This document shows, in pieces, positions 1 to 64,000 of a DNA stretch of 64,000 bases. Source of the DNA: Planctomyces sp. (GTDB lineage Bacteria > Planctomycetota > Planctomycetia > Planctomycetales > Planctomycetaceae); NCBI GenBank assembly GCA_016795105.1, contig JAEUIH010000004.1, positions 62,001-126,000 of the forward strand, written 5' to 3'. The translations under genes and the position numbers were made by a program. The notes under the pieces were generated by a model. That model was not told the DNA's origin and made no database searches. It saw nothing but the letters and a program-made list of their open reading frames with translations. How positions within the stretch are numbered: the stretch's first letter is position 1; each line of letters begins with the position of its first letter.

Positions 1-1
1 G

Positions 2-826
2 AGCTCTGGGGGAGAGCAGAGTGGATTGGCTGACGGTGAGGCGCCTGCGAAACCGGCGAACGGCGAGATCCGGGGGGTAGAGTTGCTTGAGGAGAAGCTC
101 TCGGAAGATCCCTGGTTTCGGGACACGGCCCGTGTGCCGCCACCGCGAACTCGCAGCAGCTGGAAGGAGCTGGTGATGTCGCAGTTCGACCCGGGGATGT
201 TGATTTCGCTTGCGGCGTCTGTGATCGGGAATATCGGGATGATGTTGAGCGACACGGTGCTTGTGCTGTTGACTGTGGTGTTCATTCTGCTGGAAGCGAG
301 CAGTTTTCCTCAGAAGCTGAAGGCTGCATTTCAGGGGCATGAGAACCCTCTGGGGCCATATATGCAGATCATTTCCAGTGTCCGCAGTTATTTGATCATC
401 AAGACCGGGATCAGTGTCCTGACGGGTATTTTCATAGCGGTCTGGCTTTGGTTGTTTGGAGTTCCGTATGCCGGTTTGTGGGGAATGGTTGCATTCCTGC
501 TGAACTTCATTCCAAATATTGGATCGATTATTGCGGCCGTTCCAGCGCTGATTGTTGCCTGGTTGGATCTGGGTGTTTTGCCGTGTGCAGCATGCGGGGT
601 TGGTTATTTGGCTGTGAATATGGTCATTGGAAACATCATTGAGCCACGGATGATGGGGCGCGGCATGGGGCTATCCGCGTTGGTCGTGTTTTGTTCGATG
701 GTGTTCTGGGGATGGGTTCTGGGGCCGGTGGGAATGCTGTTGTCGGTTCCGCTGACGATGGGAGTTCGAGTAGCCCTCGAGTCTTTCGAAGATACTCGCT
801 GGATCGCCACGCTCCTTGGAGGTTAA
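2..826 (+). CDS. AI-2E family transporter (5' truncated by window edge)
   Basis: Polytopic inner-membrane protein of the AI-2E (PF01594) permease family. The reading frame is open to the left edge, so the true start lies outside the window; a TTG at 26 is only an internal candidate. Family members are usually about 340-400 residues and roughly the C-terminal 275 are seen here. Several hydrophobic segments follow a soluble stretch, and the conserved FIPNIGSIIAAVPA signature before the last helices is the strongest family mark. The family exports small molecules or ions, but substrate cannot be told from sequence and autoinducer-2 transport should not be assumed. Confidence 0.85.
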   Translation, partial: SSGGEQSGLADGEAPAKPANGEIRGVELLEEKLSEDPWFRDTARVPPPRTRSSWKELVMSQFDPGMLISLAASVIGNIGMMLSDTVLVLLTVVFILLEASSFPQKLKAAFQGHENPLGPYMQIISSVRSYLIIKTGISVLTGIFIAVWLWLFGVPYAGLWGMVAFLLNFIPNIGSIIAAVPALIVAWLDLGVLPCAACGVGYLAVNMVIGNIIEPRMMGRGMGLSALVVFCSMVFWGWVLGPVGMLLSVPLTMGVRVALESFEDTRWIATLLGG

Positions 827-1034
827 GCACCGGCAAAAAGTGCCGAGCGAGGTGTTGGAAGTCGCAAAACGCGGTGTTTGTGCGTTGGAATGTTTGACTT
901 AACCGTCAGGACCCGCAAATCCGTACAGACCGGAATAATTGAAGCAAAGTTCAAAGTCGTTACAGGTCGATATCGACGGCAGCAGACTTTGTTTCCTGCG
1001 CGTTCAGACTCCTTGCAAAAAGGTCCGGCTCGAC

Positions 1035-2303
1035 ATGCTCCGCCCGAACCTCTTATCACTGGCGACCGCTTTGGTCATATTCTCTTCAATTGCATCCAAT
1101 GCGCGAGCCCAGTACGGTCCACCGCAGGGAGGTTATCAGCATCAACCGCTGATACAGCTTCCGCAGTCGACCTATCAGGCGCCGATCGTAGATCACTACG
1201 TTCAGCAGCCTCCGCGTCTCTGGGACTCGGAGCAGCCGATCGAAAAGTTTCTCACCGAGGTGACTCGGCGAAGCTGGATCAAGGTGGAGTACCTCCACTG
1301 GGACTTCGATGTTGCCGGCGGCGACACACTGGGTGCCCCGGTGAACGGGATTCGCGATCTGTCTGATACGTTTGAGGGATTTGATAATCTCAACGGCGGT
1401 GCATCCGTCGGAGAGACTCTGATTCCCACAACGACATCGCTCGGCATCAGTGACGCATCGGGTGTCCGAGGCACGTGGGGCCTCCATCTGAACGGCGGCG
1501 AGATGGAAATGAACTTCTTTGGGACTGAGCAGGCGGATGGGAGTTATGACATCCGAAATATTGCTGCCTTCCGACCAGCAGCAACTCCGGCGATCGGTAC
1601 AGCGATCCGTCCGAACTATGCGATTCCACTGTTGTTGAATGGTGTTCCTGGGGACACATCAAATCTCAATGCGATCATCATCGACGACAGCCTGAGTATT
1701 GGCATGTCGTCTCAAATCTGGGGTGCGGAAGTCACCTTGCTGACAGACGCATATCTTCCCGGAGAAGGATTCAAGTGGCAGTGGCTTGGTGGTTTCAGAT
1801 ATGTGAGCCTTGATGAGAGTTTCAATCTGCGAGGCGTCTACAACAACGGTGGAGCGGATCCGGATCGGATTACGAGCATCAATTCATCGGCCGTCAACAA
1901 TGTTTACGGACCCGAAATTGGTGCGAGAGCATCTCTCGTTCATCGCTGGTTCACTCTTGCTGCGACTCCACGTGTGACATTCGGCCTGAACGACTACACA
2001 ACTCATCTCCAGGAAGATGCTCTGGGAGCTGGGGTTACCAATTCTTCAACATCGGAAGAGATCGACTTCAGCACGATTACTCAGCTGAACCTGACGGGCG
2101 AAGTTCACGTGAATACTCATCTGTCCTTCTATGCGGGATATGACTTCATGTGGATGCCTCGAGTATCACGACCGAATACAAACATCCGCTACGACAGCAC
2201 AAACAGTGCAGCCGGCGGGTTTGTGACAAACATTGGTCTGGTACCAGAGCTGGAGAACTTCATCGTCGAGGGCGTCAGCCTTGGTGCAGTCTTCCGCTAT
2301 TGA
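1035..2303 (+). CDS. BBP7 family outer membrane beta-barrel protein
   Basis: Predicted 422-residue outer-membrane barrel of the planctomycete BBP7 type (PF07585). I start at ATG 1035 because the protein then opens with a clean signal peptide (MLRPNLLSLATALVIF, cleavage near NARA-QY); an in-frame ATG at 939 would bury it. The mature part has amphipathic strands rich in Gly and aromatics, the WIKVEYLHWDFD and LGGFRYVSLDESF patterns typical of the family, and ends in an aromatic residue (GAVFRY), as expected for a barrel C-terminus. Function is unknown. It converges with the hydrolase gene, with only seven bases between stop codons. Confidence 0.82.
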   Translation: MLRPNLLSLATALVIFSSIASNARAQYGPPQGGYQHQPLIQLPQSTYQAPIVDHYVQQPPRLWDSEQPIEKFLTEVTRRSWIKVEYLHWDFDVAGGDTLGAPVNGIRDLSDTFEGFDNLNGGASVGETLIPTTTSLGISDASGVRGTWGLHLNGGEMEMNFFGTEQADGSYDIRNIAAFRPAATPAIGTAIRPNYAIPLLLNGVPGDTSNLNAIIIDDSLSIGMSSQIWGAEVTLLTDAYLPGEGFKWQWLGGFRYVSLDESFNLRGVYNNGGADPDRITSINSSAVNNVYGPEIGARASLVHRWFTLAATPRVTFGLNDYTTHLQEDALGAGVTNSSTSEEIDFSTITQLNLTGEVHVNTHLSFYAGYDFMWMPRVSRPNTNIRYDSTNSAAGGFVTNIGLVPELENFIVEGVSLGAVFRY

Positions 2304-2310
2304 TCACCGC

Positions 2311-3267
2311 CTACAGGGAGTGACCGGTTTCGATCGGCACTCCCTGTAAGAATTTCCGGATTACGCTGAGCAATTCATCTTTTGCGTCTTCAAAGATGTA
2401 GTGTCCGGCGTCGCTGATGCAGTGTGTCTGAGCGTCCGGAAATCTGCTCCGAAACTGTTCGAAGAATGACGGTGTAAAACACCAGTCCTTCATTCCCCAC
2501 GCGAGCAGCATTGGATGATGACGGAACTGTTCGAGCCCGTTTTCAACATCGCAAAGTGTCTGATAGCTGATATGCGATGGTTCCAGTGGAATATCCTGGA
2601 CAAATTCATGAACGGCAACTCGGTGCTCCCACTTATCGTAGGGTGCCAGAAATCCTTTTGCAGCGGATTCCGAAAGCGGGTGTTCGACAGCCATTCGGAT
2701 TGCGGCACCCGCGAACAGGTTGAAACCCTGGACTCCGATTCGGCCAAGCCACGGGATTCTGCACAGGGCGATCCGCCGCGGGATGGCGGAACTTCGAAAC
2801 GCGGCTGTGTTCATCAGGATGAATCGTTCGAACCGTTCCGGTATGCGAACCGCGGTGCCCATACCGATCGCCCCGCCCCAGTCATGGCCGATGAGTGTAA
2901 TCTTCTGAAGGCCCAGGCTCTCAACCAGGGCCATAAGTCGGCGGATATGGAGGTCAAGCGTGTATAGGGAACGATCCTGTGGCTTTTCGGAGAATCCGCA
3001 GCCAAGGTGATCCACAGCGATGATTCGATACTGATCACGAAGGCCCTTGATCAGGTTTCGCCATGCAAAGCTCCATGTGGGATTCCCATGAACCATAAGC
3101 AGCACAGGGCCGGTTCCTTCATCCAGATAGTGGATGGCATGGCCTTCGTGTGAGAACCAATTCGACGTGAAGGGGTATTCATCTGCGAATCCTTCACGAT
3201 TCGCAGCGATACGTTTGAGTTCCGATGGTGCACCGGCAGCAGGAGATGGGCGACTATCACTTTGCAT
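2311..3267 (-). CDS. Alpha/beta hydrolase, OleB / haloalkane-dehalogenase-like
   Basis: 318-residue alpha/beta hydrolase of the haloalkane dehalogenase/epoxide hydrolase group. Visible catalytic parts are HGNP (60-63, oxyanion hole), GHDWGG (127-132) with Asp129 rather than Ser as nucleophile, WGMKD with acid Asp261, and DAGH with His289. The lid region ([29 protein letters not shown]) resembles OleB-type enzymes, which decarboxylate beta-lactones in olefin biosynthesis, but no oleA, oleC or oleD is in the window. It overlaps the BioF-like gene upstream by 11 bases, so it is probably co-translated. A role beside BioF is inference; the Asp nucleophile argues against a BioH esterase. Confidence 0.8.
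2312..2348 (+). terminator. Stem-loop at the convergent gene junction
   Basis: Arms TACAGGGAGTG and CACTCCCTGTA are perfect 11-base inverted repeats; an inner CCG/CGG pair lengthens the stem around a GTTTCGAT loop. It starts 9 bases after the BBP7 stop and lies inside the last codons of the opposing hydrolase gene. There is no clear U-tract, so it may be a bidirectional or factor-assisted terminator rather than a classical intrinsic one. Confidence 0.5.
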
Positions 3268-4441
3268 CGAGAGTCCTTCGGATTTGCGTGAGTACAGCGT
3301 TCAGCTGGTCCTGAGAGTGATCAGCGCAGAGCGACAAACGCAGTCGTGCAGTCCCATCCATGACAGTTGGTGGCCGAATTGCGGGAACAAAGAAACCGGC
3401 ATTCAGCAGTCGAGCACTCACTGAGACGGCGAGCTGATCATCGCCCAGGATGACAGGTACGATTGGTCCGGTTCCATCAATGACCGTCAGAAGGTCAAGT
3501 TCCTGAATGCGCTGTCTGGCAAACTCCCAAAGTCGTTTCAGACGTTCTCGACGGCTGGCTCCTTCATGAATCACTTTCAGAGCTGCGATGGCCGCCTCAC
3601 ATACAGCCGGTGGCAGGGCGGTCGAAAAGAACTGACTTCGAGCCGAATTCCACAGCCATTCGATCAGTTTTGTGGAGCCCGCAGTGAATCCTCCAACCTG
3701 ACCGACCGCCTTGCTGAGCGTCCCGATTCGCACGCCTACGCGATCTTCAACTCCCAGCATTTCACAGGCACCACGGCCATGTTCTCCAAAGACGCCAGTG
3801 CCGTGAGCTTCATCAACGATCAGAGTGCATTCGAATTGTTCGGCCAACTGAGTCAATGCCTGAAGTGGTGCGATGACACCATCCATGCTGAAGACGGAAT
3901 CGGTGACAAGATAGACATCTTCGAACTCACGTCGCCGTTTTTCGAGGGCAGAAGACAACTGGTCCAGTTCCCGATGGCGGTACACAAACATCTTACCAGG
4001 TGAATGCCGACAGCCATCCACGATGCTGGCATGATTGTCGCGATCGCAGAACACCGCATCCTGAGATCGGACGAGACAGGCAATTGTTCCAATGTTGGTG
4101 GCGTATCCGGATGGAAACAACAGGGCAGCTTCAGTGGACTCAAATCGGGCGAGCTCCGCTTCGAGCCGTTCATGTGACGCTGAACGTCCGCAAACCAGAG
4201 CACTGGCCCGGGCTCCGGTTTGTGCCGAGGCGCCGCGGATAAAAGCGTCTCGAACCTCAGGATGAAATGACAACCCGAGGTAGTCATTTGAAGCAAACTG
4301 AATGCAGGTCTTGTCGCCGATTCTGCATTCCGTGCTGCTCAGTGATTCACAAACACGTCGTTCTCGACGTCGTCCCTGTCGTTCAAGTCCCGCCAGGTGT
4401 TCTGTCAGTCGGACCTGGAGTCTCTCGTTGTGTGGCATCAT
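3257..4441 (-). CDS. bioF: Alpha-oxoamine synthase, BioF-like
   Basis: 394-residue PLP enzyme of the alpha-oxoamine synthase family (BioF, Kbl, HemA-type, SPT). It condenses an acyl thioester with an amino acid; BioF makes 8-amino-7-oxononanoate from pimeloyl-ACP/CoA and alanine. Seen are FPSGYATN (109-116), DNHASI with His137, VDEAHGTG (209-216) and the Schiff-base Lys244 in GTLSKAVG. The glycine motif GSGASR is replaced by QTGARAS, so a different acyl substrate is possible. It overlaps the M24 peptidase gene by 4 bases and the hydrolase by 11. BioF is the best guess; no other biotin gene is nearby. Confidence 0.78.
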
Positions 4442-5643
4442 TGTCCTGCTGGCGGTACGAGACTCAGCGTATGCTGGCTGAGCTGAATCGCACCTTCTTC
4501 TGTAATCAGATAGTTGTGTTCAAATCGCATGCCGCCGACTCCGGGCACATAACATCCGGGTTCGAGGGTGATTACGTCTCCAGACTGAAGAATATCGGCA
4601 CTGTCGGACACGAGGACAGGGCGTTCGGGGTGTTCCAATCCAAGCCCGTGCCCGGCATGATGTGCCAATGGTCCGAATCCTCTTCGCTGCAGCACGTTTG
4701 AGGCGGCTTCATGGATGCCATAACACGGGAAACCGTGCTTGAGCCAAACGGAAGCAACATCCAGCGACTCGATACAGGCCTCGAACTGTCGCGTCTGGTC
4801 AGCAGTCGGCGTACCAGCGGCGATTGTATTTGTGAAATCACTGCGATATCCGGCAATCACCACACTGTAGTCGAGTATAAACAGATCACCATCCTGAAGT
4901 CGTCGCGTTGTTGGCTGTCCACCGGCCTTTGGCAGGTCCGCATTTGTGGCTCGAAAGTCTCCATAAACAATACACGGCATTCCGGCCTCAGATTGGGCAG
5001 CTTTCTGAACTTCCAGATAGACCTCAAGCTCGGTCGCACCTGGCCGTACGACTTCAAATGCACGTCGATGGCCGGCTTCACATGCTCGCATACACCTCTT
5101 CAGAAGTTCAATTTCGTCAGAGTGTTTTGTGCGGCGCAGCCCGCGGATGACGGTGCCAAGGGTTGTTGGCGACGATAGTCCGCCGTGCTGCATGACGTTC
5201 TCGTCGCAGTCGTCGAGGGCAAATTGCCATTCTGCATGTTCAGCGACGCAGGCTGCAACCATTTCAGAAATGCCTTCCGGTTCAATCAGTCCGGAGCCCG
5301 TTGACCAGACGTTGCGTACTTCATTGAGTGCTTCACAGAGCGAATCATCGCGATTGGATACGGATTTTTTGTGAGTGTACCACTGAATAATGGCTTCCCG
5401 ATCAACAAAGTACTCTGCGACGGCACATCGTCGCGTAAAGTTGTCGGCGAGCAGGATGGATTTGTCATCACGCGTCAGCAACAACAGCGACTTCTGATCT
5501 GCGGAGAAACTGATGGGGTTGACTCTGAACCCGGAGAAGTACTGAACGTGTCGAAGATCTCCAATCAGAACCCAGTCACAGTCCTTTGGGAGAAGGCTCC
5601 ATAGTCGAGCCTTCCGTTCGCGACATCCTTCAGCCGTTAACAT
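4438..5643 (-). CDS. M24 family metallopeptidase (Xaa-Pro peptidase-like)
   Basis: 401-residue pita-bread metallopeptidase. Residues 1-150 form a creatinase-type N-terminal domain and 170-400 the M24 catalytic domain. The five expected dimetal ligands are present: Asp258 (FILDYS), Asp269 (YRSDFTNT), His332 (HAGHGLGLEH), Glu361 (LEPGCY) and Glu375 (RFEHN), so it should be active. The family removes N-terminal residues next to proline, though some members act on other substrates. It is the first gene of a translationally coupled trio with the BioF-like enzyme and the OleB-like hydrolase, which is unusual company. Confidence 0.87.
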   Translation of the reverse strand: MLTAEGCRERKARLWSLLPKDCDWVLIGDLRHVQYFSGFRVNPISFSADQKSLLLLTRDDKSILLADNFTRRCAVAEYFVDREAIIQWYTHKKSVSNRDDSLCEALNEVRNVWSTGSGLIEPEGISEMVAACVAEHAEWQFALDDCDENVMQHGGLSSPTTLGTVIRGLRRTKHSDEIELLKRCMRACEAGHRRAFEVVRPGATELEVYLEVQKAAQSEAGMPCIVYGDFRATNADLPKAGGQPTTRRLQDGDLFILDYSVVIAGYRSDFTNTIAAGTPTADQTRQFEACIESLDVASVWLKHGFPCYGIHEAASNVLQRRGFGPLAHHAGHGLGLEHPERPVLVSDSADILQSGDVITLEPGCYVPGVGGMRFEHNYLITEEGAIQLSQHTLSLVPPAGQ

Positions 5644-5701
5644 TCTGAGCCTTTGATCGATACTGAAACTGAGATCACATTTGAAGAGCCGACGGGGATT
5701 G

Positions 5702-6838
5702 TCAACGAAGTTTCAGTCGTCGAACCTGATGGTTATTGCTGTCTCCAATGTACAGCACACCGTCTGTCGAAACAAATACGCCGTGAGGTCGATCGAGTCG
5801 GCACTGACGGGCTGCACCCGGGGGACCGTTTCCCTGCACTCCATCGCCAATAACCGTCTCGATAACGCCCGATTCGCGTCGTATGACACGAATCGTGTGG
5901 CTTTCTGTATCGGCGAAGTAGAGGTCTCCCGTCGAGTCGAATGCAATACCTTTCGGACCCGCGAGCACAGCATTCTTTGCTGGGCCGCCATCGCCCTCAT
6001 AACCACTCTTACCAGTGCCCGCAAGGTGATGCAGCGTTCCTGCCATCAGGTTAATACGGAAGATCGCATTTCCTTCACGAAGTGCCAGGTAAAAGGCTCC
6101 ATGTCCATCAAAATCCAGCGCACGAGGTCCATCCAGTGGGGTGCCCGAAATTGGAGCACCGTCCGGAGTTGGTTGTCGTTCCCCCGTTCCGGCAAATGTG
6201 GAAATGATTCCGTTTGTCATATCAACACGTCGGATACGATGATTTCCGATGTCGCAGATGTAGAGATTTCCGGCTGCATCAAACGCGATTGAATGAGGCC
6301 GATTCATGAGCCCCTGAACGGCGGGTCCACCATCACCGTCGAATCCCTGAGTCCCAGTGCCCGCCAGCGTTGAAATCAGGCCGGTGGTCATATCGACTTT
6401 GCGTACGAGGTGGTTCTGCATCTCCACGAAATACAGATTCCCCGATTTGTCAAAACGAACTTCATAGGGTTCATTCAACTCCGCAGCGATTGCCGGACCT
6501 CCGTCACCTGAGTAACCCTTCCGACCACATCCGGCAACAATCGTCATATCTCCGGTCTCAATGTTGATCCGATAGACGACATGACTACCCACCGAACAGA
6601 CATAGAGTTGCCCATCCGGACCAATACACAATCCAAAAGGCTGTGAAATCGGAAGGTCAATCGCCTTTCCGGAAGCTCCCGAAAACCCATCCTGTCCGCT
6701 GCCGGCAATTGTTGTCACGATGCCGGAGGCATTTGTTGGCAGCATGCCGGAGGGGTCTTCGGCAACTACGGATCCGTATGCGGCGAACAGGATCAGCAGA
6801 ACCTGAGCAATCCGGGTTGTCGCAGAAATGGGCGTCAC
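5702..6838 (-). CDS. Secreted NHL-repeat beta-propeller protein
   Basis: About 378 residues: a signal peptide followed by five to six NHL repeats. Each repeat has the pattern AGTGxxGxxGDGGPA, then a proline-glycine turn, GNLY, D and NHxIRxVD; together they should form a six-bladed propeller. Two GTG starts are possible (6880 and 6838). I prefer 6838 because it begins six bases after the stop of the upstream membrane-protein gene and gives a short basic n-region before the hydrophobic core LLILFAAYGSVVA. Such propellers are common extracellular proteins in Planctomycetes; ligand and role are unknown. Confidence 0.82.
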   Translation of the reverse strand: MTPISATTRIAQVLLILFAAYGSVVAEDPSGMLPTNASGIVTTIAGSGQDGFSGASGKAIDLPISQPFGLCIGPDGQLYVCSVGSHVVYRINIETGDMTIVAGCGRKGYSGDGGPAIAAELNEPYEVRFDKSGNLYFVEMQNHLVRKVDMTTGLISTLAGTGTQGFDGDGGPAVQGLMNRPHSIAFDAAGNLYICDIGNHRIRRVDMTNGIISTFAGTGERQPTPDGAPISGTPLDGPRALDFDGHGAFYLALREGNAIFRINLMAGTLHHLAGTGKSGYEGDGGPAKNAVLAGPKGIAFDSTGDLYFADTESHTIRVIRRESGVIETVIGDGVQGNGPPGAARQCRLDRPHGVFVSTDGVLYIGDSNNHQVRRLKLR

Positions 6839-6845
6839 TCGATGC

Positions 6846-7421
6846 TCACAACTGATGAGGAAGAGTAGTACGGCTGACACTGGGAGCTACTGCGGAGACG
6901 TGCATCAGGGATGCAAGTCCGAAGAAGCCAACACAGAAGACAACATCACCCATGAGTGAGCCGCGAATAAACGGAATGGCAGCTTCATAACAATTGACGA
7001 ATCCAGAGAACGTGTGCGAATAAACGTAATTGCCGTTTGTGTTCTTCCAAAGGAGCCAGACTCCGAAATTGCTGACCGCAAAGAAGATCATTGAAGAGCC
7101 AAGTCCAGACAACGCAGCAGACCACCACGAGGTGGGACGGACCATATGGCCGAGCCCAATGATCAACGCGTAGGCGAGGTAGACAAATGGCAGGCTGGTG
7201 TCGTATGCGTAACCGGTTTTGAGATGGATCAGGACATCGGTGCCAAGCAGGCAGATGGCAGGGATGGCAAACCTGAAACCGGGATTGCGGATCACGGCTC
7301 CACAAAACACCATCATCGCACCCATAGCGGATAGATTTGGCAAACCGAAGACCGGCAAGACTCTGGAAGTGACTGCGATCAGGCACATGACAGCAACGAG
7401 TACAGCAGTGTTTCGGCTCAT
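6846..7421 (-). CDS. DUF6580 family putative membrane transport protein
   Basis: Integral membrane protein of about 191 residues with five to six hydrophobic segments. Family marks are the early SRVLPVFGLPNLSAMGAM, the central GTDVLIHLKTGYAYD and the late SNFGVWLLW ... NCYEAAIPFIRGSLMGD, which fit DUF6580, a family distantly like ECF-transporter substrate-binding subunits. The frame is open to an ATG at 7481, overlapping the Sua5 gene; I prefer ATG 7421 (MSRNTAVLV), which begins just before the first helix. Transport substrate is unknown. It sits between the Sua5 and NHL genes on the same strand. Confidence 0.72.
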   Translation of the reverse strand: MSRNTAVLVAVMCLIAVTSRVLPVFGLPNLSAMGAMMVFCGAVIRNPGFRFAIPAICLLGTDVLIHLKTGYAYDTSLPFVYLAYALIIGLGHMVRPTSWWSAALSGLGSSMIFFAVSNFGVWLLWKNTNGNYVYSHTFSGFVNCYEAAIPFIRGSLMGDVVFCVGFFGLASLMHVSAVAPSVSRTTLPHQL

Positions 7422-7470
7422 AGCACACAGGGTCCTGGTGACCGGAGTACGGACATTAAACATCAAAACA

Positions 7471-8490
7471 TTACGGAACAAATATCGAATCTTGCGATGG
7501 TTGAAACTTTACGGGTTCTCCACTTCCGGCGGCAGCCCGTCTCAGGCGGTCATTCAATGCGAGCCCAAGTCCGAAGTTGGGGAACTGATGAGCGATAATA
7601 GCGTCCAAACCGGCAGCGTCGAGTCTCCTCAGGGCTGCAAAGAAGTTTGCTGCGGATGTTCTGAGGTCTCCATCACTGGACAAAAGCTCAATCTGCGAGA
7701 ATCCTGTCCTCGAACGCTGATCTCCAGCAGAAAGAAGTCCGCATCGAGCTCCAGGGAACGGTTCCGCGACTTTACCGACCGGGACCAGCCATAACGGCGT
7801 CCGTGGGGCGTAATGGCGGCTGAGCATACCCGGAGCTGGCTGCGCAGAATCTTCCAGAGCCGGATTGGGAGTGGCTCGCTCCAGCGGACCAGTGACTTTT
7901 TCGATTTCTTCAGCCGGACAGCCTCCCGGTCGAAGCAGCGTTGGGCGTTCCGACATCAACGAAATCACAGTCGATTCAACACCCACTCGACAGGGGCCGC
8001 CATCCAGAATCAGCGGGATTTCTTCACCGAGTCCCTCGGCCACATGTTCAGCCGTTGTTGGGCTGATTCGGCCGAATTTGTTGGCACTGGGAGCCGCAAC
8101 CGGGCAGTTTGCCTGTTTCAGGAGTGCCAGGGCAACGGGATGATCGGGAATTCGGATTCCAACACCAGGAAGTCCGGCGGTCACTAAATCGGGGATTTCG
8201 GGTCGCTTAGGCAAGACAAGCGTGAGTGGACCTGGCCAGAAACGTGCTGCAAGTTCCATCGCAATTTTGGGGAAATCGGTCACAACCTGAAACATTTGTT
8301 CGGCGGCTGCGATGTGAACGATCAGCGGATCAAACGTCGGACGGCCCTTAACTTCGAAGATTCGAGCGACTGCCTGGCAGTTTTGTGCATCCGCGCCCAG
8401 TCCATACACCGTTTCTGTCGGGAAAGCGACAAGCAGGCCGGTTTGCAGAAAACTGGCGGCTTCAGGGATGTTTGTTGTGAATCGACACAT
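7471..8490 (-). CDS. sua5: L-threonylcarbamoyladenylate synthase, Sua5 type
   Basis: 339-residue cytosolic enzyme that makes threonylcarbamoyl-AMP from threonine, bicarbonate and ATP for tRNA t6A modification. The YrdC/TsaC domain covers about residues 1-205, with PTETVYGLG near the start, KGRP and PSANKFGRISPT. A further 130 residues form the Sua5 C-terminal domain (linker near PGMLSRHYAP), which separates Sua5 from the shorter TsaC. Start ATG 8490. It leads the minus-strand run down to 2311; about 190 bases separate it from nfeD on the other strand, so promoters probably lie there. Confidence 0.93.
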   Translation of the reverse strand: MCRFTTNIPEAASFLQTGLLVAFPTETVYGLGADAQNCQAVARIFEVKGRPTFDPLIVHIAAAEQMFQVVTDFPKIAMELAARFWPGPLTLVLPKRPEIPDLVTAGLPGVGIRIPDHPVALALLKQANCPVAAPSANKFGRISPTTAEHVAEGLGEEIPLILDGGPCRVGVESTVISLMSERPTLLRPGGCPAEEIEKVTGPLERATPNPALEDSAQPAPGMLSRHYAPRTPLWLVPVGKVAEPFPGARCGLLSAGDQRSRTGFSQIELLSSDGDLRTSAANFFAALRRLDAAGLDAIIAHQFPNFGLGLALNDRLRRAAAGSGEPVKFQPSQDSIFVP

Positions 8491-8679
8491 GGAAACTGTT
8501 GCGGGATCGCAATCGCGAAAGAGCTTAAAAACTGCGGAATTTCAAAGTTGAGGGCCACGATACCGATTCAGTATTGCTTCCGGTAGACAGAACCATGTGT
8601 GGGAAAGACAATAGCGGAGAATTCGACGGGAAATCTCCTTTACAACAGTTCGTTGTGGAAATCTTGAGCGGTGGTGATC

Positions 8680-9282
8680 ATGCCTGATGCCGGATTTTTG
8701 GCGACAGTGTTACTGATCGTCGGGTTGTTTTTGCTGGGGCTGGAATTCTTTATTCCGAGCTTCGGAATGATAGGAACGTTGTCCATTGTCTCACTTGTTG
8801 TTTCATTCTGGTGTGCATGGAAGGCGTGGGGAGGCGGGCAGAATCCGACCTTCTTCTGGACTTATGTATTCGTGTTCGTAGCTGGAGTTCCCGGGACATT
8901 TTTTGGAACGATCAGTTTGATCGAACGAACACCGATGGGGAAACACATTGTACTCCAGCCTGTCGAAGTTCCGCCCGCTGAAGAGCCTCTGAAATCTTTA
9001 GTGGGCCGTCGGGGGGTTGCCCAGACTTTGCTCACGCCGGGTGGAATGATTTTGGTAGATGGTGAGCGATATCATGGAGAGAGCGTTGGGATGCTGGTGG
9101 ATCCCCGCACGCCGGTTATCATAGTGGGTGTGACCGGCAATCGAGTCATTGTTCGACCGATGCAGGCCGACGAATTCGCAGCAGATCAGCCCACAGCACA
9201 GGACAAAGGCAAGCCAGCAGAGCCGGACGAAAAAGAAAAACGTCAAATCGATTTAGATATTCCGTCAGAGTTTTGGGCCTGA
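8680..9282 (+). CDS. nfeD: NfeD-like membrane protein
   Basis: About 200 residues: two or three N-terminal transmembrane segments ([19 protein letters not shown] is typical of NfeD), then a soluble OB-fold domain with [17 protein letters not shown] and [11 protein letters not shown]-like strands. This is the short NfeD form without the ClpP-class protease domain. An in-frame GTG at 8671 is possible; ATG 8680 is preferred. NfeD proteins work with flotillin-like SPFH proteins in membrane microdomains, and the next gene is exactly that partner (floA), starting 45 bases after the stop. Confidence 0.88.
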
Positions 9283-9326
9283 CAGCAGCAGGGACCTGGA
9301 AGAATCAATTCTTGGAGAACAGGGCG

Positions 9327-10373
9327 ATGGGTCTGATGTTTGCACAATGGTCAGTTGAATTTCAGTGGGCGCTGATCATCTTTGTGATGCTCGGTACAAT
9401 CCTTTTTCTGGCCATCTTTGCGCAGTTTGCGAGCCTATGGCTGCAATGCAAGATGACTCGAGCCGGGATTACACTTATGAATCTGATCACGATGCGGTTT
9501 CGGCGTGTGGATCCGGCCGTCATTGTTCGAGCGAAAATCATGGCCGTTCAGGCGGGACTGACTCGCTTGTATCCAATCTCAACGGCTGCTCTTGAGGCTC
9601 ATTTTCTGGCACGTGGTAACGTCGACCGAGTGATTCGGGCATTGATTGCCGCTCAGAAGGCTGACATCGATCTCAACTGGGAGACTGCACAGGCAATTGA
9701 CCTTGCTGGCCGCGATGTACTCGAGGCGGTCCGGACAAGCGTTTACCCGAAGGTCATTGACTGTCCGGACCCGAAGCGAACAACAGGAACACTGGACGCT
9801 GTCGCCGGTGACGGGATTCAATTGCGAGCGAGAGCCAGAGTAACAGTTCGCACAAATCTGTCTCAGTTGATTGGGGGAGCGACCGAAGAGACAGTGATCG
9901 CCCGTGTGGGTCAGGGGATTGTTCAGGCAATTGGTTCAACGGATTCGTACAAGACGGTTCTGGAGAATCCGGATTCGATTTCCAAGACAGTACTGCAGCA
10001 GGGGCTTGAGGCTCAGACAGCATACGAAATTGTTTCCATTGACATCGCAGACATCGATGTTGGTGAGAACATTGGAGCTCGACTTGCTGCGGACCAGGCT
10101 GAAGCCGACATGCGAGTTGCACAGGCGAAGGCAGAAGAACGACGCGCCGAGGCACGTGCTCGTGAACAGGAAATGGTGGCTTTGATTCAGGAAAACCGAG
10201 CCAAAGTGGTGCTCGCTGAAGCAGAAGTTCCACAGGCAGTGGCCGAAGCATTTTCAAGCGGTAATCTCGGCCTGCTTGATTTCTACGAACTCAAGAACGT
10301 GCAGGCGGATACTCGCATGAGAGAATCCATTGCAGGTGAAGGACAGCGGCCAGTGCGGGCCGGCGAAGTCTAA
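9327..10373 (+). CDS. floA: Flotillin-like protein FloA (UPF0365)
   Basis: 348-residue bacterial flotillin. A single N-terminal hydrophobic hairpin ([17 protein letters not shown]) is followed by an SPFH domain ([22 protein letters not shown]-type core) and a helical, Ala/Glu-rich stretch ([22 protein letters not shown]) that should form coiled-coil oligomers. ATG 9327 is chosen because GGAG lies nine bases upstream; a TTG at 9273 would overlap nfeD. FloA scaffolds functional membrane microdomains and influences signalling and protein quality control. The nfeD-floA order supports the assignment. Confidence 0.93.
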
Positions 10374-10440
10374 GAACGAATTCTGAGAACGAAGTCGGGC
10401 GAACACACGCTGTCAGAGTGCCGGACGAGAGTACGAGACT

Positions 10441-11160
10441 ATGGAAAAACTCATCATCTTTGCGATCATCGTGATCTTTTCTGCGATCGGGAAACTGATT
10501 CAGAAGTTCAACGAGCAGAAAGAGCAGGAGTCGATTCGCAATCTGCGTGAGCTTCAGCCGGCGAGGCAACGTGCTCAATCTGAACTTGAGGCATTTCTGA
10601 CTCGTCGAGAAGTGGTGCCCGAGTCCGAAATTGAAGTGCTGAGCGATGGTGATTTCGAGCCGGCCAATCGTCCAGTCAGTCCTCCTCCGCGCCCGGTTAC
10701 TCCCGTCCCTGCTCCAGCGCATCGACCGTTGTCGACAGAGCAGAGGCGCGAACAGAATCGTCAGAAGAATCCTCAGCAGAAACAGTCAAAACAAAATCAG
10801 TCGCGACAGCCGCAACCTCAGCAGCAGTCTCGGAAAAACCAAAAGAAACAACAACAGTCTTCAAAGCAGCCTCAGGCAGTTCAGCAGCCCTCCAGACGTC
10901 CGTCGGGTGATGGTGTTCGTCAGCATGTCGAACAGCACATGACACATCTCGATACCCTGGTGGATGATCATGTCCAGTCAGATATTGTTGATAGTGTGAA
11001 CAGTCATCTGGGAGCCTTCGGAGTTGCCGACGACACAGCAGGTCGCTCGAGGGGCACCGCAGCGGCAGCAATCGTGAGTGCTCTACGAAGTCCAAACGGC
11101 GTGCGTCAGGCAATTCTGATTAACGAAGTTCTGTCCCGTCCTCGGGTTCTGCGAAGATAG
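10441..11160 (+). CDS. Hypothetical Q/K-rich protein of the nfeD-floA operon
   Basis: 239 residues with no recognised domain. Residues 1-18 are hydrophobic (MEKLIIFAIIVIFSAIGKL) and may anchor it in the membrane; 20-60 look helical and charged; 85-160 are low-complexity, rich in Gln, Lys, Ser and Pro (many QQQ and KQ runs). The C-terminal 75 residues are ordered-looking and end in ALRSPNGVRQAILINEVL, which resembles a short tail motif of planctomycete hypothetical proteins. It follows floA by 67 bases and probably shares its transcript. A disordered, positively charged linker on a membrane anchor would fit an accessory of the flotillin assembly (inference). Confidence 0.65.
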   Translation: MEKLIIFAIIVIFSAIGKLIQKFNEQKEQESIRNLRELQPARQRAQSELEAFLTRREVVPESEIEVLSDGDFEPANRPVSPPPRPVTPVPAPAHRPLSTEQRREQNRQKNPQQKQSKQNQSRQPQPQQQSRKNQKKQQQSSKQPQAVQQPSRRPSGDGVRQHVEQHMTHLDTLVDDHVQSDIVDSVNSHLGAFGVADDTAGRSRGTAAAAIVSALRSPNGVRQAILINEVLSRPRVLRR

Positions 11161-11190
11161 AGACTCCGAAAGACATTCGAGAACGAAGAA

Positions 11191-12339
11191 ATGGCAGACG
11201 GCGTCCAGAGAATTCTGTTACTCGATGGAGAATTGTCCTTTCGTGGGTCATCGCTGATGACTTTGCGACTTGCCAGAGGGCTTGAGAAGCGAGAAGTTGA
11301 CACGGCGCTTGTCTGTACGGGTCTGGGGCCACTCGACACAACTCTGCTTCAGGGGATTCGTCTCCATCAAATTCCCGGGCTTGCAGTTCCTCTTTGGGGA
11401 AAGGTGGTTCTGCGGACATTGTTTCGTGATATGAAGAAGCAGCCTCCGGATGTGATTCATCTTCATGATCCGCGACTGATGTCGCAGGCTCGGTGGCTGT
11501 CGGAGCAGCTTCAGAGTCCTCTTGTGATCTCTGTCAGCGATCACGCTGAAGCTGCAGGGCTTCGGCTGGATCAGGCACCAAAGTCTTTGAAAGCCATCAT
11601 CTCTGTCAGCGAAAGCGTCCAGAGCCAGATCCCTGAACAGGCAAAGCTGAGGGAGATTGAACAGCGTGTGATTCTGCCGGGCGTGACTGTCAGTGAACAC
11701 TGTGGTGCTGGTCCGCTGTCTGATCCCAAACGCGAACCCGTGGTTGGGATGGCCGGACCGCTTGAGATTATTAAAGGAGCTTCCTTCTTCCTGCGAGCCT
11801 GTCATCGCGTCGTGGAAGCCGGACACGACATTCGAATTGTGATTGCCGGGAGCGGACCTGAAGAGAGAAGTCTTCGCCAGCTCGCAAATTCACTCGAACT
11901 GCTTCCCCGTCTGACGTTCGTCGATGGGGGTGTTTCGATGAAGGCTTACCTCAGTGCGATGGACATCTTCTGTCTTCCTTCCCTGCAGCAGGGACTGGGA
12001 GTCATGATGCTGGAAGCCATGTCACTGGGGCGTCCAGTGATTGCATCGGGCGTTGGCGGAGTACTTTGCGTCATCGAAGATAACAAAACCGGCTTGATCG
12101 TCCCTCCGTCGGATTCCCGAAGCCTTGCCGATCGTATGCTGGAATTGCTGAACAATCCGGAAAAGACAAAAGCGATTGCATGCGCAGGACGTGAGCTGGT
12201 ACGTTCGCAGTTTAACGAGACGCGAATGCTGGACGAATATCTTCAGCTTTACCAGGAAATTCGGGATCGCCAGAAACGTCAGCCGGCAGTGGTTCCGATG
12301 GCTCGCACTGGTCGCGGTCCTGAGACTCATAAACCATAA
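11191..12339 (+). CDS. GT4-type glycosyltransferase
   Basis: 382-residue GT-B glycosyltransferase. The N-terminal domain holds GELSFRGSSLMTLRLARGL and IHLHDPRLMSQARWL; the C-terminal nucleotide-sugar domain has VVGMAGPLEIIKGASFFLRA, IAGSGPEERSL and AMDIFCLPSLQQGLGVMMLEAM. The usual E-x7-E motif reads Q-x7-E: the first acidic residue is replaced, while the second Glu, which normally contacts the nucleotide ribose, is kept. Acceptor and sugar cannot be predicted. It lies between the Q/K-rich protein and cinA, 27 bases before the latter. Confidence 0.85.
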   Translation: MADGVQRILLLDGELSFRGSSLMTLRLARGLEKREVDTALVCTGLGPLDTTLLQGIRLHQIPGLAVPLWGKVVLRTLFRDMKKQPPDVIHLHDPRLMSQARWLSEQLQSPLVISVSDHAEAAGLRLDQAPKSLKAIISVSESVQSQIPEQAKLREIEQRVILPGVTVSEHCGAGPLSDPKREPVVGMAGPLEIIKGASFFLRACHRVVEAGHDIRIVIAGSGPEERSLRQLANSLELLPRLTFVDGGVSMKAYLSAMDIFCLPSLQQGLGVMMLEAMSLGRPVIASGVGGVLCVIEDNKTGLIVPPSDSRSLADRMLELLNNPEKTKAIACAGRELVRSQFNETRMLDEYLQLYQEIRDRQKRQPAVVPMARTGRGPETHKP

Positions 12340-12366
12340 CACAACTTTCGTTGAAATCACGAATTC

Positions 12367-13686
12367 ATGACTGCTGAAGTAATTGCGATCGGGTCAGAGC
12401 TGACCAGTGGATCGAAGCTGGATACCAATAGTCAATGGCTAAGTCGAGAGCTTGAGTCATTGGGCTGGACCGTGTCCAGGCACACGTCAGTGGCTGACGA
12501 TATGGACGCGATGGTTGCTGAATTTCGGGCAGCGGCGCAGCGTTCAAGAGTGATATTGGTCACTGGGGGGCTTGGGCCCACTCTGGACGACATTACTCGA
12601 GATGCTCTTGCAGCTGCATTCGAACAGCCGCTCGTGATGGATGAAGCCTCGTTGTCTGCAATCCGAGCCATTTTTGCTGCACGCGGCCGCGAAATGCCGG
12701 AACGAAATCAGCGACAGGCGGAGCGTCCACTTGAGGCAGAAGTTCTGCCGAATCACTGGGGTACAGCGCCCGGACTGTTCATGAAGGCTGGCCCAAATCA
12801 GGCGGCCATTGCCGTTCTTCCGGGTGTTCCAGCAGAAATGAAGCCTATGTTTGAGACGCATGTCCGTGGGCGGTTGGCTGCAAGTGGCCAGATCGTAATG
12901 AGGATCGCCATTCGCACCTTCGGTTATGGTGAATCAGACGCTGAGCGACTTCTGGGAGACCTTACGGCACGAGGCAGAAATCCGGAAGTTGGAATCACGG
13001 CCAGTGAGGCAGTGATTTCACTTTGGATTACAGCTCGAGCCGGCAGCGAGTCAGAATGTCGCCGTCTGCTGCTCGAAACACGGGCGATCATTCACGAACG
13101 ACTGGGTGAATCGATTTATGCCGAGGGGAATGCCGAGATTGAAGAAGTGATTGCTCGGTATTTAGATCGTGAGCAGTATTCCGCGGTGTTGATGGAAGGA
13201 GCGACAACCGGCGGACTCATGGCACACTGGTTTACAGAATCTGCTGAAACAAGTCGTTGTATTCAATCGGCGTTTGTTCTTCCGGATCATCTGCTTCCGG
13301 AGTCCGCAAGGCCAGGAGTTACGGATTCCGCGGCAGAAGCTGGAGCGAGTCAATGGCCGGAAGAGTGGGCACGCTGGGCGAAAACAGTCGCGGAAGTGAA
13401 AAGGCAGTCTGCCGAACGGTTGGCAGTTCTGATTTCTTCACCATTTGATCAGGTCGTGTCGGACCGTGGTGTGATCGTGAGACGGGGATATGTGGGCGTG
13501 AGTTTTCAGAATGAATTTGAGGTCGCCGACGTGAGTATGAGCGGCAATCTGGCAATCTTCCGGCAGCGAGCCTGCCGGACTGCCATCAATCGCCTGCGAC
13601 TCATGATGAATCGCCATTTCCCTGAAACTGCAAACTCAGTACGATTGGAGTTCAGTACGGATTTTGGACAGAAATCCGGTCGCTAA
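12367..13686 (+). CDS. cinA: CinA-like protein with degenerate deamidase domain
   Basis: 439 residues. The N-terminal COG1058 (MoCF-like) domain is well preserved: EVIAIGSELTSGSKLDTNSQW, VTGGLGPTLDDITRDALA and LPGVPAEMKPMF. This part has ADP-ribose/NAD-related pyrophosphatase activity in characterised CinA. A KH-type linker follows. The C-terminal region (about 265-430) corresponds to the PncC nicotinamide-nucleotide deamidase domain but lacks the ESCTGG active-site motif; the equivalent reads EGATTGG, without the serine. It probably keeps the pyrophosphatase and has lost the deamidase. Start ATG 12367. Confidence 0.83.
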   Translation: MTAEVIAIGSELTSGSKLDTNSQWLSRELESLGWTVSRHTSVADDMDAMVAEFRAAAQRSRVILVTGGLGPTLDDITRDALAAAFEQPLVMDEASLSAIRAIFAARGREMPERNQRQAERPLEAEVLPNHWGTAPGLFMKAGPNQAAIAVLPGVPAEMKPMFETHVRGRLAASGQIVMRIAIRTFGYGESDAERLLGDLTARGRNPEVGITASEAVISLWITARAGSESECRRLLLETRAIIHERLGESIYAEGNAEIEEVIARYLDREQYSAVLMEGATTGGLMAHWFTESAETSRCIQSAFVLPDHLLPESARPGVTDSAAEAGASQWPEEWARWAKTVAEVKRQSAERLAVLISSPFDQVVSDRGVIVRRGYVGVSFQNEFEVADVSMSGNLAIFRQRACRTAINRLRLMMNRHFPETANSVRLEFSTDFGQKSGR

Positions 13687-13722
13687 GAGTTTCATTGGAA
13701 TCGAGTGTCAGAAAGCGGGTTG

Positions 13723-14175
13723 ATGGCGAAGAAAGCAGCAAAGAAGAGTTCACCAAAGAAGCCTCCGTTCATCATTCGCGAAGCACACAGAGACGATATC
13801 CCGCAGCTTGAGGAACTCGTTGAACGATTTGTGAAAGCGAACCGACTTTTACCCAGAACGACGGAAGAGCTGTACGACCTGATTCCGTTTGGATTTGTGG
13901 CTTTCGCCGGAGAACAGCTGGTTGGCTTTGCTGCCCTGGAGATCTATTCCGCAAAGCTTGCTGAAGTTCGAAGTCTGGCGGTGCACGACGACTTTCAGGG
14001 ACAGGGAATTGGACGCGGGCTTGTCACCCGCTGCGTCGAACTTGCTCAGAATCGCAACATACTCGAGGTGATGGCCATCACATCGGCAGATGGCTTCTTT
14101 CGCGCATGCGGTTTTGATTTCACACTGCCTGGCGAGAAAAAAGCGCTGTTCATGCAGACTCGTGACGAATACTGA
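13723..14175 (+). CDS. GNAT N-acetyltransferase (ArgA-like)
   Basis: 150-residue acetyltransferase. A Lys-rich N-terminus (MAKKAAKKSSPKK) precedes the GNAT fold: IREAHRDDIPQLEELV, then RTTEELYDLIPFGFVAFAGEQLVG, AEVRSLAVHDDFQGQGIGRGLV (acetyl-CoA loop Q-G-Q-G-I-G) and a C-terminal FFRACGFDF. The LLPRTTEEL and ALEIYSAKLAEVRSLAV patterns resemble the acetyltransferase domain of N-acetylglutamate synthase, so an arginine-pathway role is possible but unproven; no arg gene is near. ATG 13723 is preferred to GTG 13705. It converges with the methyltransferase gene at 14215. Confidence 0.85.
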   Translation: MAKKAAKKSSPKKPPFIIREAHRDDIPQLEELVERFVKANRLLPRTTEELYDLIPFGFVAFAGEQLVGFAALEIYSAKLAEVRSLAVHDDFQGQGIGRGLVTRCVELAQNRNILEVMAITSADGFFRACGFDFTLPGEKKALFMQTRDEY

Positions 14176-14214
14176 TCGGACATCAGATTTTTCAGCAGAG
14201 TCCGTGTGCCTCTC

Positions 14215-14880
14215 TCAGAGAATTCTTTCACGATAGACATACGTCGTGAATTCGTAGAGACCATAGTCATTGCGAATTACAAAGTTTCTGGTCATTGAGC
14301 GACAAATGAATGAAGCAAGCAGGTCGAGCGGGAGATGGAACAGGTCGTCACGTTCCCAGTCGACATGTTTGCTCATTGCGTTAAACGCAATTCCCTGGTC
14401 AGCGTGTTGAAACGCAAAAGTCGTCAGATTCTGAACAAATTCCCACATCACTTCGAAGCTCATTGCACAGCGGGAAGTGAATACACCGTTGATGACAACG
14501 TAATCGAACCGTTCACTGCCCAGACCGTCCCTCAGAACATCCAGCTGTCGAAAGCAGGCCTCCGGATGACGAGACCGCGCGGTCTGAATGAACTTCTCGG
14601 AGAGGTCGATGCCAGCATATTCAATATCTTTCGAGCCGGAATCCCGGAGATACTGATAGAGATGTCCGGTGCCGCATCCAAGATCGAGCAGGCGAACTGG
14701 AGTTGCCGGTTTAACTCGATCTTCCGGGCGAAAGACATCCAGCATCACCTGAAAGCGTCGTCGCGCATCCGGGATATTAGGCCAGCCCATGCCGAGAGAG
14801 CTATCTCCGAGTCGTTCAAAATATGACTCTGTACATTCGGTGATCTGGTAGTAGTCTGGAATTCGAGTAACGGAGCCCAT
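14215..14880 (-). CDS. Class I SAM-dependent methyltransferase
   Basis: Rossmann methyltransferase of about 221 residues. Motif I is VRLLDLGCGTGHLYQYL, followed by YAGIDLSEKFIQTAR with the acidic ribose-binding residue, and FDYVVINGVF for motif IV. The frame runs to a TTG at 14931 that overlaps the TylF gene stop, but ATG 14880 has AGGCGA six bases upstream and is preferred. It is the last gene of the minus-strand glycosylation cluster. Substrate unknown; methylation of a sugar or lipid made by the cluster is inference. Confidence 0.83.
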   Translation of the reverse strand: MGSVTRIPDYYQITECTESYFERLGDSSLGMGWPNIPDARRRFQVMLDVFRPEDRVKPATPVRLLDLGCGTGHLYQYLRDSGSKDIEYAGIDLSEKFIQTARSRHPEACFRQLDVLRDGLGSERFDYVVINGVFTSRCAMSFEVMWEFVQNLTTFAFQHADQGIAFNAMSKHVDWERDDLFHLPLDLLASFICRSMTRNFVIRNDYGLYEFTTYVYRERIL

Positions 14881-14927
14881 GGGATTCGCCTGATGCGTGT
14901 ATCTCAATTCAGAGTCTGCAAACTGAG

Positions 14928-15704
14928 TCAAACAACGAAGTAGGATTCGTCGCCACTCCAGATACTTCGTCGAAGAGCGATGTTCTCGAGGCCGAGTGCT
15001 TCACGGACTGCCGTTGTTTCTCCAGGAAACACAGCATGGTTGAGTTCATCGAAGCCGACAACAGAACCGCGAGTCAGACGACCTTTGAGCAGTCTGAGGC
15101 AGTCCAGGGTTGGCTGATAGAGATCCATGTCAAAATACGCCATTGCCACAATCGTCTCGGGATGCTGATCAAGGTACTTTTCCAGCTCAGCAGGCGCATC
15201 TCCCCGGATGACTCGAAACTTTTCGACATCGGCGATTGGCGATTGTGTTTCCCGCAGCCGCAGCAGCTCTGTCAGAAAAAACTCATAGCCCTCAGAAACG
15301 CCATATGCTCCAACCGAAGCAACATCAGCCTGCCCATCCTCCGGAGTTACCAGAGGGAATCCTTCAAACGTATCAAAGCCAATGACAAGTCTGCGATGGT
15401 GGAACGGTTCTCTGATCGCTCGCAGCGACTGAAGCAGAGCCAGTGACTGGCCCCAGCGGGTTCCGAATTCAAAGATCACTCCCGGTACTTTCAGAACATG
15501 CTCATAAAGTTCGGCAAAGAACAGGATTCTGCGGACATCCATTGGCAACAGAAACAGACCAAGATTCCTGATCAATTCCTGTTCCGGAATCGGTGCATTC
15601 AGCAACTTGTGGCAGAGTTCTGATCGGGCCTTGACAACGTTGTTTGGCATGACTGAACGGTCAACGCGAGCTGCGGGTCGACTGGCCGAGTTACTGGTGA
15701 TCAC
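14928..15704 (-). CDS. TylF/MycF-like O-methyltransferase
   Basis: 258 residues, resembling the macrocin O-methyltransferase (TylF) family, metal-dependent enzymes that methylate sugar hydroxyls. Motif I is FEFGTRWGQSLALL, then VIGFDTFEGFP, and YFDMDLYQPTLDCL carries the acidic residues that hold Mg2+. DELNHAVFPGET near the C-terminus is also typical. GTG 15704 is taken as start because GGAG lies eight bases upstream. It follows the DegT aminotransferase by about 100 bases. Together they suggest an aminated and methylated sugar, though the TylF family also has other substrates. Confidence 0.8.
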   Translation of the reverse strand: MITSNSASRPAARVDRSVMPNNVVKARSELCHKLLNAPIPEQELIRNLGLFLLPMDVRRILFFAELYEHVLKVPGVIFEFGTRWGQSLALLQSLRAIREPFHHRRLVIGFDTFEGFPLVTPEDGQADVASVGAYGVSEGYEFFLTELLRLRETQSPIADVEKFRVIRGDAPAELEKYLDQHPETIVAMAYFDMDLYQPTLDCLRLLKGRLTRGSVVGFDELNHAVFPGETTAVREALGLENIALRRSIWSGDESYFVV

Positions 15705-15805
15705 TGCGAAGCTCCGGGTGCCGGGTGGATGGCCTTAAATGTTCTTGCGGGAAATCTCGACTTGCGGGATTTGTTAACTGACCGAAAATCTCTGTGAGTA
15801 TGGGC

Positions 15806-17065
15806 CTAACCAGCTTCCTTTAGACTGATCTCCATTCGAGCCGGGTCAGCAGGATGAGGATTGCAGCGCCCATTTCGGACCATGAGTTGTTTTTGGATTT
15901 CAGTACTTTGCTGCTGCAGCATCTGGATGAGTTTCCCGATTCGCATGATGTCACTGGCTCTCAGTGACAGCCCTGTTGGCAACTGCATTACGGTGTTTAG
16001 TAGTCGTTCTGTGACAGGCAAAGGCGTTCGAAGTGGCTGATCAGCATAAGGAGTTGCCCGGTGGCAGCCTGGCGCAAAATAGCTGCGAGCAAACACGCCT
16101 TCTGATCTGAGCAGGGAGACGACCTGATCTCTTGAGAGACCAAACTGGTCTTCGTCGATCGTAATCACCACGTATTGTCGATTGCTGGAAACACCGGACT
16201 CCGGATGAGTCAGATGAAGACCCGGGATATCGTGTAGAAGTTGTTGATAGAGATGTCTGTTGGATTCATTGGCTTTCTGAATGACTGGTAATCCGGCAAC
16301 TGTCCTGAGACCGACGGCAGCGGAGAGTTCATGCATTTTTCCGTTGATACCAAGATCGCTGATTTCGGTGAGCCCGGTGATCCCGAAAGCTCTCAGACGT
16401 CGACAGCGGTCCGCCAGCTGGTCATCGTTGGTTACGATGGCGCCGCCTTCGACTGAGTGAACAAATTTCGTCGCATGAAAGCTGAATACTTCCGCGTCGC
16501 CAAAACTTCCGACAGGTTGATCATTCAGACTGCAGCCGAATGCATGACTGGAATCGTAGAGCAGCCTGAGTCCGTGTCGTGTTGCGACCCGCTGAAGTGC
16601 TTCGGTGTGACAGACATTTCCCCAGAGATGTACGGGTACGATTGCCGTTGTCTTTTCTGAAATGCAGCGTTCAACAGAATCCGGATCCAAAGTGTGGGAC
16701 TCTGGATTCACATCCGCGAAGACAGGCTCAAGGCCGATCCACTTCATTGCATGCGGAGTGGCAATAAATGTAAATGAGGGAACGATGACTTCGCCGTGAA
16801 GGTCCATGGCTTTGGCCGCGATCTGCAGCGCTGTTGTCGCATTGCAGACTGCAATACAGTGTTTCGCTGAAGAGACGCGGCTAATGAGTTGTTCGAATTC
16901 TCTGACTCGGGGCCCGTTGTTTGTGAGATAGCCGGAACGGAGAACCTGAACGAGGTCTTCCGCGAGCTGGTCCACTTCAAGAAGATTTGGGTGTCCCACG
17001 TGCAGCGGACGAATGAACTCTGGTGTGCCACCAAATGCGGCCAGATGCAGTGTCGACGATTTCAT
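15806..17065 (-). CDS. DegT/DnrJ/EryC1/StrS aminotransferase
   Basis: 419-residue PLP-dependent sugar aminotransferase. Visible are CNATTALQIAAKAM (cofactor phosphate loop), EVIVPSFTFIATPHAMKW, the VFADVNPES segment, DSSHAFG and VFSFHATKFVHSVEGG with the Schiff-base Lys. The family transfers an amino group from glutamate to a nucleotide-bound keto-sugar. Length is slightly above average because of a C-terminal tail. ATG 17065 overlaps the stop of the upstream unknown gene by four bases (ATGA). No dehydratase that would supply the keto-sugar is seen in this window. Confidence 0.92.
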   Translation of the reverse strand: MKSSTLHLAAFGGTPEFIRPLHVGHPNLLEVDQLAEDLVQVLRSGYLTNNGPRVREFEQLISRVSSAKHCIAVCNATTALQIAAKAMDLHGEVIVPSFTFIATPHAMKWIGLEPVFADVNPESHTLDPDSVERCISEKTTAIVPVHLWGNVCHTEALQRVATRHGLRLLYDSSHAFGCSLNDQPVGSFGDAEVFSFHATKFVHSVEGGAIVTNDDQLADRCRRLRAFGITGLTEISDLGINGKMHELSAAVGLRTVAGLPVIQKANESNRHLYQQLLHDIPGLHLTHPESGVSSNRQYVVITIDEDQFGLSRDQVVSLLRSEGVFARSYFAPGCHRATPYADQPLRTPLPVTERLLNTVMQLPTGLSLRASDIMRIGKLIQMLQQQSTEIQKQLMVRNGRCNPHPADPARMEISLKEAG

Positions 17066-17724
17066 CGAATTCTGCTCCCATCTGCTGAGTAATGCATCTG
17101 AGTTAATCCGCGCGCCCAGACTTTCTGTTTTCCCGGAATCAATTTCGCAGAATCAACTGTCACCACCGGCTGATGCGAATCACACGTGACAAAAGACTCA
17201 AACAGTGCGGGACGATATGTGATCGGGACAAATCCCTGTTTCTGGATTTCGTTCGCCAGGTTCGGAAGCAAAGATGCATCTGTTGTATGTTCCGAAGATG
17301 AAACCAGAGTACCTTCGAGCCACGCATGAACGGTTGTGCTGTTGGCCAATGGTCCCCGAAGGGAAAGTGTCTGACTTCGACCAGTCGCGTCGACTACAAA
17401 CCTCACCTTATTCAGTTCTACAAGGTTGGCCATACCGACTTCATTGTCTGAAGCGATTGCAAACACGAACACCGAGTCGTGTCTCAGAAATACCCTGACT
17501 CTGCGGCCATTCCATTCGTCCAGCAGCTTCCCTGAGATCAGGCTTCTGGACTGAACTTGCATTCGATAAATGCGATTTAAGTCTGCAATCTGCGGATGAA
17601 GTTCGGCGAGTGCAACGGCAGCATCCGGGCCAAACGCTTCAAGGTCACTCACAACAAGAGGACGCGGCAGGAGTTGTGGTGTCCGATTGAGACGATGAAT
17701 TGACTGAGAACGAACGGGAGTCAT
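17062..17724 (-). CDS. Hypothetical protein in the OGT/DegT operon
   Basis: 220 residues without a recognised domain. It appears soluble: no signal peptide or transmembrane stretch. Predicted beta-rich centre (RRVRVFLRHDSVFVFAIASD, VRFVVDATGRSQTLSLRGPL, VHAWLEGTLVSSSEHTT) flanked by helical segments. Its start overlaps the OGT stop by four bases and its stop overlaps the DegT start by four, so it is made with both. Real gene status is well supported by this double coupling; function is unknown. Confidence 0.72.
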   Translation of the reverse strand: MTPVRSQSIHRLNRTPQLLPRPLVVSDLEAFGPDAAVALAELHPQIADLNRIYRMQVQSRSLISGKLLDEWNGRRVRVFLRHDSVFVFAIASDNEVGMANLVELNKVRFVVDATGRSQTLSLRGPLANSTTVHAWLEGTLVSSSEHTTDASLLPNLANEIQKQGFVPITYRPALFESFVTCDSHQPVVTVDSAKLIPGKQKVWARGLTQMHYSADGSRIR

Positions 17725-19898
17725 CGAGGACTCCCCTCAGTTGAAGCATCTGTCTGATTCAGTGAAGGTTGATCCGGAGATTGGAGTTCGGGTAACGGCT
17801 GAATCAGTTTCAGCTCGTCCTCCCACGATGGATCTGAGCAGAAGCGTTTCCACATTCCGCGCATCGCGGTTTCGAGGGACCGAACAAAGCGATGGCCATC
17901 GCACACGGTATGCGTCATGTCGGTTCGCAGAGCTTTTCGCAGAGCACACAACGCATCGAGATCGGTGGAGAGTTCAGCGAGAAGTTCCACATAGTCTTCC
18001 GGTGAGTCTGCGACGAGTCCATGCATACCGGCAAAGTGCAGCATTGACGCAGCAGCTCGAGTACAGTCTGTGACAGAACCGATTGCTGCCGTTGGTACGC
18101 CCATCCAGAGTGATTCGTAGGCCGTCGTTCCTCCAGGCCATGGCAGTACATCGAGGAGAATGTCAATCCGGCGATAGATTTCGAGATGGTTCTCCGGAAT
18201 CTCCCAGGACAGATCCACACGTTCAAGATCGATACCCGATTTTCTGAGTTGCTGTTTGAGGTTACAGCGGATGTCTTCGCTCGTTCCGAGGACATCTCGA
18301 ATGATCAGTAGGCGTGCGTCCGGGATGGCGTCCATGACCTTCGCCCAAAGCCGAAAACTTCTTGGTGAGAGTTTTTCGATTCTGTGAGTTGACCCGAGCG
18401 TGATGTATCCGTTCTTCAGAAGCGGCAACTCGCCTGGGTCTGGTGCCTGCATTCCAATTTCGAAGCAGCAGGCACCGTGTTGAAGACTGACGAGGGACTC
18501 TGTAAAGAAACGGGCTGTTTCAGGTGTTTCCCGGATTGAGTCCGAGATGAAGTAGTCGATGCGACTCAGGCCAGTCGTATTGGGATATCCAAGGAATGTG
18601 GCTTGAACCGGCGCTGGGCGACTGGCCATGACGGGCAATCGATTCCCCGCAGTGTGGCCCGCCAGATCCACGAGAATGTCAATCTTGTCCTGTGCGATGA
18701 GCTCTGCGAGCTGGTCATCTCGCAATGATGCGGTTGACCTCCAGAGGTCAGAGTATGCTCGGACCTTTTCAGTGACCTCATCGGTACGCACCGATTCAGA
18801 ATAGCAGACGATTTCAAATTGATTGTGATCGTGCAATGTGAAGAACGGCAGGAAGAATCGCATGGTCGGATGACGGCGGAAATCCGGCGACATGTATGCG
18901 ACTCTGAGTCGCCGTGTGGAGTCCTGGCCTGGCGGATGTTGCTGTGGCGCAACCGATGCTTCGGTTTCCTGTCCCCACGCTGCATGAGCTTCAAACACTT
19001 GTTGTCGGGTAAGTTCGGGGGACAGACTGACACAGTACAACTGGTTGCTTTGGATTTTTCGTATCACACCGGCTGGCGCATTCTGAGCTGCCCGGCGAAA
19101 ACAATCCCCGGCTTCATCCCAGCGGCCGATCGCCTGCATTGCCTGACCAAGACCACTGAGAGCCCAGACAGATTTCGGGTTTTGAGCGACTGCTTTTTGA
19201 AATTCGACCGCTGCCTGTTCCGGCTGACGCATATCGAGCAAAAGGTTTCCTCGATTTGTCAGAGCTTCTGAAAAGTCCGGAGCCAGGGCACTCGCCCTTC
19301 CAAGAGAAACAAGTGCATCGTCGAATCGGCCCATTTGTCGCTGTACGGAGCCCAGGTTGACATGAACCTGAGGCAGCTTCTGGTCGAGCGCCGCAGCCTG
19401 AGTCAATGCTCGATATGCTTCTTCAACCCGACCGGCTTCACTCAGCACTGCTCCAAGATTGCAAAGAGCCTCCGCACTGGCTGGTCGCCGAGTGACGAGT
19501 TGAGTCAGTACCTGAATCGCTTCTGACAGTCTGTTCTGTCGATGCAGTACATTGCCAAGATGCTGCAGAGATGCAGCATGATCCGGAGTTGTTTTTAAGA
19601 CCTGACGGCAGGATTGTTCGGCTTCGTCAATTCGCCCCTGAGCAATCAATACGGCTGCGAGATTGGATTCGAATTCAACATCGAATGGTCGAAGAGAAAG
19701 CGCCTGCCGGATGAATTGTTCCGCGTCGATAAATCGCTGGGTCTGGAATGCAATTAACCCCGAAAGATGCCATGCATCTGCGTTCGAAGGGTCGTTAGAC
19801 AGGACCATGGCGTAGCGTTGAGCTGCTCCCGCCCGATCTCCAGCCAGATGCCGCTGGAACCCTTCACGAAGCATGTCATCCTGCACGGTGTTCAGCAC
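17721..19898 (-). CDS. TPR-containing O-GlcNAc transferase, SPINDLY/OGT type (GT41)
   Basis: 725 residues. Residues 8-280 hold about eight tetratricopeptide repeats; 325-700 form a GT41 glycosyltransferase. The conserved SPDFRRHP (337-344, His343 matching the human OGT histidine), LVDLAGHTAGNRLPVM, RPAPVQATFLGYPNTTG and EKLSP (the UDP-contacting Lys) are present. Characterised relatives attach GlcNAc or fucose to Ser/Thr of proteins or sometimes asparagine; bacterial substrates are mostly unknown. GTG 19898 is assumed as start. It heads a four-base-overlap chain with the unknown protein and DegT genes, so protein or adhesin glycosylation is a fair inference. Confidence 0.92.
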   Translation of the reverse strand: MLNTVQDDMLREGFQRHLAGDRAGAAQRYAMVLSNDPSNADAWHLSGLIAFQTQRFIDAEQFIRQALSLRPFDVEFESNLAAVLIAQGRIDEAEQSCRQVLKTTPDHAASLQHLGNVLHRQNRLSEAIQVLTQLVTRRPASAEALCNLGAVLSEAGRVEEAYRALTQAAALDQKLPQVHVNLGSVQRQMGRFDDALVSLGRASALAPDFSEALTNRGNLLLDMRQPEQAAVEFQKAVAQNPKSVWALSGLGQAMQAIGRWDEAGDCFRRAAQNAPAGVIRKIQSNQLYCVSLSPELTRQQVFEAHAAWGQETEASVAPQQHPPGQDSTRRLRVAYMSPDFRRHPTMRFFLPFFTLHDHNQFEIVCYSESVRTDEVTEKVRAYSDLWRSTASLRDDQLAELIAQDKIDILVDLAGHTAGNRLPVMASRPAPVQATFLGYPNTTGLSRIDYFISDSIRETPETARFFTESLVSLQHGACCFEIGMQAPDPGELPLLKNGYITLGSTHRIEKLSPRSFRLWAKVMDAIPDARLLIIRDVLGTSEDIRCNLKQQLRKSGIDLERVDLSWEIPENHLEIYRRIDILLDVLPWPGGTTAYESLWMGVPTAAIGSVTDCTRAAASMLHFAGMHGLVADSPEDYVELLAELSTDLDALCALRKALRTDMTHTVCDGHRFVRSLETAMRGMWKRFCSDPSWEDELKLIQPLPELQSPDQPSLNQTDASTEGSPR

Positions 19899-20093
19899 GA
19901 GTCGTCCCTGACTTCGAATCGAACCAGCCGAACGCTGCAGCCCATTCGCACGTCGCGCAGGCTGAAATCCGGCAATCCCCCATCATTAAGAGATCGACCC
20001 TTCACGCGGGCAATCTGGAAAATTCTGTGTCTTTACGGGTAAACCCCCGGTTTTGACCGTGGTTTGTATGGGGATTCCCCGCGTTGGAGCCAC

Positions 20094-20151
20094 AGTCGCC
20101 TGCGGCTTGCGGATGTGAGAGGCGTAGTCGCCTGCGGCTTGCCGTTAAACT
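20094..20151. repeat. Dispersed repeat GCCTGCGGCT...GTTAAACT, two copies
   Basis: A full copy (20127-20151) has GTCGCCTGCGGCTTGCCG followed by TTAAACT; a partial copy (20094-20112) precedes it. The same unit occurs at 23682-23737 and 48966-48990. Within it, CGGC and GCCG form a short inverted repeat. The TAA stop codon of the sulfotransferase gene (20145-20147, complement) lies inside the unit, so the repeat forms the 3' end of that gene. Confidence 0.8.
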
Positions 20152-21212
20152 GGTGTGGGGCGTTTTGCTGCAAGTCGCGTGAGGAGGCGGTCGCGTTCTG
20201 CGGAGGTGAGACTTTTGCCGCTGGAAACAGTGAATGGTTTCAGTTCTGTTTCCATCAGGTTCTGCTTCAGCTTCACGCCGGGAATTGAGCGGCAGATGAA
20301 CTGTAGAGCGGAATGAGGGTCTTCACAGAATCCCTCATAGGTGATTTCAACAATTCGATCCTGAGATATGAGTTCCAGCTGTTCATCGAGTTCCTTTTCG
20401 ATGAGCAGGATTTGGTCACAGACATCATCCACATAGCTGAGTGGGTCAGAGCTGGTGGCATCCGAAGAATGCAGTCCCCAGCCTACAGACTTGTCGCCCT
20501 GGACATCGGCTCTGGCCTTAATCAGGGATTGTGCAACGTAAATTGGATTGCGACGTACAACGACCATTTGAGCGTTGGGCAAAATCTCCGACAGCAGGCT
20601 GAGGCAACTTGTGTTGCGGTTGTTTTTGTTGAGAAACGGCTTTCCGAATCGTCGACACCATGCAGAGAAGAATTTCCGCATGTCACGTTGCTCAGAGACG
20701 GAGAGGTCCGTTCTGGGGATATATCGATTCTCGCCCAGCCAGCGGTTCCAGATCTGAAACCCATCGTTGGGCCCGTGAAGGCCGGCAGTCTGGCCATAGT
20801 AGTTCTCAAAATCAGCCTCGCGACCCCCAGGCAGCCATCTCATGAGATGAGTACCAGTCAGAGGAGATTTGGGGAACATGGACGTGAGATTACTAAAGCT
20901 GGTGACATCGAGATATCGAGCCAGTGTCTGGTAGACAAGAGTTGTACCGCTGCGGGGGGCTCCAACGACCAGAATCACGGGCCACGGCACGTCTGATTCC
21001 GTTTCAGAGTTCGGGTGAATCAACCGGTCTTCGTGTCGGCCGAGAAGCCGTTGTTCCCGTCGGCAGAGAAGAGAGTCGAGAGGTCGAGCCAGAATTCTCA
21101 TCGCTTCGTGAGCCAGCGCCGAGTATGCAGCCCGTTTTCCTGAGAGAAGCATCCGCCACAGCAACCCGGCTGGGTTCTTAAAGTTTCGGGACGGTGCAAT
21201 CTGAGGAGGCAT
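20145..21212 (-). CDS. Sulfotransferase family protein
   Basis: 355 residues with the PAPS-dependent sulfotransferase fold. The 5'-phosphosulfate loop is VVGAPRSGTTLVYQTLARYL near residue 80; the 3'-phosphate-binding segment is MVVVRRNPIYVAQSLIKAR, followed by the Ser/Arg-containing DISRIVEITYEGFCEDP-like region. Family members sulfate carbohydrates or proteins. Start ATG 21212. Stop lies inside a dispersed repeat. It is separated from the OGT gene by about 245 bases but on the same strand, so it may add sulfate to the same glycan (inference). No PAPS-synthesis gene is nearby. Confidence 0.85.
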   Translation of the reverse strand: MPPQIAPSRNFKNPAGLLWRMLLSGKRAAYSALAHEAMRILARPLDSLLCRREQRLLGRHEDRLIHPNSETESDVPWPVILVVGAPRSGTTLVYQTLARYLDVTSFSNLTSMFPKSPLTGTHLMRWLPGGREADFENYYGQTAGLHGPNDGFQIWNRWLGENRYIPRTDLSVSEQRDMRKFFSAWCRRFGKPFLNKNNRNTSCLSLLSEILPNAQMVVVRRNPIYVAQSLIKARADVQGDKSVGWGLHSSDATSSDPLSYVDDVCDQILLIEKELDEQLELISQDRIVEITYEGFCEDPHSALQFICRSIPGVKLKQNLMETELKPFTVSSGKSLTSAERDRLLTRLAAKRPTPV

Positions 21213-21458
21213 GGGTTTGAAATCCGGGGCTGTTTCTGGAGGCTGGGTCGATCACGAACCTCTCAGAACTTCGGTCAGGAAGCTCTCAAAACTGCCAAAA
21301 GAATAGTTCGCAAACTTTGGGGAACCGCGGACATTGGCAAAAACCGGCTCGACACATCTCCGCAGAATCCAGTGCAGATGGTATAATGAACGGAATTCCT
21401 TCAATCGGAATGAACGGAACGCCCCAACGACAGAAGCCTGATCGACTGCCTGCAAATT

Positions 21459-23594
21459 GTGAACTCCGGAAACGACACAGAAATACAGAACGACGATGAT
21501 CGCGAACGGTCTCGGCGGTTAAGTCTTCAGGGAAGCCGGCCTCCGGCAGAACTGGAGGGATATTCGTTTGTTCGTCGATTGGGCGCCGGCGCATACGGCA
21601 CCGTGTGGCTGGCGCGTGAAGAACGTACAGGACGAATGGTGGCCGTAAAGTTTTATCCTCATCGGCGCGGATTGAACTGGTCGATGCTCAGCAGGGAAGT
21701 TGAGAAGCTGGCCGCCGTTTACACATCTCGGAATATCGTGCGTCTTCTGGACGTGGGCTGGAATGCAGAACCGCCGTATTTCGTGATGGAGTATGTTGAG
21801 AACGGCTCCTTATCCGACTATCTGTCAAAAGGCCCCTTGTCTGTAGAAGAAGCTGTCCGAATCATTCGCGAAATCTGTAGTGCCCTGATTGATGCGCACG
21901 GCGCCGGCGTACTGCATTGTGACCTGAAGCCGGACAACGTGCTGCTCGATGGGCAGCTGCATGCTCGGATCTGCGACTTCGGACAGTCCCGAATGTCGCA
22001 CGAGCAAAGTCCCGCGCTGGGCACACTTTTTTATATGGCGCCCGAGCAGGCAAATCTGGATGCACTGCCTGATGCACGGTGGGACGTTTACGCCGTGGGT
22101 GCATTGTTTTTTCATATGCTCACGGGGCAGCCACCGTGGAAGAACCCACAGACTCAGCAACAGCTCGAACAGGCTCAGGGGCTCACTGAACGACTGCAGA
22201 CCTATCGCAGACTTATGGAGCAGCATGGCCCACCGCAGACGCATCGCAGTATTCGGGGGGTCGATGCCCGGCTGGCAGAAATTATCGAACAGTGTCTTGC
22301 CGTTCGTCCTGCCGATCGTCTTCCAAACGCTCAGGCAGTCCGTGATGCACTCGACGCGCGAGATCGTCAGAGGTCACGACGTCCACTTCTGATCCTTGGG
22401 GTTCTTGGCCCGATCCTGCTAATGGCTGCGACGGTCCCGATTTTTGTGAACGCTCTCCGGGATAATCTGAAGATCACTGAACAGCGACTTGAAGCAAGAG
22501 CACTCGAAAGTGATTCCCTGTCTGCTCGGCTCCAGGCCGCATCACTGAAAGATGAACTGCTGGATCGTCTTGAGGGTTTGGAAGCCGTTATGGCTGAGAA
22601 GGAGGTTTCAGAGAGCCTGCGAATTCTTCTGAAACGTCCTTCCGATGATATTGTTCAGGAAATGGATGCGTTACACGGCCGACCATTTGCAGAACGCCCC
22701 CGCTGGATGCAGCTGCTGGATGCAGCACGTGAACGTGCGGATCAGACAAATATCGCTCGAGGTCGCAGTCTGGATACAAGCTGGTTTCTGACAGATGCCA
22801 TCGGGACTCAACTTTGGCGAAGAGAATACAACGGAGAGACTCTCGGAAGAAACTTTCGCTTCCGGGATTACTTTCACGGGCAGAATAAAGAATACCAGCC
22901 ACACGAGGTTTCTGAGTCAATAACACCGTTGACGGAACGTCACGTGAGTCTCGCCTTTCGCAGCGATGCAACCGGGAAGTATATGGTTGCATTCAGCGTA
23001 CCGGTGAAGGATGAATCCGGAAATGTGATTGGGGTCTTTTGTCGCACGGCGCACGTAGGGGAGCTTCAGGCAATCGTTGGACAGAGGCTTCAGGAAGAAA
23101 CCGATGACAGCGTTCGCCGTGTGATCGCCCTGATTGACTCTCGCGACTGGCAGGTACTCGATCATCCGTACCTGACAACGTCCGTTGAACGTGATCTTCC
23201 CGCAGCCGACGAATTTTTTGCTCAACTGCATGTTGATCAGGCAACAATAGAGCAGATCCGCAAGTCAGGAGCCGGCAAGACCGGAAAGGCGAACAAAGAA
23301 GTGTTGCTGCCAACCTACAAGGACCCTGTTGGAATGCTTCCCGATGCTGCCGCGGCACCGTTTCGCGAATCATGGATGGCGGCGATGTCTCCCGTCTCTG
23401 TTGCCGATATGGAAGCACCATGGATGGTGATTGTTCAGGAAGAACGCTCCGCAACTCTTGAACCGATTGATGACATGGCGAGGCAGGCATCCAAACAGGC
23501 ATGGCTTGCAGTTTTTGCCGCACTGTTGCTGATGTGTATCGTGTGGCTGTTTGTCTGGAAAGCGTTCAACAGGCCCGTCACTACGCGACAGTAA
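21459..23594 (+). CDS. Membrane Ser/Thr protein kinase with extracytoplasmic sensor domain
   Basis: 711 residues. The N-terminal kinase (about 33-295) has all Hanks motifs: GAGAYGTV loop, AVKF lysine, HCDLKPDN catalytic loop, DFGQS and APEQ, so it should be active. A transmembrane segment (about 308-330) leads to a roughly 345-residue outer region and a second transmembrane segment near 680-703. The outer part starts with a helix (ITEQRLEARALESDSLSARL) and contains RDYFHGQ and VSLAFRSDATGKYMVAFSVPV, typical of double-Cache sensors. Start GTG 21459 has no strong Shine-Dalgarno. Ligand unknown. Confidence 0.88.
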   Translation: MNSGNDTEIQNDDDRERSRRLSLQGSRPPAELEGYSFVRRLGAGAYGTVWLAREERTGRMVAVKFYPHRRGLNWSMLSREVEKLAAVYTSRNIVRLLDVGWNAEPPYFVMEYVENGSLSDYLSKGPLSVEEAVRIIREICSALIDAHGAGVLHCDLKPDNVLLDGQLHARICDFGQSRMSHEQSPALGTLFYMAPEQANLDALPDARWDVYAVGALFFHMLTGQPPWKNPQTQQQLEQAQGLTERLQTYRRLMEQHGPPQTHRSIRGVDARLAEIIEQCLAVRPADRLPNAQAVRDALDARDRQRSRRPLLILGVLGPILLMAATVPIFVNALRDNLKITEQRLEARALESDSLSARLQAASLKDELLDRLEGLEAVMAEKEVSESLRILLKRPSDDIVQEMDALHGRPFAERPRWMQLLDAARERADQTNIARGRSLDTSWFLTDAIGTQLWRREYNGETLGRNFRFRDYFHGQNKEYQPHEVSESITPLTERHVSLAFRSDATGKYMVAFSVPVKDESGNVIGVFCRTAHVGELQAIVGQRLQEETDDSVRRVIALIDSRDWQVLDHPYLTTSVERDLPAADEFFAQLHVDQATIEQIRKSGAGKTGKANKEVLLPTYKDPVGMLPDAAAAPFRESWMAAMSPVSVADMEAPWMVIVQEERSATLEPIDDMARQASKQAWLAVFAALLLMCIVWLFVWKAFNRPVTTRQ

Positions 23595-23681
23595 GAGGCT
23601 CGGAGCTGGTGACGTGTGGATCCAGGCTGGGTGGGCCATTTTGTTCGGGAGCGGGCGCTGGGGTCCGGGCAGCAGGGGACT

Positions 23682-23737
23682 GACGCCTGCGGCTCGCCGC
23701 TAAACTTGCGCAGACGCCTGCGGCTCGCCGTTAAACT
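23682..23737. repeat. Dispersed repeat GCCTGCGGCT...TAAACT, two tandem copies
   Basis: Copies at 23682-23706 (GACGCCTGCGGCTCGCCGC then TAAACT) and 23713-23737 (GCCG TTAAACT form) are separated by six bases. They match the units at 20127 and 48966 with changes at single positions. The array lies directly 3' of the minus-strand YkgJ gene, five bases past its stop; both this locus and the sulfotransferase locus share CACCAGTTTAACGG. Confidence 0.8.
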
Positions 23738-23741
23738 GGTG

Positions 23742-25040
23742 TTACTGGGTGTACCAGCCACAGAGGGCGGTGACCTGCTGGAGCCGGGCGAGGATACGGA
23801 TTCGTTGCAGAGCAGACGCACTTCCGGTGGCAGGTGAGTATGCATAGTTGTGGTCCAGTGTTGCCAGTGCTGCCTGCACGTCGCTGAGTTCAAGTTGTGG
23901 TCGTTGCTGCCGAGATGCTCGCAGTCGTGCGATATACAGGGTGGCAGGATACATCAATGCGAGCGATCGAAATCCATCAACGAGATTCCAGTCAAAGTTC
24001 GCGGCTCCGCAGAAGTGCAGGCCCTGAATCTTGACTCGAAAGTAGCGAGTCATCAGTCGATCGATTTCATTGGTTCGCCCGTTATAGGGGCTTTCGAGGT
24101 CTGCGAATCGAGGAGACTGCTTCGAATCTGTACTGCCTCCGAAGACTTTCGTTACTGATACAGATTCCTGAAATTTTGGAACTCGACCGATTGCAAATGT
24201 GAACTTCAACCCTGCGCGGAGAAGCCCGAACCTTGTTGACAAGCCTCCCCGAGCAGTTGCTTCGGTGTCATGTCGCAGCAATTGGGCAACCAGCATTCGG
24301 AACAGGATTCGTCCAATACGCGATGGCTTTAAAACGGGAAGATCGTTATCCGGCTGAGCCTTCCGCGAAGCTTTGGTAAGCACGCCGAGGTATTCCTTCA
24401 GCCGATTTCCGCGGACTTTATCAAAGGTGGATTGTTCCACGAGTTCCAGCCAGGTGAGGATCCTCATCAGGCGTGTGGCGAAGTTGACGCTGTCATCAGA
24501 CAGCTCTTCGTCAAACGCAGTCAGAAACTCCTGAATGTCTGCCCAGTCGACTTTCTGGTTTCCATGAATTGCCGGAGGTTCGAATGACTTTTGGCTGTCC
24601 GCTGTGATGAGTTTTGCAAGCTGGAGCAGATCCGGCTTTTGCTCGACAACCCGCTGTCCAAGATTCTGCACGACCGAGGGGCAACTGAATCGGAGGCTGA
24701 TGGTGAGGTTGCCGGAGATTGGATGAAACGCATATGGATAGACGCGGCAGGCCAGAGGCTTCGCCGGTTCACCAAACTTAGCGTGAATTCGGCAAAGACC
24801 ATTTGAATCAAGAAAAACACACGCACCATCGTCCTGATGGGCAAGACGGTACCTTCCGCGGCCGATCTGCTGAATCAACGGCCGATCTGCCGGGGTACCG
24901 TCCGCTGTTGTCCATTTCTGATCTTCGATTCTCTTTTTCTCTGCGTCTGTAATTTCAATCAGATGTTCACGGCAGCATCCACCGCAGTTGTGGCAGCTCC
25001 AGTTTTGAATGACAGGAAGGATAAGTGTGTGGTTGGCCAC
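23742..25040 (-). CDS. YkgJ family cysteine-cluster protein
   Basis: 432 residues. The N-terminal 110 carry the metal-binding cysteine set of the YkgJ/FliB-like family (PF03692): CHNCGGCC near 16-23, then CVFLDSNGLCRIH and CRVYPYAF. These are thought to bind zinc or an iron-sulfur cluster. The remaining 320 residues are mostly helical with no recognised domain, making it longer than simple YkgJ proteins (about 110-250). Start ATG 25040. The stop is followed at once by dispersed repeats. Function is unknown; a lysine N-methylase-type role as in FliB is only a possibility. Confidence 0.8.
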   Translation of the reverse strand: MANHTLILPVIQNWSCHNCGGCCREHLIEITDAEKKRIEDQKWTTADGTPADRPLIQQIGRGRYRLAHQDDGACVFLDSNGLCRIHAKFGEPAKPLACRVYPYAFHPISGNLTISLRFSCPSVVQNLGQRVVEQKPDLLQLAKLITADSQKSFEPPAIHGNQKVDWADIQEFLTAFDEELSDDSVNFATRLMRILTWLELVEQSTFDKVRGNRLKEYLGVLTKASRKAQPDNDLPVLKPSRIGRILFRMLVAQLLRHDTEATARGGLSTRFGLLRAGLKFTFAIGRVPKFQESVSVTKVFGGSTDSKQSPRFADLESPYNGRTNEIDRLMTRYFRVKIQGLHFCGAANFDWNLVDGFRSLALMYPATLYIARLRASRQQRPQLELSDVQAALATLDHNYAYSPATGSASALQRIRILARLQQVTALCGWYTQ

Positions 25041-25198
25041 AGGCGGTTCTCGGAACTTGGAACGGAATTCGCGACGCCGATCAGGATTGGGAATGGAATC
25101 CTAACAGCGGGAGACCGGAAACGAAATCGACGATGCGATTCAACAACGCTATGATCACGGAGTCGGTGGTTGCCTCTTTCTACGACTGGAAAATCCCC

Positions 25199-25636
25199 AT
25201 GGTTCTCTCAAATCTTACGGTTGTGTGTCCGATCGACTTCAGTCGAGAGTCTTCGCACGCGATTCGTTCCGCTTTGGCCATCGCGGGGTCGCCCGAGAAA
25301 CTTCATGTGATTCACGTGATTTCCCCGACAGACCCGATTTCGCCCGATGCGTTGCTTGGAATTGCTGATGATGAAATTCGACTGGAGCTTGCCAGAAAGC
25401 AAATCGAACAGTTGTGTCTGGATCACGGAGCAAAGGGTGCGTCAGCGACTGTGTTGATGGGTGATCCTGGGATGCAGATCGCCGAATACGCAACTCAGCG
25501 AGCAGCCAGCCTGATTGTGATTCCGTCTCATGGTTACCATGGCATCAAGAGACTGCTGGTGGGATCCGTCGCAGAACGCGTCATTCGCTATGCAGACTGC
25601 AGTGTCCTGGTACTCCGCAGAACGGATGCAGAATAG
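25199..25636 (+). CDS. Universal stress protein (UspA family)
   Basis: About 145 residues. The nucleotide-binding fold is shown by TVVCPIDFSRESSHAIRSAL at the N-terminus and by the C-terminal GYHGIKRLLVGSVAERVIRYADCSVLVLR, which holds the G-2x-G-9x-G-(S) phosphate motif of ATP-binding UspA proteins. Upstream in-frame starts exist (25151, 25133, 25025) but the domain begins right after ATG 25199, which has GGA eight bases upstream. Its TAG stop overlaps the GTG start of folP by one base, so the two are translationally linked. Confidence 0.87.
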   Translation: MVLSNLTVVCPIDFSRESSHAIRSALAIAGSPEKLHVIHVISPTDPISPDALLGIADDEIRLELARKQIEQLCLDHGAKGASATVLMGDPGMQIAEYATQRAASLIVIPSHGYHGIKRLLVGSVAERVIRYADCSVLVLRRTDAE

Positions 25637-26514
25637 TGATCGAATCAGCAGCACAGAGTTGGAAGACCCTGACGTGGGTCTGTGGAGGCCATCAGCTTCG
25701 AAGAGGCTCGATCCCGCTGTTGATGGGGATTCTGAACGTCACGCCTGACAGCTTTTCCGACGGAGGTCGTCACAATCAACTGCAGGATGCCATTGCTCAG
25801 GGACTGAAGCTTGCAGAAGACGGTGCAGATATCATCGACATTGGTGGGGAATCGACTCGGCCAGGTGCAGAGCCAGTGAGCCTGGAGGACGAACTCACTC
25901 GGACAATCCCCGTCATTCGCGGCCTGGTCGATCGAGTTCGTATACCAATCTCAATTGATACAACCAAATCGGAGGTTGCCAGACAGGCAATAGAGGCGGG
26001 TGCTTCTATCGTCAACGACATTTCAGGAATGACGATGGACCCATCGATGATCGACGTTTGTCGGAATTCTCAGGCTGGCATCTGCCTGATGCATATTCAG
26101 GGAACTCCTCAAACAATGCAGGTGGACCCTCAATACAACGATGTCGTTCAGGAGGTCGTCGAATTCCTCAGGGGGCGAATAGAGGCATGCCTGCGAGCAG
26201 GAATTTCGGCAGACCGACTGTGTGTGGACCCCGGAATCGGATTCGGAAAATCGGCAGACCACAACATTCAGCTGCTGAAGAATGTCGAGCGGATTCGCAA
26301 TGAATTGAGTTGTCCGATTCTCATTGGTCACAGCCGCAAACGCTTTCTTGCGAAGATTCTTGGCCGCCCGGTTGAAGAGCGACTGGCCGGCACTTTGGGC
26401 GTTTCAATCGCGATGGCGGAACGCGGGGCAGACCTGCTCAGAATTCACGACGTTCAGGCTGTGAGGGATACACTTATCGCCTGGCAGACGTTATCTCCCA
26501 GTAAGATCTCTTAG
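25636..26514 (+). CDS. folP: Dihydropteroate synthase
   Basis: 292-residue TIM-barrel enzyme joining pteridine pyrophosphate to p-aminobenzoate in folate synthesis. Signature segments are MGILNVTPDSFSDGG (about 30-44), DIIDIGGESTRPGAE, PISIDTTKSEVA, NDISGM, DPGIGFGKSADHN and IGHSRKRF. All expected catalytic residues appear present. GTG 25636 overlaps the stop of the universal stress gene, an unusual partner. The N-terminal 20 residues before the barrel are a little longer than in E. coli FolP. A folE gene is found separately at 53560. Confidence 0.95.
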   Translation: MIESAAQSWKTLTWVCGGHQLRRGSIPLLMGILNVTPDSFSDGGRHNQLQDAIAQGLKLAEDGADIIDIGGESTRPGAEPVSLEDELTRTIPVIRGLVDRVRIPISIDTTKSEVARQAIEAGASIVNDISGMTMDPSMIDVCRNSQAGICLMHIQGTPQTMQVDPQYNDVVQEVVEFLRGRIEACLRAGISADRLCVDPGIGFGKSADHNIQLLKNVERIRNELSCPILIGHSRKRFLAKILGRPVEERLAGTLGVSIAMAERGADLLRIHDVQAVRDTLIAWQTLSPSKIS

Positions 26515-26532
26515 CCCCGCTAAGATGAGATC
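26505..26532. terminator. Stem-loop between convergent folP and efflux gene
   Basis: Outer arms GATCTC/GAGATC and inner arms TTAGC/GCTAA with a CCC loop and a three-base bulge. The folP stop codon lies in the stem. No U-tract follows, so strength as a terminator is uncertain; position between convergent genes supports the call. Confidence 0.42.
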
Positions 26533-26544
26533 GCCCAGCGATGA

Positions 26545-28242
26545 TCAGGGTTGCTCCGACGGCAGAGCCAGTCCATCAAATGTCATGAAGTCATCGATCT
26601 GCAGAAGTGCTGCGAGTTCTACTGTTGAATCCCATTGTGTCTGGAGTTCATTGAGGTAGCTCGTGACAACCTGAGCAAGGGTTTGCTGAGCGACAACAAC
26701 CTGAGAAAAATCAATCCCATCCCCTTCGGCACGAAATCGGTCATAGACTCCTCGATAGACTCGGACCTGATCCGGCAGCAGATCACTTCGATAACTGTTG
26801 ACAATCACGAGGCTGCTGCTGCGTCTTGCATGGATATCTGCCAGACTACCCAGCAGAGAATTCTGAGTCTCTGAGAGATTCTGGTTAGCTCGAACGAGCT
26901 GAGCATGAGCGGCCGAGATGTTCCCCTGATTTCGATCAAAAACCGGAACGGGCACTGACAGCTGCAGGTTGGTCGAATAGTCTGAAAGTGGCGAAGTGTC
27001 GTCGTGTTGAAATGCGGCGTACAGAGAGACGTTGGGGATCGGCGTAATCTGCTGAAGTCGCAGGTTACAGTTTGCCTTCGCAATCCTCGACTGTGCAGCC
27101 TGCAGGTCTGAATGTTTTTGAACGAGTAACGCTGCAGCCTGATCATAGTCGATCGCCGGAATCACGGCTTCGACAGACCCCTCAACGCGATGCGATGGCA
27201 GATTTGGCATTCCGAGATTGGCGGCAAGTTGTCGCCATTCAGCCGCCAGATTGTTTTGAGCCTGAATCACGCTGTTTCGAGCCTGAACTGCGAAGACTCG
27301 CAATTGGAGTGGTTCGTATGGAGCCGCTTCTCCACCAGTGACAAGATCAATCTGTGCCTTATAGACTTCTGCACTCAATCGAGCGAGTGCAGAGTTGAAC
27401 TTGACTTGTTCCTGAGCTACGAGAACTCGGAAGTACCCTCGACGAATGCGGGTTGCCAGCTCAATTCTTGCCTTCCGAAGCTCGGCTTCCTTAGCCCGCA
27501 TCTCCATTAAAGCTGTATTTTGTGCCAGAGTCAGTTTCCCGGCGGTGACAATTTCCTGACTGATGGAAACACCGTTGTAGCCTGACGTATCTGCGGTACC
27601 AATGGTATCGCCCTGATAGCCGACTGTTGGGTTTGGCTTCAACCCGGCTTGTACAGCAAGGCCCCGGGCTTCTTCAACATCTGCTGCTGCCTGACGGATA
27701 ATCGGGCTGTTGTCGATTCCCATTTGCTGAAGTGTCGCCAGAGTCAGCGAATGCTCATCAGACGCAACGTCGGCGGGTTCAGCGTCGGCGATTTCAGGAA
27801 ACAGTGAAGCGGCCAAAGACTTTCTCTGCTCCGGAGACAAAGTCGGATCCAAAGGTGGCATCTGGAGGGGCGGAGCATCAGCCCCAGGGAGTTCTTTGGG
27901 AATCTGAAACCGCTGTGGTTGAGCCGAGCTTACGACCGGTTGATCGTTTTCTATATTCGATGCGTAACGGTCTGAAGTGTTCGTCAGCGATGCTTCGTGG
28001 ATCGGAGCAACCTCCTGAGCATTGGGTGATTCCGGGGAGTCCATTGATCCCGGAGCAGGAGGCACTACTGATGACGCATCATCACGACTTGTTGTGGGGG
28101 TGTAGTCCACGGGCGTGGACGCCTTTGCGATATAGCGTCCGGTACACGACTGAATGGCGGATCGGCAACCAGATGTCCCGACAAGGCACAGCAGAGACAG
28201 AGACACAGTGCCGGACAAATGCCAGAGACGAACACGACGCAT
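26545..28242 (-). CDS. TolC/CusC-like outer membrane efflux lipoprotein
   Basis: 565 residues. Signal sequence with lipobox LVGTSGC near residues 20-26, then a long Pro/Ser-rich linker to about 150 and two outer-membrane efflux protein repeats (PF02321) rich in coiled coil (LQQMGIDNSPIIRQAAADVEEARGLA; RIAKANCNLRLQQITPIPNVSLY). ATG 28242 is chosen because GGAGG lies five bases upstream. It should form the outer-membrane channel for the RND adaptor and pump on the opposite strand (29120-33849). Having this subunit divergent from the other two is unusual, since czcCBA genes are normally colinear. Confidence 0.85.
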   Translation of the reverse strand: MRRVRLWHLSGTVSLSLLCLVGTSGCRSAIQSCTGRYIAKASTPVDYTPTTSRDDASSVVPPAPGSMDSPESPNAQEVAPIHEASLTNTSDRYASNIENDQPVVSSAQPQRFQIPKELPGADAPPLQMPPLDPTLSPEQRKSLAASLFPEIADAEPADVASDEHSLTLATLQQMGIDNSPIIRQAAADVEEARGLAVQAGLKPNPTVGYQGDTIGTADTSGYNGVSISQEIVTAGKLTLAQNTALMEMRAKEAELRKARIELATRIRRGYFRVLVAQEQVKFNSALARLSAEVYKAQIDLVTGGEAAPYEPLQLRVFAVQARNSVIQAQNNLAAEWRQLAANLGMPNLPSHRVEGSVEAVIPAIDYDQAAALLVQKHSDLQAAQSRIAKANCNLRLQQITPIPNVSLYAAFQHDDTSPLSDYSTNLQLSVPVPVFDRNQGNISAAHAQLVRANQNLSETQNSLLGSLADIHARRSSSLVIVNSYRSDLLPDQVRVYRGVYDRFRAEGDGIDFSQVVVAQQTLAQVVTSYLNELQTQWDSTVELAALLQIDDFMTFDGLALPSEQP

Positions 28243-28553
28243 AGTGGCCTCCAAGCCAACATTCGTGCGAACAGAACAATCCTTGTTCAACTACGACATT
28301 CATCGTCGCTGAACAAAACGAGGGTCAGCCGTTATGGCAGCCAGTTGACGAATCGGGGTACAGTCCTCACCGTCCGGATGGCAGGAACCGTTCGTTCGTC
28401 AAACCCCTCATTTCCGGAAAATTAAGACTCTCACCCCTGTGCTCATTCGCCTCCTGAAAATCCACTTGCAACTGGTATGACAATTGCCGACAATTCATGG
28501 CAGGGCATCAAAACCCGTTCAAACCACAGGTTCAACCGAAGATTTGTGAAGAT
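28243..28553. other. Divergent intergenic region of the efflux system
   Basis: 311 bases between the start codons of the outer-membrane channel gene and the His-rich protein gene. Promoters for both units must lie here. I see no clear -35/-10 pair, no obvious MerR-type or other operator dyad and no gene. An in-frame extension of the plus-strand gene back to ATG 28497 cannot be excluded. Confidence 0.5.
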
Positions 28554-29042
28554 ATGGCTTCAGCTGTTTCAGGAATGCAACGACGTCTGCACACTTTTGT
28601 GTGCATTTTGTTGTGCATTGGCAGCTGGCGCGGGCCTGTTCCAGTCATCCATCATCATGGTCAGTACGATTCAGAAGTACGCGAGCGACATGAACATCGA
28701 TTTCATGCAGAAATGACCGGAAGCTTTGAGTTGGCGAGTGATTGGCACTGGCATATTGCTATTCCGGGCGAGGACGATGGTCATCTGCCTTCACGAGAGA
28801 CGTCATTTCCATCGGAAATTCTTACGCTTGCGTGCCGGGTTGCCATAGAAACCGATCCATGTGAACTGCAGTTGCCATGCGTTTTGGAGCAACTCTTTGA
28901 AGTTGTGCCATCGTTTGACCTGAATCCGGAAAACTCAGAAGTAATTCGGAGTGCTCGCGGTTCAGAGACTCCACGCACATTTCATGAATTCCAGCGTGCT
29001 GAAGTCGCGCTGAGTGCCCTGACCGGGGTTTCGACAGTCTAA
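28554..29042 (+). CDS. His-rich exported protein of the metal-efflux operon
   Basis: About 162 residues with an uncertain start (ATG 28497, 28554 or 28575). A basic n-region (MQRRLHTF) and hydrophobic core (VCILLCIGSWRGPVPVI) suggest export, followed by HHHGQYDSEVRERHEHRFH, SDWHWHI and other histidines. No known domain. It precedes the adaptor gene by 77 bases on the same strand. The histidines, the secretion signal and the operon suggest a periplasmic metal-binding accessory, comparable in role but not in sequence to CusF or CzcI (inference). Confidence 0.62.
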   Translation: MASAVSGMQRRLHTFVCILLCIGSWRGPVPVIHHHGQYDSEVRERHEHRFHAEMTGSFELASDWHWHIAIPGEDDGHLPSRETSFPSEILTLACRVAIETDPCELQLPCVLEQLFEVVPSFDLNPENSEVIRSARGSETPRTFHEFQRAEVALSALTGVSTV

Positions 29043-29119
29043 ACACCTGTTTCCGCTGAATGCTCTTCGTACGCCGAAGCGTACGCCTCCCCATTCGTCG
29101 TGAAATCTGCAGGTGCCCT

Positions 29120-30673
29120 ATGCAACGCCGTGTTGTGATTTTTGTCGCTGGTTTTGTCTTCATATTAGTTTCCGCATCTTCTGCCTGGATGTTTCTGCAG
29201 AGTTCTCGTCTGAAGGACTCTGAAACAAACACTGCCGTCGGGGGCGATCAACAACTTGCTCAGCAGCCGGATGAGGCAGGTCCCCCGACGGTAGTTGAAA
29301 CCACTGCTGTCGAAAAACAGACAGTCACACTGACCGATGCCAAACGTCGAGCATTGCCGCTTGAAGTTTCAACAGTGTCACGTCAAACCGTGCAGCCGTT
29401 TCATACGGTGCCTGGACGTGTCAGATACGATGATCGTCGGCACATCGAGGTGCGGCTGGCGACGTCAGGGATCCTGACACGTGTTCATGTGAAGCCTGGC
29501 GACAGAGTTGCTGCAGGAGATGTGTTGGCGGAAATCAGCAGTCCTGAAGTTGGGCATGCTCGGGCAGATGTTCTTCAGCGTCAGTCGGAGCTGCGGTTGG
29601 TAAGCGAACGAAGGGAATGGGCTGTCTCTACCTGCAGCGGGCTCCAGCGTCTGCAGGCAGCGATTCAGAATCGCATGACTCCGGATGAAATCAGAACTCA
29701 ATTCAGAACGGTATCACTGGGGAGTTCCCGAGAGAAAGTTTTGACCGCGTACTCCCAGCTGACGCTTGCTGAAACTCTGGCCACGGCGGCCGTTGAGAAT
29801 GTGGCAAGTGGAGTGATACCTCGACGAACTCTGCAGGAACGCCAGAGTGAAGTCGAAACGGCTGAAGCGTCCCTGCTGGGCACACTTGAACAGCTTGTGT
29901 TCGAGGCAAATCAGGCATGTCGACAGGCAGAGATCGCAGTTGAAGATGCCGAACGCCGGTTGTTGATCAGTCGCCAGACTGTACGTACGCTGCTGGGAAC
30001 CACTGACGAACGTGATGAAGTGAAGCAGTCTGATCGATCAGAGTCTGAAGAAGCAGTACCAGCGACAACTTCAGATGAAGGTGAAGTCCTGTCTCGCGTC
30101 GAACTGCGAGCTCCGTTTTCCGGAACAATTGAGCGACAGAATTATTCCGCATCAGAACGTGTCGAGGTTGGCGAGTCTGTCTTTGTGCTGGCAGATACGT
30201 CCGTGTTGTGGGTTGCCGCAGACCTGAGGGATCGGGATCGTGGCGGGTTGAAACTGTCGCCGGGAGATCAGCTCGAGGTCATCATATCGAATCAGTCCGA
30301 ACAGGTTCTGAAGGCGGCCGTATATTTCGTTGGCCGGGAAGTGGATCCTTCAACGAATGCAATCCCGGTGGTTGCTGAGCTGCCGAATACGGATGGGCTT
30401 CTGAGGCCAGGAATGTTCGTCAACGTGCGAGTTCCGATGGGGCAGGCGGCTCACGGGATCGCGATTCCCGAGAGTGCGGTTGTAAAGCATGAGTCTCGCC
30501 AGTTCGTATTTGTTCCGGAGAACGACCTGACGTTTCGTCGTGTTGAGGTTCAAACCGGTCTGCACTCGGGAGAACTCGTTGAAATCGTTTCGGGACTGGA
30601 TGAGAACCAGAAGGTTGTTGTTGCTGGAACGTTTCAGTTGAAGAGTGAACTGCTGCTTGAGAGTGAAGAGTGA
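29120..30673 (+). CDS. czcB: RND efflux periplasmic adaptor (CzcB/CusB-like)
   Basis: 517 residues. N-terminal membrane anchor (VVIFVAGFVFILVSASSAWMF), then the membrane-fusion layout: barrel-sandwich/lipoyl half (VRLATSGILTRVHVKPGDRV), a long coiled-coil hairpin (about 150-290), second lipoyl half (LRAPFSGTIERQNYSASERV) and C-terminal beta-barrel (VAGTFQLKSELLLE). ATG 29120 has AGGTG six bases upstream; ATG 29060 would put a charged leader before the anchor. It links the inner-membrane pump encoded next to the outer-membrane channel encoded divergently. Confidence 0.88.
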   Translation: MQRRVVIFVAGFVFILVSASSAWMFLQSSRLKDSETNTAVGGDQQLAQQPDEAGPPTVVETTAVEKQTVTLTDAKRRALPLEVSTVSRQTVQPFHTVPGRVRYDDRRHIEVRLATSGILTRVHVKPGDRVAAGDVLAEISSPEVGHARADVLQRQSELRLVSERREWAVSTCSGLQRLQAAIQNRMTPDEIRTQFRTVSLGSSREKVLTAYSQLTLAETLATAAVENVASGVIPRRTLQERQSEVETAEASLLGTLEQLVFEANQACRQAEIAVEDAERRLLISRQTVRTLLGTTDERDEVKQSDRSESEEAVPATTSDEGEVLSRVELRAPFSGTIERQNYSASERVEVGESVFVLADTSVLWVAADLRDRDRGGLKLSPGDQLEVIISNQSEQVLKAAVYFVGREVDPSTNAIPVVAELPNTDGLLRPGMFVNVRVPMGQAAHGIAIPESAVVKHESRQFVFVPENDLTFRRVEVQTGLHSGELVEIVSGLDENQKVVVAGTFQLKSELLLESEE

Positions 30674-30759
30674 CTGCTGAAGTATCTGTGCTCTGAACAG
30701 AGTGCAGGCAACGTAGGGCTGACTCACACACCTCAAGGATTCTTCCGGAGACTTGTTCC

Positions 30760-33700
30760 ATGCTTTCGCGACTCATTGAACTGACACTTTCAAATCGATT
30801 TCTTGTGCTGGTTGGTACATTTCTGATGGCAGCGGCCGGGCTGAATGCAGCCCTGCAGTTGCCGATTGATGCTGTTCCTGACATGACCAATGTGCAGGTG
30901 ACGGTCATCACTGATGCCGGTTCATTGTCGCCCGTTGAAGTGGAGCGGTATGTCACGTGGCCCGTTGAATCGACAATGGGTGGGCTGCCGAATGTTGAAG
31001 AGGTTCGCAGCGTCTCGAAGTTTGGCATTTCGGTCGTGACGATTGTCTTCAGAGAGGGCACCGATCTCTATCTTTCCCGGCAACTGGTGTCAGAGCGTCT
31101 TTCAAGCGCTGCTTCGAAGATCCCGCCGGGATACGGAACGCCTGAGATGGGACCTCTGACAACAGCACTGGGAGAAATCCTGCAGTTTGAGGTTCGCGGC
31201 GACAACTATACTCCGATGGCTCTGCGAACAATCCTTGAATGGGACGTCGCACCTCGCCTGCGTGAAGTGAAGGGTGTCACGGAGATTAATACTCACGGGG
31301 GCTTCTATCAGACCTTCGAGGTTCGGCCAGACCCCAATCTGCTGAACAGCAATGCGATCTCCATGGAACAGTTGTTTCATGCCATTGAGACAAATAATTC
31401 TGCGACAGGTGGCGGTTACGTCGTGCATCATGAAGAACAGATCTTTCTTCGAGGTCAGGCGCTGGTGACCGGAGAAGACGATCTGCGGAAAATTGTCCTC
31501 CGACGTGAGGCGGATGGTACACCGATTCTGGTCGGGGACGTGGCAGATGTCAGCATTGAACCCATGACACGGCAGGGAGCGGTCACACGAGACGGGCGCG
31601 GAGAAGCAGTCACCGGACTTGTGATGATGCTGATTGGTGAGAATTCAAGGGAAGTGGTTGGACGCGTCAAGGAACGTCTGGACGAGATTCAGCCCACCCT
31701 GCCGGACGGTGTCACAATCGAGATCATTTATGATCGGTCCGCTTTAATTGGGAGAACGCTGCAGACCGTTATTAAAAACCTGATTGAGGGTGGTGTCCTT
31801 GTCGTTCTGGTTCTGCTCATCATGCTTGGGAGCTTTCGAGCTGGATTGATTACCGCGATGGCAATTCCACTTTCGATGCTGTTCGCCACCAATCTGATGC
31901 AGGCATTCGGGATCACGGCAAGTTTGATGAGTCTGGGTGCGATCGACTTCGGATTGATCGTGGACTCGTCGGTAATCATGGTTGAAAACTGTATTCACCG
32001 CCTATCACACAATTCTGAGAATCGCAGTCGAATTGACGTCATTCGTGATGCCGCTATCGAAGTGCGAAAACCCACGATGTTTGGCGAGTTGATTATCTCA
32101 ATTGTCTATCTGCCAATCCTGATGCTTGAAGGAACCGAAGGTAAGCTGTTTCGTCCCATGGCGCTAACTGTGCTGTTTGCACTGGCAGGTTCGCTGGTGC
32201 TTTCAATGACATTCATGCCCGCCATGGCATCGCTTGCACTCCCGCGAAATATGACTGACAAGGATGTGTTTCTCGTACGCTGGATTAAGTGGCTGTATCG
32301 GCCGATTGTCAGTCGAGCAATCAGCTGGCCTGTTCTTACTGCATCTCTTGCTGTTCTGCTGCTTGTCGTCAGTGTTCCGGTGGGGCTAAACCTGGGAGCT
32401 GAATTCATGCCCAGGCTTGAAGAAGGTGATTTGCTGGTAGAAGCCGTTCGATTGCCGAGTGCATCACTGGAAGGTGCGATTGAAATGTCGACTCGAATTG
32501 AAAATGAGCTTCGTGCATTTCCGGAGGTGAAAACGACATTTTGTAAGACAGGCCGTCCGGAAATTGCAAACGATGTTATGGGAGTCCATCAAACGGACGT
32601 GTGGGTCATTCTAAAAGACCATACAGAATGGCGAGAGGGAGTGACTCGCGATGATCTGATTCAGCAGATGTCCGAAGCACTTACCGGACGAATCAGCGGA
32701 GTTGCATTCGGATTTACTCAGCCTATCGAAATGCGGGTCGATGAACTGGTGGCCGGCGTGAAGGCAGACGTCGCTGTATTGCTCTATGGCGATGATCTGG
32801 AGCAACTGGCCATCCTCTCGAAAGACATTGAACGACTGCTGAAAGGAGTTCCTGGTGCGGTCGACGTCAAAGCCGATCTGCAGGCGAACCTGACAACAGT
32901 CACAATCCGGCCTGACCGCGCGGCACTCGCTCGTTATGGCCTTGAAGCTCAGCAGGTCATGGACGTCGTTTCTTCACTTGGAGGCCGTGAGGTGGGCACG
33001 ATCTTTGAGGGACGAGCACGTTATCCGATCATGATTCGAATCCCCGAGCAGTGGCGAACAGAGGTTGATCGGATTACTCAACTTCCGGTTACGGACATTG
33101 GTGGAAAACCGATTCCTCTGGGTGAACTCGCTGATATTCAGATTGAGGAAACTCCACCATCGGTCGAACATGATTCGAACCGGCGCCGCACGTTTATTTC
33201 TGCCAACGTGCGAGGCAGAGATGTGGCGACATTTGTTGCGGAAGCTCAGCGAAAGGTTGCAGAGAGTATCAGCCTGCCGACAGGGTATGAGATTCGATGG
33301 GGAGGGGACTTTGAAAATCTGCAGTCAGCAAGTCGCCGACTGATGATGATCACTCCGATTGTGCTTCTTATGATTTTTCTGCTTCTCTATACATCGTTCA
33401 AATCGACGCGGCTTGCCTTGCTGATCTTTTTGGCAGTTCCTGTTGCTGCGTCAGGAGGGATCTTTGCACTCGCACTCCGAGGAATGCCGTTCAGTATTTC
33501 AGCGGGCGTTGGATTCATCGCATTGTTCGGAGTTGCTGTACTGAACGGACTTGTCTGGGTCAGTGCCGCCGAGCATCTGAGAAAGACAGGAATGCCACTT
33601 GATTTGGCGACTCGCGAAACCGCTGTGTCACGACTTCGTCCGGTATTGATGACGGCTCTGGTGGCAAGTCTGGGGTTTCTGCCAATGGCGCTCTCAACAA

Positions 33701-33849
33701 GTGACGGAGCGGAAATGCAGAGGCCCCTGGCTTCGGTTGTGATCGGTGGACTCATCACGTCCACAATGCTGACATCACTCGTGATCCCCGCAATTTATCC
33801 GTGGTTTACTCAGCCGTTTGACGCCACTCGTGAATCTCTGGATGATTAG
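30760..33849 (+). CDS. czcA: Heavy-metal efflux RND pump (CzcA family)
   Basis: 1029-residue proton-driven inner-membrane pump, the usual length for the HME-RND family. Two sets of one plus five transmembrane helices and two large periplasmic loops are visible (YVTWPVESTMGGLPNVEEVRS is typical of HME pumps). Transmembrane helix 4 carries GAIDFGLIVDSSVIMVEN; Zn/Co/Cd and Ni/Co pumps usually read DFGxxxDGAxxxxEN, so Gly-Ala is replaced by Ser-Ser. The DFG...D...EN frame suggests divalent cations rather than Cu/Ag. Start ATG 30760, GGAG nine bases upstream. Confidence 0.93.
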   Translation: MLSRLIELTLSNRFLVLVGTFLMAAAGLNAALQLPIDAVPDMTNVQVTVITDAGSLSPVEVERYVTWPVESTMGGLPNVEEVRSVSKFGISVVTIVFREGTDLYLSRQLVSERLSSAASKIPPGYGTPEMGPLTTALGEILQFEVRGDNYTPMALRTILEWDVAPRLREVKGVTEINTHGGFYQTFEVRPDPNLLNSNAISMEQLFHAIETNNSATGGGYVVHHEEQIFLRGQALVTGEDDLRKIVLRREADGTPILVGDVADVSIEPMTRQGAVTRDGRGEAVTGLVMMLIGENSREVVGRVKERLDEIQPTLPDGVTIEIIYDRSALIGRTLQTVIKNLIEGGVLVVLVLLIMLGSFRAGLITAMAIPLSMLFATNLMQAFGITASLMSLGAIDFGLIVDSSVIMVENCIHRLSHNSENRSRIDVIRDAAIEVRKPTMFGELIISIVYLPILMLEGTEGKLFRPMALTVLFALAGSLVLSMTFMPAMASLALPRNMTDKDVFLVRWIKWLYRPIVSRAISWPVLTASLAVLLLVVSVPVGLNLGAEFMPRLEEGDLLVEAVRLPSASLEGAIEMSTRIENELRAFPEVKTTFCKTGRPEIANDVMGVHQTDVWVILKDHTEWREGVTRDDLIQQMSEALTGRISGVAFGFTQPIEMRVDELVAGVKADVAVLLYGDDLEQLAILSKDIERLLKGVPGAVDVKADLQANLTTVTIRPDRAALARYGLEAQQVMDVVSSLGGREVGTIFEGRARYPIMIRIPEQWRTEVDRITQLPVTDIGGKPIPLGELADIQIEETPPSVEHDSNRRRTFISANVRGRDVATFVAEAQRKVAESISLPTGYEIRWGGDFENLQSASRRLMMITPIVLLMIFLLLYTSFKSTRLALLIFLAVPVAASGGIFALALRGMPFSISAGVGFIALFGVAVLNGLVWVSAAEHLRKTGMPLDLATRETAVSRLRPVLMTALVASLGFLPMALSTSDGAEMQRPLASVVIGGLITSTMLTSLVIPAIYPWFTQPFDATRESLDD

Positions 33850-33902
33850 CATGGTGGCCGCAACTTGCTGAGAATGGTGAGGCGGATGGAATCTGTCGTG
33901 AA

Positions 33903-36617
33903 GTGGGAGCAGGCGTGGCGGGAGCATCATGGATCGAGCTCGAAGATGTTCGAGTCAACAACCTTCGAGGAATTCACCTGAAGATTCGACATGGATCGCT
34001 GACCGTGATCTGCGGGGTCAGCGGTTCAGGTAAGAGTAGTCTCGCCTTTGATACTCTGTATGCAGAAGGCCAGCGTCGATACATTGAGACGTTTTCGCCA
34101 TATGCCAGACAGTTTCTTGATCGAATCGAACGTCCGGCTGCCGCCTCGATTGACGGAATTCCTCCGGCGATCGCCATTCGGCAAATTGCCGGAGCCAACA
34201 GCCAGAGATCAACGGTTGGCAGTCGAACAGAGATTCTTGATGATCTGAGGTTGCTGCTTGTTCAGTTGGGAACACTGAGATGTCCGAAGTGTCGGGGAGA
34301 CGTTCCGAGTCATCATCCTGAACAGATTGCTGCGTCGCTTGCGAGTTCCTTTGCAGACCGGCGCGTGATGGTCTGTTTTCCATGGAAGGCTGCTCATTCA
34401 GGAGATCAGCCTGAAGATATGCTGTCCCTGGGATTTACTCGTGCCATCATCAATGGACGTTCACTTCGGCTCGCTGAATGTCGAGCCACAGATCTTCAGG
34501 CCCCGGCAGGGCCTGAGAAACGAGGGCCGAACCTGGAGATGTTGATCGTTGCAGATCGACTTAAAGTGGAGCCTGCTTCCCTGCAGCGATTGTCGGAGGC
34601 TGTCGCGCTGTGTTATTCCACCGGCTGCGGTGAGTGCGTGCTGCTTGTCGAGCCCGGCGACGAACGCGAAGCGAAGGGTTCGGAAGATCATCAAACGACA
34701 GAGCGTATGTCTGTGGACGATCAGGAGTGGATGCGAATTCCACTCTATTCGAATCGTGTTTGTCCGACATGTCGAATTGAAATCCCTGAACCTTCACTGG
34801 AGTTGTTGAACTTCAATTCATCGCACGGAGCCTGTTCGACGTGCCAGGGTCTGGGAATGATTCGTCCGCAGTTGAAAGTAAAAAAGGGAAGATCGAAGTC
34901 ATCAGCCTATCGCGAGCCGTACTCCACGTGTCCCGCATGCAGCGGAAAACGACTTCGGCCTGAATCCAACTGTGTCGTGCTGTGGGGACGATCAATCACA
35001 GAACTTTCGGGACTTGAAGTCAGCGAACTTTATCGGCTGATTGAAGCTCACTCAGATCAGATTGCCTCAGACGAGTTTCGAAATCATCGAAGAGTCGTTG
35101 CACATCTGAGACTGAGGCTGGAATTTCTACTCCACTGTGGCCTTGGCTATCTGACCCTTGATCGATCTCTGGGTACCCTGAGCGGCGGAGAGAAGCAGCG
35201 AGTGATTCTCACGACTGCTCTGGGCGCCGGGCTGATGAATGCGCTTTATATTCTCGATGAGCCGACGTCTGGTCTGCACGTTGATGACACGGATCGGATC
35301 ATATCCGTCGTGAAGCGGCTTCGGGATAGTGGCAATACGGTTGTCGTGGTTGAACATGATCCTGCATTCATTCTGGCTGCAGACGAGGTTGTGGAGATTG
35401 GTCCCGGGGCTGGCGACGCCGGAGGGCGGTTAGTTTTTACGGGAACCCCGGCTGAACTTCTGAACCACGCATCCACGGCGACGGCACTAGCGCTGAAGTC
35501 GTTTTGTGAACAAGGGAGAACCATCGTTCGTCGAATCAGAACAGATTCCACTGAGGCAAAGTTGGTGACTTCGACTCGCAGACCACCGAGCGGCTGGCTG
35601 CGATGCAGGGGAGTGAACTGCAATAATCTGGAGAATGTTTCTGTGGATCTTCCGTTGGGCGTCCTGTGCGTGGTGACTGGGCCTGGAGGGAGTGGAAAGA
35701 GTTCTCTGATTGTGGAATCGATCTATCCGGAACTGTGTCGTCGTACCGGACAGGGAGAGCCATTGATGCAGGCGAATCAGGCGACTCTGTTGGAATCTCC
35801 CCGGGTGACCTCATTGGAATTCGATCACGGTGATTCTGTTGATGCCGTTGTGCTGTTGTCACAGGATTCGGTGACAACCAGCAGTCGAAGTGTACCGGTG
35901 ACATGGATTGGGGCATTCGATGATATTCGCAAGTTACTGGCCGAGACTCATGAGGCAAAGAAACGCAACTTCACGCCCTCGACGTTCAGTTTCAACAGTT
36001 CTCGTGGTGGTCGATGTCCGGTCTGTGAAGGTAACGGCATCGTGACTGTTGAAATGCACTTCCTGGCGGACATCGAGACGCCCTGCGAAGTCTGCGGAGG
36101 TCGGCGTTTTCGCACGGATGTTCTGGAAGTTCGGTACCGTGATCGTTCTGTGTATGAAATCCTTGCAATGACGGTCGATGAGTCATTTGCGTTCTTTGGT
36201 GGCCATCATCGAATTCAGCAGCGTCTTGGCGCGATCCGAAGTGCGGGTTTGGGATACCTTAAGCTCGGTCAGACCGTGTCAACGCTTTCTGGTGGTGAAA
36301 TGCAAAGGCTTCGGATTGCGGCTCTGCTTGCGGGGATTTCGCTGGCTGAGATCGAACCAACAGTCAGACTTCAGCGGGAGTCTGCCGGCAGGAACGGGCG
36401 AAATCTGTTTTTGCTTGACGAGCCATCGACCGGTCTGCATCTGCAGGACATCGATCGACTGATGGACTGTCTCAGTTCACTGGTTCAGATGGGGCATTCG
36501 GTCGTGATCATCGAGCATGACAACTATCTGATCTCTCTGTGTGACTACCAGATTGAACTGGGGCCAGGCGCGGGTCGCGATGGTGGAAAAATCGTGCGTT
36601 CCGGACCTGTGCAGTAA
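33903..36617 (+). CDS. Divergent UvrA-like excinuclease ATPase
   Basis: 904 residues with the UvrA layout: Walker A1 GVSGSGKSSLAFDT (about 38-51), YAEGQRRYIETFSPYARQFL, zinc-type cysteine pairs (CPKC, CSTCQG, CPAC, CPVC, CEVC), signature LSGGEKQR, second Walker A GPGGSGKSS (about 593), second signature LSGGEMQR and DEPSTGLH. Differences from housekeeping UvrA: the insertion after the first zinc module is very short, and the IDQSPIGRTPRSNP motif is replaced by LSQDSVTTSSRSVP. GTG 33903 or GTG 33915 could be the start. Probably a second, specialised UvrA (inference). Confidence 0.85.
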   Translation: MGAGVAGASWIELEDVRVNNLRGIHLKIRHGSLTVICGVSGSGKSSLAFDTLYAEGQRRYIETFSPYARQFLDRIERPAAASIDGIPPAIAIRQIAGANSQRSTVGSRTEILDDLRLLLVQLGTLRCPKCRGDVPSHHPEQIAASLASSFADRRVMVCFPWKAAHSGDQPEDMLSLGFTRAIINGRSLRLAECRATDLQAPAGPEKRGPNLEMLIVADRLKVEPASLQRLSEAVALCYSTGCGECVLLVEPGDEREAKGSEDHQTTERMSVDDQEWMRIPLYSNRVCPTCRIEIPEPSLELLNFNSSHGACSTCQGLGMIRPQLKVKKGRSKSSAYREPYSTCPACSGKRLRPESNCVVLWGRSITELSGLEVSELYRLIEAHSDQIASDEFRNHRRVVAHLRLRLEFLLHCGLGYLTLDRSLGTLSGGEKQRVILTTALGAGLMNALYILDEPTSGLHVDDTDRIISVVKRLRDSGNTVVVVEHDPAFILAADEVVEIGPGAGDAGGRLVFTGTPAELLNHASTATALALKSFCEQGRTIVRRIRTDSTEAKLVTSTRRPPSGWLRCRGVNCNNLENVSVDLPLGVLCVVTGPGGSGKSSLIVESIYPELCRRTGQGEPLMQANQATLLESPRVTSLEFDHGDSVDAVVLLSQDSVTTSSRSVPVTWIGAFDDIRKLLAETHEAKKRNFTPSTFSFNSSRGGRCPVCEGNGIVTVEMHFLADIETPCEVCGGRRFRTDVLEVRYRDRSVYEILAMTVDESFAFFGGHHRIQQRLGAIRSAGLGYLKLGQTVSTLSGGEMQRLRIAALLAGISLAEIEPTVRLQRESAGRNGRNLFLLDEPSTGLHLQDIDRLMDCLSSLVQMGHSVVIIEHDNYLISLCDYQIELGPGAGRDGGKIVRSGPVQ

Positions 36618-36642
36618 GTCCGGAACGCACGGTGCGGTTTTT
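36594..36642 (+). terminator. Intrinsic terminator of the UvrA-like gene
   Basis: Perfect 13-base arms GTGCGTTCCGGAC and GTCCGGAACGCAC enclose an 11-base loop; the gene's TAA stop is in the loop. A T5 run at 36638-36642 follows after a short GGTGCGG. This is the clearest intrinsic terminator in the window. It overlaps by two bases the stop of the opposing gene at 36641. Confidence 0.72.
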
Positions 36643-37831
36643 ATCGCGGGCGTCGAGTATTTGCGGGTGGAGTTACATCCTGCTGAAGTTGAAATCCATC
36701 GGGGTCTGAGGATGTTTCCTGTGTTTTGACTCGCTCCGCCGGCTTGATCTGAACTCCGGGCTGGGCAACTTCCGATGTGCGGTCGGAGGCTCGTTTCGGA
36801 TTTGAAACGGTCTTTGCGGGCAACTTTGGCTGGCTTGTGGTTATCGGTTCTGAAGTGGTCACCTGAGCGGATGGCGGTGCACTGCCAGCGATCACATCCT
36901 CTGGTTTTGGAGGCTCAAAGAGAGAAATGCCTGAGGACAGCAGTCTCTTTCGGTCTCCGTCGGGATTCGAATTTGAAGAAGTTCGGTCAGTTCGCGGGCT
37001 GCGTGGGACTCGTGCGATTTCAATCAACTCGGTCTCGCGCTGAGGCAGTACGCCATCCATTTGTCGAGCAACCTGAATGATCCAGTCGGGTTCGTCCCGA
37101 ACGGCGCGAGACATCATGCCTGCGTAAAGAGAGACTTCGAACACGTTGCGGTCCATCATTGAGTTCGTGACTGGGGTCAGGATTTTTGCAACGGTCGACA
37201 GGCTCTGTGACGGGAAGGCTACGAAGACGTCTGCTTTTTGACTGACCAGTTGTTGCCCGTCGGCACCCGGTGAAAATGCAAATCTGAACCAGACAAGCGC
37301 AGACGCTGCGAGTGGTTTTGGAAGCAAGGGGTTATGATACTGGCCATCACAGACAAATACGATTTGTTGATCGTCGCGATAGAGTACGTCTGCAATTCCT
37401 TCCGATCCGTCAACTGCTTCGGCTTCGTATTCTGTGGGGCCGGTCTGCCACATCTGGAACTTGGAAATACCCATCACTCGCCACGTACTGACGGCGACGT
37501 CGGGATGCTGAATCAGATATCGGTAGATCGCAGGATCTGCAGAGTATTGAAGTTCCGGAAGAGTTCGGAACTGATTGCAACCCTGAATCACTTTGGCGGC
37601 GCGATCACGATTTACGGGCGTCATTCGACCCAGTGGGATGCTCTCTTTCGCCTGTTTCTGACGGGCACTGCTTGAGTCACCCCGGGAGATAATGCGAAAG
37701 CCGGCTCGTGTTGCAAGCTCTTCAAGCTGCGAATCCGCTGTCGCTGATGCGGCAGTCGAAGACAGCAGAAAGCCGAACAGCACGAGTCTGCAGACAGACC
37801 ATGCGCGGGCGCGCCAACGAATGTACTGCAT
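36641..37831 (-). CDS. Hypothetical exported protein
   Basis: 396 residues. Signal peptide (SVCRLVLFGFLLSSTAASATA) then a globular part to about residue 280, with RTLPELQYSADPAIYRYLIQ, STWRVMGISKFQMWQ and DQQIVFVCDGQYHNPLLP, and a Pro/Ser/Thr-rich, low-complexity C-terminal 115 residues that look disordered. No known domain recognised. GGGG lies upstream of ATG 37831 at suitable distance. It runs toward the UvrA-like gene and shares the terminator region. Likely a lineage-specific periplasmic protein. Confidence 0.7.
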   Translation of the reverse strand: MQYIRWRARAWSVCRLVLFGFLLSSTAASATADSQLEELATRAGFRIISRGDSSSARQKQAKESIPLGRMTPVNRDRAAKVIQGCNQFRTLPELQYSADPAIYRYLIQHPDVAVSTWRVMGISKFQMWQTGPTEYEAEAVDGSEGIADVLYRDDQQIVFVCDGQYHNPLLPKPLAASALVWFRFAFSPGADGQQLVSQKADVFVAFPSQSLSTVAKILTPVTNSMMDRNVFEVSLYAGMMSRAVRDEPDWIIQVARQMDGVLPQRETELIEIARVPRSPRTDRTSSNSNPDGDRKRLLSSGISLFEPPKPEDVIAGSAPPSAQVTTSEPITTSQPKLPAKTVSNPKRASDRTSEVAQPGVQIKPAERVKTQETSSDPDGFQLQQDVTPPANTRRPR

Positions 37832-38042
37832 GTTTCCCCCAACGAACGGCAGGCAGAGTGCTGCTTTCTGCGTTCCGAATGCGAAATCGCATTCGGATAC
37901 CGAAATCAGCGAGTCCTGACTGAATTCGAACGCGGTCTGCGGTCGCTCCCCCCCGGAGTCATTTTTGGCGCAAACCCCCCAACCGTTATCATCGGTACGT
38001 CAGGCACATTCTCAACAGTGCAAAAGTTCGGAACTGTTAAGT

Positions 38043-38240
38043 TCAGCGACAGTTGGGACATCGTCGGTTCATGCAGAGTCGCGTGAGGTCCAGTTTTTCG
38101 CAGTAAAAGCGGTCGAGATGGATGCTGCTGTCAGAGATGTCGTCAATGTGGTCGGCATAGCGCTCCGTGACGCCGCAGCAGTGACAGCCCGTCAACATCA
38201 GGCAACTCAACAGCATTGACATTCGCAACAGCGATCGCAT
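38043..38240 (-). CDS. Small Cys-rich lipoprotein
   Basis: 65 residues, starting at ATG 38240 with GGAAGG eight bases upstream. Signal MRSLLRMSMLLSCLMLTGC gives a lipobox LTGC at 16-19. The mature peptide has Cys at 19, 21, 22, 47, 56, 61 and 64, with RYADHIDDISD in the middle, and ends RRCPNCR. No known function; it looks like a lineage-type small lipoprotein. The C-terminal CPNC and HCC clusters could bind metal (inference). Confidence 0.62.
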   Translation of the reverse strand: MRSLLRMSMLLSCLMLTGCHCCGVTERYADHIDDISDSSIHLDRFYCEKLDLTRLCMNRRCPNCR

Positions 38241-38621
38241 GGCAAACCCTTCCGTGGGAAACTCGAACCCGTGCACTCAATCGTGACTTTGTGTGCAGTC
38301 ACGACATCAGACTCATCTGGTGAATCTGACATCGATTCACTGGATGATGCGGCTGAAATTTACATCTCCCCGGTTCCATCTCCATTCTCAGAATCCCAGG
38401 ACCAGGTTTTACATCCGGTTTGTTCCATAGATTCGGATCACCGTCAATGCAGAATGATCGGACGACTCAGCAGGAAAAACCGGCAAGATTCGCTGGTCGA
38501 GTCATTTGCGTCTGCGCGGTTTGGTGCTCAACATCTACTCATTCACCATGGCTCCGTTCAAAAGTCGGATGGCACGTTCCGGGTGCCGACCGACAGTCAC
38601 AGAAAATTCAGGTTTTCCCCA
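38241..38621. other. Divergent intergenic region
   Basis: 381 bases between the lipoprotein and EboE-like starts. The EboE-like frame stays open back to GTG 38271, but the 117-residue extension (Ser/Asp-rich, no domain) lacks family character, and AGG sits nine bases before ATG 38622. I see no RNA gene or clear operator. Promoters for both genes probably lie here. Confidence 0.45.
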
Positions 38622-39818
<1,197 letters not shown>

Positions 39819-39839
39819 GTGAATCCCTGCGAATGTACT

Positions 39840-40343
39840 TTACGGAATCAATCGCCCTTCACATACCAGCAATCGCCTGTGGAATCCTGGTCGTACCGGG
39901 GTCAGCAGAGTCTGCCACTCCTGAATGTCCGTATCGAACACTGCTGCTGTGGACGGGGGAACGGAGAAACTCCTGTGTGCACAGGCCATCATCAATTCCG
40001 CCATTCCGGGATTGTGACCGACAATCAGCAGACACGAGTCCTCGTCGCTGGCTTCCTGAGCAGCGACTGACAGATAGCGAGATGCATCGGCGTGATAAAG
40101 TTCATCACAAAGGACCAGCGGCAGCGATTGTCCAAATTCAGCCTGAACGATCTCCGCGGTCTGTGTTGTGCGGTCTGCCGACGAGGCAATAATTCGGCAA
40201 AGTCGAATGCCGTTTTCCCGGAGCAACGCTGCCGTTCGGCGAGCCATCTCGCGGCCGGACTCCGTCAACGCTCGTTCAAAGTCAGACGCTGTCCCGCGTT
40301 CCGGCTCTGCTTCTGCGTGACGCATCAGAATGATTTGTTTCAT
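39840..40343 (-). CDS. sixA: Phosphohistidine phosphatase SixA
   Basis: 167-residue histidine phosphatase. The catalytic RHG-type motif is LMRHAEAEPE at residues 6-15; IASSADRTTQTAEI and IVGHNPGMAELM provide the other active-site Arg/His. Short length and this motif set match SixA, which removes phosphate from phosphohistidine of phosphotransfer proteins. It converges with the EboE-like gene with 21 bases between stops and lies 45 bases after an unknown gene on the same strand. Confidence 0.85.
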   Translation of the reverse strand: MKQIILMRHAEAEPERGTASDFERALTESGREMARRTAALLRENGIRLCRIIASSADRTTQTAEIVQAEFGQSLPLVLCDELYHADASRYLSVAAQEASDEDSCLLIVGHNPGMAELMMACAHRSFSVPPSTAAVFDTDIQEWQTLLTPVRPGFHRRLLVCEGRLIP

Positions 40344-40388
40344 GACGGAATTATCCAGCTGCTCCGAAAGCAGACGACGGTAAGCAAG

Positions 40389-40883
40389 TCACTTTCTTGC
40401 AGGAATCAGATTTGAAAGCCAGGAAGATGTGGCCCTGATGCTGTGAATCGACGAACGGACTTTCTGAAGTATATGTACATCGCCTTCAGGCACCACTCTC
40501 AATAACATGACGCGGCCGGTTTCCAGCGCTTGAAAAAGTGACTCCAGTCTGACAAGCAGTTGACGCCGGAAAGCATCGAGCTCCTCGGTTGTTAAGTCGT
40601 ACCTGAACAGTATTGTCTCGGTGTTCGTTCGCTTCCGTTCGAGTCGTGCCAGTCCGGTATGCTGGCTTCGAAAGAGATAGCCGTCAACAAATGCTCGACG
40701 AAGTCGGCCTTCCGGATCGAACTGGTAGACCGGATCCTGTTCAAAAAACAGGCTCAATGCGCCATTCGATCGGTAACCCGCGGTAATGATCCCGTCGACA
40801 CCGGTCAGCTGAAACTCAGCACGGTTCGTCAATGCAACTGCTTCTCGGATCAGGTCTTCACGATCAGATTCGTTTCTGGCCAT
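40389..40883 (-). CDS. Hypothetical protein upstream of sixA
   Basis: About 164 residues, soluble, alpha/beta pattern. Notable stretches are RAEFQLTGVDGIITAGYRS, GALSLFFEQDPVYQFDPEGR and DGYLFRSQHTGLARLER. No recognised domain. The frame is open to 40952, overlapping the preceding gene by 50 bases; ATG 40883 starts 20 bases after that gene's stop and gives a more protein-like N-terminus. Probably in one transcript with the 625-residue protein upstream and sixA downstream. Confidence 0.65.
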   Translation of the reverse strand: MARNESDREDLIREAVALTNRAEFQLTGVDGIITAGYRSNGALSLFFEQDPVYQFDPEGRLRRAFVDGYLFRSQHTGLARLERKRTNTETILFRYDLTTEELDAFRRQLLVRLESLFQALETGRVMLLRVVPEGDVHILQKVRSSIHSIRATSSWLSNLIPARK

Positions 40884-40902
40884 GACTGTGATCGTCCCCA
40901 GG

Positions 40903-42780
40903 CTAAGGCTTTCTGATAAAGTGTCCGGCGAAGCTGCGAATCTGATGACCATTTAGCACATGAAACATACGAAGTTTTTCGATCGTCGCGTTTCCGAAAC
41001 GACCGAGCGGAACGTGGAGTATCTTCTTGTGATACTTTGCCGCAAGTCGTCTCCAGCCAGCCCCGGGAGGCGAATGGCTGAGCAATGCGATATGACGTTC
41101 TCGCGAATAAACAAATGCCGCCGCCAGCAGGCGTTCCTCGAGCGTGTCTGCAAAATCAAACATGGGATCTCGCCAGACGTCCGGAATCGGGCGGGGAGGA
41201 AACAGAAACATACAGCCGCCGTATCGAGCAAGCGCGATACCTGGTCCAACCATGTTTCCAAGGAAGTTCGTTGCAAACAGAGAAAGTGTGGACTCGTCGT
41301 GGCTCTCTGCATGCCATGTGATTCTCCATGGATACTCTCGTGGATCCGCGGGAGAATCAAAGAGCATCAGCACACAGTCAAGCGTTCCCCGCGCCGGTGG
41401 GAAGACCTTGACATACAGATCCCCGGTGTGCCAGTTTCGGAGAGTTTCACGAATATCGAGCCCATCCATGATGGAGGAACTGAATTTTTCCGTCTTTGCA
41501 AAATCATTGCCAAGCATCTCAAGAGCAACGTCTTTCACGTGAGTCCGAAATCGCTCGATCGCAGTGTCTTCAGGTGGCCAGCTGCACTGGCCAAATGGAT
41601 TCCAGGTTTTCTGCCATTCAACTTGTCTTCGTATTTCAGGACGCGACTTCAGCTGACAGGTCCTCCAGACAACCGGATGGCCAGGCAGTCGGCTGATCGG
41701 CTGTACTTCAGATCCATCGGGAAGCAGCATTCGGTCGATGCCAAATCTCACAGGAGGAAAAAACTCGAGGGCCGGATATGCGTATTCGCGTGCGGTTTCG
41801 GCAACATGCATCGCATACTGGTCCCCGGCAATCTGCTGTGATGCGACAATCAGGGTGTAAAGGTCCGGAGTAAATCGCCGTTCCATCAGACAAAGATTGC
41901 GAACATACTTCAAAAGTGTCTTCAGCAGATGAGGCGTAATCCTCCGTGCCCGAACCCCAAATTCCGCCTGGTAACGTTCTCTGGCATACAGCAGCAGAGC
42001 TTTGATTCCATCCACCGACAGGTTTTCATCGTCGTCCAGTCGAACTCGTGCCAGCTCATACAGCGCTGTTATGAATGGCAACTCGCCCAGCATGAAGATC
42101 AATGTCCGAGCATCCACACTGTAGATCCGACATGGTTCTTCCGGGCCAGCGACCGCAGGCGGACAATCGACGGCCGAGTTGTATGCGTCCCTCAGCCATG
42201 GCCAGTCGACCAGACTGCAGATACATAGCACGTTCTCATATTCCCTGGCAAGTTCGTGAAGCCGACTGGCCATCCAGTCGATTCGCGCAGATTGCTCTCC
42301 TGCTGCAGGTCGAGCAATCGTCGGAAGGACAGCTGCGGCAAATCGATCCGCAGAAACCTGCTTCAGAGCATACGGATCCGGCAGCACTGCCGTACGAGGC
42401 TCGTAGTGATCGCTCTCCGGATCAATCCACGCTCGCGGAATTCGTTCCTGACGCGCAATTCGGATCGCAGAGATGACTGCCTGGCATGGATCAATCGGTA
42501 CATACGTCGCACGTCGAAGTGATGATGTCGGAGCATCAGAGTCGCCGGATGAAAATGAAGTCGGAGATTCCTGCTGCACGACAATCGAGATATAGGGCAA
42601 CTGTTCAATCGCCTCCTCAACTGGCTGAGCAAACGACTGCGGAAGCGGGATGGCGAGGCAGTCAAATCGATGTGCCAGCATCAATCTTCGGACTTCAACT
42701 GCGTAATCTCCGCTTCCATGAACGACCGGAAAGACTGTGATTTTTCGCCCTAAACGAAGAACGTTTGAAATCTCCGACAT
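40903..42780 (-). CDS. Hypothetical 625-residue protein
   Basis: Large soluble protein with no domain I can name. The N-terminus (ITVFPVVHGSGDYAVEVRRL, then FDCLAIPLPQSF) has the feel of a TraB/EreA-type 'H-G' fold but this is weak. The middle is helical (ERYQAEFGVRARRITPHLLK); the C-terminal third has RNWHTGDLYVKVFPPARGTLD and RERHIALLSHSPPGAGWRRLA. ATG 42780 is preferred over 42798. It begins a minus-strand unit with another unknown gene and sixA. No signal peptide or transmembrane helix. Confidence 0.68.
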   Translation of the reverse strand: MSEISNVLRLGRKITVFPVVHGSGDYAVEVRRLMLAHRFDCLAIPLPQSFAQPVEEAIEQLPYISIVVQQESPTSFSSGDSDAPTSSLRRATYVPIDPCQAVISAIRIARQERIPRAWIDPESDHYEPRTAVLPDPYALKQVSADRFAAAVLPTIARPAAGEQSARIDWMASRLHELAREYENVLCICSLVDWPWLRDAYNSAVDCPPAVAGPEEPCRIYSVDARTLIFMLGELPFITALYELARVRLDDDENLSVDGIKALLLYARERYQAEFGVRARRITPHLLKTLLKYVRNLCLMERRFTPDLYTLIVASQQIAGDQYAMHVAETAREYAYPALEFFPPVRFGIDRMLLPDGSEVQPISRLPGHPVVWRTCQLKSRPEIRRQVEWQKTWNPFGQCSWPPEDTAIERFRTHVKDVALEMLGNDFAKTEKFSSSIMDGLDIRETLRNWHTGDLYVKVFPPARGTLDCVLMLFDSPADPREYPWRITWHAESHDESTLSLFATNFLGNMVGPGIALARYGGCMFLFPPRPIPDVWRDPMFDFADTLEERLLAAAFVYSRERHIALLSHSPPGAGWRRLAAKYHKKILHVPLGRFGNATIEKLRMFHVLNGHQIRSFAGHFIRKP

Positions 42781-43046
42781 AACCCACTGACCCCTCAATC
42801 CCTCTCAGGGAACGCTGTTCGAAACGACTCTGAAATCCCTCGATGACTCAAAACAACAAAACAGGACTTCGTGATCCTGTATTATGGAGATCGTGCATCG
42901 AGGCAAGTGATTCCCGACGATTTTACTTTTTTTTGATAGTTAAGATTGTAGGGATGCCCTGAACACAGCAACACTGCTGGGACTTATTGATGTGGCTGGT
43001 CCACAGATGAATTCACCCCGCAAACCTGCAATTGTGAGGTGGGAGA

Positions 43047-44069
43047 ATGGTCGTTCCGACGATCGATATTTCATTTGTAGTCCCGGTTTATAACGGAGCC
43101 TTAACAATTGGATCCGTTGTGTCCCGGATACTGCAGACATACGCGAATTCTTCAATCGAGATTGTGCTTGTCAATGATGGCTCGGCAGATACCAGTACGA
43201 TTGTGTGCCGACATTTGGTGCACCAGTATCCTCAGCAAGTAATTTTTATTGACCTCGCGAGAAATTTTGGTGAGCACAATGCAGTGCTGGCGGGGTTAGC
43301 TCAGACCCGCGGTCGGGTGGTAGCTGTTCTCGATGACGACGGTCAGAATCCGCCCGAAGAAGTTGGCAGGATGTGGAGACTGCTTGAGGACGAGCAGTTG
43401 GATGTCGTTTACGGACACTACCGCATCAAGCAGCATTCGTGGTTTCGAAATCTGGGCAGCCGACTGAACGATGTGCTTGCGACACGGATGCTGAAGAAGC
43501 CCGCACATCTCTACCTGTCGAGCTTAAAGGTGATGACTCGTTTCGTTGTGAACGAGGTGATTCGTTATCGTGGTCCGTTTCCATACATTGATGGACTGAT
43601 TTTTCGGACGACTCGACGGATTGGTCAGCTGGATGTGGACCATGCTCCGCGAGTGGCGGGGCAGTCCGGGTATACGCTTCGAAAGCTCGTTCGTCTGTGG
43701 CTCAATATGTTTCTGGGGTTCTCAATTGCACCGTTGAGGATCGCGGTTATGGCAGGGCTGCTGACCTCTGTGCTCAGCGTCTTGCTGATGCTTGCTGTGC
43801 TTGTGGACAGGCTCTGGCTGAACCCCGATGTGCCGGTAGGAATACCTTCAGTGCTGGTGTTCATTACCTTCTTTAGTGGCGTTCAGCTGACTGTATTGGG
43901 GATGGTTGGGGAATACGTGGGTCGCGTGTTTCTTGAACAGAACGGTACTCCTCAGTACATCATTCGGGAAACACTCACTGGCGAGCAGCAGGGCCCATTG
44001 GATTCGGGTATCTACGCCGTGATTCGCAGCGACGATGTAGTTCGCGATAAGGGTATTCTGAATGACTGA
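43047..44069 (+). CDS. GT2 polyprenyl-phosphate glycosyltransferase (DPM1/ArnC-like)
   Basis: 340 residues. GT-A domain with FVVPVYNGALTIGSVVSRIL, VNDGSADTST and VLDDDGQNPPEEVGRM (the DxD-type metal motif), followed by two C-terminal transmembrane helices (about 235-310) ending in VFLEQNGTPQYIIRET. This layout is that of ArnC/GtrB-type enzymes that load a sugar on undecaprenyl phosphate at the inner membrane. Start ATG 43047 has a strong GAGGTGGGAG upstream. The next gene overlaps its stop by eight bases, and a GT39-like transferase two genes on could use the lipid-linked sugar. Confidence 0.9.
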   Translation: MVVPTIDISFVVPVYNGALTIGSVVSRILQTYANSSIEIVLVNDGSADTSTIVCRHLVHQYPQQVIFIDLARNFGEHNAVLAGLAQTRGRVVAVLDDDGQNPPEEVGRMWRLLEDEQLDVVYGHYRIKQHSWFRNLGSRLNDVLATRMLKKPAHLYLSSLKVMTRFVVNEVIRYRGPFPYIDGLIFRTTRRIGQLDVDHAPRVAGQSGYTLRKLVRLWLNMFLGFSIAPLRIAVMAGLLTSVLSVLLMLAVLVDRLWLNPDVPVGIPSVLVFITFFSGVQLTVLGMVGEYVGRVFLEQNGTPQYIIRETLTGEQQGPLDSGIYAVIRSDDVVRDKGILND

Positions 44070-44904
44070 GCACCATGCAGTGTCGTCCGAATTCGCGTTG
44101 AGCTCCGGAATGCGATGTTCGGAATATGAGCTGATGGCGGCAGTCGAAGACCGACACTGGTGGTATCAGGGGCTTCGAAGTTCATTTGAAAGTGTACTGA
44201 GCCGCTGCGGAGTGTCACGGACCACACTGTTTAACGGCTCTGTACTGGATGCAGGATGTGGAACCGGAGGAAATCTAAAATGGCTGCGAGACACATATCA
44301 GCCGCAGTATCTGACCGGGTTTGATGTTTCATCGCTCGCAATAGAGTACGTTCGAGCTGAGGTTCCCGAGGCCCGCTTGTTTGTAGCGGATCTTTGTGGT
44401 TCGGAGATTCCATCCAGCAGTTATCAGCTGATTGTTTGTTCGGATGTGTTGTACGCAACGCATCTTGAGTCTGCAGTTGAAGGATTGCGTACGTTGTGTC
44501 GGCAACTGACATGCGGAGGATACCTGTTGTTGCATTTGCCAGCGTGTGAGTGGCTGAAGAGCAGTCACGACGTTGCTGTTCAGACGCGTCAGCGATTCAC
44601 TCGTGATCAGGTCCGATGCATCGTCGAATCGCTGGGGCTGCAGGTTGAGTTTCTTTCGTTCCGGATGTTCGCACTGTTCCCACTATTTATCCTGCGGCGT
44701 CTTCCATCGATTCTTTCACTGAGATATTTGAGGACCGAGAACAGATCGGAACAGTCTTCATCCCGGGGATCACACCTGAAGATGCCGTCGTCACTTGTGA
44801 ACTGGACGCTTACGCAGGTCATGAAACTGGAGAACGCAGGGCTGAAGAGTGGTGTCCGGTATCCGTGGGGAAGTTCACTCATTGCAGTTGGGAGAAAGAG
44901 GTGA
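44062..44904 (+). CDS. Class I SAM-dependent methyltransferase
   Basis: 280 residues. Opens with MAAVEDRHWWYQGLRSSFES, common in sugar- and lipid-cluster methyltransferases; motif I VLDAGCGTGGNLKWLR, acidic FDVSSLAIEYVR and VCSDVLYATHLE follow. The C-terminal 60 residues contain a hydrophobic patch (MFALFPLFILRRLPSIL) that may touch the membrane. It overlaps the GT2 gene by eight bases and the GT39-like gene by four (GTGA), so the three are translationally coupled. Confidence 0.87.
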   Translation: MTEHHAVSSEFALSSGMRCSEYELMAAVEDRHWWYQGLRSSFESVLSRCGVSRTTLFNGSVLDAGCGTGGNLKWLRDTYQPQYLTGFDVSSLAIEYVRAEVPEARLFVADLCGSEIPSSSYQLIVCSDVLYATHLESAVEGLRTLCRQLTCGGYLLLHLPACEWLKSSHDVAVQTRQRFTRDQVRCIVESLGLQVEFLSFRMFALFPLFILRRLPSILSLRYLRTENRSEQSSSRGSHLKMPSSLVNWTLTQVMKLENAGLKSGVRYPWGSSLIAVGRKR

Positions 44905-46508
44905 CAGAAGCGAAAGACTCGGTCCCAATCCTCAACACAATTGTGCACTCGGCGCCGATCCGGGATTCTCGAGTCTTCACGGCAGTTGTACCTTCATCCG
45001 GATTTACCGGGATCCTGCTGCTGGGAATTGCTCTGGTCAGTGGCATAAGTCTGATGGTGCCAATGCTGACTGCGGGTCCTGTGGAGCTGGATGAATACGG
45101 TACCTACTGGATTGCTGATGATTCCGGCCCGCTGACGCTCTGCCAGCGAAGCCTCGACTACGAGAACATTCCGCCTTTGTCTCCATGGTTCCATCGTTTG
45201 TTTATGGACATCTTTGGGAAGTCAGAATGGTCGTTCAGGCTACCTTCGGCGATTTGGTTTGTGCTGGCAATTGGCGTCAGTTACCTGTTTGGTAATGAAT
45301 TGAGAGGAGCGATTCATGGAGGGTTGTGTGCGATCCTGACTGCATGGCACCCTACGGCATTGGGTGAAATTCAGCTCGCTCGCTGTTACAGCCTTTCGCT
45401 GTTGTTGTCGGCCATTTGTTTTTGGGCCGCTGTTCGCTGGATGAAACGGCCGGCCGAATTGACATGGGCAATTCTTTGGTGTGTGAGTGCTGTGGGGCTG
45501 ACATGGACACATTATCTCAACGTGGCTGTCATAGGAGCGACATTTCTGGTGCTTGTCTGGCGGATGTATACACGTTCGTTTCGGGGCTTCGTGTTTCTGA
45601 TGATCAGCGTTCTGTCACTGATTTTGTGCTGCACTCCCCTGACCGTTTCTTATCTTCGGATGGCAGGATGGGGGAAACACTTTGGATTTCAGACAGACGT
45701 GGCGGTTCTGGAGGTTATCTCTCCAATGTGGTGGCTTGGACTTCCGGCAGGCTGGTGTGCCGGGAGGATACTGGATCGATTCAGTCAACAACCGGCGGAC
45801 AGTCCGCGGGTCCAGTCAACACGTGTGAGTTTCGTTGTTCTGTTCTTGTGGGGGGGGCTGCCGATCCTCGGAGCGTTGTTCATCAGAGACGGGGAACTTG
45901 CCAGTCTCGCGAATCCGAGATATCGCATCGGATTTGACGTCGCTGCCGGATGTCTGCTGGTCACTTTGATGACTCAACAGATCGGAACACGTGCCTCACT
46001 GGCATCTGTGGTGGTGGCGATTATTGCAAGCTGGAGTGTTGCTGATCGTCTTCCGTGGGAGCCGAAGCGACTGAACACACCTCAGGCAGTTCAATGGAGA
46101 GATCTTGCTCTGCATATTGAACAGAATGGCACGAGTGGCGAGCCTATATTTGTGCAAAGCGGTCTGGGAGAAGGTTTTCTGATCCCATCTCTCTATGAAG
46201 ATACCGTCTTCATGGATTACGCCGCGTGTCGGCTTGGACGTTTTTATCTTCAGGCAGAGCATCCCAGGTATGCACTGCCCTTTCGCTGGGACCACGGGAT
46301 CGCCTTGAGAGTTTGGTTCAGACAGCGACTGGAGGAGATTCGGGAGTCCGATCGTCCGGTGCTCTGGGTGGTGAGTGCAACAGATACGGATCTGAATCGA
46401 CTGTCGTTGAAGTACTTTCAGGAGATGGCGGTTGTTGTGAAGTTTGAAGCCACTGACCGTGTCGATCTTCCTGACGTAACTTTGATTCGGTTCGAGGCAA
46501 TCGAATGA
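44901..46508 (+). CDS. GT39/ArnT-like integral membrane glycosyltransferase
   Basis: About 535 residues with ten or more hydrophobic segments and a C-terminal periplasmic domain. The first outer loop has AGPVELDEYGTYWIADDSG; the acidic DE here matches the catalytic position of protein-mannosyl and ArnT-type GT-C enzymes, which use polyprenyl-phosphate sugars. GTG 44901 is chosen for the GTGA overlap and GGAG seven bases upstream; GTG/ATG starts further up would lie inside the methyltransferase. Acceptor unknown. It should act outside the membrane on the product of the GT2 enzyme (inference). Confidence 0.8.
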   Translation: MTEAKDSVPILNTIVHSAPIRDSRVFTAVVPSSGFTGILLLGIALVSGISLMVPMLTAGPVELDEYGTYWIADDSGPLTLCQRSLDYENIPPLSPWFHRLFMDIFGKSEWSFRLPSAIWFVLAIGVSYLFGNELRGAIHGGLCAILTAWHPTALGEIQLARCYSLSLLLSAICFWAAVRWMKRPAELTWAILWCVSAVGLTWTHYLNVAVIGATFLVLVWRMYTRSFRGFVFLMISVLSLILCCTPLTVSYLRMAGWGKHFGFQTDVAVLEVISPMWWLGLPAGWCAGRILDRFSQQPADSPRVQSTRVSFVVLFLWGGLPILGALFIRDGELASLANPRYRIGFDVAAGCLLVTLMTQQIGTRASLASVVVAIIASWSVADRLPWEPKRLNTPQAVQWRDLALHIEQNGTSGEPIFVQSGLGEGFLIPSLYEDTVFMDYAACRLGRFYLQAEHPRYALPFRWDHGIALRVWFRQRLEEIRESDRPVLWVVSATDTDLNRLSLKYFQEMAVVVKFEATDRVDLPDVTLIRFEAIE

Positions 46509-46548
46509 ATGGCCACACCCGCAGAGTGCTCGATCAGGAGAATGTGAC

Positions 46549-47160
46549 ATGATTCGCTCTGTCGTGAAAAGGCTGGCTAGTCTGCCCGCTGTCTTCGATC
46601 TGCTCCGCTGGATACTCGAAGGAGGATTCTCCGGTCACCAGTCGGTGTTTGAGAATGAACTGCGAGATACGAGCGGCTGGGTTTTGGATTTAGGGTGTGG
46701 GACGGGACAGCACTGTCGGAAGTTTGTCGAAGAGTCATATATCGGACTTGATCTGTCGATCGATTATCTCATGGCTGCCTCGAAGTCGAATCGCAGTCAT
46801 CACTGGTGTCAGGCGGATGCGATGCGACTGCCACTAAGAGATCGTTCGGTTCAGAGAGTAGTCGTAAGCGGTCTGCTGCACCATCTGGATGATACGTCAG
46901 TTCTGGAGGTCCTGTGTGAAGCGGCTCGAATACTTGACCATGGCGGACTGCTGGTGGTCTGGGAGGATATTCCATCCGTTGTTCGATGGAATCTGGTTGG
47001 CAGGCTGGTTCACAGGTTTGACCTGGGCCACCACATTCGGCGCGCTGAGGGATATGGGGCACTTTTGTCCCGGAGTTTCAATGTTATATCGGAACGGAGA
47101 ATTCGGAGTGGGTTTATGGACTATGCTGTGTTTGTCTGTGGGCCGCGATTGACCGAATAG
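46549..47160 (+). CDS. Class I SAM-dependent methyltransferase (type 11)
   Basis: 203 residues. WVLDLGCGTGQHCRKF is motif I, YIGLDLSIDYLMAAS motif II, then WCQADAMRLPLRDRSVQRVVVSGLLHHLDD, typical of the Methyltransf_11 family. AGGAG lies nine bases before ATG 46549. It follows the GT39-like gene by 40 bases and completes a four-gene membrane-glycan unit. Substrate unknown; lipid-linked sugar methylation is inferred from context. Confidence 0.87.
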   Translation: MIRSVVKRLASLPAVFDLLRWILEGGFSGHQSVFENELRDTSGWVLDLGCGTGQHCRKFVEESYIGLDLSIDYLMAASKSNRSHHWCQADAMRLPLRDRSVQRVVVSGLLHHLDDTSVLEVLCEAARILDHGGLLVVWEDIPSVVRWNLVGRLVHRFDLGHHIRRAEGYGALLSRSFNVISERRIRSGFMDYAVFVCGPRLTE

Positions 47161-47239
47161 GCTTTCGGCCTAAACTGCTGCGGCTTCCAGACCGGCGAAA
47201 CCAGAACCTGTTTCGATTTTCTTGTGACTGAAACACCCG

Positions 47240-48883
47240 ATGTCAGCCTATCGCGACCATCTCACGACACTCAGACGCGCATTTCCGCAACCTGTTTCCG
47301 ACCAGGAGCACGATGCCTGGTTCGTATTTTCGATGCTGCGTGCACTTGATCGTGTGGATGACCTGAAGTCTCAGCGGCCGATGCTCGGCGAACCTCAGCA
47401 GATCGACTTTTCGAAGGCGATGCTGGCAAAGGTTCCCGAGGGGCTCAGTACCGTCGAAGAGGTCTCGAAACAACTGGTTGACCACCTGGCAGGCATGTTC
47501 ATCTGGGGACATCCTCGGTCACAGTCAAACGTGATTCCACCACCATGCATTCCCGGGATTCTCGGCACCTTGTTGCCTGCGATCTATAACCCGAATTTGT
47601 GCAGTGAAGAGGCCAGCCGAGGTGTTGCTCTGGCGGAAGCTGAAACGATCAGCATGACATCGGCACTGATGGGCTATGACCCTCAGCAGTCTGGCGGCGT
47701 GTTTACGTTTGGCGGTACGGCGACTTTGCTTTATGGAATTCGAATCGGGATCGAGAAGTGTTGTCCCGGGACGATTCGATCCGGACTTCGCGAACAGCCG
47801 GTCGTTGTGTGTTCCGATCAGGCCCACTATGCCACAAGCACTGCGGCCGCATGGCTCGGACTCGGGCTGGATAATGTGATTAAGGTTCCAACCGCACCCA
47901 ACAACGAAATGAGAACCTGTCTGCTGGAATCTGAGCTTCGGCGATTGCTGCGAGAGGGAAGAAAGATCGCCACAATTGTCGCGACGATGGGAACAACGGA
48001 TGCGTTTGGGCTGGACCCGCTCGAGAAGATTCGTGAGATTCGGGATGATCTTGTTGCGGAGTTCTCTTTGGACTACGTACCTCATCTTCATGCTGACGCG
48101 GTGATTGGATGGGCGTGGAGTGTGTTCAATGACTATGACTTCGCGAAGAACAGCCTCGAGTTCCCGGACCGAACGCTGAGAGCCCTCGCCGGAACTCACC
48201 GCCGCATTCGCCATCTCGGACTGGCGGACTCAATCGGAGTGGACTATCACAAGACCGGATTTGCTCCTTACGTTTCAAGTGCCTTCTTCGTTCAGAAGGC
48301 CACAGATCTGAGGCTGATTACTCGCGATCAGTCCACGACACCATATCTGTTTCAGTCAGGCGACTACAATCCAGGGCGGTTCACTCTGGAAACGACTCGG
48401 TCCGGATGCGGACCGATGGCTGCGCTGGGGTGCCTGAATCTGATGGGGAAAACGGGCCTTCGAACATTGTTGGGGCACTTGGTGACAATGGCGGAGACTC
48501 TTCGCAATCGACTCACGGCACAACCAGCAATCAGTGTGATGAACCCCGACAACTTTGGGCCCGTTACTCTATTCAGAGTGTATCCGGATGGAGTGGATAC
48601 CTTCGAATTTCCAAAACTCGAGCAGACAAACGCTCAGAATGCCGGGCTCTTGAAAGAATATAACGAATACAATCGTCGAGTCTTCCAAAAGGTTCATGCG
48701 GAAGCTCTTCGAGGCGATGGCATCGTGATTTCGATGACTGACCGCTTTCGAGAGACGGACTATGGTCATCCAGTTGTTGCTCTGAAGTCCTACATTATGA
48801 GCCCATTCTCGGACACGCAGTATGTGCAGGCCGTCGTGGATTCGATCGAACGGGCAAGGCAACAATTGCGATCGGAAGGCTGA
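47240..48883 (+). CDS. Group II PLP-dependent amino acid decarboxylase
   Basis: 547 residues, resembling glutamate/tyrosine/aspartate decarboxylases. Seen are FTFGGTATLLYGIRIG, the HADAVIGW cofactor Asp (about 284), and SIGVDYHKTGFAPY with the Schiff-base Lys near 338. An N-terminal helical part (1-110) is longer than in the GadB type, closer to tyrosine decarboxylase-like or CsdA-type families. Substrate cannot be set; aspartate to beta-alanine, or a diamine route, are options. It lies 80 bases after the methyltransferase. Two repeat families sit immediately downstream. Confidence 0.85.
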   Translation: MSAYRDHLTTLRRAFPQPVSDQEHDAWFVFSMLRALDRVDDLKSQRPMLGEPQQIDFSKAMLAKVPEGLSTVEEVSKQLVDHLAGMFIWGHPRSQSNVIPPPCIPGILGTLLPAIYNPNLCSEEASRGVALAEAETISMTSALMGYDPQQSGGVFTFGGTATLLYGIRIGIEKCCPGTIRSGLREQPVVVCSDQAHYATSTAAAWLGLGLDNVIKVPTAPNNEMRTCLLESELRRLLREGRKIATIVATMGTTDAFGLDPLEKIREIRDDLVAEFSLDYVPHLHADAVIGWAWSVFNDYDFAKNSLEFPDRTLRALAGTHRRIRHLGLADSIGVDYHKTGFAPYVSSAFFVQKATDLRLITRDQSTTPYLFQSGDYNPGRFTLETTRSGCGPMAALGCLNLMGKTGLRTLLGHLVTMAETLRNRLTAQPAISVMNPDNFGPVTLFRVYPDGVDTFEFPKLEQTNAQNAGLLKEYNEYNRRVFQKVHAEALRGDGIVISMTDRFRETDYGHPVVALKSYIMSPFSDTQYVQAVVDSIERARQQLRSEG

Positions 48884-48911
48884 GAGTACACGCCACTCCT
48901 GATCGTTCAAA

Positions 48912-48951
48912 CCAAAGTACTCATCACGCTCCGCCGTGATGAGTACTTTGG
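48912..48951. repeat. Perfect hairpin repeat CCAAAGTACTCATCACG
   Basis: Arms of 17 bases (CCAAAGTACTCATCACG and its exact complement) flank the loop CTCCGC. It lies 28 bases past the stop of the decarboxylase gene. The same termini bound the larger elements at 54772-54956 and 62031-62126, making this the minimal form. No T-tract follows, so terminator function is possible but not classical. Confidence 0.88.
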
Positions 48952-48965
48952 CAGGGGTTGACTCA

Positions 48966-48990
48966 GTCGCCTGCGGCTAGCCGTTAAACT
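48966..48990. repeat. Dispersed repeat GCCTGCGGCTAGCCGTTAAACT
   Basis: Single copy of the unit also found at 20127-20151 and 23682-23737, here with A in the middle (GGCTAGCC). It lies 14 bases after the hairpin repeat, so two unrelated repeat families are adjacent behind one gene. Confidence 0.8.
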
Positions 48991-49089
48991 GTTTGGGATT
49001 TCCGTTCGAAAACCTGGTGGATGGTGTCTAAAGTCCCCCTGTGAGACTGCTCCGCTGGTGGGGCCTCATTTGGCTGGACTTTAGAGAGA

Positions 49090-50832
49090 ATGCTGACAAT
49101 GACGGATTTGCATGAGACTGGAAGACTGCGGCTCTGGCCGGCATGGTTAATTTCAGCCATAACCCTTGCTGCCCTCGTCATTTCCGTCACGCCTTCCATA
49201 GCGAACCGACCACGATTTCTGGTGATGATGGCAGGACCATTGCTGGTCTCAGTTCTGTTTTCCGGCTGGGTGCTGTTTGGGAGCAGGCTTCGCTGGAGGG
49301 AAAAACTTGGTCTGGCAGCCGCGGCTGTGATTTTCCCGGTGATCGCAGCGATGATCTCGGTTCCTGAATCTGCACTTCGGACGACTTTATGGACGAACGG
49401 AGTTCCTCTGGCAGTGTTCACAGTGACAGCCGGCTTGAGTCTGGCATCCATGCATCCTCGTCGATCCTGGGTGGCTGCCACTTTGCTGGCGATTGGCTGG
49501 GGCAGTTTTGCGCTGGTGAGGAACGAAGGGTTTGACGGTGATTACTATCCGGAATTCACATGGAGATGGAATCCGGTTCATGAATCAACGTTACCGCAAC
49601 TGGGCTCCTCAAGTGTCGGCGGCAAGCTGCCAGAATCACAGGATGCTCAGTCGAGCGACGAGACTGAAACGCTTTCCTGGCCAGGTTTTCGAGGTCTTGA
49701 TGGAAGTGGAGTAATTGCCGACAGTCTCCCATCGACAGACTGGAAGGCCAATCCACCGAGAGAAGTCTGGAGAATTCCGGTGGGGCCGGCATGGTCTTCG
49801 TTCAGTCATCACAACGGTCGACTGTTCACTCAGGAACAGCGGGGCGATCTGGAATACATCACCTGCTATTCAGCGGCGGACGGGCAGCTCATCTGGAGTC
49901 ACTCGGACTCAACGCGATTTACGGAAGTCGTGTCCGGCGCTGGACCCAGAAGTACTCCCTCTGTTCGGGATGGACATGTGTTTGCACTCGGAGGTCGAGG
50001 GTTGCTGACATGCGTTCGGGAGAGCGACGGAGTGTTGGTCTGGCAACGAAATCTGGAAGCAGAGTTGAGTGCTCCGGTCCCTATGTGGGGGTTTTCCGGA
50101 TCACCTCTGATTCATGATGGGATGTTGATTGTCTATGCCGGAGGATCGGATGGTCACGGACTGATTTCCCTTGACAGTGCCACCGGCAGTCCGAAATGGA
50201 AGTTTTCATCGAGCGGGATGAACTACTCAACGGCTCGCGTCTTCACTCTTTCAGAGCAATCGTTGATTGTCTTTTGCGACAGCAACGGAGTGCATGCACT
50301 CGAGCCACAGACCGGGACAGAAGTCTGGACTTTCAAGCCTGATGAATGGCAGGGGCCACCCATGGTTGACCCTCAGCTGCTCAGTCCGGATCGACTCCTG
50401 ATTTCACTGGGCGATGGAATAGGGATGTGTTGTCTTGAAGTGAAATCGTCTGATAAGAAGTGGCTGGTGAACGAGTTGTGGAGGTCAACCCGGTTGCGTC
50501 CGTCATTCAATGATTCAGTCGTTGATGGGGATTCTGTTTATGGCTTCAATCAGTCAATTTTCTCCTGCATTGATGCAAATACGGGTGAACGACGCTGGCA
50601 TGGTGGACGCTACGGTTTTGGTCAGGCGGTCCTGCTGAAGGATTCATCTACAATTGTCGTGGCCGCCGAAAACGGAGATGCCGTATTCCTGAAGGCAACT
50701 CCGGAGAAGCTTGAAGAACAGCTGCGAATGCCGGTGCTGAATGACAAGACGTGGAATCATCCGATCGTGGTGGGCAGCCGTTTGTTCATGCGGAACGGCA
50801 AGGTTGCTGTCTGCCTCGAATTGGTAAATTAG
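49090..50832 (+). CDS. Membrane-anchored PQQ-type beta-propeller protein
   Basis: 580 residues. Four hydrophobic segments in the first 140 residues (LISAITLAALVISV, FLVMMAGPLLVSVLFSGWVLF, LAAAAVIFPVIAAMI, VPLAVFTVTAGLSLA) precede an outer beta-propeller with PQQ-like blades. WPGFRGLDGSGV opens the propeller, as in many planctomycete PQQ-repeat proteins; blades contain DGQLIWSH, DGVLVWQRN, GSPKWKF and GTEVWTF. There is no clear PQQ-cofactor site, so it may be a BamB-like scaffold rather than a dehydrogenase. ATG 49090. The photolyase fusion gene starts eight bases after its stop. Confidence 0.83.
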   Translation: MLTMTDLHETGRLRLWPAWLISAITLAALVISVTPSIANRPRFLVMMAGPLLVSVLFSGWVLFGSRLRWREKLGLAAAAVIFPVIAAMISVPESALRTTLWTNGVPLAVFTVTAGLSLASMHPRRSWVAATLLAIGWGSFALVRNEGFDGDYYPEFTWRWNPVHESTLPQLGSSSVGGKLPESQDAQSSDETETLSWPGFRGLDGSGVIADSLPSTDWKANPPREVWRIPVGPAWSSFSHHNGRLFTQEQRGDLEYITCYSAADGQLIWSHSDSTRFTEVVSGAGPRSTPSVRDGHVFALGGRGLLTCVRESDGVLVWQRNLEAELSAPVPMWGFSGSPLIHDGMLIVYAGGSDGHGLISLDSATGSPKWKFSSSGMNYSTARVFTLSEQSLIVFCDSNGVHALEPQTGTEVWTFKPDEWQGPPMVDPQLLSPDRLLISLGDGIGMCCLEVKSSDKKWLVNELWRSTRLRPSFNDSVVDGDSVYGFNQSIFSCIDANTGERRWHGGRYGFGQAVLLKDSSTIVVAAENGDAVFLKATPEKLEEQLRMPVLNDKTWNHPIVVGSRLFMRNGKVAVCLELVN

Positions 50833-50840
50833 CGGATTCC

Positions 50841-53390
50841 ATGTCAGATATGACTTCTGAATTTCTCGACTTGCCTCCGCATCTGGCAGAACGATGTCGA
50901 TTTTTTTTGAGTTCTGCATGCGGAAGATTGGAAACTCTGAGGACACTCGAGTCTCCTGGTTCGTTTCTGCTGTATTGGATGAGAACAGCAATTCGCGTCG
51001 ACGAGAACCCGGCCCTGGACGTGGCCAGACATGTTGCACACCAGAAGAATGTTCCATTGCTTGTGTATCAGGCGTTGTCAGAATCGTATCCATACGCCTC
51101 GGATCGCCACCACGTCTTTATTTTGCAGGGGGCTCGTGACGTTCAGGTGGCGTTTGACGAGATGGGGATCAGTTACGCGTTCCACCTCGAGCGTCCCGGA
51201 GTGGAAGATGACTATCTTCGACAGCTGGCAAATGCGGCTTGTGCTGTCATCACAGAAGAGATGCCGGTTCCGCCCTCGCTGGATTTCCTGAAGTGTGTAG
51301 CAGAGCAGTCGTCCACGCCTTTCCTGTGCGTCGACACGGCTTGTGTCGTTCCGATGCAGCTCGTCGGTCGCGCCTTTGATCGAGCTTTTGAATATCGTCG
51401 CAGGACTCGTACGCTCTACGCCAGTCGTGTTCATCATCATTGGCTCGACAATGCTCCAATGCCGGATCAGTACAGACTTGAGAACCTGCCTTTCAGGCCA
51501 GTGAATCTCGTGCACGAAGACCTGGGCAGTCTGGTGGCTGCTTGCCGGATCGATCATTCTGTCGGCCCGGTGACAGACACAACGGGAGGATCAAAGGCGG
51601 GGTATGAGCGGTGGACTCAATACCGGGATCAGAGGCTCCGCTACTATGCCGCGACGCGAAACAATCCACTCGTGACGAATGGCGTCAGTCGCATGTCGGC
51701 TTACCTCCACTATGGAATGGTGTCTCCATTCCGTATCGCCAGAGAAGCTGCTGACTTCAAACACGAAGGAGCAGAAAAGTATCTCGATGAGTTGCTGATC
51801 TGGAGAGAACTGGCCTATTCATTTTGCTTCTATACGGAGCGTCCGCACGACTGGAACGCCTTACCGGAATGGGCACGAAGAACACTCGAAGCTCACCAGT
51901 CAGATGCCAGGGTTGCTGATTTCTCATGGGAGCAAATGGCACGAGGAGAAACGGGGGATCGGCTTTGGGATGCTGCACAGAAGTCGCTGTTGATTCACGG
52001 TGAGTTGCACAACAATGTGCGAATGACCTGGGGGAAAGCGTTCCTCGAATGGACGAACACACCGCAACGGGCCATGCAGATGGCCTTCGATCTGAATGAT
52101 CGATACGCGCTCGATGGTCGCGATCCAGCGTCGGTAGGCGGAATTCTCTGGTGTTTTGGACAGTTTGATCGCCCCTTTTTCCCGGAATCAGAGATTTACG
52201 GAACAGTCCGACTCCGCCGAACTGCAGATCACGCAAAACGCCTTGATGTCGAACGGTATGGGAAGCATACGACTGTCTCCCGAGCCTCCCGTAAGCCTCG
52301 AATTGCGGTGATTGGATGCGGAGTTTCCGGTGCGTCTGCTGCTCGAGTTCTGACCGACCATGGGCTCGATGTCACTGTGATGGAAAGAGGACGTGGTCCG
52401 AGTGGACGATCCGCAACACGTCGCACCGATCTCTTTCACTTCGATCATGGCGCGCCCTGCTTCACGGTACGGAGTCGCCAGCTTCGCAGGGATGTTCGAT
52501 CATGGTCGCAGCAGGGACTGACTGCACGATGGGAGGGACGATTCTGTACTCTGGAAGGAGGCGATCTCTCATCAGGTGCGGTTGTGCCGGAGACGGGAAG
52601 GGTGCGTTATGTGGGAGTTCCTGGAATGTCTGCCCTTGGTCGACATCTTGCGAGTTCTCTAAATGTTCTGTTTGAAACTGAGATTGCCAGTCTGCATTCT
52701 GAAACAACAGGAGTGTTATTGCTGGATGATCAGAATCGTGAGTGTGGCGAGTTCGATCATGTGATCCTTGCTATGCCGGCTCCTCAGTCAGCACGACTGG
52801 TGCCCGAATCGTTGCCACTCAGGAAGGTCCTGGAGTCGATCACCTATGAGAGTGTTTGGGCACTGATGCTGACTCTGCCGCAACGACTGACGGTTGACTG
52901 GAATGGGCTCACTTGTTCAGCGGGGCCCATTCGCCGAGTCAGCAGAGAACAAACAAAGCCCGGACGATTGCAGGCGGGTGGTGACAGAAACAGTCAGGAT
53001 GTGCAGGAGCATCTCGTGATTCATTCCTCCGCCACCTGGGCTTCAGAACGGCTGAACGAGACTCCTGAGCAGGTTGCACAACTCCTGTTTCGGGAGTTGG
53101 AGATTCTGATGTCCCGTTCGCTCGCTGAACCATTGCATGTTCAGTCGCATCGATGGCGTTTCGCGTTGCCTCAGTTTGCCTATTCCGTTCAGTCCGGAGC
53201 AGGGCCTCAGTCGGCGTTCAAGCCCATACAGCCGTTCCCGGCGACTCAGGTGATCGCGAGTGTTGACGATGAGTCGCGTATACTCGCGTGCGGCGACTTT
53301 CTCGGAACGCACAGCGTTTCCGGAGTCGAGTCGGCGTATTTGAGCGGGATTGCGGCTGCCGGTTGCATTTTACGCAATCTGCGAACGTAG
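50841..53390 (+). CDS. Fusion of class II-like photolyase and renalase-like FAD oxidoreductase
   Basis: 849 residues in one frame. Residues 1-475 match a class II-type CPD photolyase: SFLLYWMRTAIRVDENPALDVA at the N-terminus, WRELAYSFCFYTERP (about 321), NNVRMTWGKAFLEWT and LDGRDPASVGGILWCFGQFDR, the FAD-pocket region. From about 487 an amine-oxidase/renalase-like (COG3380) domain starts: RIAVIGCGVSGASAARVL, FDHGAPCFTVRSRQLRRDV, SWSQQGLTARW, ending in ILACGDFLGTHSVSGVESAYLSG. Start ATG 50841, eight bases after the propeller gene. No frameshift or stop joins the halves, so the fusion is real in this sequence. Confidence 0.9.
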   Translation: MSDMTSEFLDLPPHLAERCRFFLSSACGRLETLRTLESPGSFLLYWMRTAIRVDENPALDVARHVAHQKNVPLLVYQALSESYPYASDRHHVFILQGARDVQVAFDEMGISYAFHLERPGVEDDYLRQLANAACAVITEEMPVPPSLDFLKCVAEQSSTPFLCVDTACVVPMQLVGRAFDRAFEYRRRTRTLYASRVHHHWLDNAPMPDQYRLENLPFRPVNLVHEDLGSLVAACRIDHSVGPVTDTTGGSKAGYERWTQYRDQRLRYYAATRNNPLVTNGVSRMSAYLHYGMVSPFRIAREAADFKHEGAEKYLDELLIWRELAYSFCFYTERPHDWNALPEWARRTLEAHQSDARVADFSWEQMARGETGDRLWDAAQKSLLIHGELHNNVRMTWGKAFLEWTNTPQRAMQMAFDLNDRYALDGRDPASVGGILWCFGQFDRPFFPESEIYGTVRLRRTADHAKRLDVERYGKHTTVSRASRKPRIAVIGCGVSGASAARVLTDHGLDVTVMERGRGPSGRSATRRTDLFHFDHGAPCFTVRSRQLRRDVRSWSQQGLTARWEGRFCTLEGGDLSSGAVVPETGRVRYVGVPGMSALGRHLASSLNVLFETEIASLHSETTGVLLLDDQNRECGEFDHVILAMPAPQSARLVPESLPLRKVLESITYESVWALMLTLPQRLTVDWNGLTCSAGPIRRVSREQTKPGRLQAGGDRNSQDVQEHLVIHSSATWASERLNETPEQVAQLLFRELEILMSRSLAEPLHVQSHRWRFALPQFAYSVQSGAGPQSAFKPIQPFPATQVIASVDDESRILACGDFLGTHSVSGVESAYLSGIAAAGCILRNLRT

Positions 53391-53559
53391 CATGCTCGAA
53401 TGACGAGGTGGACGATTTTTCCCAGAGTCGCCCTTGATAAAGCCAATTTGTGGCAAAAATGAGAGCAGTTGTCGCGGAGTATTATGAACAATTGAACGTT
53501 TTGGACGTTTGCGTGGGGCTTTCTGCGGGTTGCACGGAATATCGAGGGGAAAGAGTCGA

Positions 53560-54225
53560 ATGTCATTGATTTTGGATGAAACGTACGCCGATTCCTTGGC
53601 CGAAGACGTTTGTGTGCATGGCAACAGAAATGTCGCAGCAGGAAATTCGGCGAGCACCTGTCCGGTAGACTATGCAACCATTCAGGCTGCAGTTCGAATG
53701 ATTCTGCGGGCTGTGGGGGAGGATCCGGATCGCGAAGGGCTGCTCGAAACACCAAGACGAGTTGCAAAGATGTATGGCGAGATGTTTGCCGGCCTGCAGC
53801 TGGATCCGGGCCGGCATCTGGATGTCACGTTCCGTGAAGACTACGACGAAATCGTGCTCGTGCGGGACATCGAGTTCACGAGTATGTGTGAGCACCATCT
53901 TCTGCCTTTCCGGGGAGTTGCTCATGTTGCTTATATTCCAAACGGTCGCGTCACTGGCCTGAGTAAGCTTGCTCGAGTCGTCGAGGAAGTCTCACGTCGT
54001 CCTCAGGTACAGGAAAGAATGACTCAGACGATTGCCGATCTGATCGAGGAGCGGCTTGGAACATCAGCAGTCGGGGTGATTGTCAAGGCTGAGCATTCCT
54101 GTATGTCGATGCGAGGAATTCGCAAGCAGGGCAGTATGACTCTCACAAGTGCAATGCGAGGCTTGTTCAGGACGGATGCAGCCAGCCGCGCAGAATTGAT
54201 GGCTCTGATCAATTCGCCAAACTAA
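53560..54225 (+). CDS. folE: GTP cyclohydrolase I
   Basis: 221 residues. Converts GTP to dihydroneopterin triphosphate, first step to folate and, through QueD, to queuosine. Core motifs: [39 protein letters not shown] with zinc Cys and His, [21 protein letters not shown] and [18 protein letters not shown] with the second zinc Cys. ATG 53560 is chosen for the GAGGGGAAAGAG just upstream; a GTG/ATG at 53509 would add 17 unrelated residues. The queD-like gene begins 17 bases after the stop. Confidence 0.95.
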
Positions 54226-54241
54226 ATCTTTGAGGTGTTCT

Positions 54242-54751
54242 GTGATTATTCAGAAGCAATACAAGTTCTACGCAGCTCACCGAAACGAGATGCTGCTCGA
54301 CAAGTGCAGGAATCTCCACGGCCACCGCTATGGTGTTCGCTGTTTCTTTGAGGTTGAACGAGACGGCCATATCAGTACTTTATTCGGAGATTTTGATGCT
54401 CTGGTGGAGCCATGGCTGAAAGAAAACTACGATCACGGAATGCTGATCAATAAACACGACCCGTTGTACGAAACACTCCAGCATCACATGCAGCGGACTG
54501 GTGAAACGCTCCGCCTGAATGTGTTCGACGGTCCGACAAGTGTCGAAAATCTCTGTCACAAGTTGTTTACAGAGATTACTCAACTCGGACTACGCCTGGA
54601 ACGGCTGGAAGTGGCAGAAACGGATACATCAGTCGTGAGCTATTCGCGCGAAGACTGGGTTGCAGACAATCGATACTTTCAGCGACTTCAGGCGACTGGC
54701 AGACCAACCGAAGCACCGAGTGACTCGTGCCTGTGTAGTCCCGTCGCCTGA
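54242..54751 (+). CDS. queD: 6-carboxytetrahydropterin synthase (QueD/PTPS family)
   Basis: 169 residues. KFYAAHRNEMLLDKCRNLHGHRYGV holds the active-site Cys and zinc histidines of the PTPS fold; GDFDALVEPWLKENYDHGMLIN and VENLCHKLF follow, with the Glu in VAETDTSVVSYS near the C-terminus. GTG 54242 has GAGGTG five bases upstream; TTG 54230 is less likely. Slightly longer than E. coli QueD (121). Adjacent folE supplies the substrate, so preQ0/queuosine synthesis is likely; a PTPS role is the alternative. A large repeat element starts 20 bases after the stop. Confidence 0.88.
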   Translation: MIIQKQYKFYAAHRNEMLLDKCRNLHGHRYGVRCFFEVERDGHISTLFGDFDALVEPWLKENYDHGMLINKHDPLYETLQHHMQRTGETLRLNVFDGPTSVENLCHKLFTEITQLGLRLERLEVAETDTSVVSYSREDWVADNRYFQRLQATGRPTEAPSDSCLCSPVA

Positions 54752-54771
54752 CGAGAAGAAGGCCATCATCC

Positions 54772-54956
54772 CCAAAGTACTCATCACGCTCCGCCGTGAT
54801 GTCGAACCCTGGCCGAAAGTACTCATCCCGGTCCGTCGTGATGTCGAACCCCGGCATGGCGTGCGCATGCTGGACGCAATCCAGCCAGCCAGTCGCCGTC
54901 TGCGATGAGCGGCGCCAGGGACTCGTCATTACGACGTGGCATGATGAGTACTTTGG
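54772..54956. repeat. 185-base element with 15-base terminal inverted repeats
   Basis: Ends CCAAAGTACTCATCA and TGATGAGTACTTTGG are exact complements. Near the left end a 57-base unit (AAAGTACTCATC...GTGATGTCGAACCC) is present twice in tandem. The right half shares GACGCAATCCAGCCAGCC and ACTCGTCAT with the element at 62031-62126. It encodes nothing. No clear target-site duplication is visible. Confidence 0.82.
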
Positions 54957-55138
54957 CGACCAGAACTGTTGACCTCCTGCGATTCTCTCGTGTGAGTCGT
55001 ACCACTTACAGTTGAATTCTCCTCGAGCCGTAAAGATGTTAGACGGCGCGTTGAGTAAGCCATTTGGTTCTACGTTTTGCGAAGCGAAGTTGGCAGTGCG
55101 TTGTTTCCGACTTCATCCAGCGCGCAGTCAGCATGGCA

Positions 55139-55170
55139 GGTAACCACGAAAGACACGAACCACACGAAAG
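55139..55170. repeat. Half-copy of the ACCACGAAAGACACGAACC repeat
   Basis: A 32-base stretch beginning GGTAACCACGAAAGACACG, identical over 31 bases to the left arm of the inverted-repeat element at 55777-55944. The matching right arm is missing here, and the tandem direct repeats begin 18 bases further on. Confidence 0.78.
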
Positions 55171-55187
55171 AACACAAACGAGCACCT

Positions 55188-55542
55188 CTGCGATTCTTCC
55201 GTCGCTTCCGCTTCTCTCGTGTTAAAAACCCGAGTCCTGCCTGTGACTTGAATTCAAAGCCACAAACTCTGTCCTGGAGAATTCTCCATTGGCAAGAGAA
55301 TGAGGGCAAAAGAATGCCGGACTCTGCCATTCTCCTGCCGCCATTCTTCTGCCATCTCCCGAACTCCAGGCCCCCTGCGGTTCTTCTGTCTTTTCCGAGT
55401 CTTCCGTGGTCAAAACTCGAGTCCTGCCGACGACTTGAATTTAAAGCCAGAAACTCTGTCCTGGAGAATTCTCCATTGGCAAGAGAATGAGGGCAAAAGA
55501 ATGCCGGACACTGCTATTCTCCTGCTGCCATTTTTCTGCCAT
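55188..55542. repeat. Two direct repeats of about 168 bases, 187-base period
   Basis: Copy 1 (55188-55355) and copy 2 (55375-55542) are identical over a long core that includes AAACTCTGTCCTGGAGAATT and GAATGAGGGCAAAAGAATGC, and diverge toward the left end. Each copy ends in alternating CCATTCTCCTGC / CATTCTTCTGCC units. The copies are too long for slippage alone, so a duplication of a repeat block is likely. Confidence 0.85.
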
Positions 55543-55672
55543 TGATCAATGTACATGCCAGAGCTTTCATCCCGGTCGACGAGCGTCAGTGATTTCGTGA
55601 GTCACGTTGAATTTCGTCATTCATCGACAGCCTTCACGCCTTCACCGCTTTTGCAGTTCCGGGACGTGGGTC

Positions 55673-55753
55673 ACCCCTTCAGGGTTGCTGCAGTGCGTTT
55701 GTGCTGATTCCTGGGGCGATGCCCCAGGCTGCCTTGGTTTGCCCCCTTGGGGC
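55673..55753. repeat. Cluster of three GC-rich hairpins
   Basis: CCTGGGGC-GAT-GCCCCAGG (55710-55728) is a perfect eight-base stem; GCCCC-CTT-GGGGC (55741-55753) a five-base stem; ACCC...GGGT at 55673-55685 a weaker one. No copy is seen elsewhere in the window. The pattern resembles GC-rich intergenic repeats of environmental bacteria, but that is from memory, not a search. Confidence 0.55.
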
Positions 55754-55776
55754 GTTTGAGCTCGGCCAGCGTGTTC

Positions 55777-55944
55777 GGTAACCACGAAAGACACGAACCA
55801 CACGAAAGAATCGCAGGGGGAAGCGGGATTGCCTGATAGCGGGCATGAAACAACAGCGACGGTTTTGGCTGAAGAATCATTCCATTCCAACGTGCCCGTA
55901 CTCGTTTGTGTTTTTTCGTGTGGTTCGTGTCTTTCGTGGTTACC
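55777..55944. repeat. 168-base element with perfect 31-base inverted ends
   Basis: The left arm (55777-55807) begins GGTAACCACGAAAGACACG; the right arm (55914-55944) is its exact complement over 31 bases. The 106-base centre has no gene. The arms can pair into a long hairpin or mark a small non-autonomous mobile element. A lone left arm is at 55139-55170. Confidence 0.87.
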
Positions 55945-56207
55945 AATTACCATGGCTGCGCGATGGATGAGGGCGGGAATGCAGTGTGTTCATCATTGCG
56001 TCTCTGCGGTTCAATTTGCCATCGCCGAGTCGACATGCCTGAATCCGAAGTCTGAAAAGTGATCCGGAACGCATCAGGAAAATGCAGCGCAGAGGGGCAA
56101 CGGTCGTGATTGTGACAGTTGCCCCCTCGGCTACAGACGACTCGGCAAACGTCGCAGCTTCAGCGAAGTTCCAGCCACCTTCAAGTTGGCCTAAGTATTA
56201 AAGTGAC

Positions 56208-56735
56208 TTACGTACTAAAACGAGTCCTGACCCCTTTTTTGAGGGAGTTTTGGGCGGCGAGGGAGATTGGGCCGTTGGGGTGGTCGTGGCGGATTGCGTA
56301 GCGGTAGAGTCGGTATGAGAGTTCGTCAGCGCCGGATTGCTGCATGAGGTCGGCAAGCAGGAGGCTCAGTGACGGAAGTTCTCGGTGCTCCTTTGCGAGT
56401 TCTCTCAGTGCCTTCTTCACGTCGATGAACAGGCCAACGCTCCAGAAGATAAATGTATCGTGCAGTTTTGAGGCAGCTTCGCCGTATTGACTTCTGGGAA
56501 GTGCGTTCGACAGGACTGAACTGCAGCGAGCATAGTCACCCAGCATTACAAGACAGTGAGCAAGGAAGATGGCAGCTCGAGGGCCCTGGTCTTTGACTTT
56601 ATTCAGTTGTTCAAAGACTTCGCGTGCCTGTTTGTAGTTCTTCTGCAGCCAAAGTCGGTGGGCCGCAGCGAACAATTCGGCATACGTCAGGTCGGCAGGC
56701 TGCCCGTTCATCTGGACTCGAAACTTCTGAATCAT
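56208..56735 (-). CDS. TPR-like hypothetical protein
   Basis: 175 residues. ATG 56735 has GGAGGTG five bases upstream, a strong start. All-helical, with AELFAAAHRLWLQKNYKQAREVFEQL and AAIFLAHCLVMLGDYARCSSVLSNAL matching tetratricopeptide-like units; the C-terminal half repeats the pattern (SLSLLLADLMQQSGADELSYRLYRYAI). Likely a protein-interaction scaffold. Its last ten codons (KKGVRTRFST) and stop lie in AAACGAGTCCTGACCCC and nearby sequence that looks like a repeat rather than gene, so the C-terminus may have been altered by insertion. Confidence 0.72.
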   Translation of the reverse strand: MIQKFRVQMNGQPADLTYAELFAAAHRLWLQKNYKQAREVFEQLNKVKDQGPRAAIFLAHCLVMLGDYARCSSVLSNALPRSQYGEAASKLHDTFIFWSVGLFIDVKKALRELAKEHRELPSLSLLLADLMQQSGADELSYRLYRYAIRHDHPNGPISLAAQNSLKKGVRTRFST

Positions 56736-57071
56736 GATGCACCTCCAGGTCAGATAGGATTTTTGGGTGAGCCATAGTCGTCTGGGCATTCGCCGTGCCA
56801 ATCGGCCACGCATTGCGTTGCGGTTCCGTGCTAACACCTTTGATGCGATTCACTTGCGCTGAGTTCCTCGTTCTTCCGGCGTTCGGCACACTGGCAAGAT
56901 GATTTCCGCGATGGAAAGAAACTTTCCGAGGGCCGACGTGTTTTCCAGTTGGTAAATATCGCTTAGAGCCAAAACATCTGAAAATTCGATTTTGGCACAA
57001 AACGAGCAGGATGTATTCGAGCATTGTGTGCCTCTCCGGTTCGAGAGGTGATTGAACACTGGAGTGTGTGT
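56736..57071. other. Divergent intergenic region with a short dyad
   Basis: 336 bases between the TPR-like and antiporter starts. GGAAAG-AAA-CTTTCC at 56913-56927 is a perfect six-base dyad and may be a protein-binding site, about 145 bases before the antiporter start. I see no gene or clear promoter. Confidence 0.4.
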
Positions 57072-58865
57072 ATGGAACATTCGAAGCAGTTGATGCAGAT
57101 GCTGGCGGCCATTGTTGTCCTGGGCGTTGGTGGTCAGTGGCTGGCATGGCGGATGCGGGTTCCTGCGATTCTGTTGTTACTGGCGATCGGGTGTTTGGCG
57201 GGTTCGGTTTCGGGGTTCATCAATCCGGACCGATTGCTTGGAGATCTGCTTCAGCCGCTGGTATCGCTTTCGGTGGGCCTGATACTTTTCGAAGGCGGGC
57301 TCAATCTTCGTCTGCAGGAATTGAAGGGAACATGGCGATCGCTGCTCGGATTGTTGACGATCGGAGTGATCATAACGTGGCTGGGCGCGACAATGAGTGC
57401 GCACTGGATTCTGCAGATGCCGCTTTCTGTGGCTCTGGTGCTTGGGGCGGTGCTGACTGTCACTGGGCCGACGGTGATAGGGCCACTTCTGCGGGAAATT
57501 CGTCCTTCCGGCAAAGTCGGAGCGATTGCAAAGTGGGAGAGCATCATCATCGATCCGATTGGCGCGACTCTCGCCGTACTTGTGTTCGAAGCAATTTCGT
57601 CGATACGCGCCGCGGAGTATGGTTCAGCGACTGCGACCGCTATTCGGAGTCTTGCCGGAACGGCCGGTTCAGGCATACTGGTTGGATGGCTGTCGTCGAA
57701 GGTCCTTGTGGAATCGTTTCGACGATTCTGGGTTCCCGACTATCTGCAGAATCCTGTGACGTTGCTGTATGTTGTTGCGTCGTTTGCCGGAGCCGAGATG
57801 CTGCACAACGAAGCCGGGCTTGTCGCAGTGACTGTAATGGGAATGCTGCTGGCGAATCAAAAGCATGTTGACATTCACAGGGTGATTGAATTCAAGGAGA
57901 GCCTGACTGTTTTACTGATTGCGGTGTTGTTTATCGTGCTTTCAGCAAGAGTGCCTTTGCAGGAACTGCAGACTCTGGGCTGGCGTGGAGCCGCGTTCGG
58001 CCTGTCGTTGATTCTGGTAATCCGTCCGGTATCGGTTTGGCTGTCGACAATTGGTAGTGGGTTGTCGACCAGAGAACGACTGTTCCTCGGCTGGTTTGCT
58101 CCTCGAGGAATTGTGGCAGCAGCAGTCTCATCAGTGTTTGCTTTGCGAATGGGTGAAAGTGGCGCTATCGTGGCACCTGCGACGCTGATAGTAATCCTGA
58201 TGACAGTCACTGTTTACGGACTCACAGCAGCTCCGCTTGCACGGCGACTGAACCTTGCAGCATCAGACCCTCAGGGGCTGTTAATTGCGGGCGCAAGTCA
58301 GCTCTGCAGATCGATTGCCAAAGTGCTCACCCAGGAGGGTATACGTGTTGTGCTGGTGGATACTCGATATGAGCGAATCGCCAAAGCCCGCGAAGCTGGA
58401 CTCAACATCTGTTACGCCAGCATCCTTTCTGACTATGTCATGGATGCAGTGGATTTCGGGGGTTTGGGTCGGTTTCTCGGAATGACATCCAATGACCAGA
58501 TCAATACGCTGGCATCTGCCCGATTTCGGGAAATCTTTGGGGCTCAGAATGTCATGCAGCTTCCCAAAAGTGCATCGTCCAGTCGATTACGTACCACCTG
58601 GCAAAATCGGCTTGCCGGGCGTACTCTGTTTTCGCCTCAGCTCACCTACGACTACATTGACACAGCACTGGATCAGGGCGCAACTATTAAAGCTACACGA
58701 TTCAGCGAGGTATTTACGCTTGAGGCTTTCCGTGCTCATTATGGGGATCGGGTGCATCCGTTGTTTGTGATTAGTGAGAAGAAGGTTCAGGTGTTGACAT
58801 CCGATTCAGTCATTAATCCGAAGGCCGGTCAGCTGATTGTCAGTCTGGTGATGCCTGCGGCATGA
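57072..58865 (+). CDS. Cation/proton antiporter with RCK (TrkA-N) domain
   Basis: 597 residues. About twelve membrane segments (1-390) of the CPA family: VSLSVGLILFEGGLNLRLQEL, GAVLTVTGPTVIGPLLREI and WESIIIDPIGATLAVLVFE with the ion-binding Asp near 159. From about 400 a cytosolic nucleotide-binding domain follows: GLLIAGASQLCRSIAKVL and VVLVDTRYERIAKAREAG, then a C-terminal RCK_C-like part. RCK domains gate transport by NAD(H) or nucleotides. ATG 57072 has TGGAG upstream. The sensor kinase gene follows at once and may overlap it. Confidence 0.9.
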   Translation: MEHSKQLMQMLAAIVVLGVGGQWLAWRMRVPAILLLLAIGCLAGSVSGFINPDRLLGDLLQPLVSLSVGLILFEGGLNLRLQELKGTWRSLLGLLTIGVIITWLGATMSAHWILQMPLSVALVLGAVLTVTGPTVIGPLLREIRPSGKVGAIAKWESIIIDPIGATLAVLVFEAISSIRAAEYGSATATAIRSLAGTAGSGILVGWLSSKVLVESFRRFWVPDYLQNPVTLLYVVASFAGAEMLHNEAGLVAVTVMGMLLANQKHVDIHRVIEFKESLTVLLIAVLFIVLSARVPLQELQTLGWRGAAFGLSLILVIRPVSVWLSTIGSGLSTRERLFLGWFAPRGIVAAAVSSVFALRMGESGAIVAPATLIVILMTVTVYGLTAAPLARRLNLAASDPQGLLIAGASQLCRSIAKVLTQEGIRVVLVDTRYERIAKAREAGLNICYASILSDYVMDAVDFGGLGRFLGMTSNDQINTLASARFREIFGAQNVMQLPKSASSSRLRTTWQNRLAGRTLFSPQLTYDYIDTALDQGATIKATRFSEVFTLEAFRAHYGDRVHPLFVISEKKVQVLTSDSVINPKAGQLIVSLVMPAA

Positions 58866-58921
58866 TCTGTTGCAGGACCGATCGTGCAGGTTCGTGGATC
58901 GATCAGAAGTGGAGTTTCGTT

Positions 58922-60484
58922 GTGAATGAGTCCGGTCGTGACAATGGAGATGCTGATTCGCCTCTGAACTCAAGGCAGATCAGGTCCTGGTCTGAGGGAA
59001 TTGGGCATTCCTTTGAGCCTATCCGCACGTTGTTGCCGGTACTGGTTGTTGCATCTTTGTGGATCATGGTCAGTGTAGGAACATCGCTGTATCTGAGATG
59101 GCTTGAAGCTGAGTACGATCGAGTTTTTAAAGAGAATCTGACATTGATTCAGACGGCGAGTGACCTTGAGTCCGGCGTATGGAAGATCGCGGGGCTTTGG
59201 ATGGACCCTGCGATGAGTGATGACGTCCTGCCGGTGCGGCTGGAAGGAATGCTGGCTGTCATGACAGAGAAAATGCAGGTGATCGAGCAGATGGCTCACA
59301 CATCGGATGAGCAGAATAATGAAGCGATGCTTCGGGAGAAACTGCATGCGATCCGAGGCGTGATGCTGGCAGAGATGGGGATTCGTCAGCTGACACATGA
59401 AAGGAAAGTCGAAGCCATTCAGAAGCTTCATATTCTGGCTGAGGAATTCTCGGTGCATACGCGAGCAATCCGCTCCGTCAACGACGAACTCATTCGGACA
59501 TCACGAGATCGGCTTGCAGGAGCTCAGGGTATTGTCATGTCGGTTCGTGTCATTCTGCTTATTCTTGGGCCGGTTGTCGGCATTGTACTCGGGTGGCGTG
59601 CGGCGAAGAAACTGATGTCATCCGTCGCTGAGATCGCTGTGACTCTCAGCGATGCAGGCCTGGAATCTGAAATGACACTCAGTATTTCTCCGGAAAGTTC
59701 GCTTCAGGAAGTGCGAAGAAAGGCTGAGCGAGTGATGAGTCAGTTGAGAGAAGCCGGGCGCGAACTTCAGTCAGCCAGAAAGGAGGCAATCCGTTCAGAA
59801 AGACTGGCCGCAGTCGGCGAGCTTGCGGCCGGTGTTGCTCATGAACTTCGAAATCCTCTGACGTCCGTGAAATTACTGCTTCAGCATGCGGCCAGACAGT
59901 CTCGAGAGCTGCCGATGAGTGAATCACAAATGACGTTGATACTGGAAGAGATTGGCAGGATGGAATCGACAATCCAGGGGCTTCTCGATTTTTCAAGAAC
60001 GCCTGCACTCAATCGTGTGCGTCATGACCTTAGAGAGACTCTGAACCGCAGCCTGAACCTGGTTGATGGCCGTATGAGGCAGCAGAGTATTGAGCTTTCC
60101 TGTGCTGTGAGTCTTGAACCACTCTGGATGAATGGCGATGCAGAACAACTGAATCAGGTGTTTGTCAACCTGCTGCTGAATTCCATCGAGGCGATGCCTG
60201 ACGGAGGTCGACTGCGCGTTGCCGCCAGAAAGCGAGGCGACGGTATGGCAGAGGTCATCTTCACGGACTCTGGGGACGGGATCTCGACCGAAATACTTCC
60301 GCGGCTGTTTGAGCCATTTGCAACGACCAAGGAGAGAGGTACGGGACTGGGGCTCGCCGTCTCAAATCGAATTGTGACTGAACATGGGGGCCGAATTGTG
60401 GCGGAGAATATTGAAGGACAAGGTGCATCGATGACAGTTGTATTGCCTCTGTCAGAGATGGATTCGAAAAACTTAGGGACGTGA
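58922..60484 (+). CDS. Sensor histidine kinase (NtrB-like)
   Basis: About 520 residues. Transmembrane helix near 36-60 (VLVVASLWIMVSVGTSLYL), a periplasmic helical sensor (about 62-200), second helix (IVMSVRVILLILGPVVGIVLGW), HAMP-like linker, then HisKA with GELAAGVAHELRNPLTSVKL (His near 306) and HATPase with NLLLNSIEAMPDGG, DSGDGIS and GTGLGLAV. GTG 58922 with GGAG upstream is preferred; ATG 58862 would overlap the antiporter stop (ATGA) but adds Cys/Trp-rich residues unlike the family. Its partner is the regulator downstream. Confidence 0.88.
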   Translation: MNESGRDNGDADSPLNSRQIRSWSEGIGHSFEPIRTLLPVLVVASLWIMVSVGTSLYLRWLEAEYDRVFKENLTLIQTASDLESGVWKIAGLWMDPAMSDDVLPVRLEGMLAVMTEKMQVIEQMAHTSDEQNNEAMLREKLHAIRGVMLAEMGIRQLTHERKVEAIQKLHILAEEFSVHTRAIRSVNDELIRTSRDRLAGAQGIVMSVRVILLILGPVVGIVLGWRAAKKLMSSVAEIAVTLSDAGLESEMTLSISPESSLQEVRRKAERVMSQLREAGRELQSARKEAIRSERLAAVGELAAGVAHELRNPLTSVKLLLQHAARQSRELPMSESQMTLILEEIGRMESTIQGLLDFSRTPALNRVRHDLRETLNRSLNLVDGRMRQQSIELSCAVSLEPLWMNGDAEQLNQVFVNLLLNSIEAMPDGGRLRVAARKRGDGMAEVIFTDSGDGISTEILPRLFEPFATTKERGTGLGLAVSNRIVTEHGGRIVAENIEGQGASMTVVLPLSEMDSKNLGT

Positions 60485-60559
60485 GATTCGCGATTCACTT
60501 CAGAGAGTGATCAGAGAGTGAATTGTGCGGGCAGGGTCGATTCAACGGAGTTCAGAACT

Positions 60560-62026
60560 ATGGAAACGCTGCTGCTGATCGATGACGAAGCCGGAATTCG
60601 TTCGACGATCAGGTCAATCCTTCAATCCGATGAACTGCAGGTCCTTGTAGCGGCAACTGCCGATGAGGGACTTGAGTTAATGGCTCGCGAACGTCCGCCG
60701 ATCGTACTGCTTGATCTGCGACTGGGTACGCGATCCGGGCTTGATGTTTTTGACGAACTCAAACGTATCAATCCACGAGCTCTGGTGATTTTCATCACAG
60801 GGCATGGAACAACCGAGACTGCTATTGAAACGATGAAACTGGGCGCATTCGACTACCTTGTGAAGCCCCTCGATCTTGATCAGTTATCCGCGGTTGTCGA
60901 TCAGGCCAGACGGATTTGTCGTCAAATGTATGCGCCGGCGGCACTCGATTACCGGTTTGCCCCGGAGACAGGTTCAGATCGGCTGATTGGCAGCGGACCT
61001 GCCATGCAGTCCATTTGCAAGCAGATCGGCAGAGTTGCTCCTCAGGATGTGAATGTGCTGGTTCTGGGTGAAAGTGGCACTGGAAAGGAGTTGATTGCTC
61101 GCGCCATTTATCAGCACAGCCGTCGAAGTCAGCACCCGTTTTTGGCGATTAACTGTGCAGCAATTCCTGAGACTCTGCTTGAGAGTGAACTATTTGGGCA
61201 TGAAAAGGGTGCCTTTACGGGAGCAGACCATCGTCGGATCGGAAAGTTTGAACAATGTCACCACGGCACAATCTTTCTGGACGAGGTGGGTGACATGCCG
61301 CTTTCAACACAGGCCCGAATGCTGCGACTGCTGCAGAATGGTCAGTTCCAGCGTGTCGGGGGAAACGAAACGCTCACAGCGGACGTACGCGTGATTGCTG
61401 CGACTCATCAGAATCTGGAAGCCATGATTGCGGACGGTAGATTCAGGCAGGATTTGTACTATCGACTGCGGGGAGTGACTCTGCAGTTGCCTCCACTCCG
61501 GGAACGGACGGAAGATATTCCTGAGCTGGCGCATTACATGATGTTTCGTTTCAATCAGCAGTTGGGAACCAGTGTCCAGACGATCTCTCCTGAGGCGCTG
61601 GAACGGCTTCAGGCTCATCCGTGGCCTGGAAACATCCGCGAGCTGCAGAGTGTTCTTCGAGAAGCACTGATTGTCTCGAGCGGGCCTTCGCTGCTGGCCG
61701 AATTTCTTCCCTTGGAAGCGCGCTCAGATGTCCCGGAAGACGTCGTACCAGCGGACTCCAATGCGATTCCGTCAACCCACGAATGGCAGTTACTTGGCCA
61801 TCGACTGAGCGAACTGCTGGAGACGACCGACAGCGATATCTACCGAAACATTCTGCAGGAGTTTGATCACCTGGTGGTGAGGCATGCGATGAATGTTGCC
61901 GGCGGTCGTCAGTCTCGAGCAGCCGAATTGCTTGGCATCAGTCGTCCAACCTTAAGACTGAAAGTTCGGGCGATCGCCGGGCTTTCAAATCCTGCTTCAG
62001 TTGAAGATAAGACTCTCCCGGATTGA
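60560..62026 (+). CDS. NtrC-family sigma-54-dependent response regulator
   Basis: 488 residues in three parts. Receiver (1-120) with DDE, phospho-Asp near 50 in LLDLRLG and Lys in YLVKPLD; AAA+ sigma-54 interaction domain (about 145-380) with GESGTGKELIARAIY, ELFGHEKGAFTGADHRR and FLDEVGDMPLSTQARMLRLL; and a Fis-type helix-turn-helix near 452-480 (SRAAELLGISRPTLRLKV). The GAFTGA loop is intact, so it should work with sigma-54. Start ATG 60560, GGAG nine bases upstream. Probable target is the antiporter promoter or a remote regulon (inference). Confidence 0.93.
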   Translation: METLLLIDDEAGIRSTIRSILQSDELQVLVAATADEGLELMARERPPIVLLDLRLGTRSGLDVFDELKRINPRALVIFITGHGTTETAIETMKLGAFDYLVKPLDLDQLSAVVDQARRICRQMYAPAALDYRFAPETGSDRLIGSGPAMQSICKQIGRVAPQDVNVLVLGESGTGKELIARAIYQHSRRSQHPFLAINCAAIPETLLESELFGHEKGAFTGADHRRIGKFEQCHHGTIFLDEVGDMPLSTQARMLRLLQNGQFQRVGGNETLTADVRVIAATHQNLEAMIADGRFRQDLYYRLRGVTLQLPPLRERTEDIPELAHYMMFRFNQQLGTSVQTISPEALERLQAHPWPGNIRELQSVLREALIVSSGPSLLAEFLPLEARSDVPEDVVPADSNAIPSTHEWQLLGHRLSELLETTDSDIYRNILQEFDHLVVRHAMNVAGGRQSRAAELLGISRPTLRLKVRAIAGLSNPASVEDKTLPD

Positions 62027-62030
62027 TCGC

Positions 62031-62126
62031 GTGCACACGCCGGATGCAATCCAGCCAGCCGGGCGATGTCGACCAGGAGCGGACCCAGTGACTCGTCATC
62101 ACGGCGGAGCGTGATGAGTACTTTGG
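62031..62126. repeat. 96-base right-half copy of the hairpin element
   Basis: Starts five bases after the regulator's stop codon. Shares GATGCAATCCAGCCAGCC and ACTCGTCATCACG with the element at 54772-54956 and ends in CGTGATGAGTACTTTGG, the right arm of the hairpin at 48912-48951. CATCACG-GCGGAG-CGTGATG forms a stem with a loop complementary to that of the 48912 copy. The left outer arm is degenerate. Confidence 0.8.
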
Positions 62127-62143
62127 CATCGTCGGTTGTGACG

Positions 62144-63043
62144 TCATGAGAGGATTCGGTGAAGCTCGGGTCGTGGTGGGAGATGCTGAGGTTCGATGAG
62201 ATCCCATGCGAGACCGAGGCGTCTCAGTGTGCAGAGAAACCACCAGCCTGGATCGTTTTGACCGTGTTCGATTCCGAAACGTGCAGAGTCCGGGAATGCA
62301 TGGTGGTTGTTGTGCCATGCTTCGCCCATGCTCAATAAACCGAATCCAGGCACATTGTGACCCTGCACTGAATGTCCCTCAAGGTGCCATGCTCGAGGTC
62401 CAAAATTGTGTGCAAGAAATCCGACGAGCCAGTGGCCTGTGAGTGAAAGTGAAATCCGTACGCAGATTCCCCACACGACAAATGGCCATCCTCCCACAAA
62501 GAACAGCAGGCCAGCCAAAGGCAGCTGAATGAGCATCCAGTTACGATCGAGAAATCGATAGTAGCGATCTTCTGATACTTCGGGTTCCGGACAGAACAGT
62601 GGTGGATGTTTCAGCATGATGTCGCAATGAAGGTTCCACCACCAGTCGGTCAATAGCGAACTTTGGTGGATGAAGAACTCATGGCACTTGGGTTTCCTCT
62701 GCGACCAGTCTCGAATTTCATGGAGGTAGATCATCTTTGTTGGTCCACCCATACCCACAAAGACACCGAGTGTGACGAGTGTCCGTTCGAGCCAGGCCGG
62801 GCATTTGAAGCTGCGATGGATCAGGAGTCGATGAAGTCCCACTGAGTGACCTGCACAAAGGGTGATCACAGTGAGGCTGAAGGACATCAGTGATGTGTGC
62901 CATGACCATGTCAGTGGACCTGCCAGCAATGCTGTGATCGCGAACCCCGAATACCAGATTGACTTAACGGGTGACCAGACGACTTTGCCTTCAACAGGAG
63001 CAGTCAGCGCGCAGCGGGAGTGCATTCGAGGTTCACGACACAT
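62144..63043 (-). CDS. Acyl-CoA/fatty acid desaturase
   Basis: 299 residues, four hydrophobic segments and the di-iron desaturase layout. His box 1 is HRLLIH (71-76) and box 3 is HNNHH (244-248). The usual second box HxxHH is replaced by HEIRDW (108-113) followed by CHEFFIHQ, a variant I associate with some bacterial desaturases; iron ligation there may use the downstream His. AGGAG seven bases before ATG 63043 sets the start. It should introduce a double bond into membrane acyl chains. Confidence 0.85.
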   Translation of the reverse strand: MCREPRMHSRCALTAPVEGKVVWSPVKSIWYSGFAITALLAGPLTWSWHTSLMSFSLTVITLCAGHSVGLHRLLIHRSFKCPAWLERTLVTLGVFVGMGGPTKMIYLHEIRDWSQRKPKCHEFFIHQSSLLTDWWWNLHCDIMLKHPPLFCPEPEVSEDRYYRFLDRNWMLIQLPLAGLLFFVGGWPFVVWGICVRISLSLTGHWLVGFLAHNFGPRAWHLEGHSVQGHNVPGFGLLSMGEAWHNNHHAFPDSARFGIEHGQNDPGWWFLCTLRRLGLAWDLIEPQHLPPRPELHRILS

Positions 63044-63327
63044 GGGTACGACTCCTGAGGCCAACCGCTTTCGCGGGCGATTGGCGGCCAAAAAGGAAGA
63101 AGTGTGGCTTCACTGAGCAGTAGGGGGAGTCTGCGAAACCGCAGACATCAGCAGTGGAGTTCTTTGCCAAACCGCAGTGAAAATCTGTCGATAACTCAAA
63201 ACGTTCACATTTTTTCCGATGCATTCCGAGGCAGAAAGCTTGCTGCAGGCGGCGGGAGTCGTTGAAATCACTGGACTTCCCTCGAAATCGCCTTCCTCCC
63301 GCCGCCTCGCAATCGACTTCTACATCT

Positions 63328-64000
63328 ATGTCAGACAGCACGAACCCGTCGAATGACAGAGTGATCCTGGAAGCGCTGGAGGATGACGTGGTCTGTGAAG
63401 ACATCAGCGGTTGTCTTGCCTTACTGCATGTGACGCCGGAAGCTGCCTTGGGAGATCGCACGTCGGTCCTGATGAAGGATCGGCTGACATCGACAGACTC
63501 AATTGTTGCACAGCGGACAAAGACGCCCGATCAGGTCGATCCTCAGGCGGATCGCAGTGGTTTCAACAGATCTGTTTTAGAAACTGGACAGAACTCTGCC
63601 GGGGTGTCAGATACGGTTTCTGCAGGAAACGGAGAGCTCTATGGCAGATTTGGGCAGATTCGATTCGTGGGAATCGGTGGATTTGGCGTCGTCTTTCGTG
63701 CGTTTGATACAGTGCTCAATAGAGACGTTGCTCTGAAGATGCTGCGACCTTCGTGGAGCGGCGCCGCCACTGTTCGACGCCGATTTGTGCATGAGGCTCA
63801 CGCAGTTTCGATGCTTGAGCATCCGGGAATCGTTCGCATCTTTGATGCAGGGCAGATTTCAGGTCAGCCTTATCTGACGACGGCATTTATTGATGGTCCG
63901 GCGCTCAGCAGTTTTCTTCGGGATCGTTCGGAACCACTGGCACCACGGCAGGCTGCAAGGCTGATGCAGCAGATTGCAGAAGCGGTCGGGTTTGCTCATC
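63328..64000 (+). CDS. Ser/Thr protein kinase (3' truncated by window edge)
   Basis: At least 224 residues from ATG 63328, open to the right edge. The first 110 residues (MSDSTNPSNDRVILEALEDD...) have no domain and look acidic and partly disordered. The kinase domain begins with FGQIRFVGIGGFGVVFRAFD (glycine loop GIGGFGVV), VALKML with the ATP lysine, and a C-helix FVHEAHAVSMLEHPGIVRIFD. The catalytic loop lies beyond the window. The upstream gap of about 284 bases to the desaturase holds no gene I can support. Confidence 0.85.
   Translation, partial: MSDSTNPSNDRVILEALEDDVVCEDISGCLALLHVTPEAALGDRTSVLMKDRLTSTDSIVAQRTKTPDQVDPQADRSGFNRSVLETGQNSAGVSDTVSAGNGELYGRFGQIRFVGIGGFGVVFRAFDTVLNRDVALKMLRPSWSGAATVRRRFVHEAHAVSMLEHPGIVRIFDAGQISGQPYLTTAFIDGPALSSFLRDRSEPLAPRQAARLMQQIAEAVGFAH

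Follow-up and report, generated by a model that had tools for sequence, protein, structure and literature searches.

What bacterial renalases do in nature is, to our knowledge, poorly understood, and the redox genes carried in photolyase operons have no explained function. In Pseudomonas mendocina, the genes for an FAD-dependent oxidoreductase, an SDR, and PhrB form one likely light-inducible polycistron (PMC9758184, accessible text). Renalases oxidise the 1,2- and 1,6-isomers of NAD(P)H, and such isomers are made by non-specific photochemical, electrochemical, or chemical reduction (PMC7660482, accessible text). The latter paper concerns human renalase; work on bacterial renalases is its reference 24. 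On the photolyase side, the PhrSph98-type "bifunctional CPD/(6-4)" photolyases have been described as the sister group of class II in the accessible text of PMC9649867, the main text of which uses the terms "oxidoreductase" and "fusion" zero times. The gene described here combines two enzyme folds, each of them known, into a form that recurs, and in the accessible portion of the open-access literature, including photolyase work on Rhodopirellula, we found no earlier description of a photolyase-renalase fusion.

The window, which is the whole stretch of 64,000 nucleotides that was analysed, carries this gene at 50841..53390 (+). The frame runs for 849 aa from ATG 50841 to a single terminal stop and has no internal stop. 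The photolyase is N-terminal in the chain and the renalase-like FAD oxidoreductase is C-terminal. A first-pass annotation had already proposed that a class II-like photolyase and a renalase-like FAD oxidoreductase are encoded in one frame, and this is borne out by the translation and by profile and PDB matches. Residues for FAD binding, the lack of which in one half would have spoken against that proposal, are present in both halves on alignment. The start codon lies 8 bases past the stop of a gene for a PQQ-type beta-propeller protein (49090..50832, +), and the frame of the fusion is open upstream as far as GTG 50751, a start inside that gene. The arrangement of the two genes suggests that they may be co-transcribed. 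Promoter and terminator signals between 48850 and 54900 were no more frequent than in shuffled sequences. A search of the window's genome found one copy of the fusion; a separate class II photolyase (L003) is encoded on another contig.

The class II-type photolyase half (50871..52274, +; about aa 11–478) was delimited by profiles, PDB relatives, residues, and fold. Profile TIGR00591 (phr2) matches over about aa 38–474 with an E-value of 2.8e-96 and 323.6 bits, by which its curated cut-off of 550.05 bits is not reached. In Pfam, DNA_photolyase scores slightly above its cut-off and FAD_binding_7 falls under it. The top PDB relative is the class II CPD photolyase from Methanosarcina mazei, and the predicted model has the class II fold (4cdn_A, Z 44.6, rmsd 2.3, 450 residues). 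The rice enzyme (3umv_B) gives Z 44.9 and the class I enzyme 1owm gives Z 31.0.

The window has E317, W321, W376, N391, and M395 at the positions of M. mazei E301, W305, W360, G375, and M379, and T396, W397, W404, N419, and W437 at those of Y380, W381, W388, N403, and W421. Residues were counted over 69 fused photolyase domains, a set in which the second copy of the window (L069) was left out and the identical L054 and L073 were both kept. The equivalent of the FAD-contacting N403 is Asn in all 69. The electron-transfer residues W360, W381, and W388, which we take to be the class II tryptophan triad, are kept in 66, 69, and 65 domains, respectively. The lesion pocket is conserved, with Glu at E301 and Trp at W305 in 68 domains each, M379 kept in 66, and Trp at W421 in 69. 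Three positions set the fused domains apart from 39 other standalone rows. At the Y380 position, which stands beside an electron-transfer Trp, all 69 fused domains have Thr, while the standalone rows have Leu (22), Tyr (16), or Phe (1). At the Y376 position, Asn is found in 67/69 fused domains and Tyr in 36/39 standalone rows. At the D404 position, 59/69 fused domains have His and the window has Asp, compared to Asn (25) or Asp (14) in the standalone rows. Overall, the photolyase half of the window departs at 3 of 123 columns conserved at at least 85%. The invariant Thr beside a triad Trp, together with the second, ordinary class II photolyase of the genome, by which repair could be covered, would suit a cryptochrome-like switch that governs the oxidase and is not a repair enzyme. 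The lesion pocket, however, is kept as repair predicts, and we consider such a photoreceptor role very improbable.

In a tree of 113 photolyase domains, computed with a quick method and without an inferred root, the fused photolyases form one clade (SH-aLRT 99) which is placed outside the clades of the ordinary class II enzymes. Duplicate or truncated sequences were omitted (L001, L002, L006, L041, L051, L056, L090, L099–L106, L109, L129, L137), as were L134 and rows with fewer than 380 matched query positions (e.g., L125); the window is counted twice, the second time as L069. The label "fused" of L130 was set by hand because the oxidase half of the window missed L130 at the match limit, though one match covers both halves. 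The only standalone rows inside the fused clade are L127, with renalase absent from the surrounding 17-kb stretch, and L128, which is located at a contig end, so that fused and standalone cannot be told apart there. Class II enzyme L003 from the window's own genome groups with standalone planctomycete enzymes, apart from the fused one. The nearest rows outside the fused clade are L135 and L142, the latter from a Polymorphobacter plasmid and of unsure placement because of its long branch. The tree requires three changes of the fused label, and a single origin of the fusion, as judged from these sequences, would be compatible with it. Because the fused domains form their own subclade and carry Thr at the Y380 position in 69/69 cases, the label "class II" needs a qualifier.

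The renalase-like FAD oxidoreductase half (52293..53387, +; aa 485–849) was likewise delimited by Pfam, PDB relatives, and fold. Over about aa 487–849, it matches Pfam Amino_oxidase and NAD_binding_8 and the bacterial renalase 4zcc (E 5e-40). The half matches the flavin amine-oxidase superfamily, bacterial renalase being first among solved structures; its family is presumably the one labelled COG3380. The predicted model shows the renalase fold over aa 485–849 (4zcd_A, Z 42.1, rmsd 1.8, 323 residues; 3kkj_A, Z 42.1), with lower scores for human renalase (Z 33.7) and protoporphyrinogen oxidase (Z 31.8). The GxGxxG FAD dinucleotide-binding motif is at 52314..52331 (+; aa 492–497). In an alignment of 67 fusions, G492 and G494 are present in all and G497 in 66, and G522, R523, and G537 are kept in 66–67. 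This alignment, which was used for conserved columns, junction, and motifs, additionally omits L062, L098, L119, and L125 and keeps both L054 and L073.

Across the fusions, sequence variation is greater in the oxidase half than in the photolyase half. The window's copy departs at 3 of the 44 oxidase-half columns with at least 85% conservation (A493C, K516R, and G521S, the last of which places Ser at the first Gly of the GGR motif, aa 521). In addition, P539 and C540 of the window stand where 51/67 fusions have Q and 46/67 have Y, and its F820 stands where 55/67 have W. The window's oxidase copy is thus somewhat divergent in sequence. A decayed second half was considered for the window and rejected with so few conserved columns changed; some relatives do look decayed, about one third of the conserved oxidase-half columns being altered in L086, L122, L130, and L131.

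The junction between the halves (52212..52313, +) spans the segment between Arg 457, the last photolyase Arg that is well conserved, and Gly 492, with which GxGxxG begins. The distance between these residues is 35 in 55 of the 67 fusions, 34 in eight, 33 in two, and 39 in two. AlphaFold models were obtained from separate alignments for the window (pLDDT 88.5, pTM 0.90) and for L116 from another phylum (pLDDT 90.5, pTM 0.92), and show full class II photolyase and bacterial-renalase folds. Block means of pLDDT across the junction are 88–96 in the window (aa 461–500) and 83–97 in L116 (aa 441–480), where the preceding block (aa 431–440) has only 52. A short junction of near-constant length would hold the halves in a fixed relation, and the models point to two domains which are probably in a fixed arrangement. 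The boldest reading would be a self-contained two-flavin photoenzyme of fixed geometry, with direct exchange of electrons, antenna pterin, or product, in which repair would be coupled to the redox state of small cofactors. We regard this as distinctly unlikely; if true, such a coupled enzyme would give bacterial renalases a natural setting in the light/UV response.

When public species genomes were scanned for further fused copies, with the window protein as the query, 31 loci were obtained. Both halves are in one frame in 30 of these; in L062, the contig end cuts the second half. Fused loci were found in the genera Rhodopirellula, Aporhodopirellula, Neorhodopirellula, Stieleria, Rubripirellula, and Mariniblastus and, outside the planctomycetes, in two "delta proteobacterium" MAGs and one Candidatus Sumerlaeaceae MAG. 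Three phyla were then sampled. Of 393 Planctomycetota genomes with a completeness of at least 90% (the window's own included; match limit E <= 1e-75), 28 were matched, with a single stop-free match across both halves in 23; G324 has the halves at two contig ends and four have the photolyase alone. In the phylum to which one "delta proteobacterium" MAG belongs (282 genomes, counting the MAG itself; match limit E <= 1e-60), 28 genomes were also matched and the halves are joined in 21, among which G618 and G648 are cut at contig ends and G614 has the photolyase N-terminus in a different frame. Among the remaining matches in that phylum, two have only a photolyase of the fused clade and five only another class II-type photolyase. 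In the phylum of the Candidatus Sumerlaeaceae MAG, the fusion is present in 2 of 40 genomes, the seed MAG being one of the two. The first-pass annotation had named a sequencing artefact confined to one assembly as the finding that would refute the fusion. Because stop-free two-half matches occur in other genomes, many in number and from several phyla, an assembly artefact is ruled out. The fusion is a real, long-kept design.

The distribution is patchy among close relatives: only 4 of 59 genomes were matched over both halves, namely the window's own and G025, G036, and G054. In a tree of the oxidase half, which has long branches and is poorly resolved, fused and unfused copies interleave with 11 changes, at least three of them forced by starred branches. 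A clean split between fused and unfused copies was looked for and not found, so that from the oxidase half we make no claim of a single fusion event. Two co-expressed light-response enzymes may have been joined by stop loss for convenience, without physical or metabolic coupling. This would be consistent with the apparent fissions, with the faster change of the oxidase half and its partial decay in some lineages, and with the lack of the fusion in the majority of the sampled genomes. A near-constant junction length in 67 fusions and the spread of the fused form over several phyla argue against it, and we consider a convenience fusion unlikely on balance.

Each half also occurs alone. Genome G459 has a standalone photolyase of the fused clade, with no renalase in the 17 kb around it and one elsewhere in the genome. 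In genus g8, G302 carries the fusion and G010 carries an unfused oxidase which is sister to the fused one. Seven plasmid loci with unfused oxidases were hand-picked, non-randomly, from 18 oxidase-half rows among 25 listed of 44 records. Among these seven, folE is found in four (L145, L198, L199, L201), an SDR gene in L145, L199, and L201, DUF2256 in L145 and L201, and a photolyase-type gene in two. Locus L145, a Burkholderia plasmid cluster whose oxidase has a bacterial renalase as its best solved relative, also carries a partial DPRP match, a MerR-family regulator, and a photolyase gene. In the stretches around L143 and L202, folE, SDR, DUF2256, MerR-family, and photolyase-type genes were not found. 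Twelve Planctomycetota loci with an unfused oxidase (two on contigs below 9 kb) have a photolyase-type gene in two cases (L192, L196) and folE in none. The photolyase gene is of class II near the oxidase of L196; planctomycete locus L192 and plasmid locus L200 have a gene with the photolyase FAD domain only (FAD_binding_7). A rule that folE or a photolyase gene stands beside every unfused oxidase is rejected by the 12 Planctomycetota and seven plasmid loci. The adjacency of such oxidoreductases to photolyase genes, which the first-pass annotation had noted for some bacteria, thus holds for part of the loci inspected and fails as a general rule (2/12 Planctomycetota and 2/7 plasmid loci). The view that both halves act jointly is supported in outline, whereas the mechanism is not.

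One conceivable mechanism is an electron relay, in which the oxidase flavin would take a hydride from nicotinamide and pass electrons to the photolyase flavin, and so keep the latter as active FADH- in the dark. The near-constant junction, ordered in the window model, would permit a fixed flavin-flavin geometry. The tryptophan triad for ordinary photoreduction is retained, however, and unfused oxidases are found near photolyases of different types: class II (L196), DPRP (L145), and FAD_binding_7-only (L192, L200). The independent occurrence of each half disfavours an obligatory relay, and a direct relay is disfavoured because the halves are apart in G459 and because genus g8 has both the fusion and an unfused sister oxidase. 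We thus consider a relay improbable.

Downstream of the fusion and on the same strand are folE, coding for GTP cyclohydrolase I (53560..54225, +), and, 4 bases past it, a gene of the 6-pyruvoyl-tetrahydropterin synthase (PTPS) family (54230..54751, +). The folE open reading frame was listed from TTG 53509; ATG 53560 follows a purine-rich stretch. The window's genome has two folE and three PTPS-family genes, and the window copies show 67% (folE) and 72% (PTPS) identity to another genomic copy. These genes, together with the folE genes adjoining part of the unfused oxidases, make a pterin substrate the main rival to the NAD(P)H isomers considered below: the renalase-like half would act on a reduced pterin, by making, recycling, or disposing of an antenna or light-linked pterin. 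CofG is required for the 8-HDF antenna; in the window's genome, it has sub-threshold matches only (48.3 bits vs. a cut-off of 213.35), a result from one model in one draft genome, which limits the support that it lends to a pterin antenna. We know of no renalase with pterin activity. In Pseudomonas, folE and phrB are both light-inducible (PMC9758184, accessible text). When folE beside the fusion was considered as a general rule, it had to be rejected, since folE and the PTPS gene adjoin the fusion in the window only (1 of 70 loci). The absence of folE from the 12 Planctomycetota loci with unfused oxidases also counts against a pterin substrate, and a PTPS gene is found near one of 21 ordinary class II photolyase genes, too. 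On this evidence, we assign the pterin substrate some probability, though a limited one.

Companion genes were compared in 70 fused loci with flanks, each about 15 kb (L041 and L056 left out; repeats of one genome, e.g., L054 and L166, remain), of which nine are close Mariniblastus-type relatives, and in 21 similarly sized loci of ordinary class II photolyases. Among the fused loci, 16 have a DPRP photolyase, 12 an SDR (L160 is added by a third SDR query), 12 a small membrane protein that matches no Pfam family, 11 a Nei-type glycosylase, and seven DUF2256. Among the ordinary loci, two have an SDR, and DPRP, the membrane protein, Nei, DUF2256, and renalase are found in none. By Fisher tests, for which the loci are not independent, the contrast is modest (0.018 for DPRP and 0.061 for the membrane protein). 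In L151, DPRP, the fusion, DUF2256/DUF3253, an SDR, and the membrane protein form a row on the same strand. Each companion is missing from most fused loci (DPRP from 54/70), and genes for DPRP, SDR, DUF2256, Nei, and the small membrane protein are not found within the window. Fused loci are thus partially linked to genes of light response and UV repair.

We give about an even chance to the interpretation that the fusion is a two-flavin light-repair protein, in which the photolyase brings along an oxidase of its own that acts on a reduced product arising in the light. The N-terminal half would bind FAD, be photoreduced via the tryptophan triad typical of class II, and use light to split UV lesions in DNA. 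The C-terminal half, with its own FAD site, would use a reduced small molecule as its substrate, accepting a hydride from it and handing this on to oxygen. This substrate would most likely be the misreduced 2- or 6-dihydro isomers of NAD(P)H or a related reduced heterocycle arising from light-driven flavins. A photolyase-linked oxidase for NAD(P)H isomers is reasonable because renalases oxidise them and photochemical reduction yields them (PMC7660482, accessible text). By being joined to the photolyase, the clean-up oxidase would be sure to be produced and located with it during the response to light and UV; we do not view the joining as an obligatory wire between the two flavins. A fusion that recurs with a near-constant junction connects the renalase fold with photorepair, a link that lends itself to testing on a single purified protein and each of its halves.

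When compared to M. mazei MmCPDII (2xry/4cdn) and the rice enzyme (3umv), the photolyase half has the same whole fold, the FAD and lesion-pocket residues, and the Trp triad. It differs from class II CPD photolyases by only 28% identity in the structural alignment, by its own subclade, and by the added C-terminal oxidase; the window reads HNNVRMTW where M. mazei has HGYTRMYW. The fusion is also the mark of a distinct photolyase subclade, in which Thr occupies, in 69/69 domains, a position filled by Tyr, Leu, or Phe in other class II-type enzymes. With respect to PhrSph98, Asn at the N384 position is found in 67/69 fused domains (N391 in the window) and also in 35/39 other standalone rows, so that it is not discriminating. 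At the Y389 position, for which PMC9649867 uses Tyr as a criterion in its accessible text, all 69 fused domains have Thr and fall outside it; the same text places sequences with Thr or Leu at this position (node 13) outside its 55 homologues. The sphingomonad plasmid photolyase L142 is possibly of the PhrSph98 type.

The oxidase half has the same whole fold and FAD motif as bacterial renalase from Pseudomonas (4zcc/4zcd/5krq/3kkj; Z 41.4–42.1, rmsd 1.8–2.1) at 31–33% identity in the structural alignment, and differs in being joined to a photolyase. We infer that the oxidoreductase of the P. mendocina phrB operon is from the same family. The Pseudomonas phrB operon (PMC9758184, accessible text) and L145 both bring together a photolyase, an SDR, and an FAD-dependent oxidoreductase, with folE and DUF2256 added in L145. 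In both of these, photolyase and oxidase are encoded by separate genes, unlike in the fusion, where one chain carries the two.

Directly downstream of the fusion gene, which joins a class II-type photolyase to a renalase-like FAD oxidoreductase, the window carries a folE and PTPS gene pair (53560-54751). A second folE is found elsewhere in the genome and shows 67% identity to the window copy; there are also two further genes of the PTPS family, one of them 72% identical to that in the window. The ordinary class II photolyase of this genome is encoded on contig 22 (locus L223, 5059-6576, minus strand), and is adjoined by a 180-aa gene with a weak polyketide-cyclase (SRPBCC-type) match below the cut-off.

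The fused locus L151 has a row of five genes (6831-12466) which code for a DPRP photolyase, the fusion, a DUF2256/DUF3253 protein, an SDR, and a small membrane protein that matches no Pfam family. A gene for this membrane protein is present in 12 of the 70 fused loci compared.

Squalene synthase-like and hydroxysqualene dehydroxylase-like genes are located upstream of the fusion, with an IspH-like gene also close by, in Rhodopirellula-type genomes (L047, L048, L053, L057, L058). These assignments were made by eye from the translations (L057, L058) or via clustering (L047, L048, L053).

Unfused renalase-like genes adjoin genes for proteins of about 390 residues on a plasmid (L200, 6992-9567) and in a planctomycete (L192, 6922-9132). 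The sole domain of these neighbours is the photolyase FAD domain (PF03441), and they are perhaps short photolyase-like proteins. On another plasmid (L143, 3593-7041), the unfused gene is found near genes for a bacteriorhodopsin-like protein and a Brp/Blh carotene dioxygenase.
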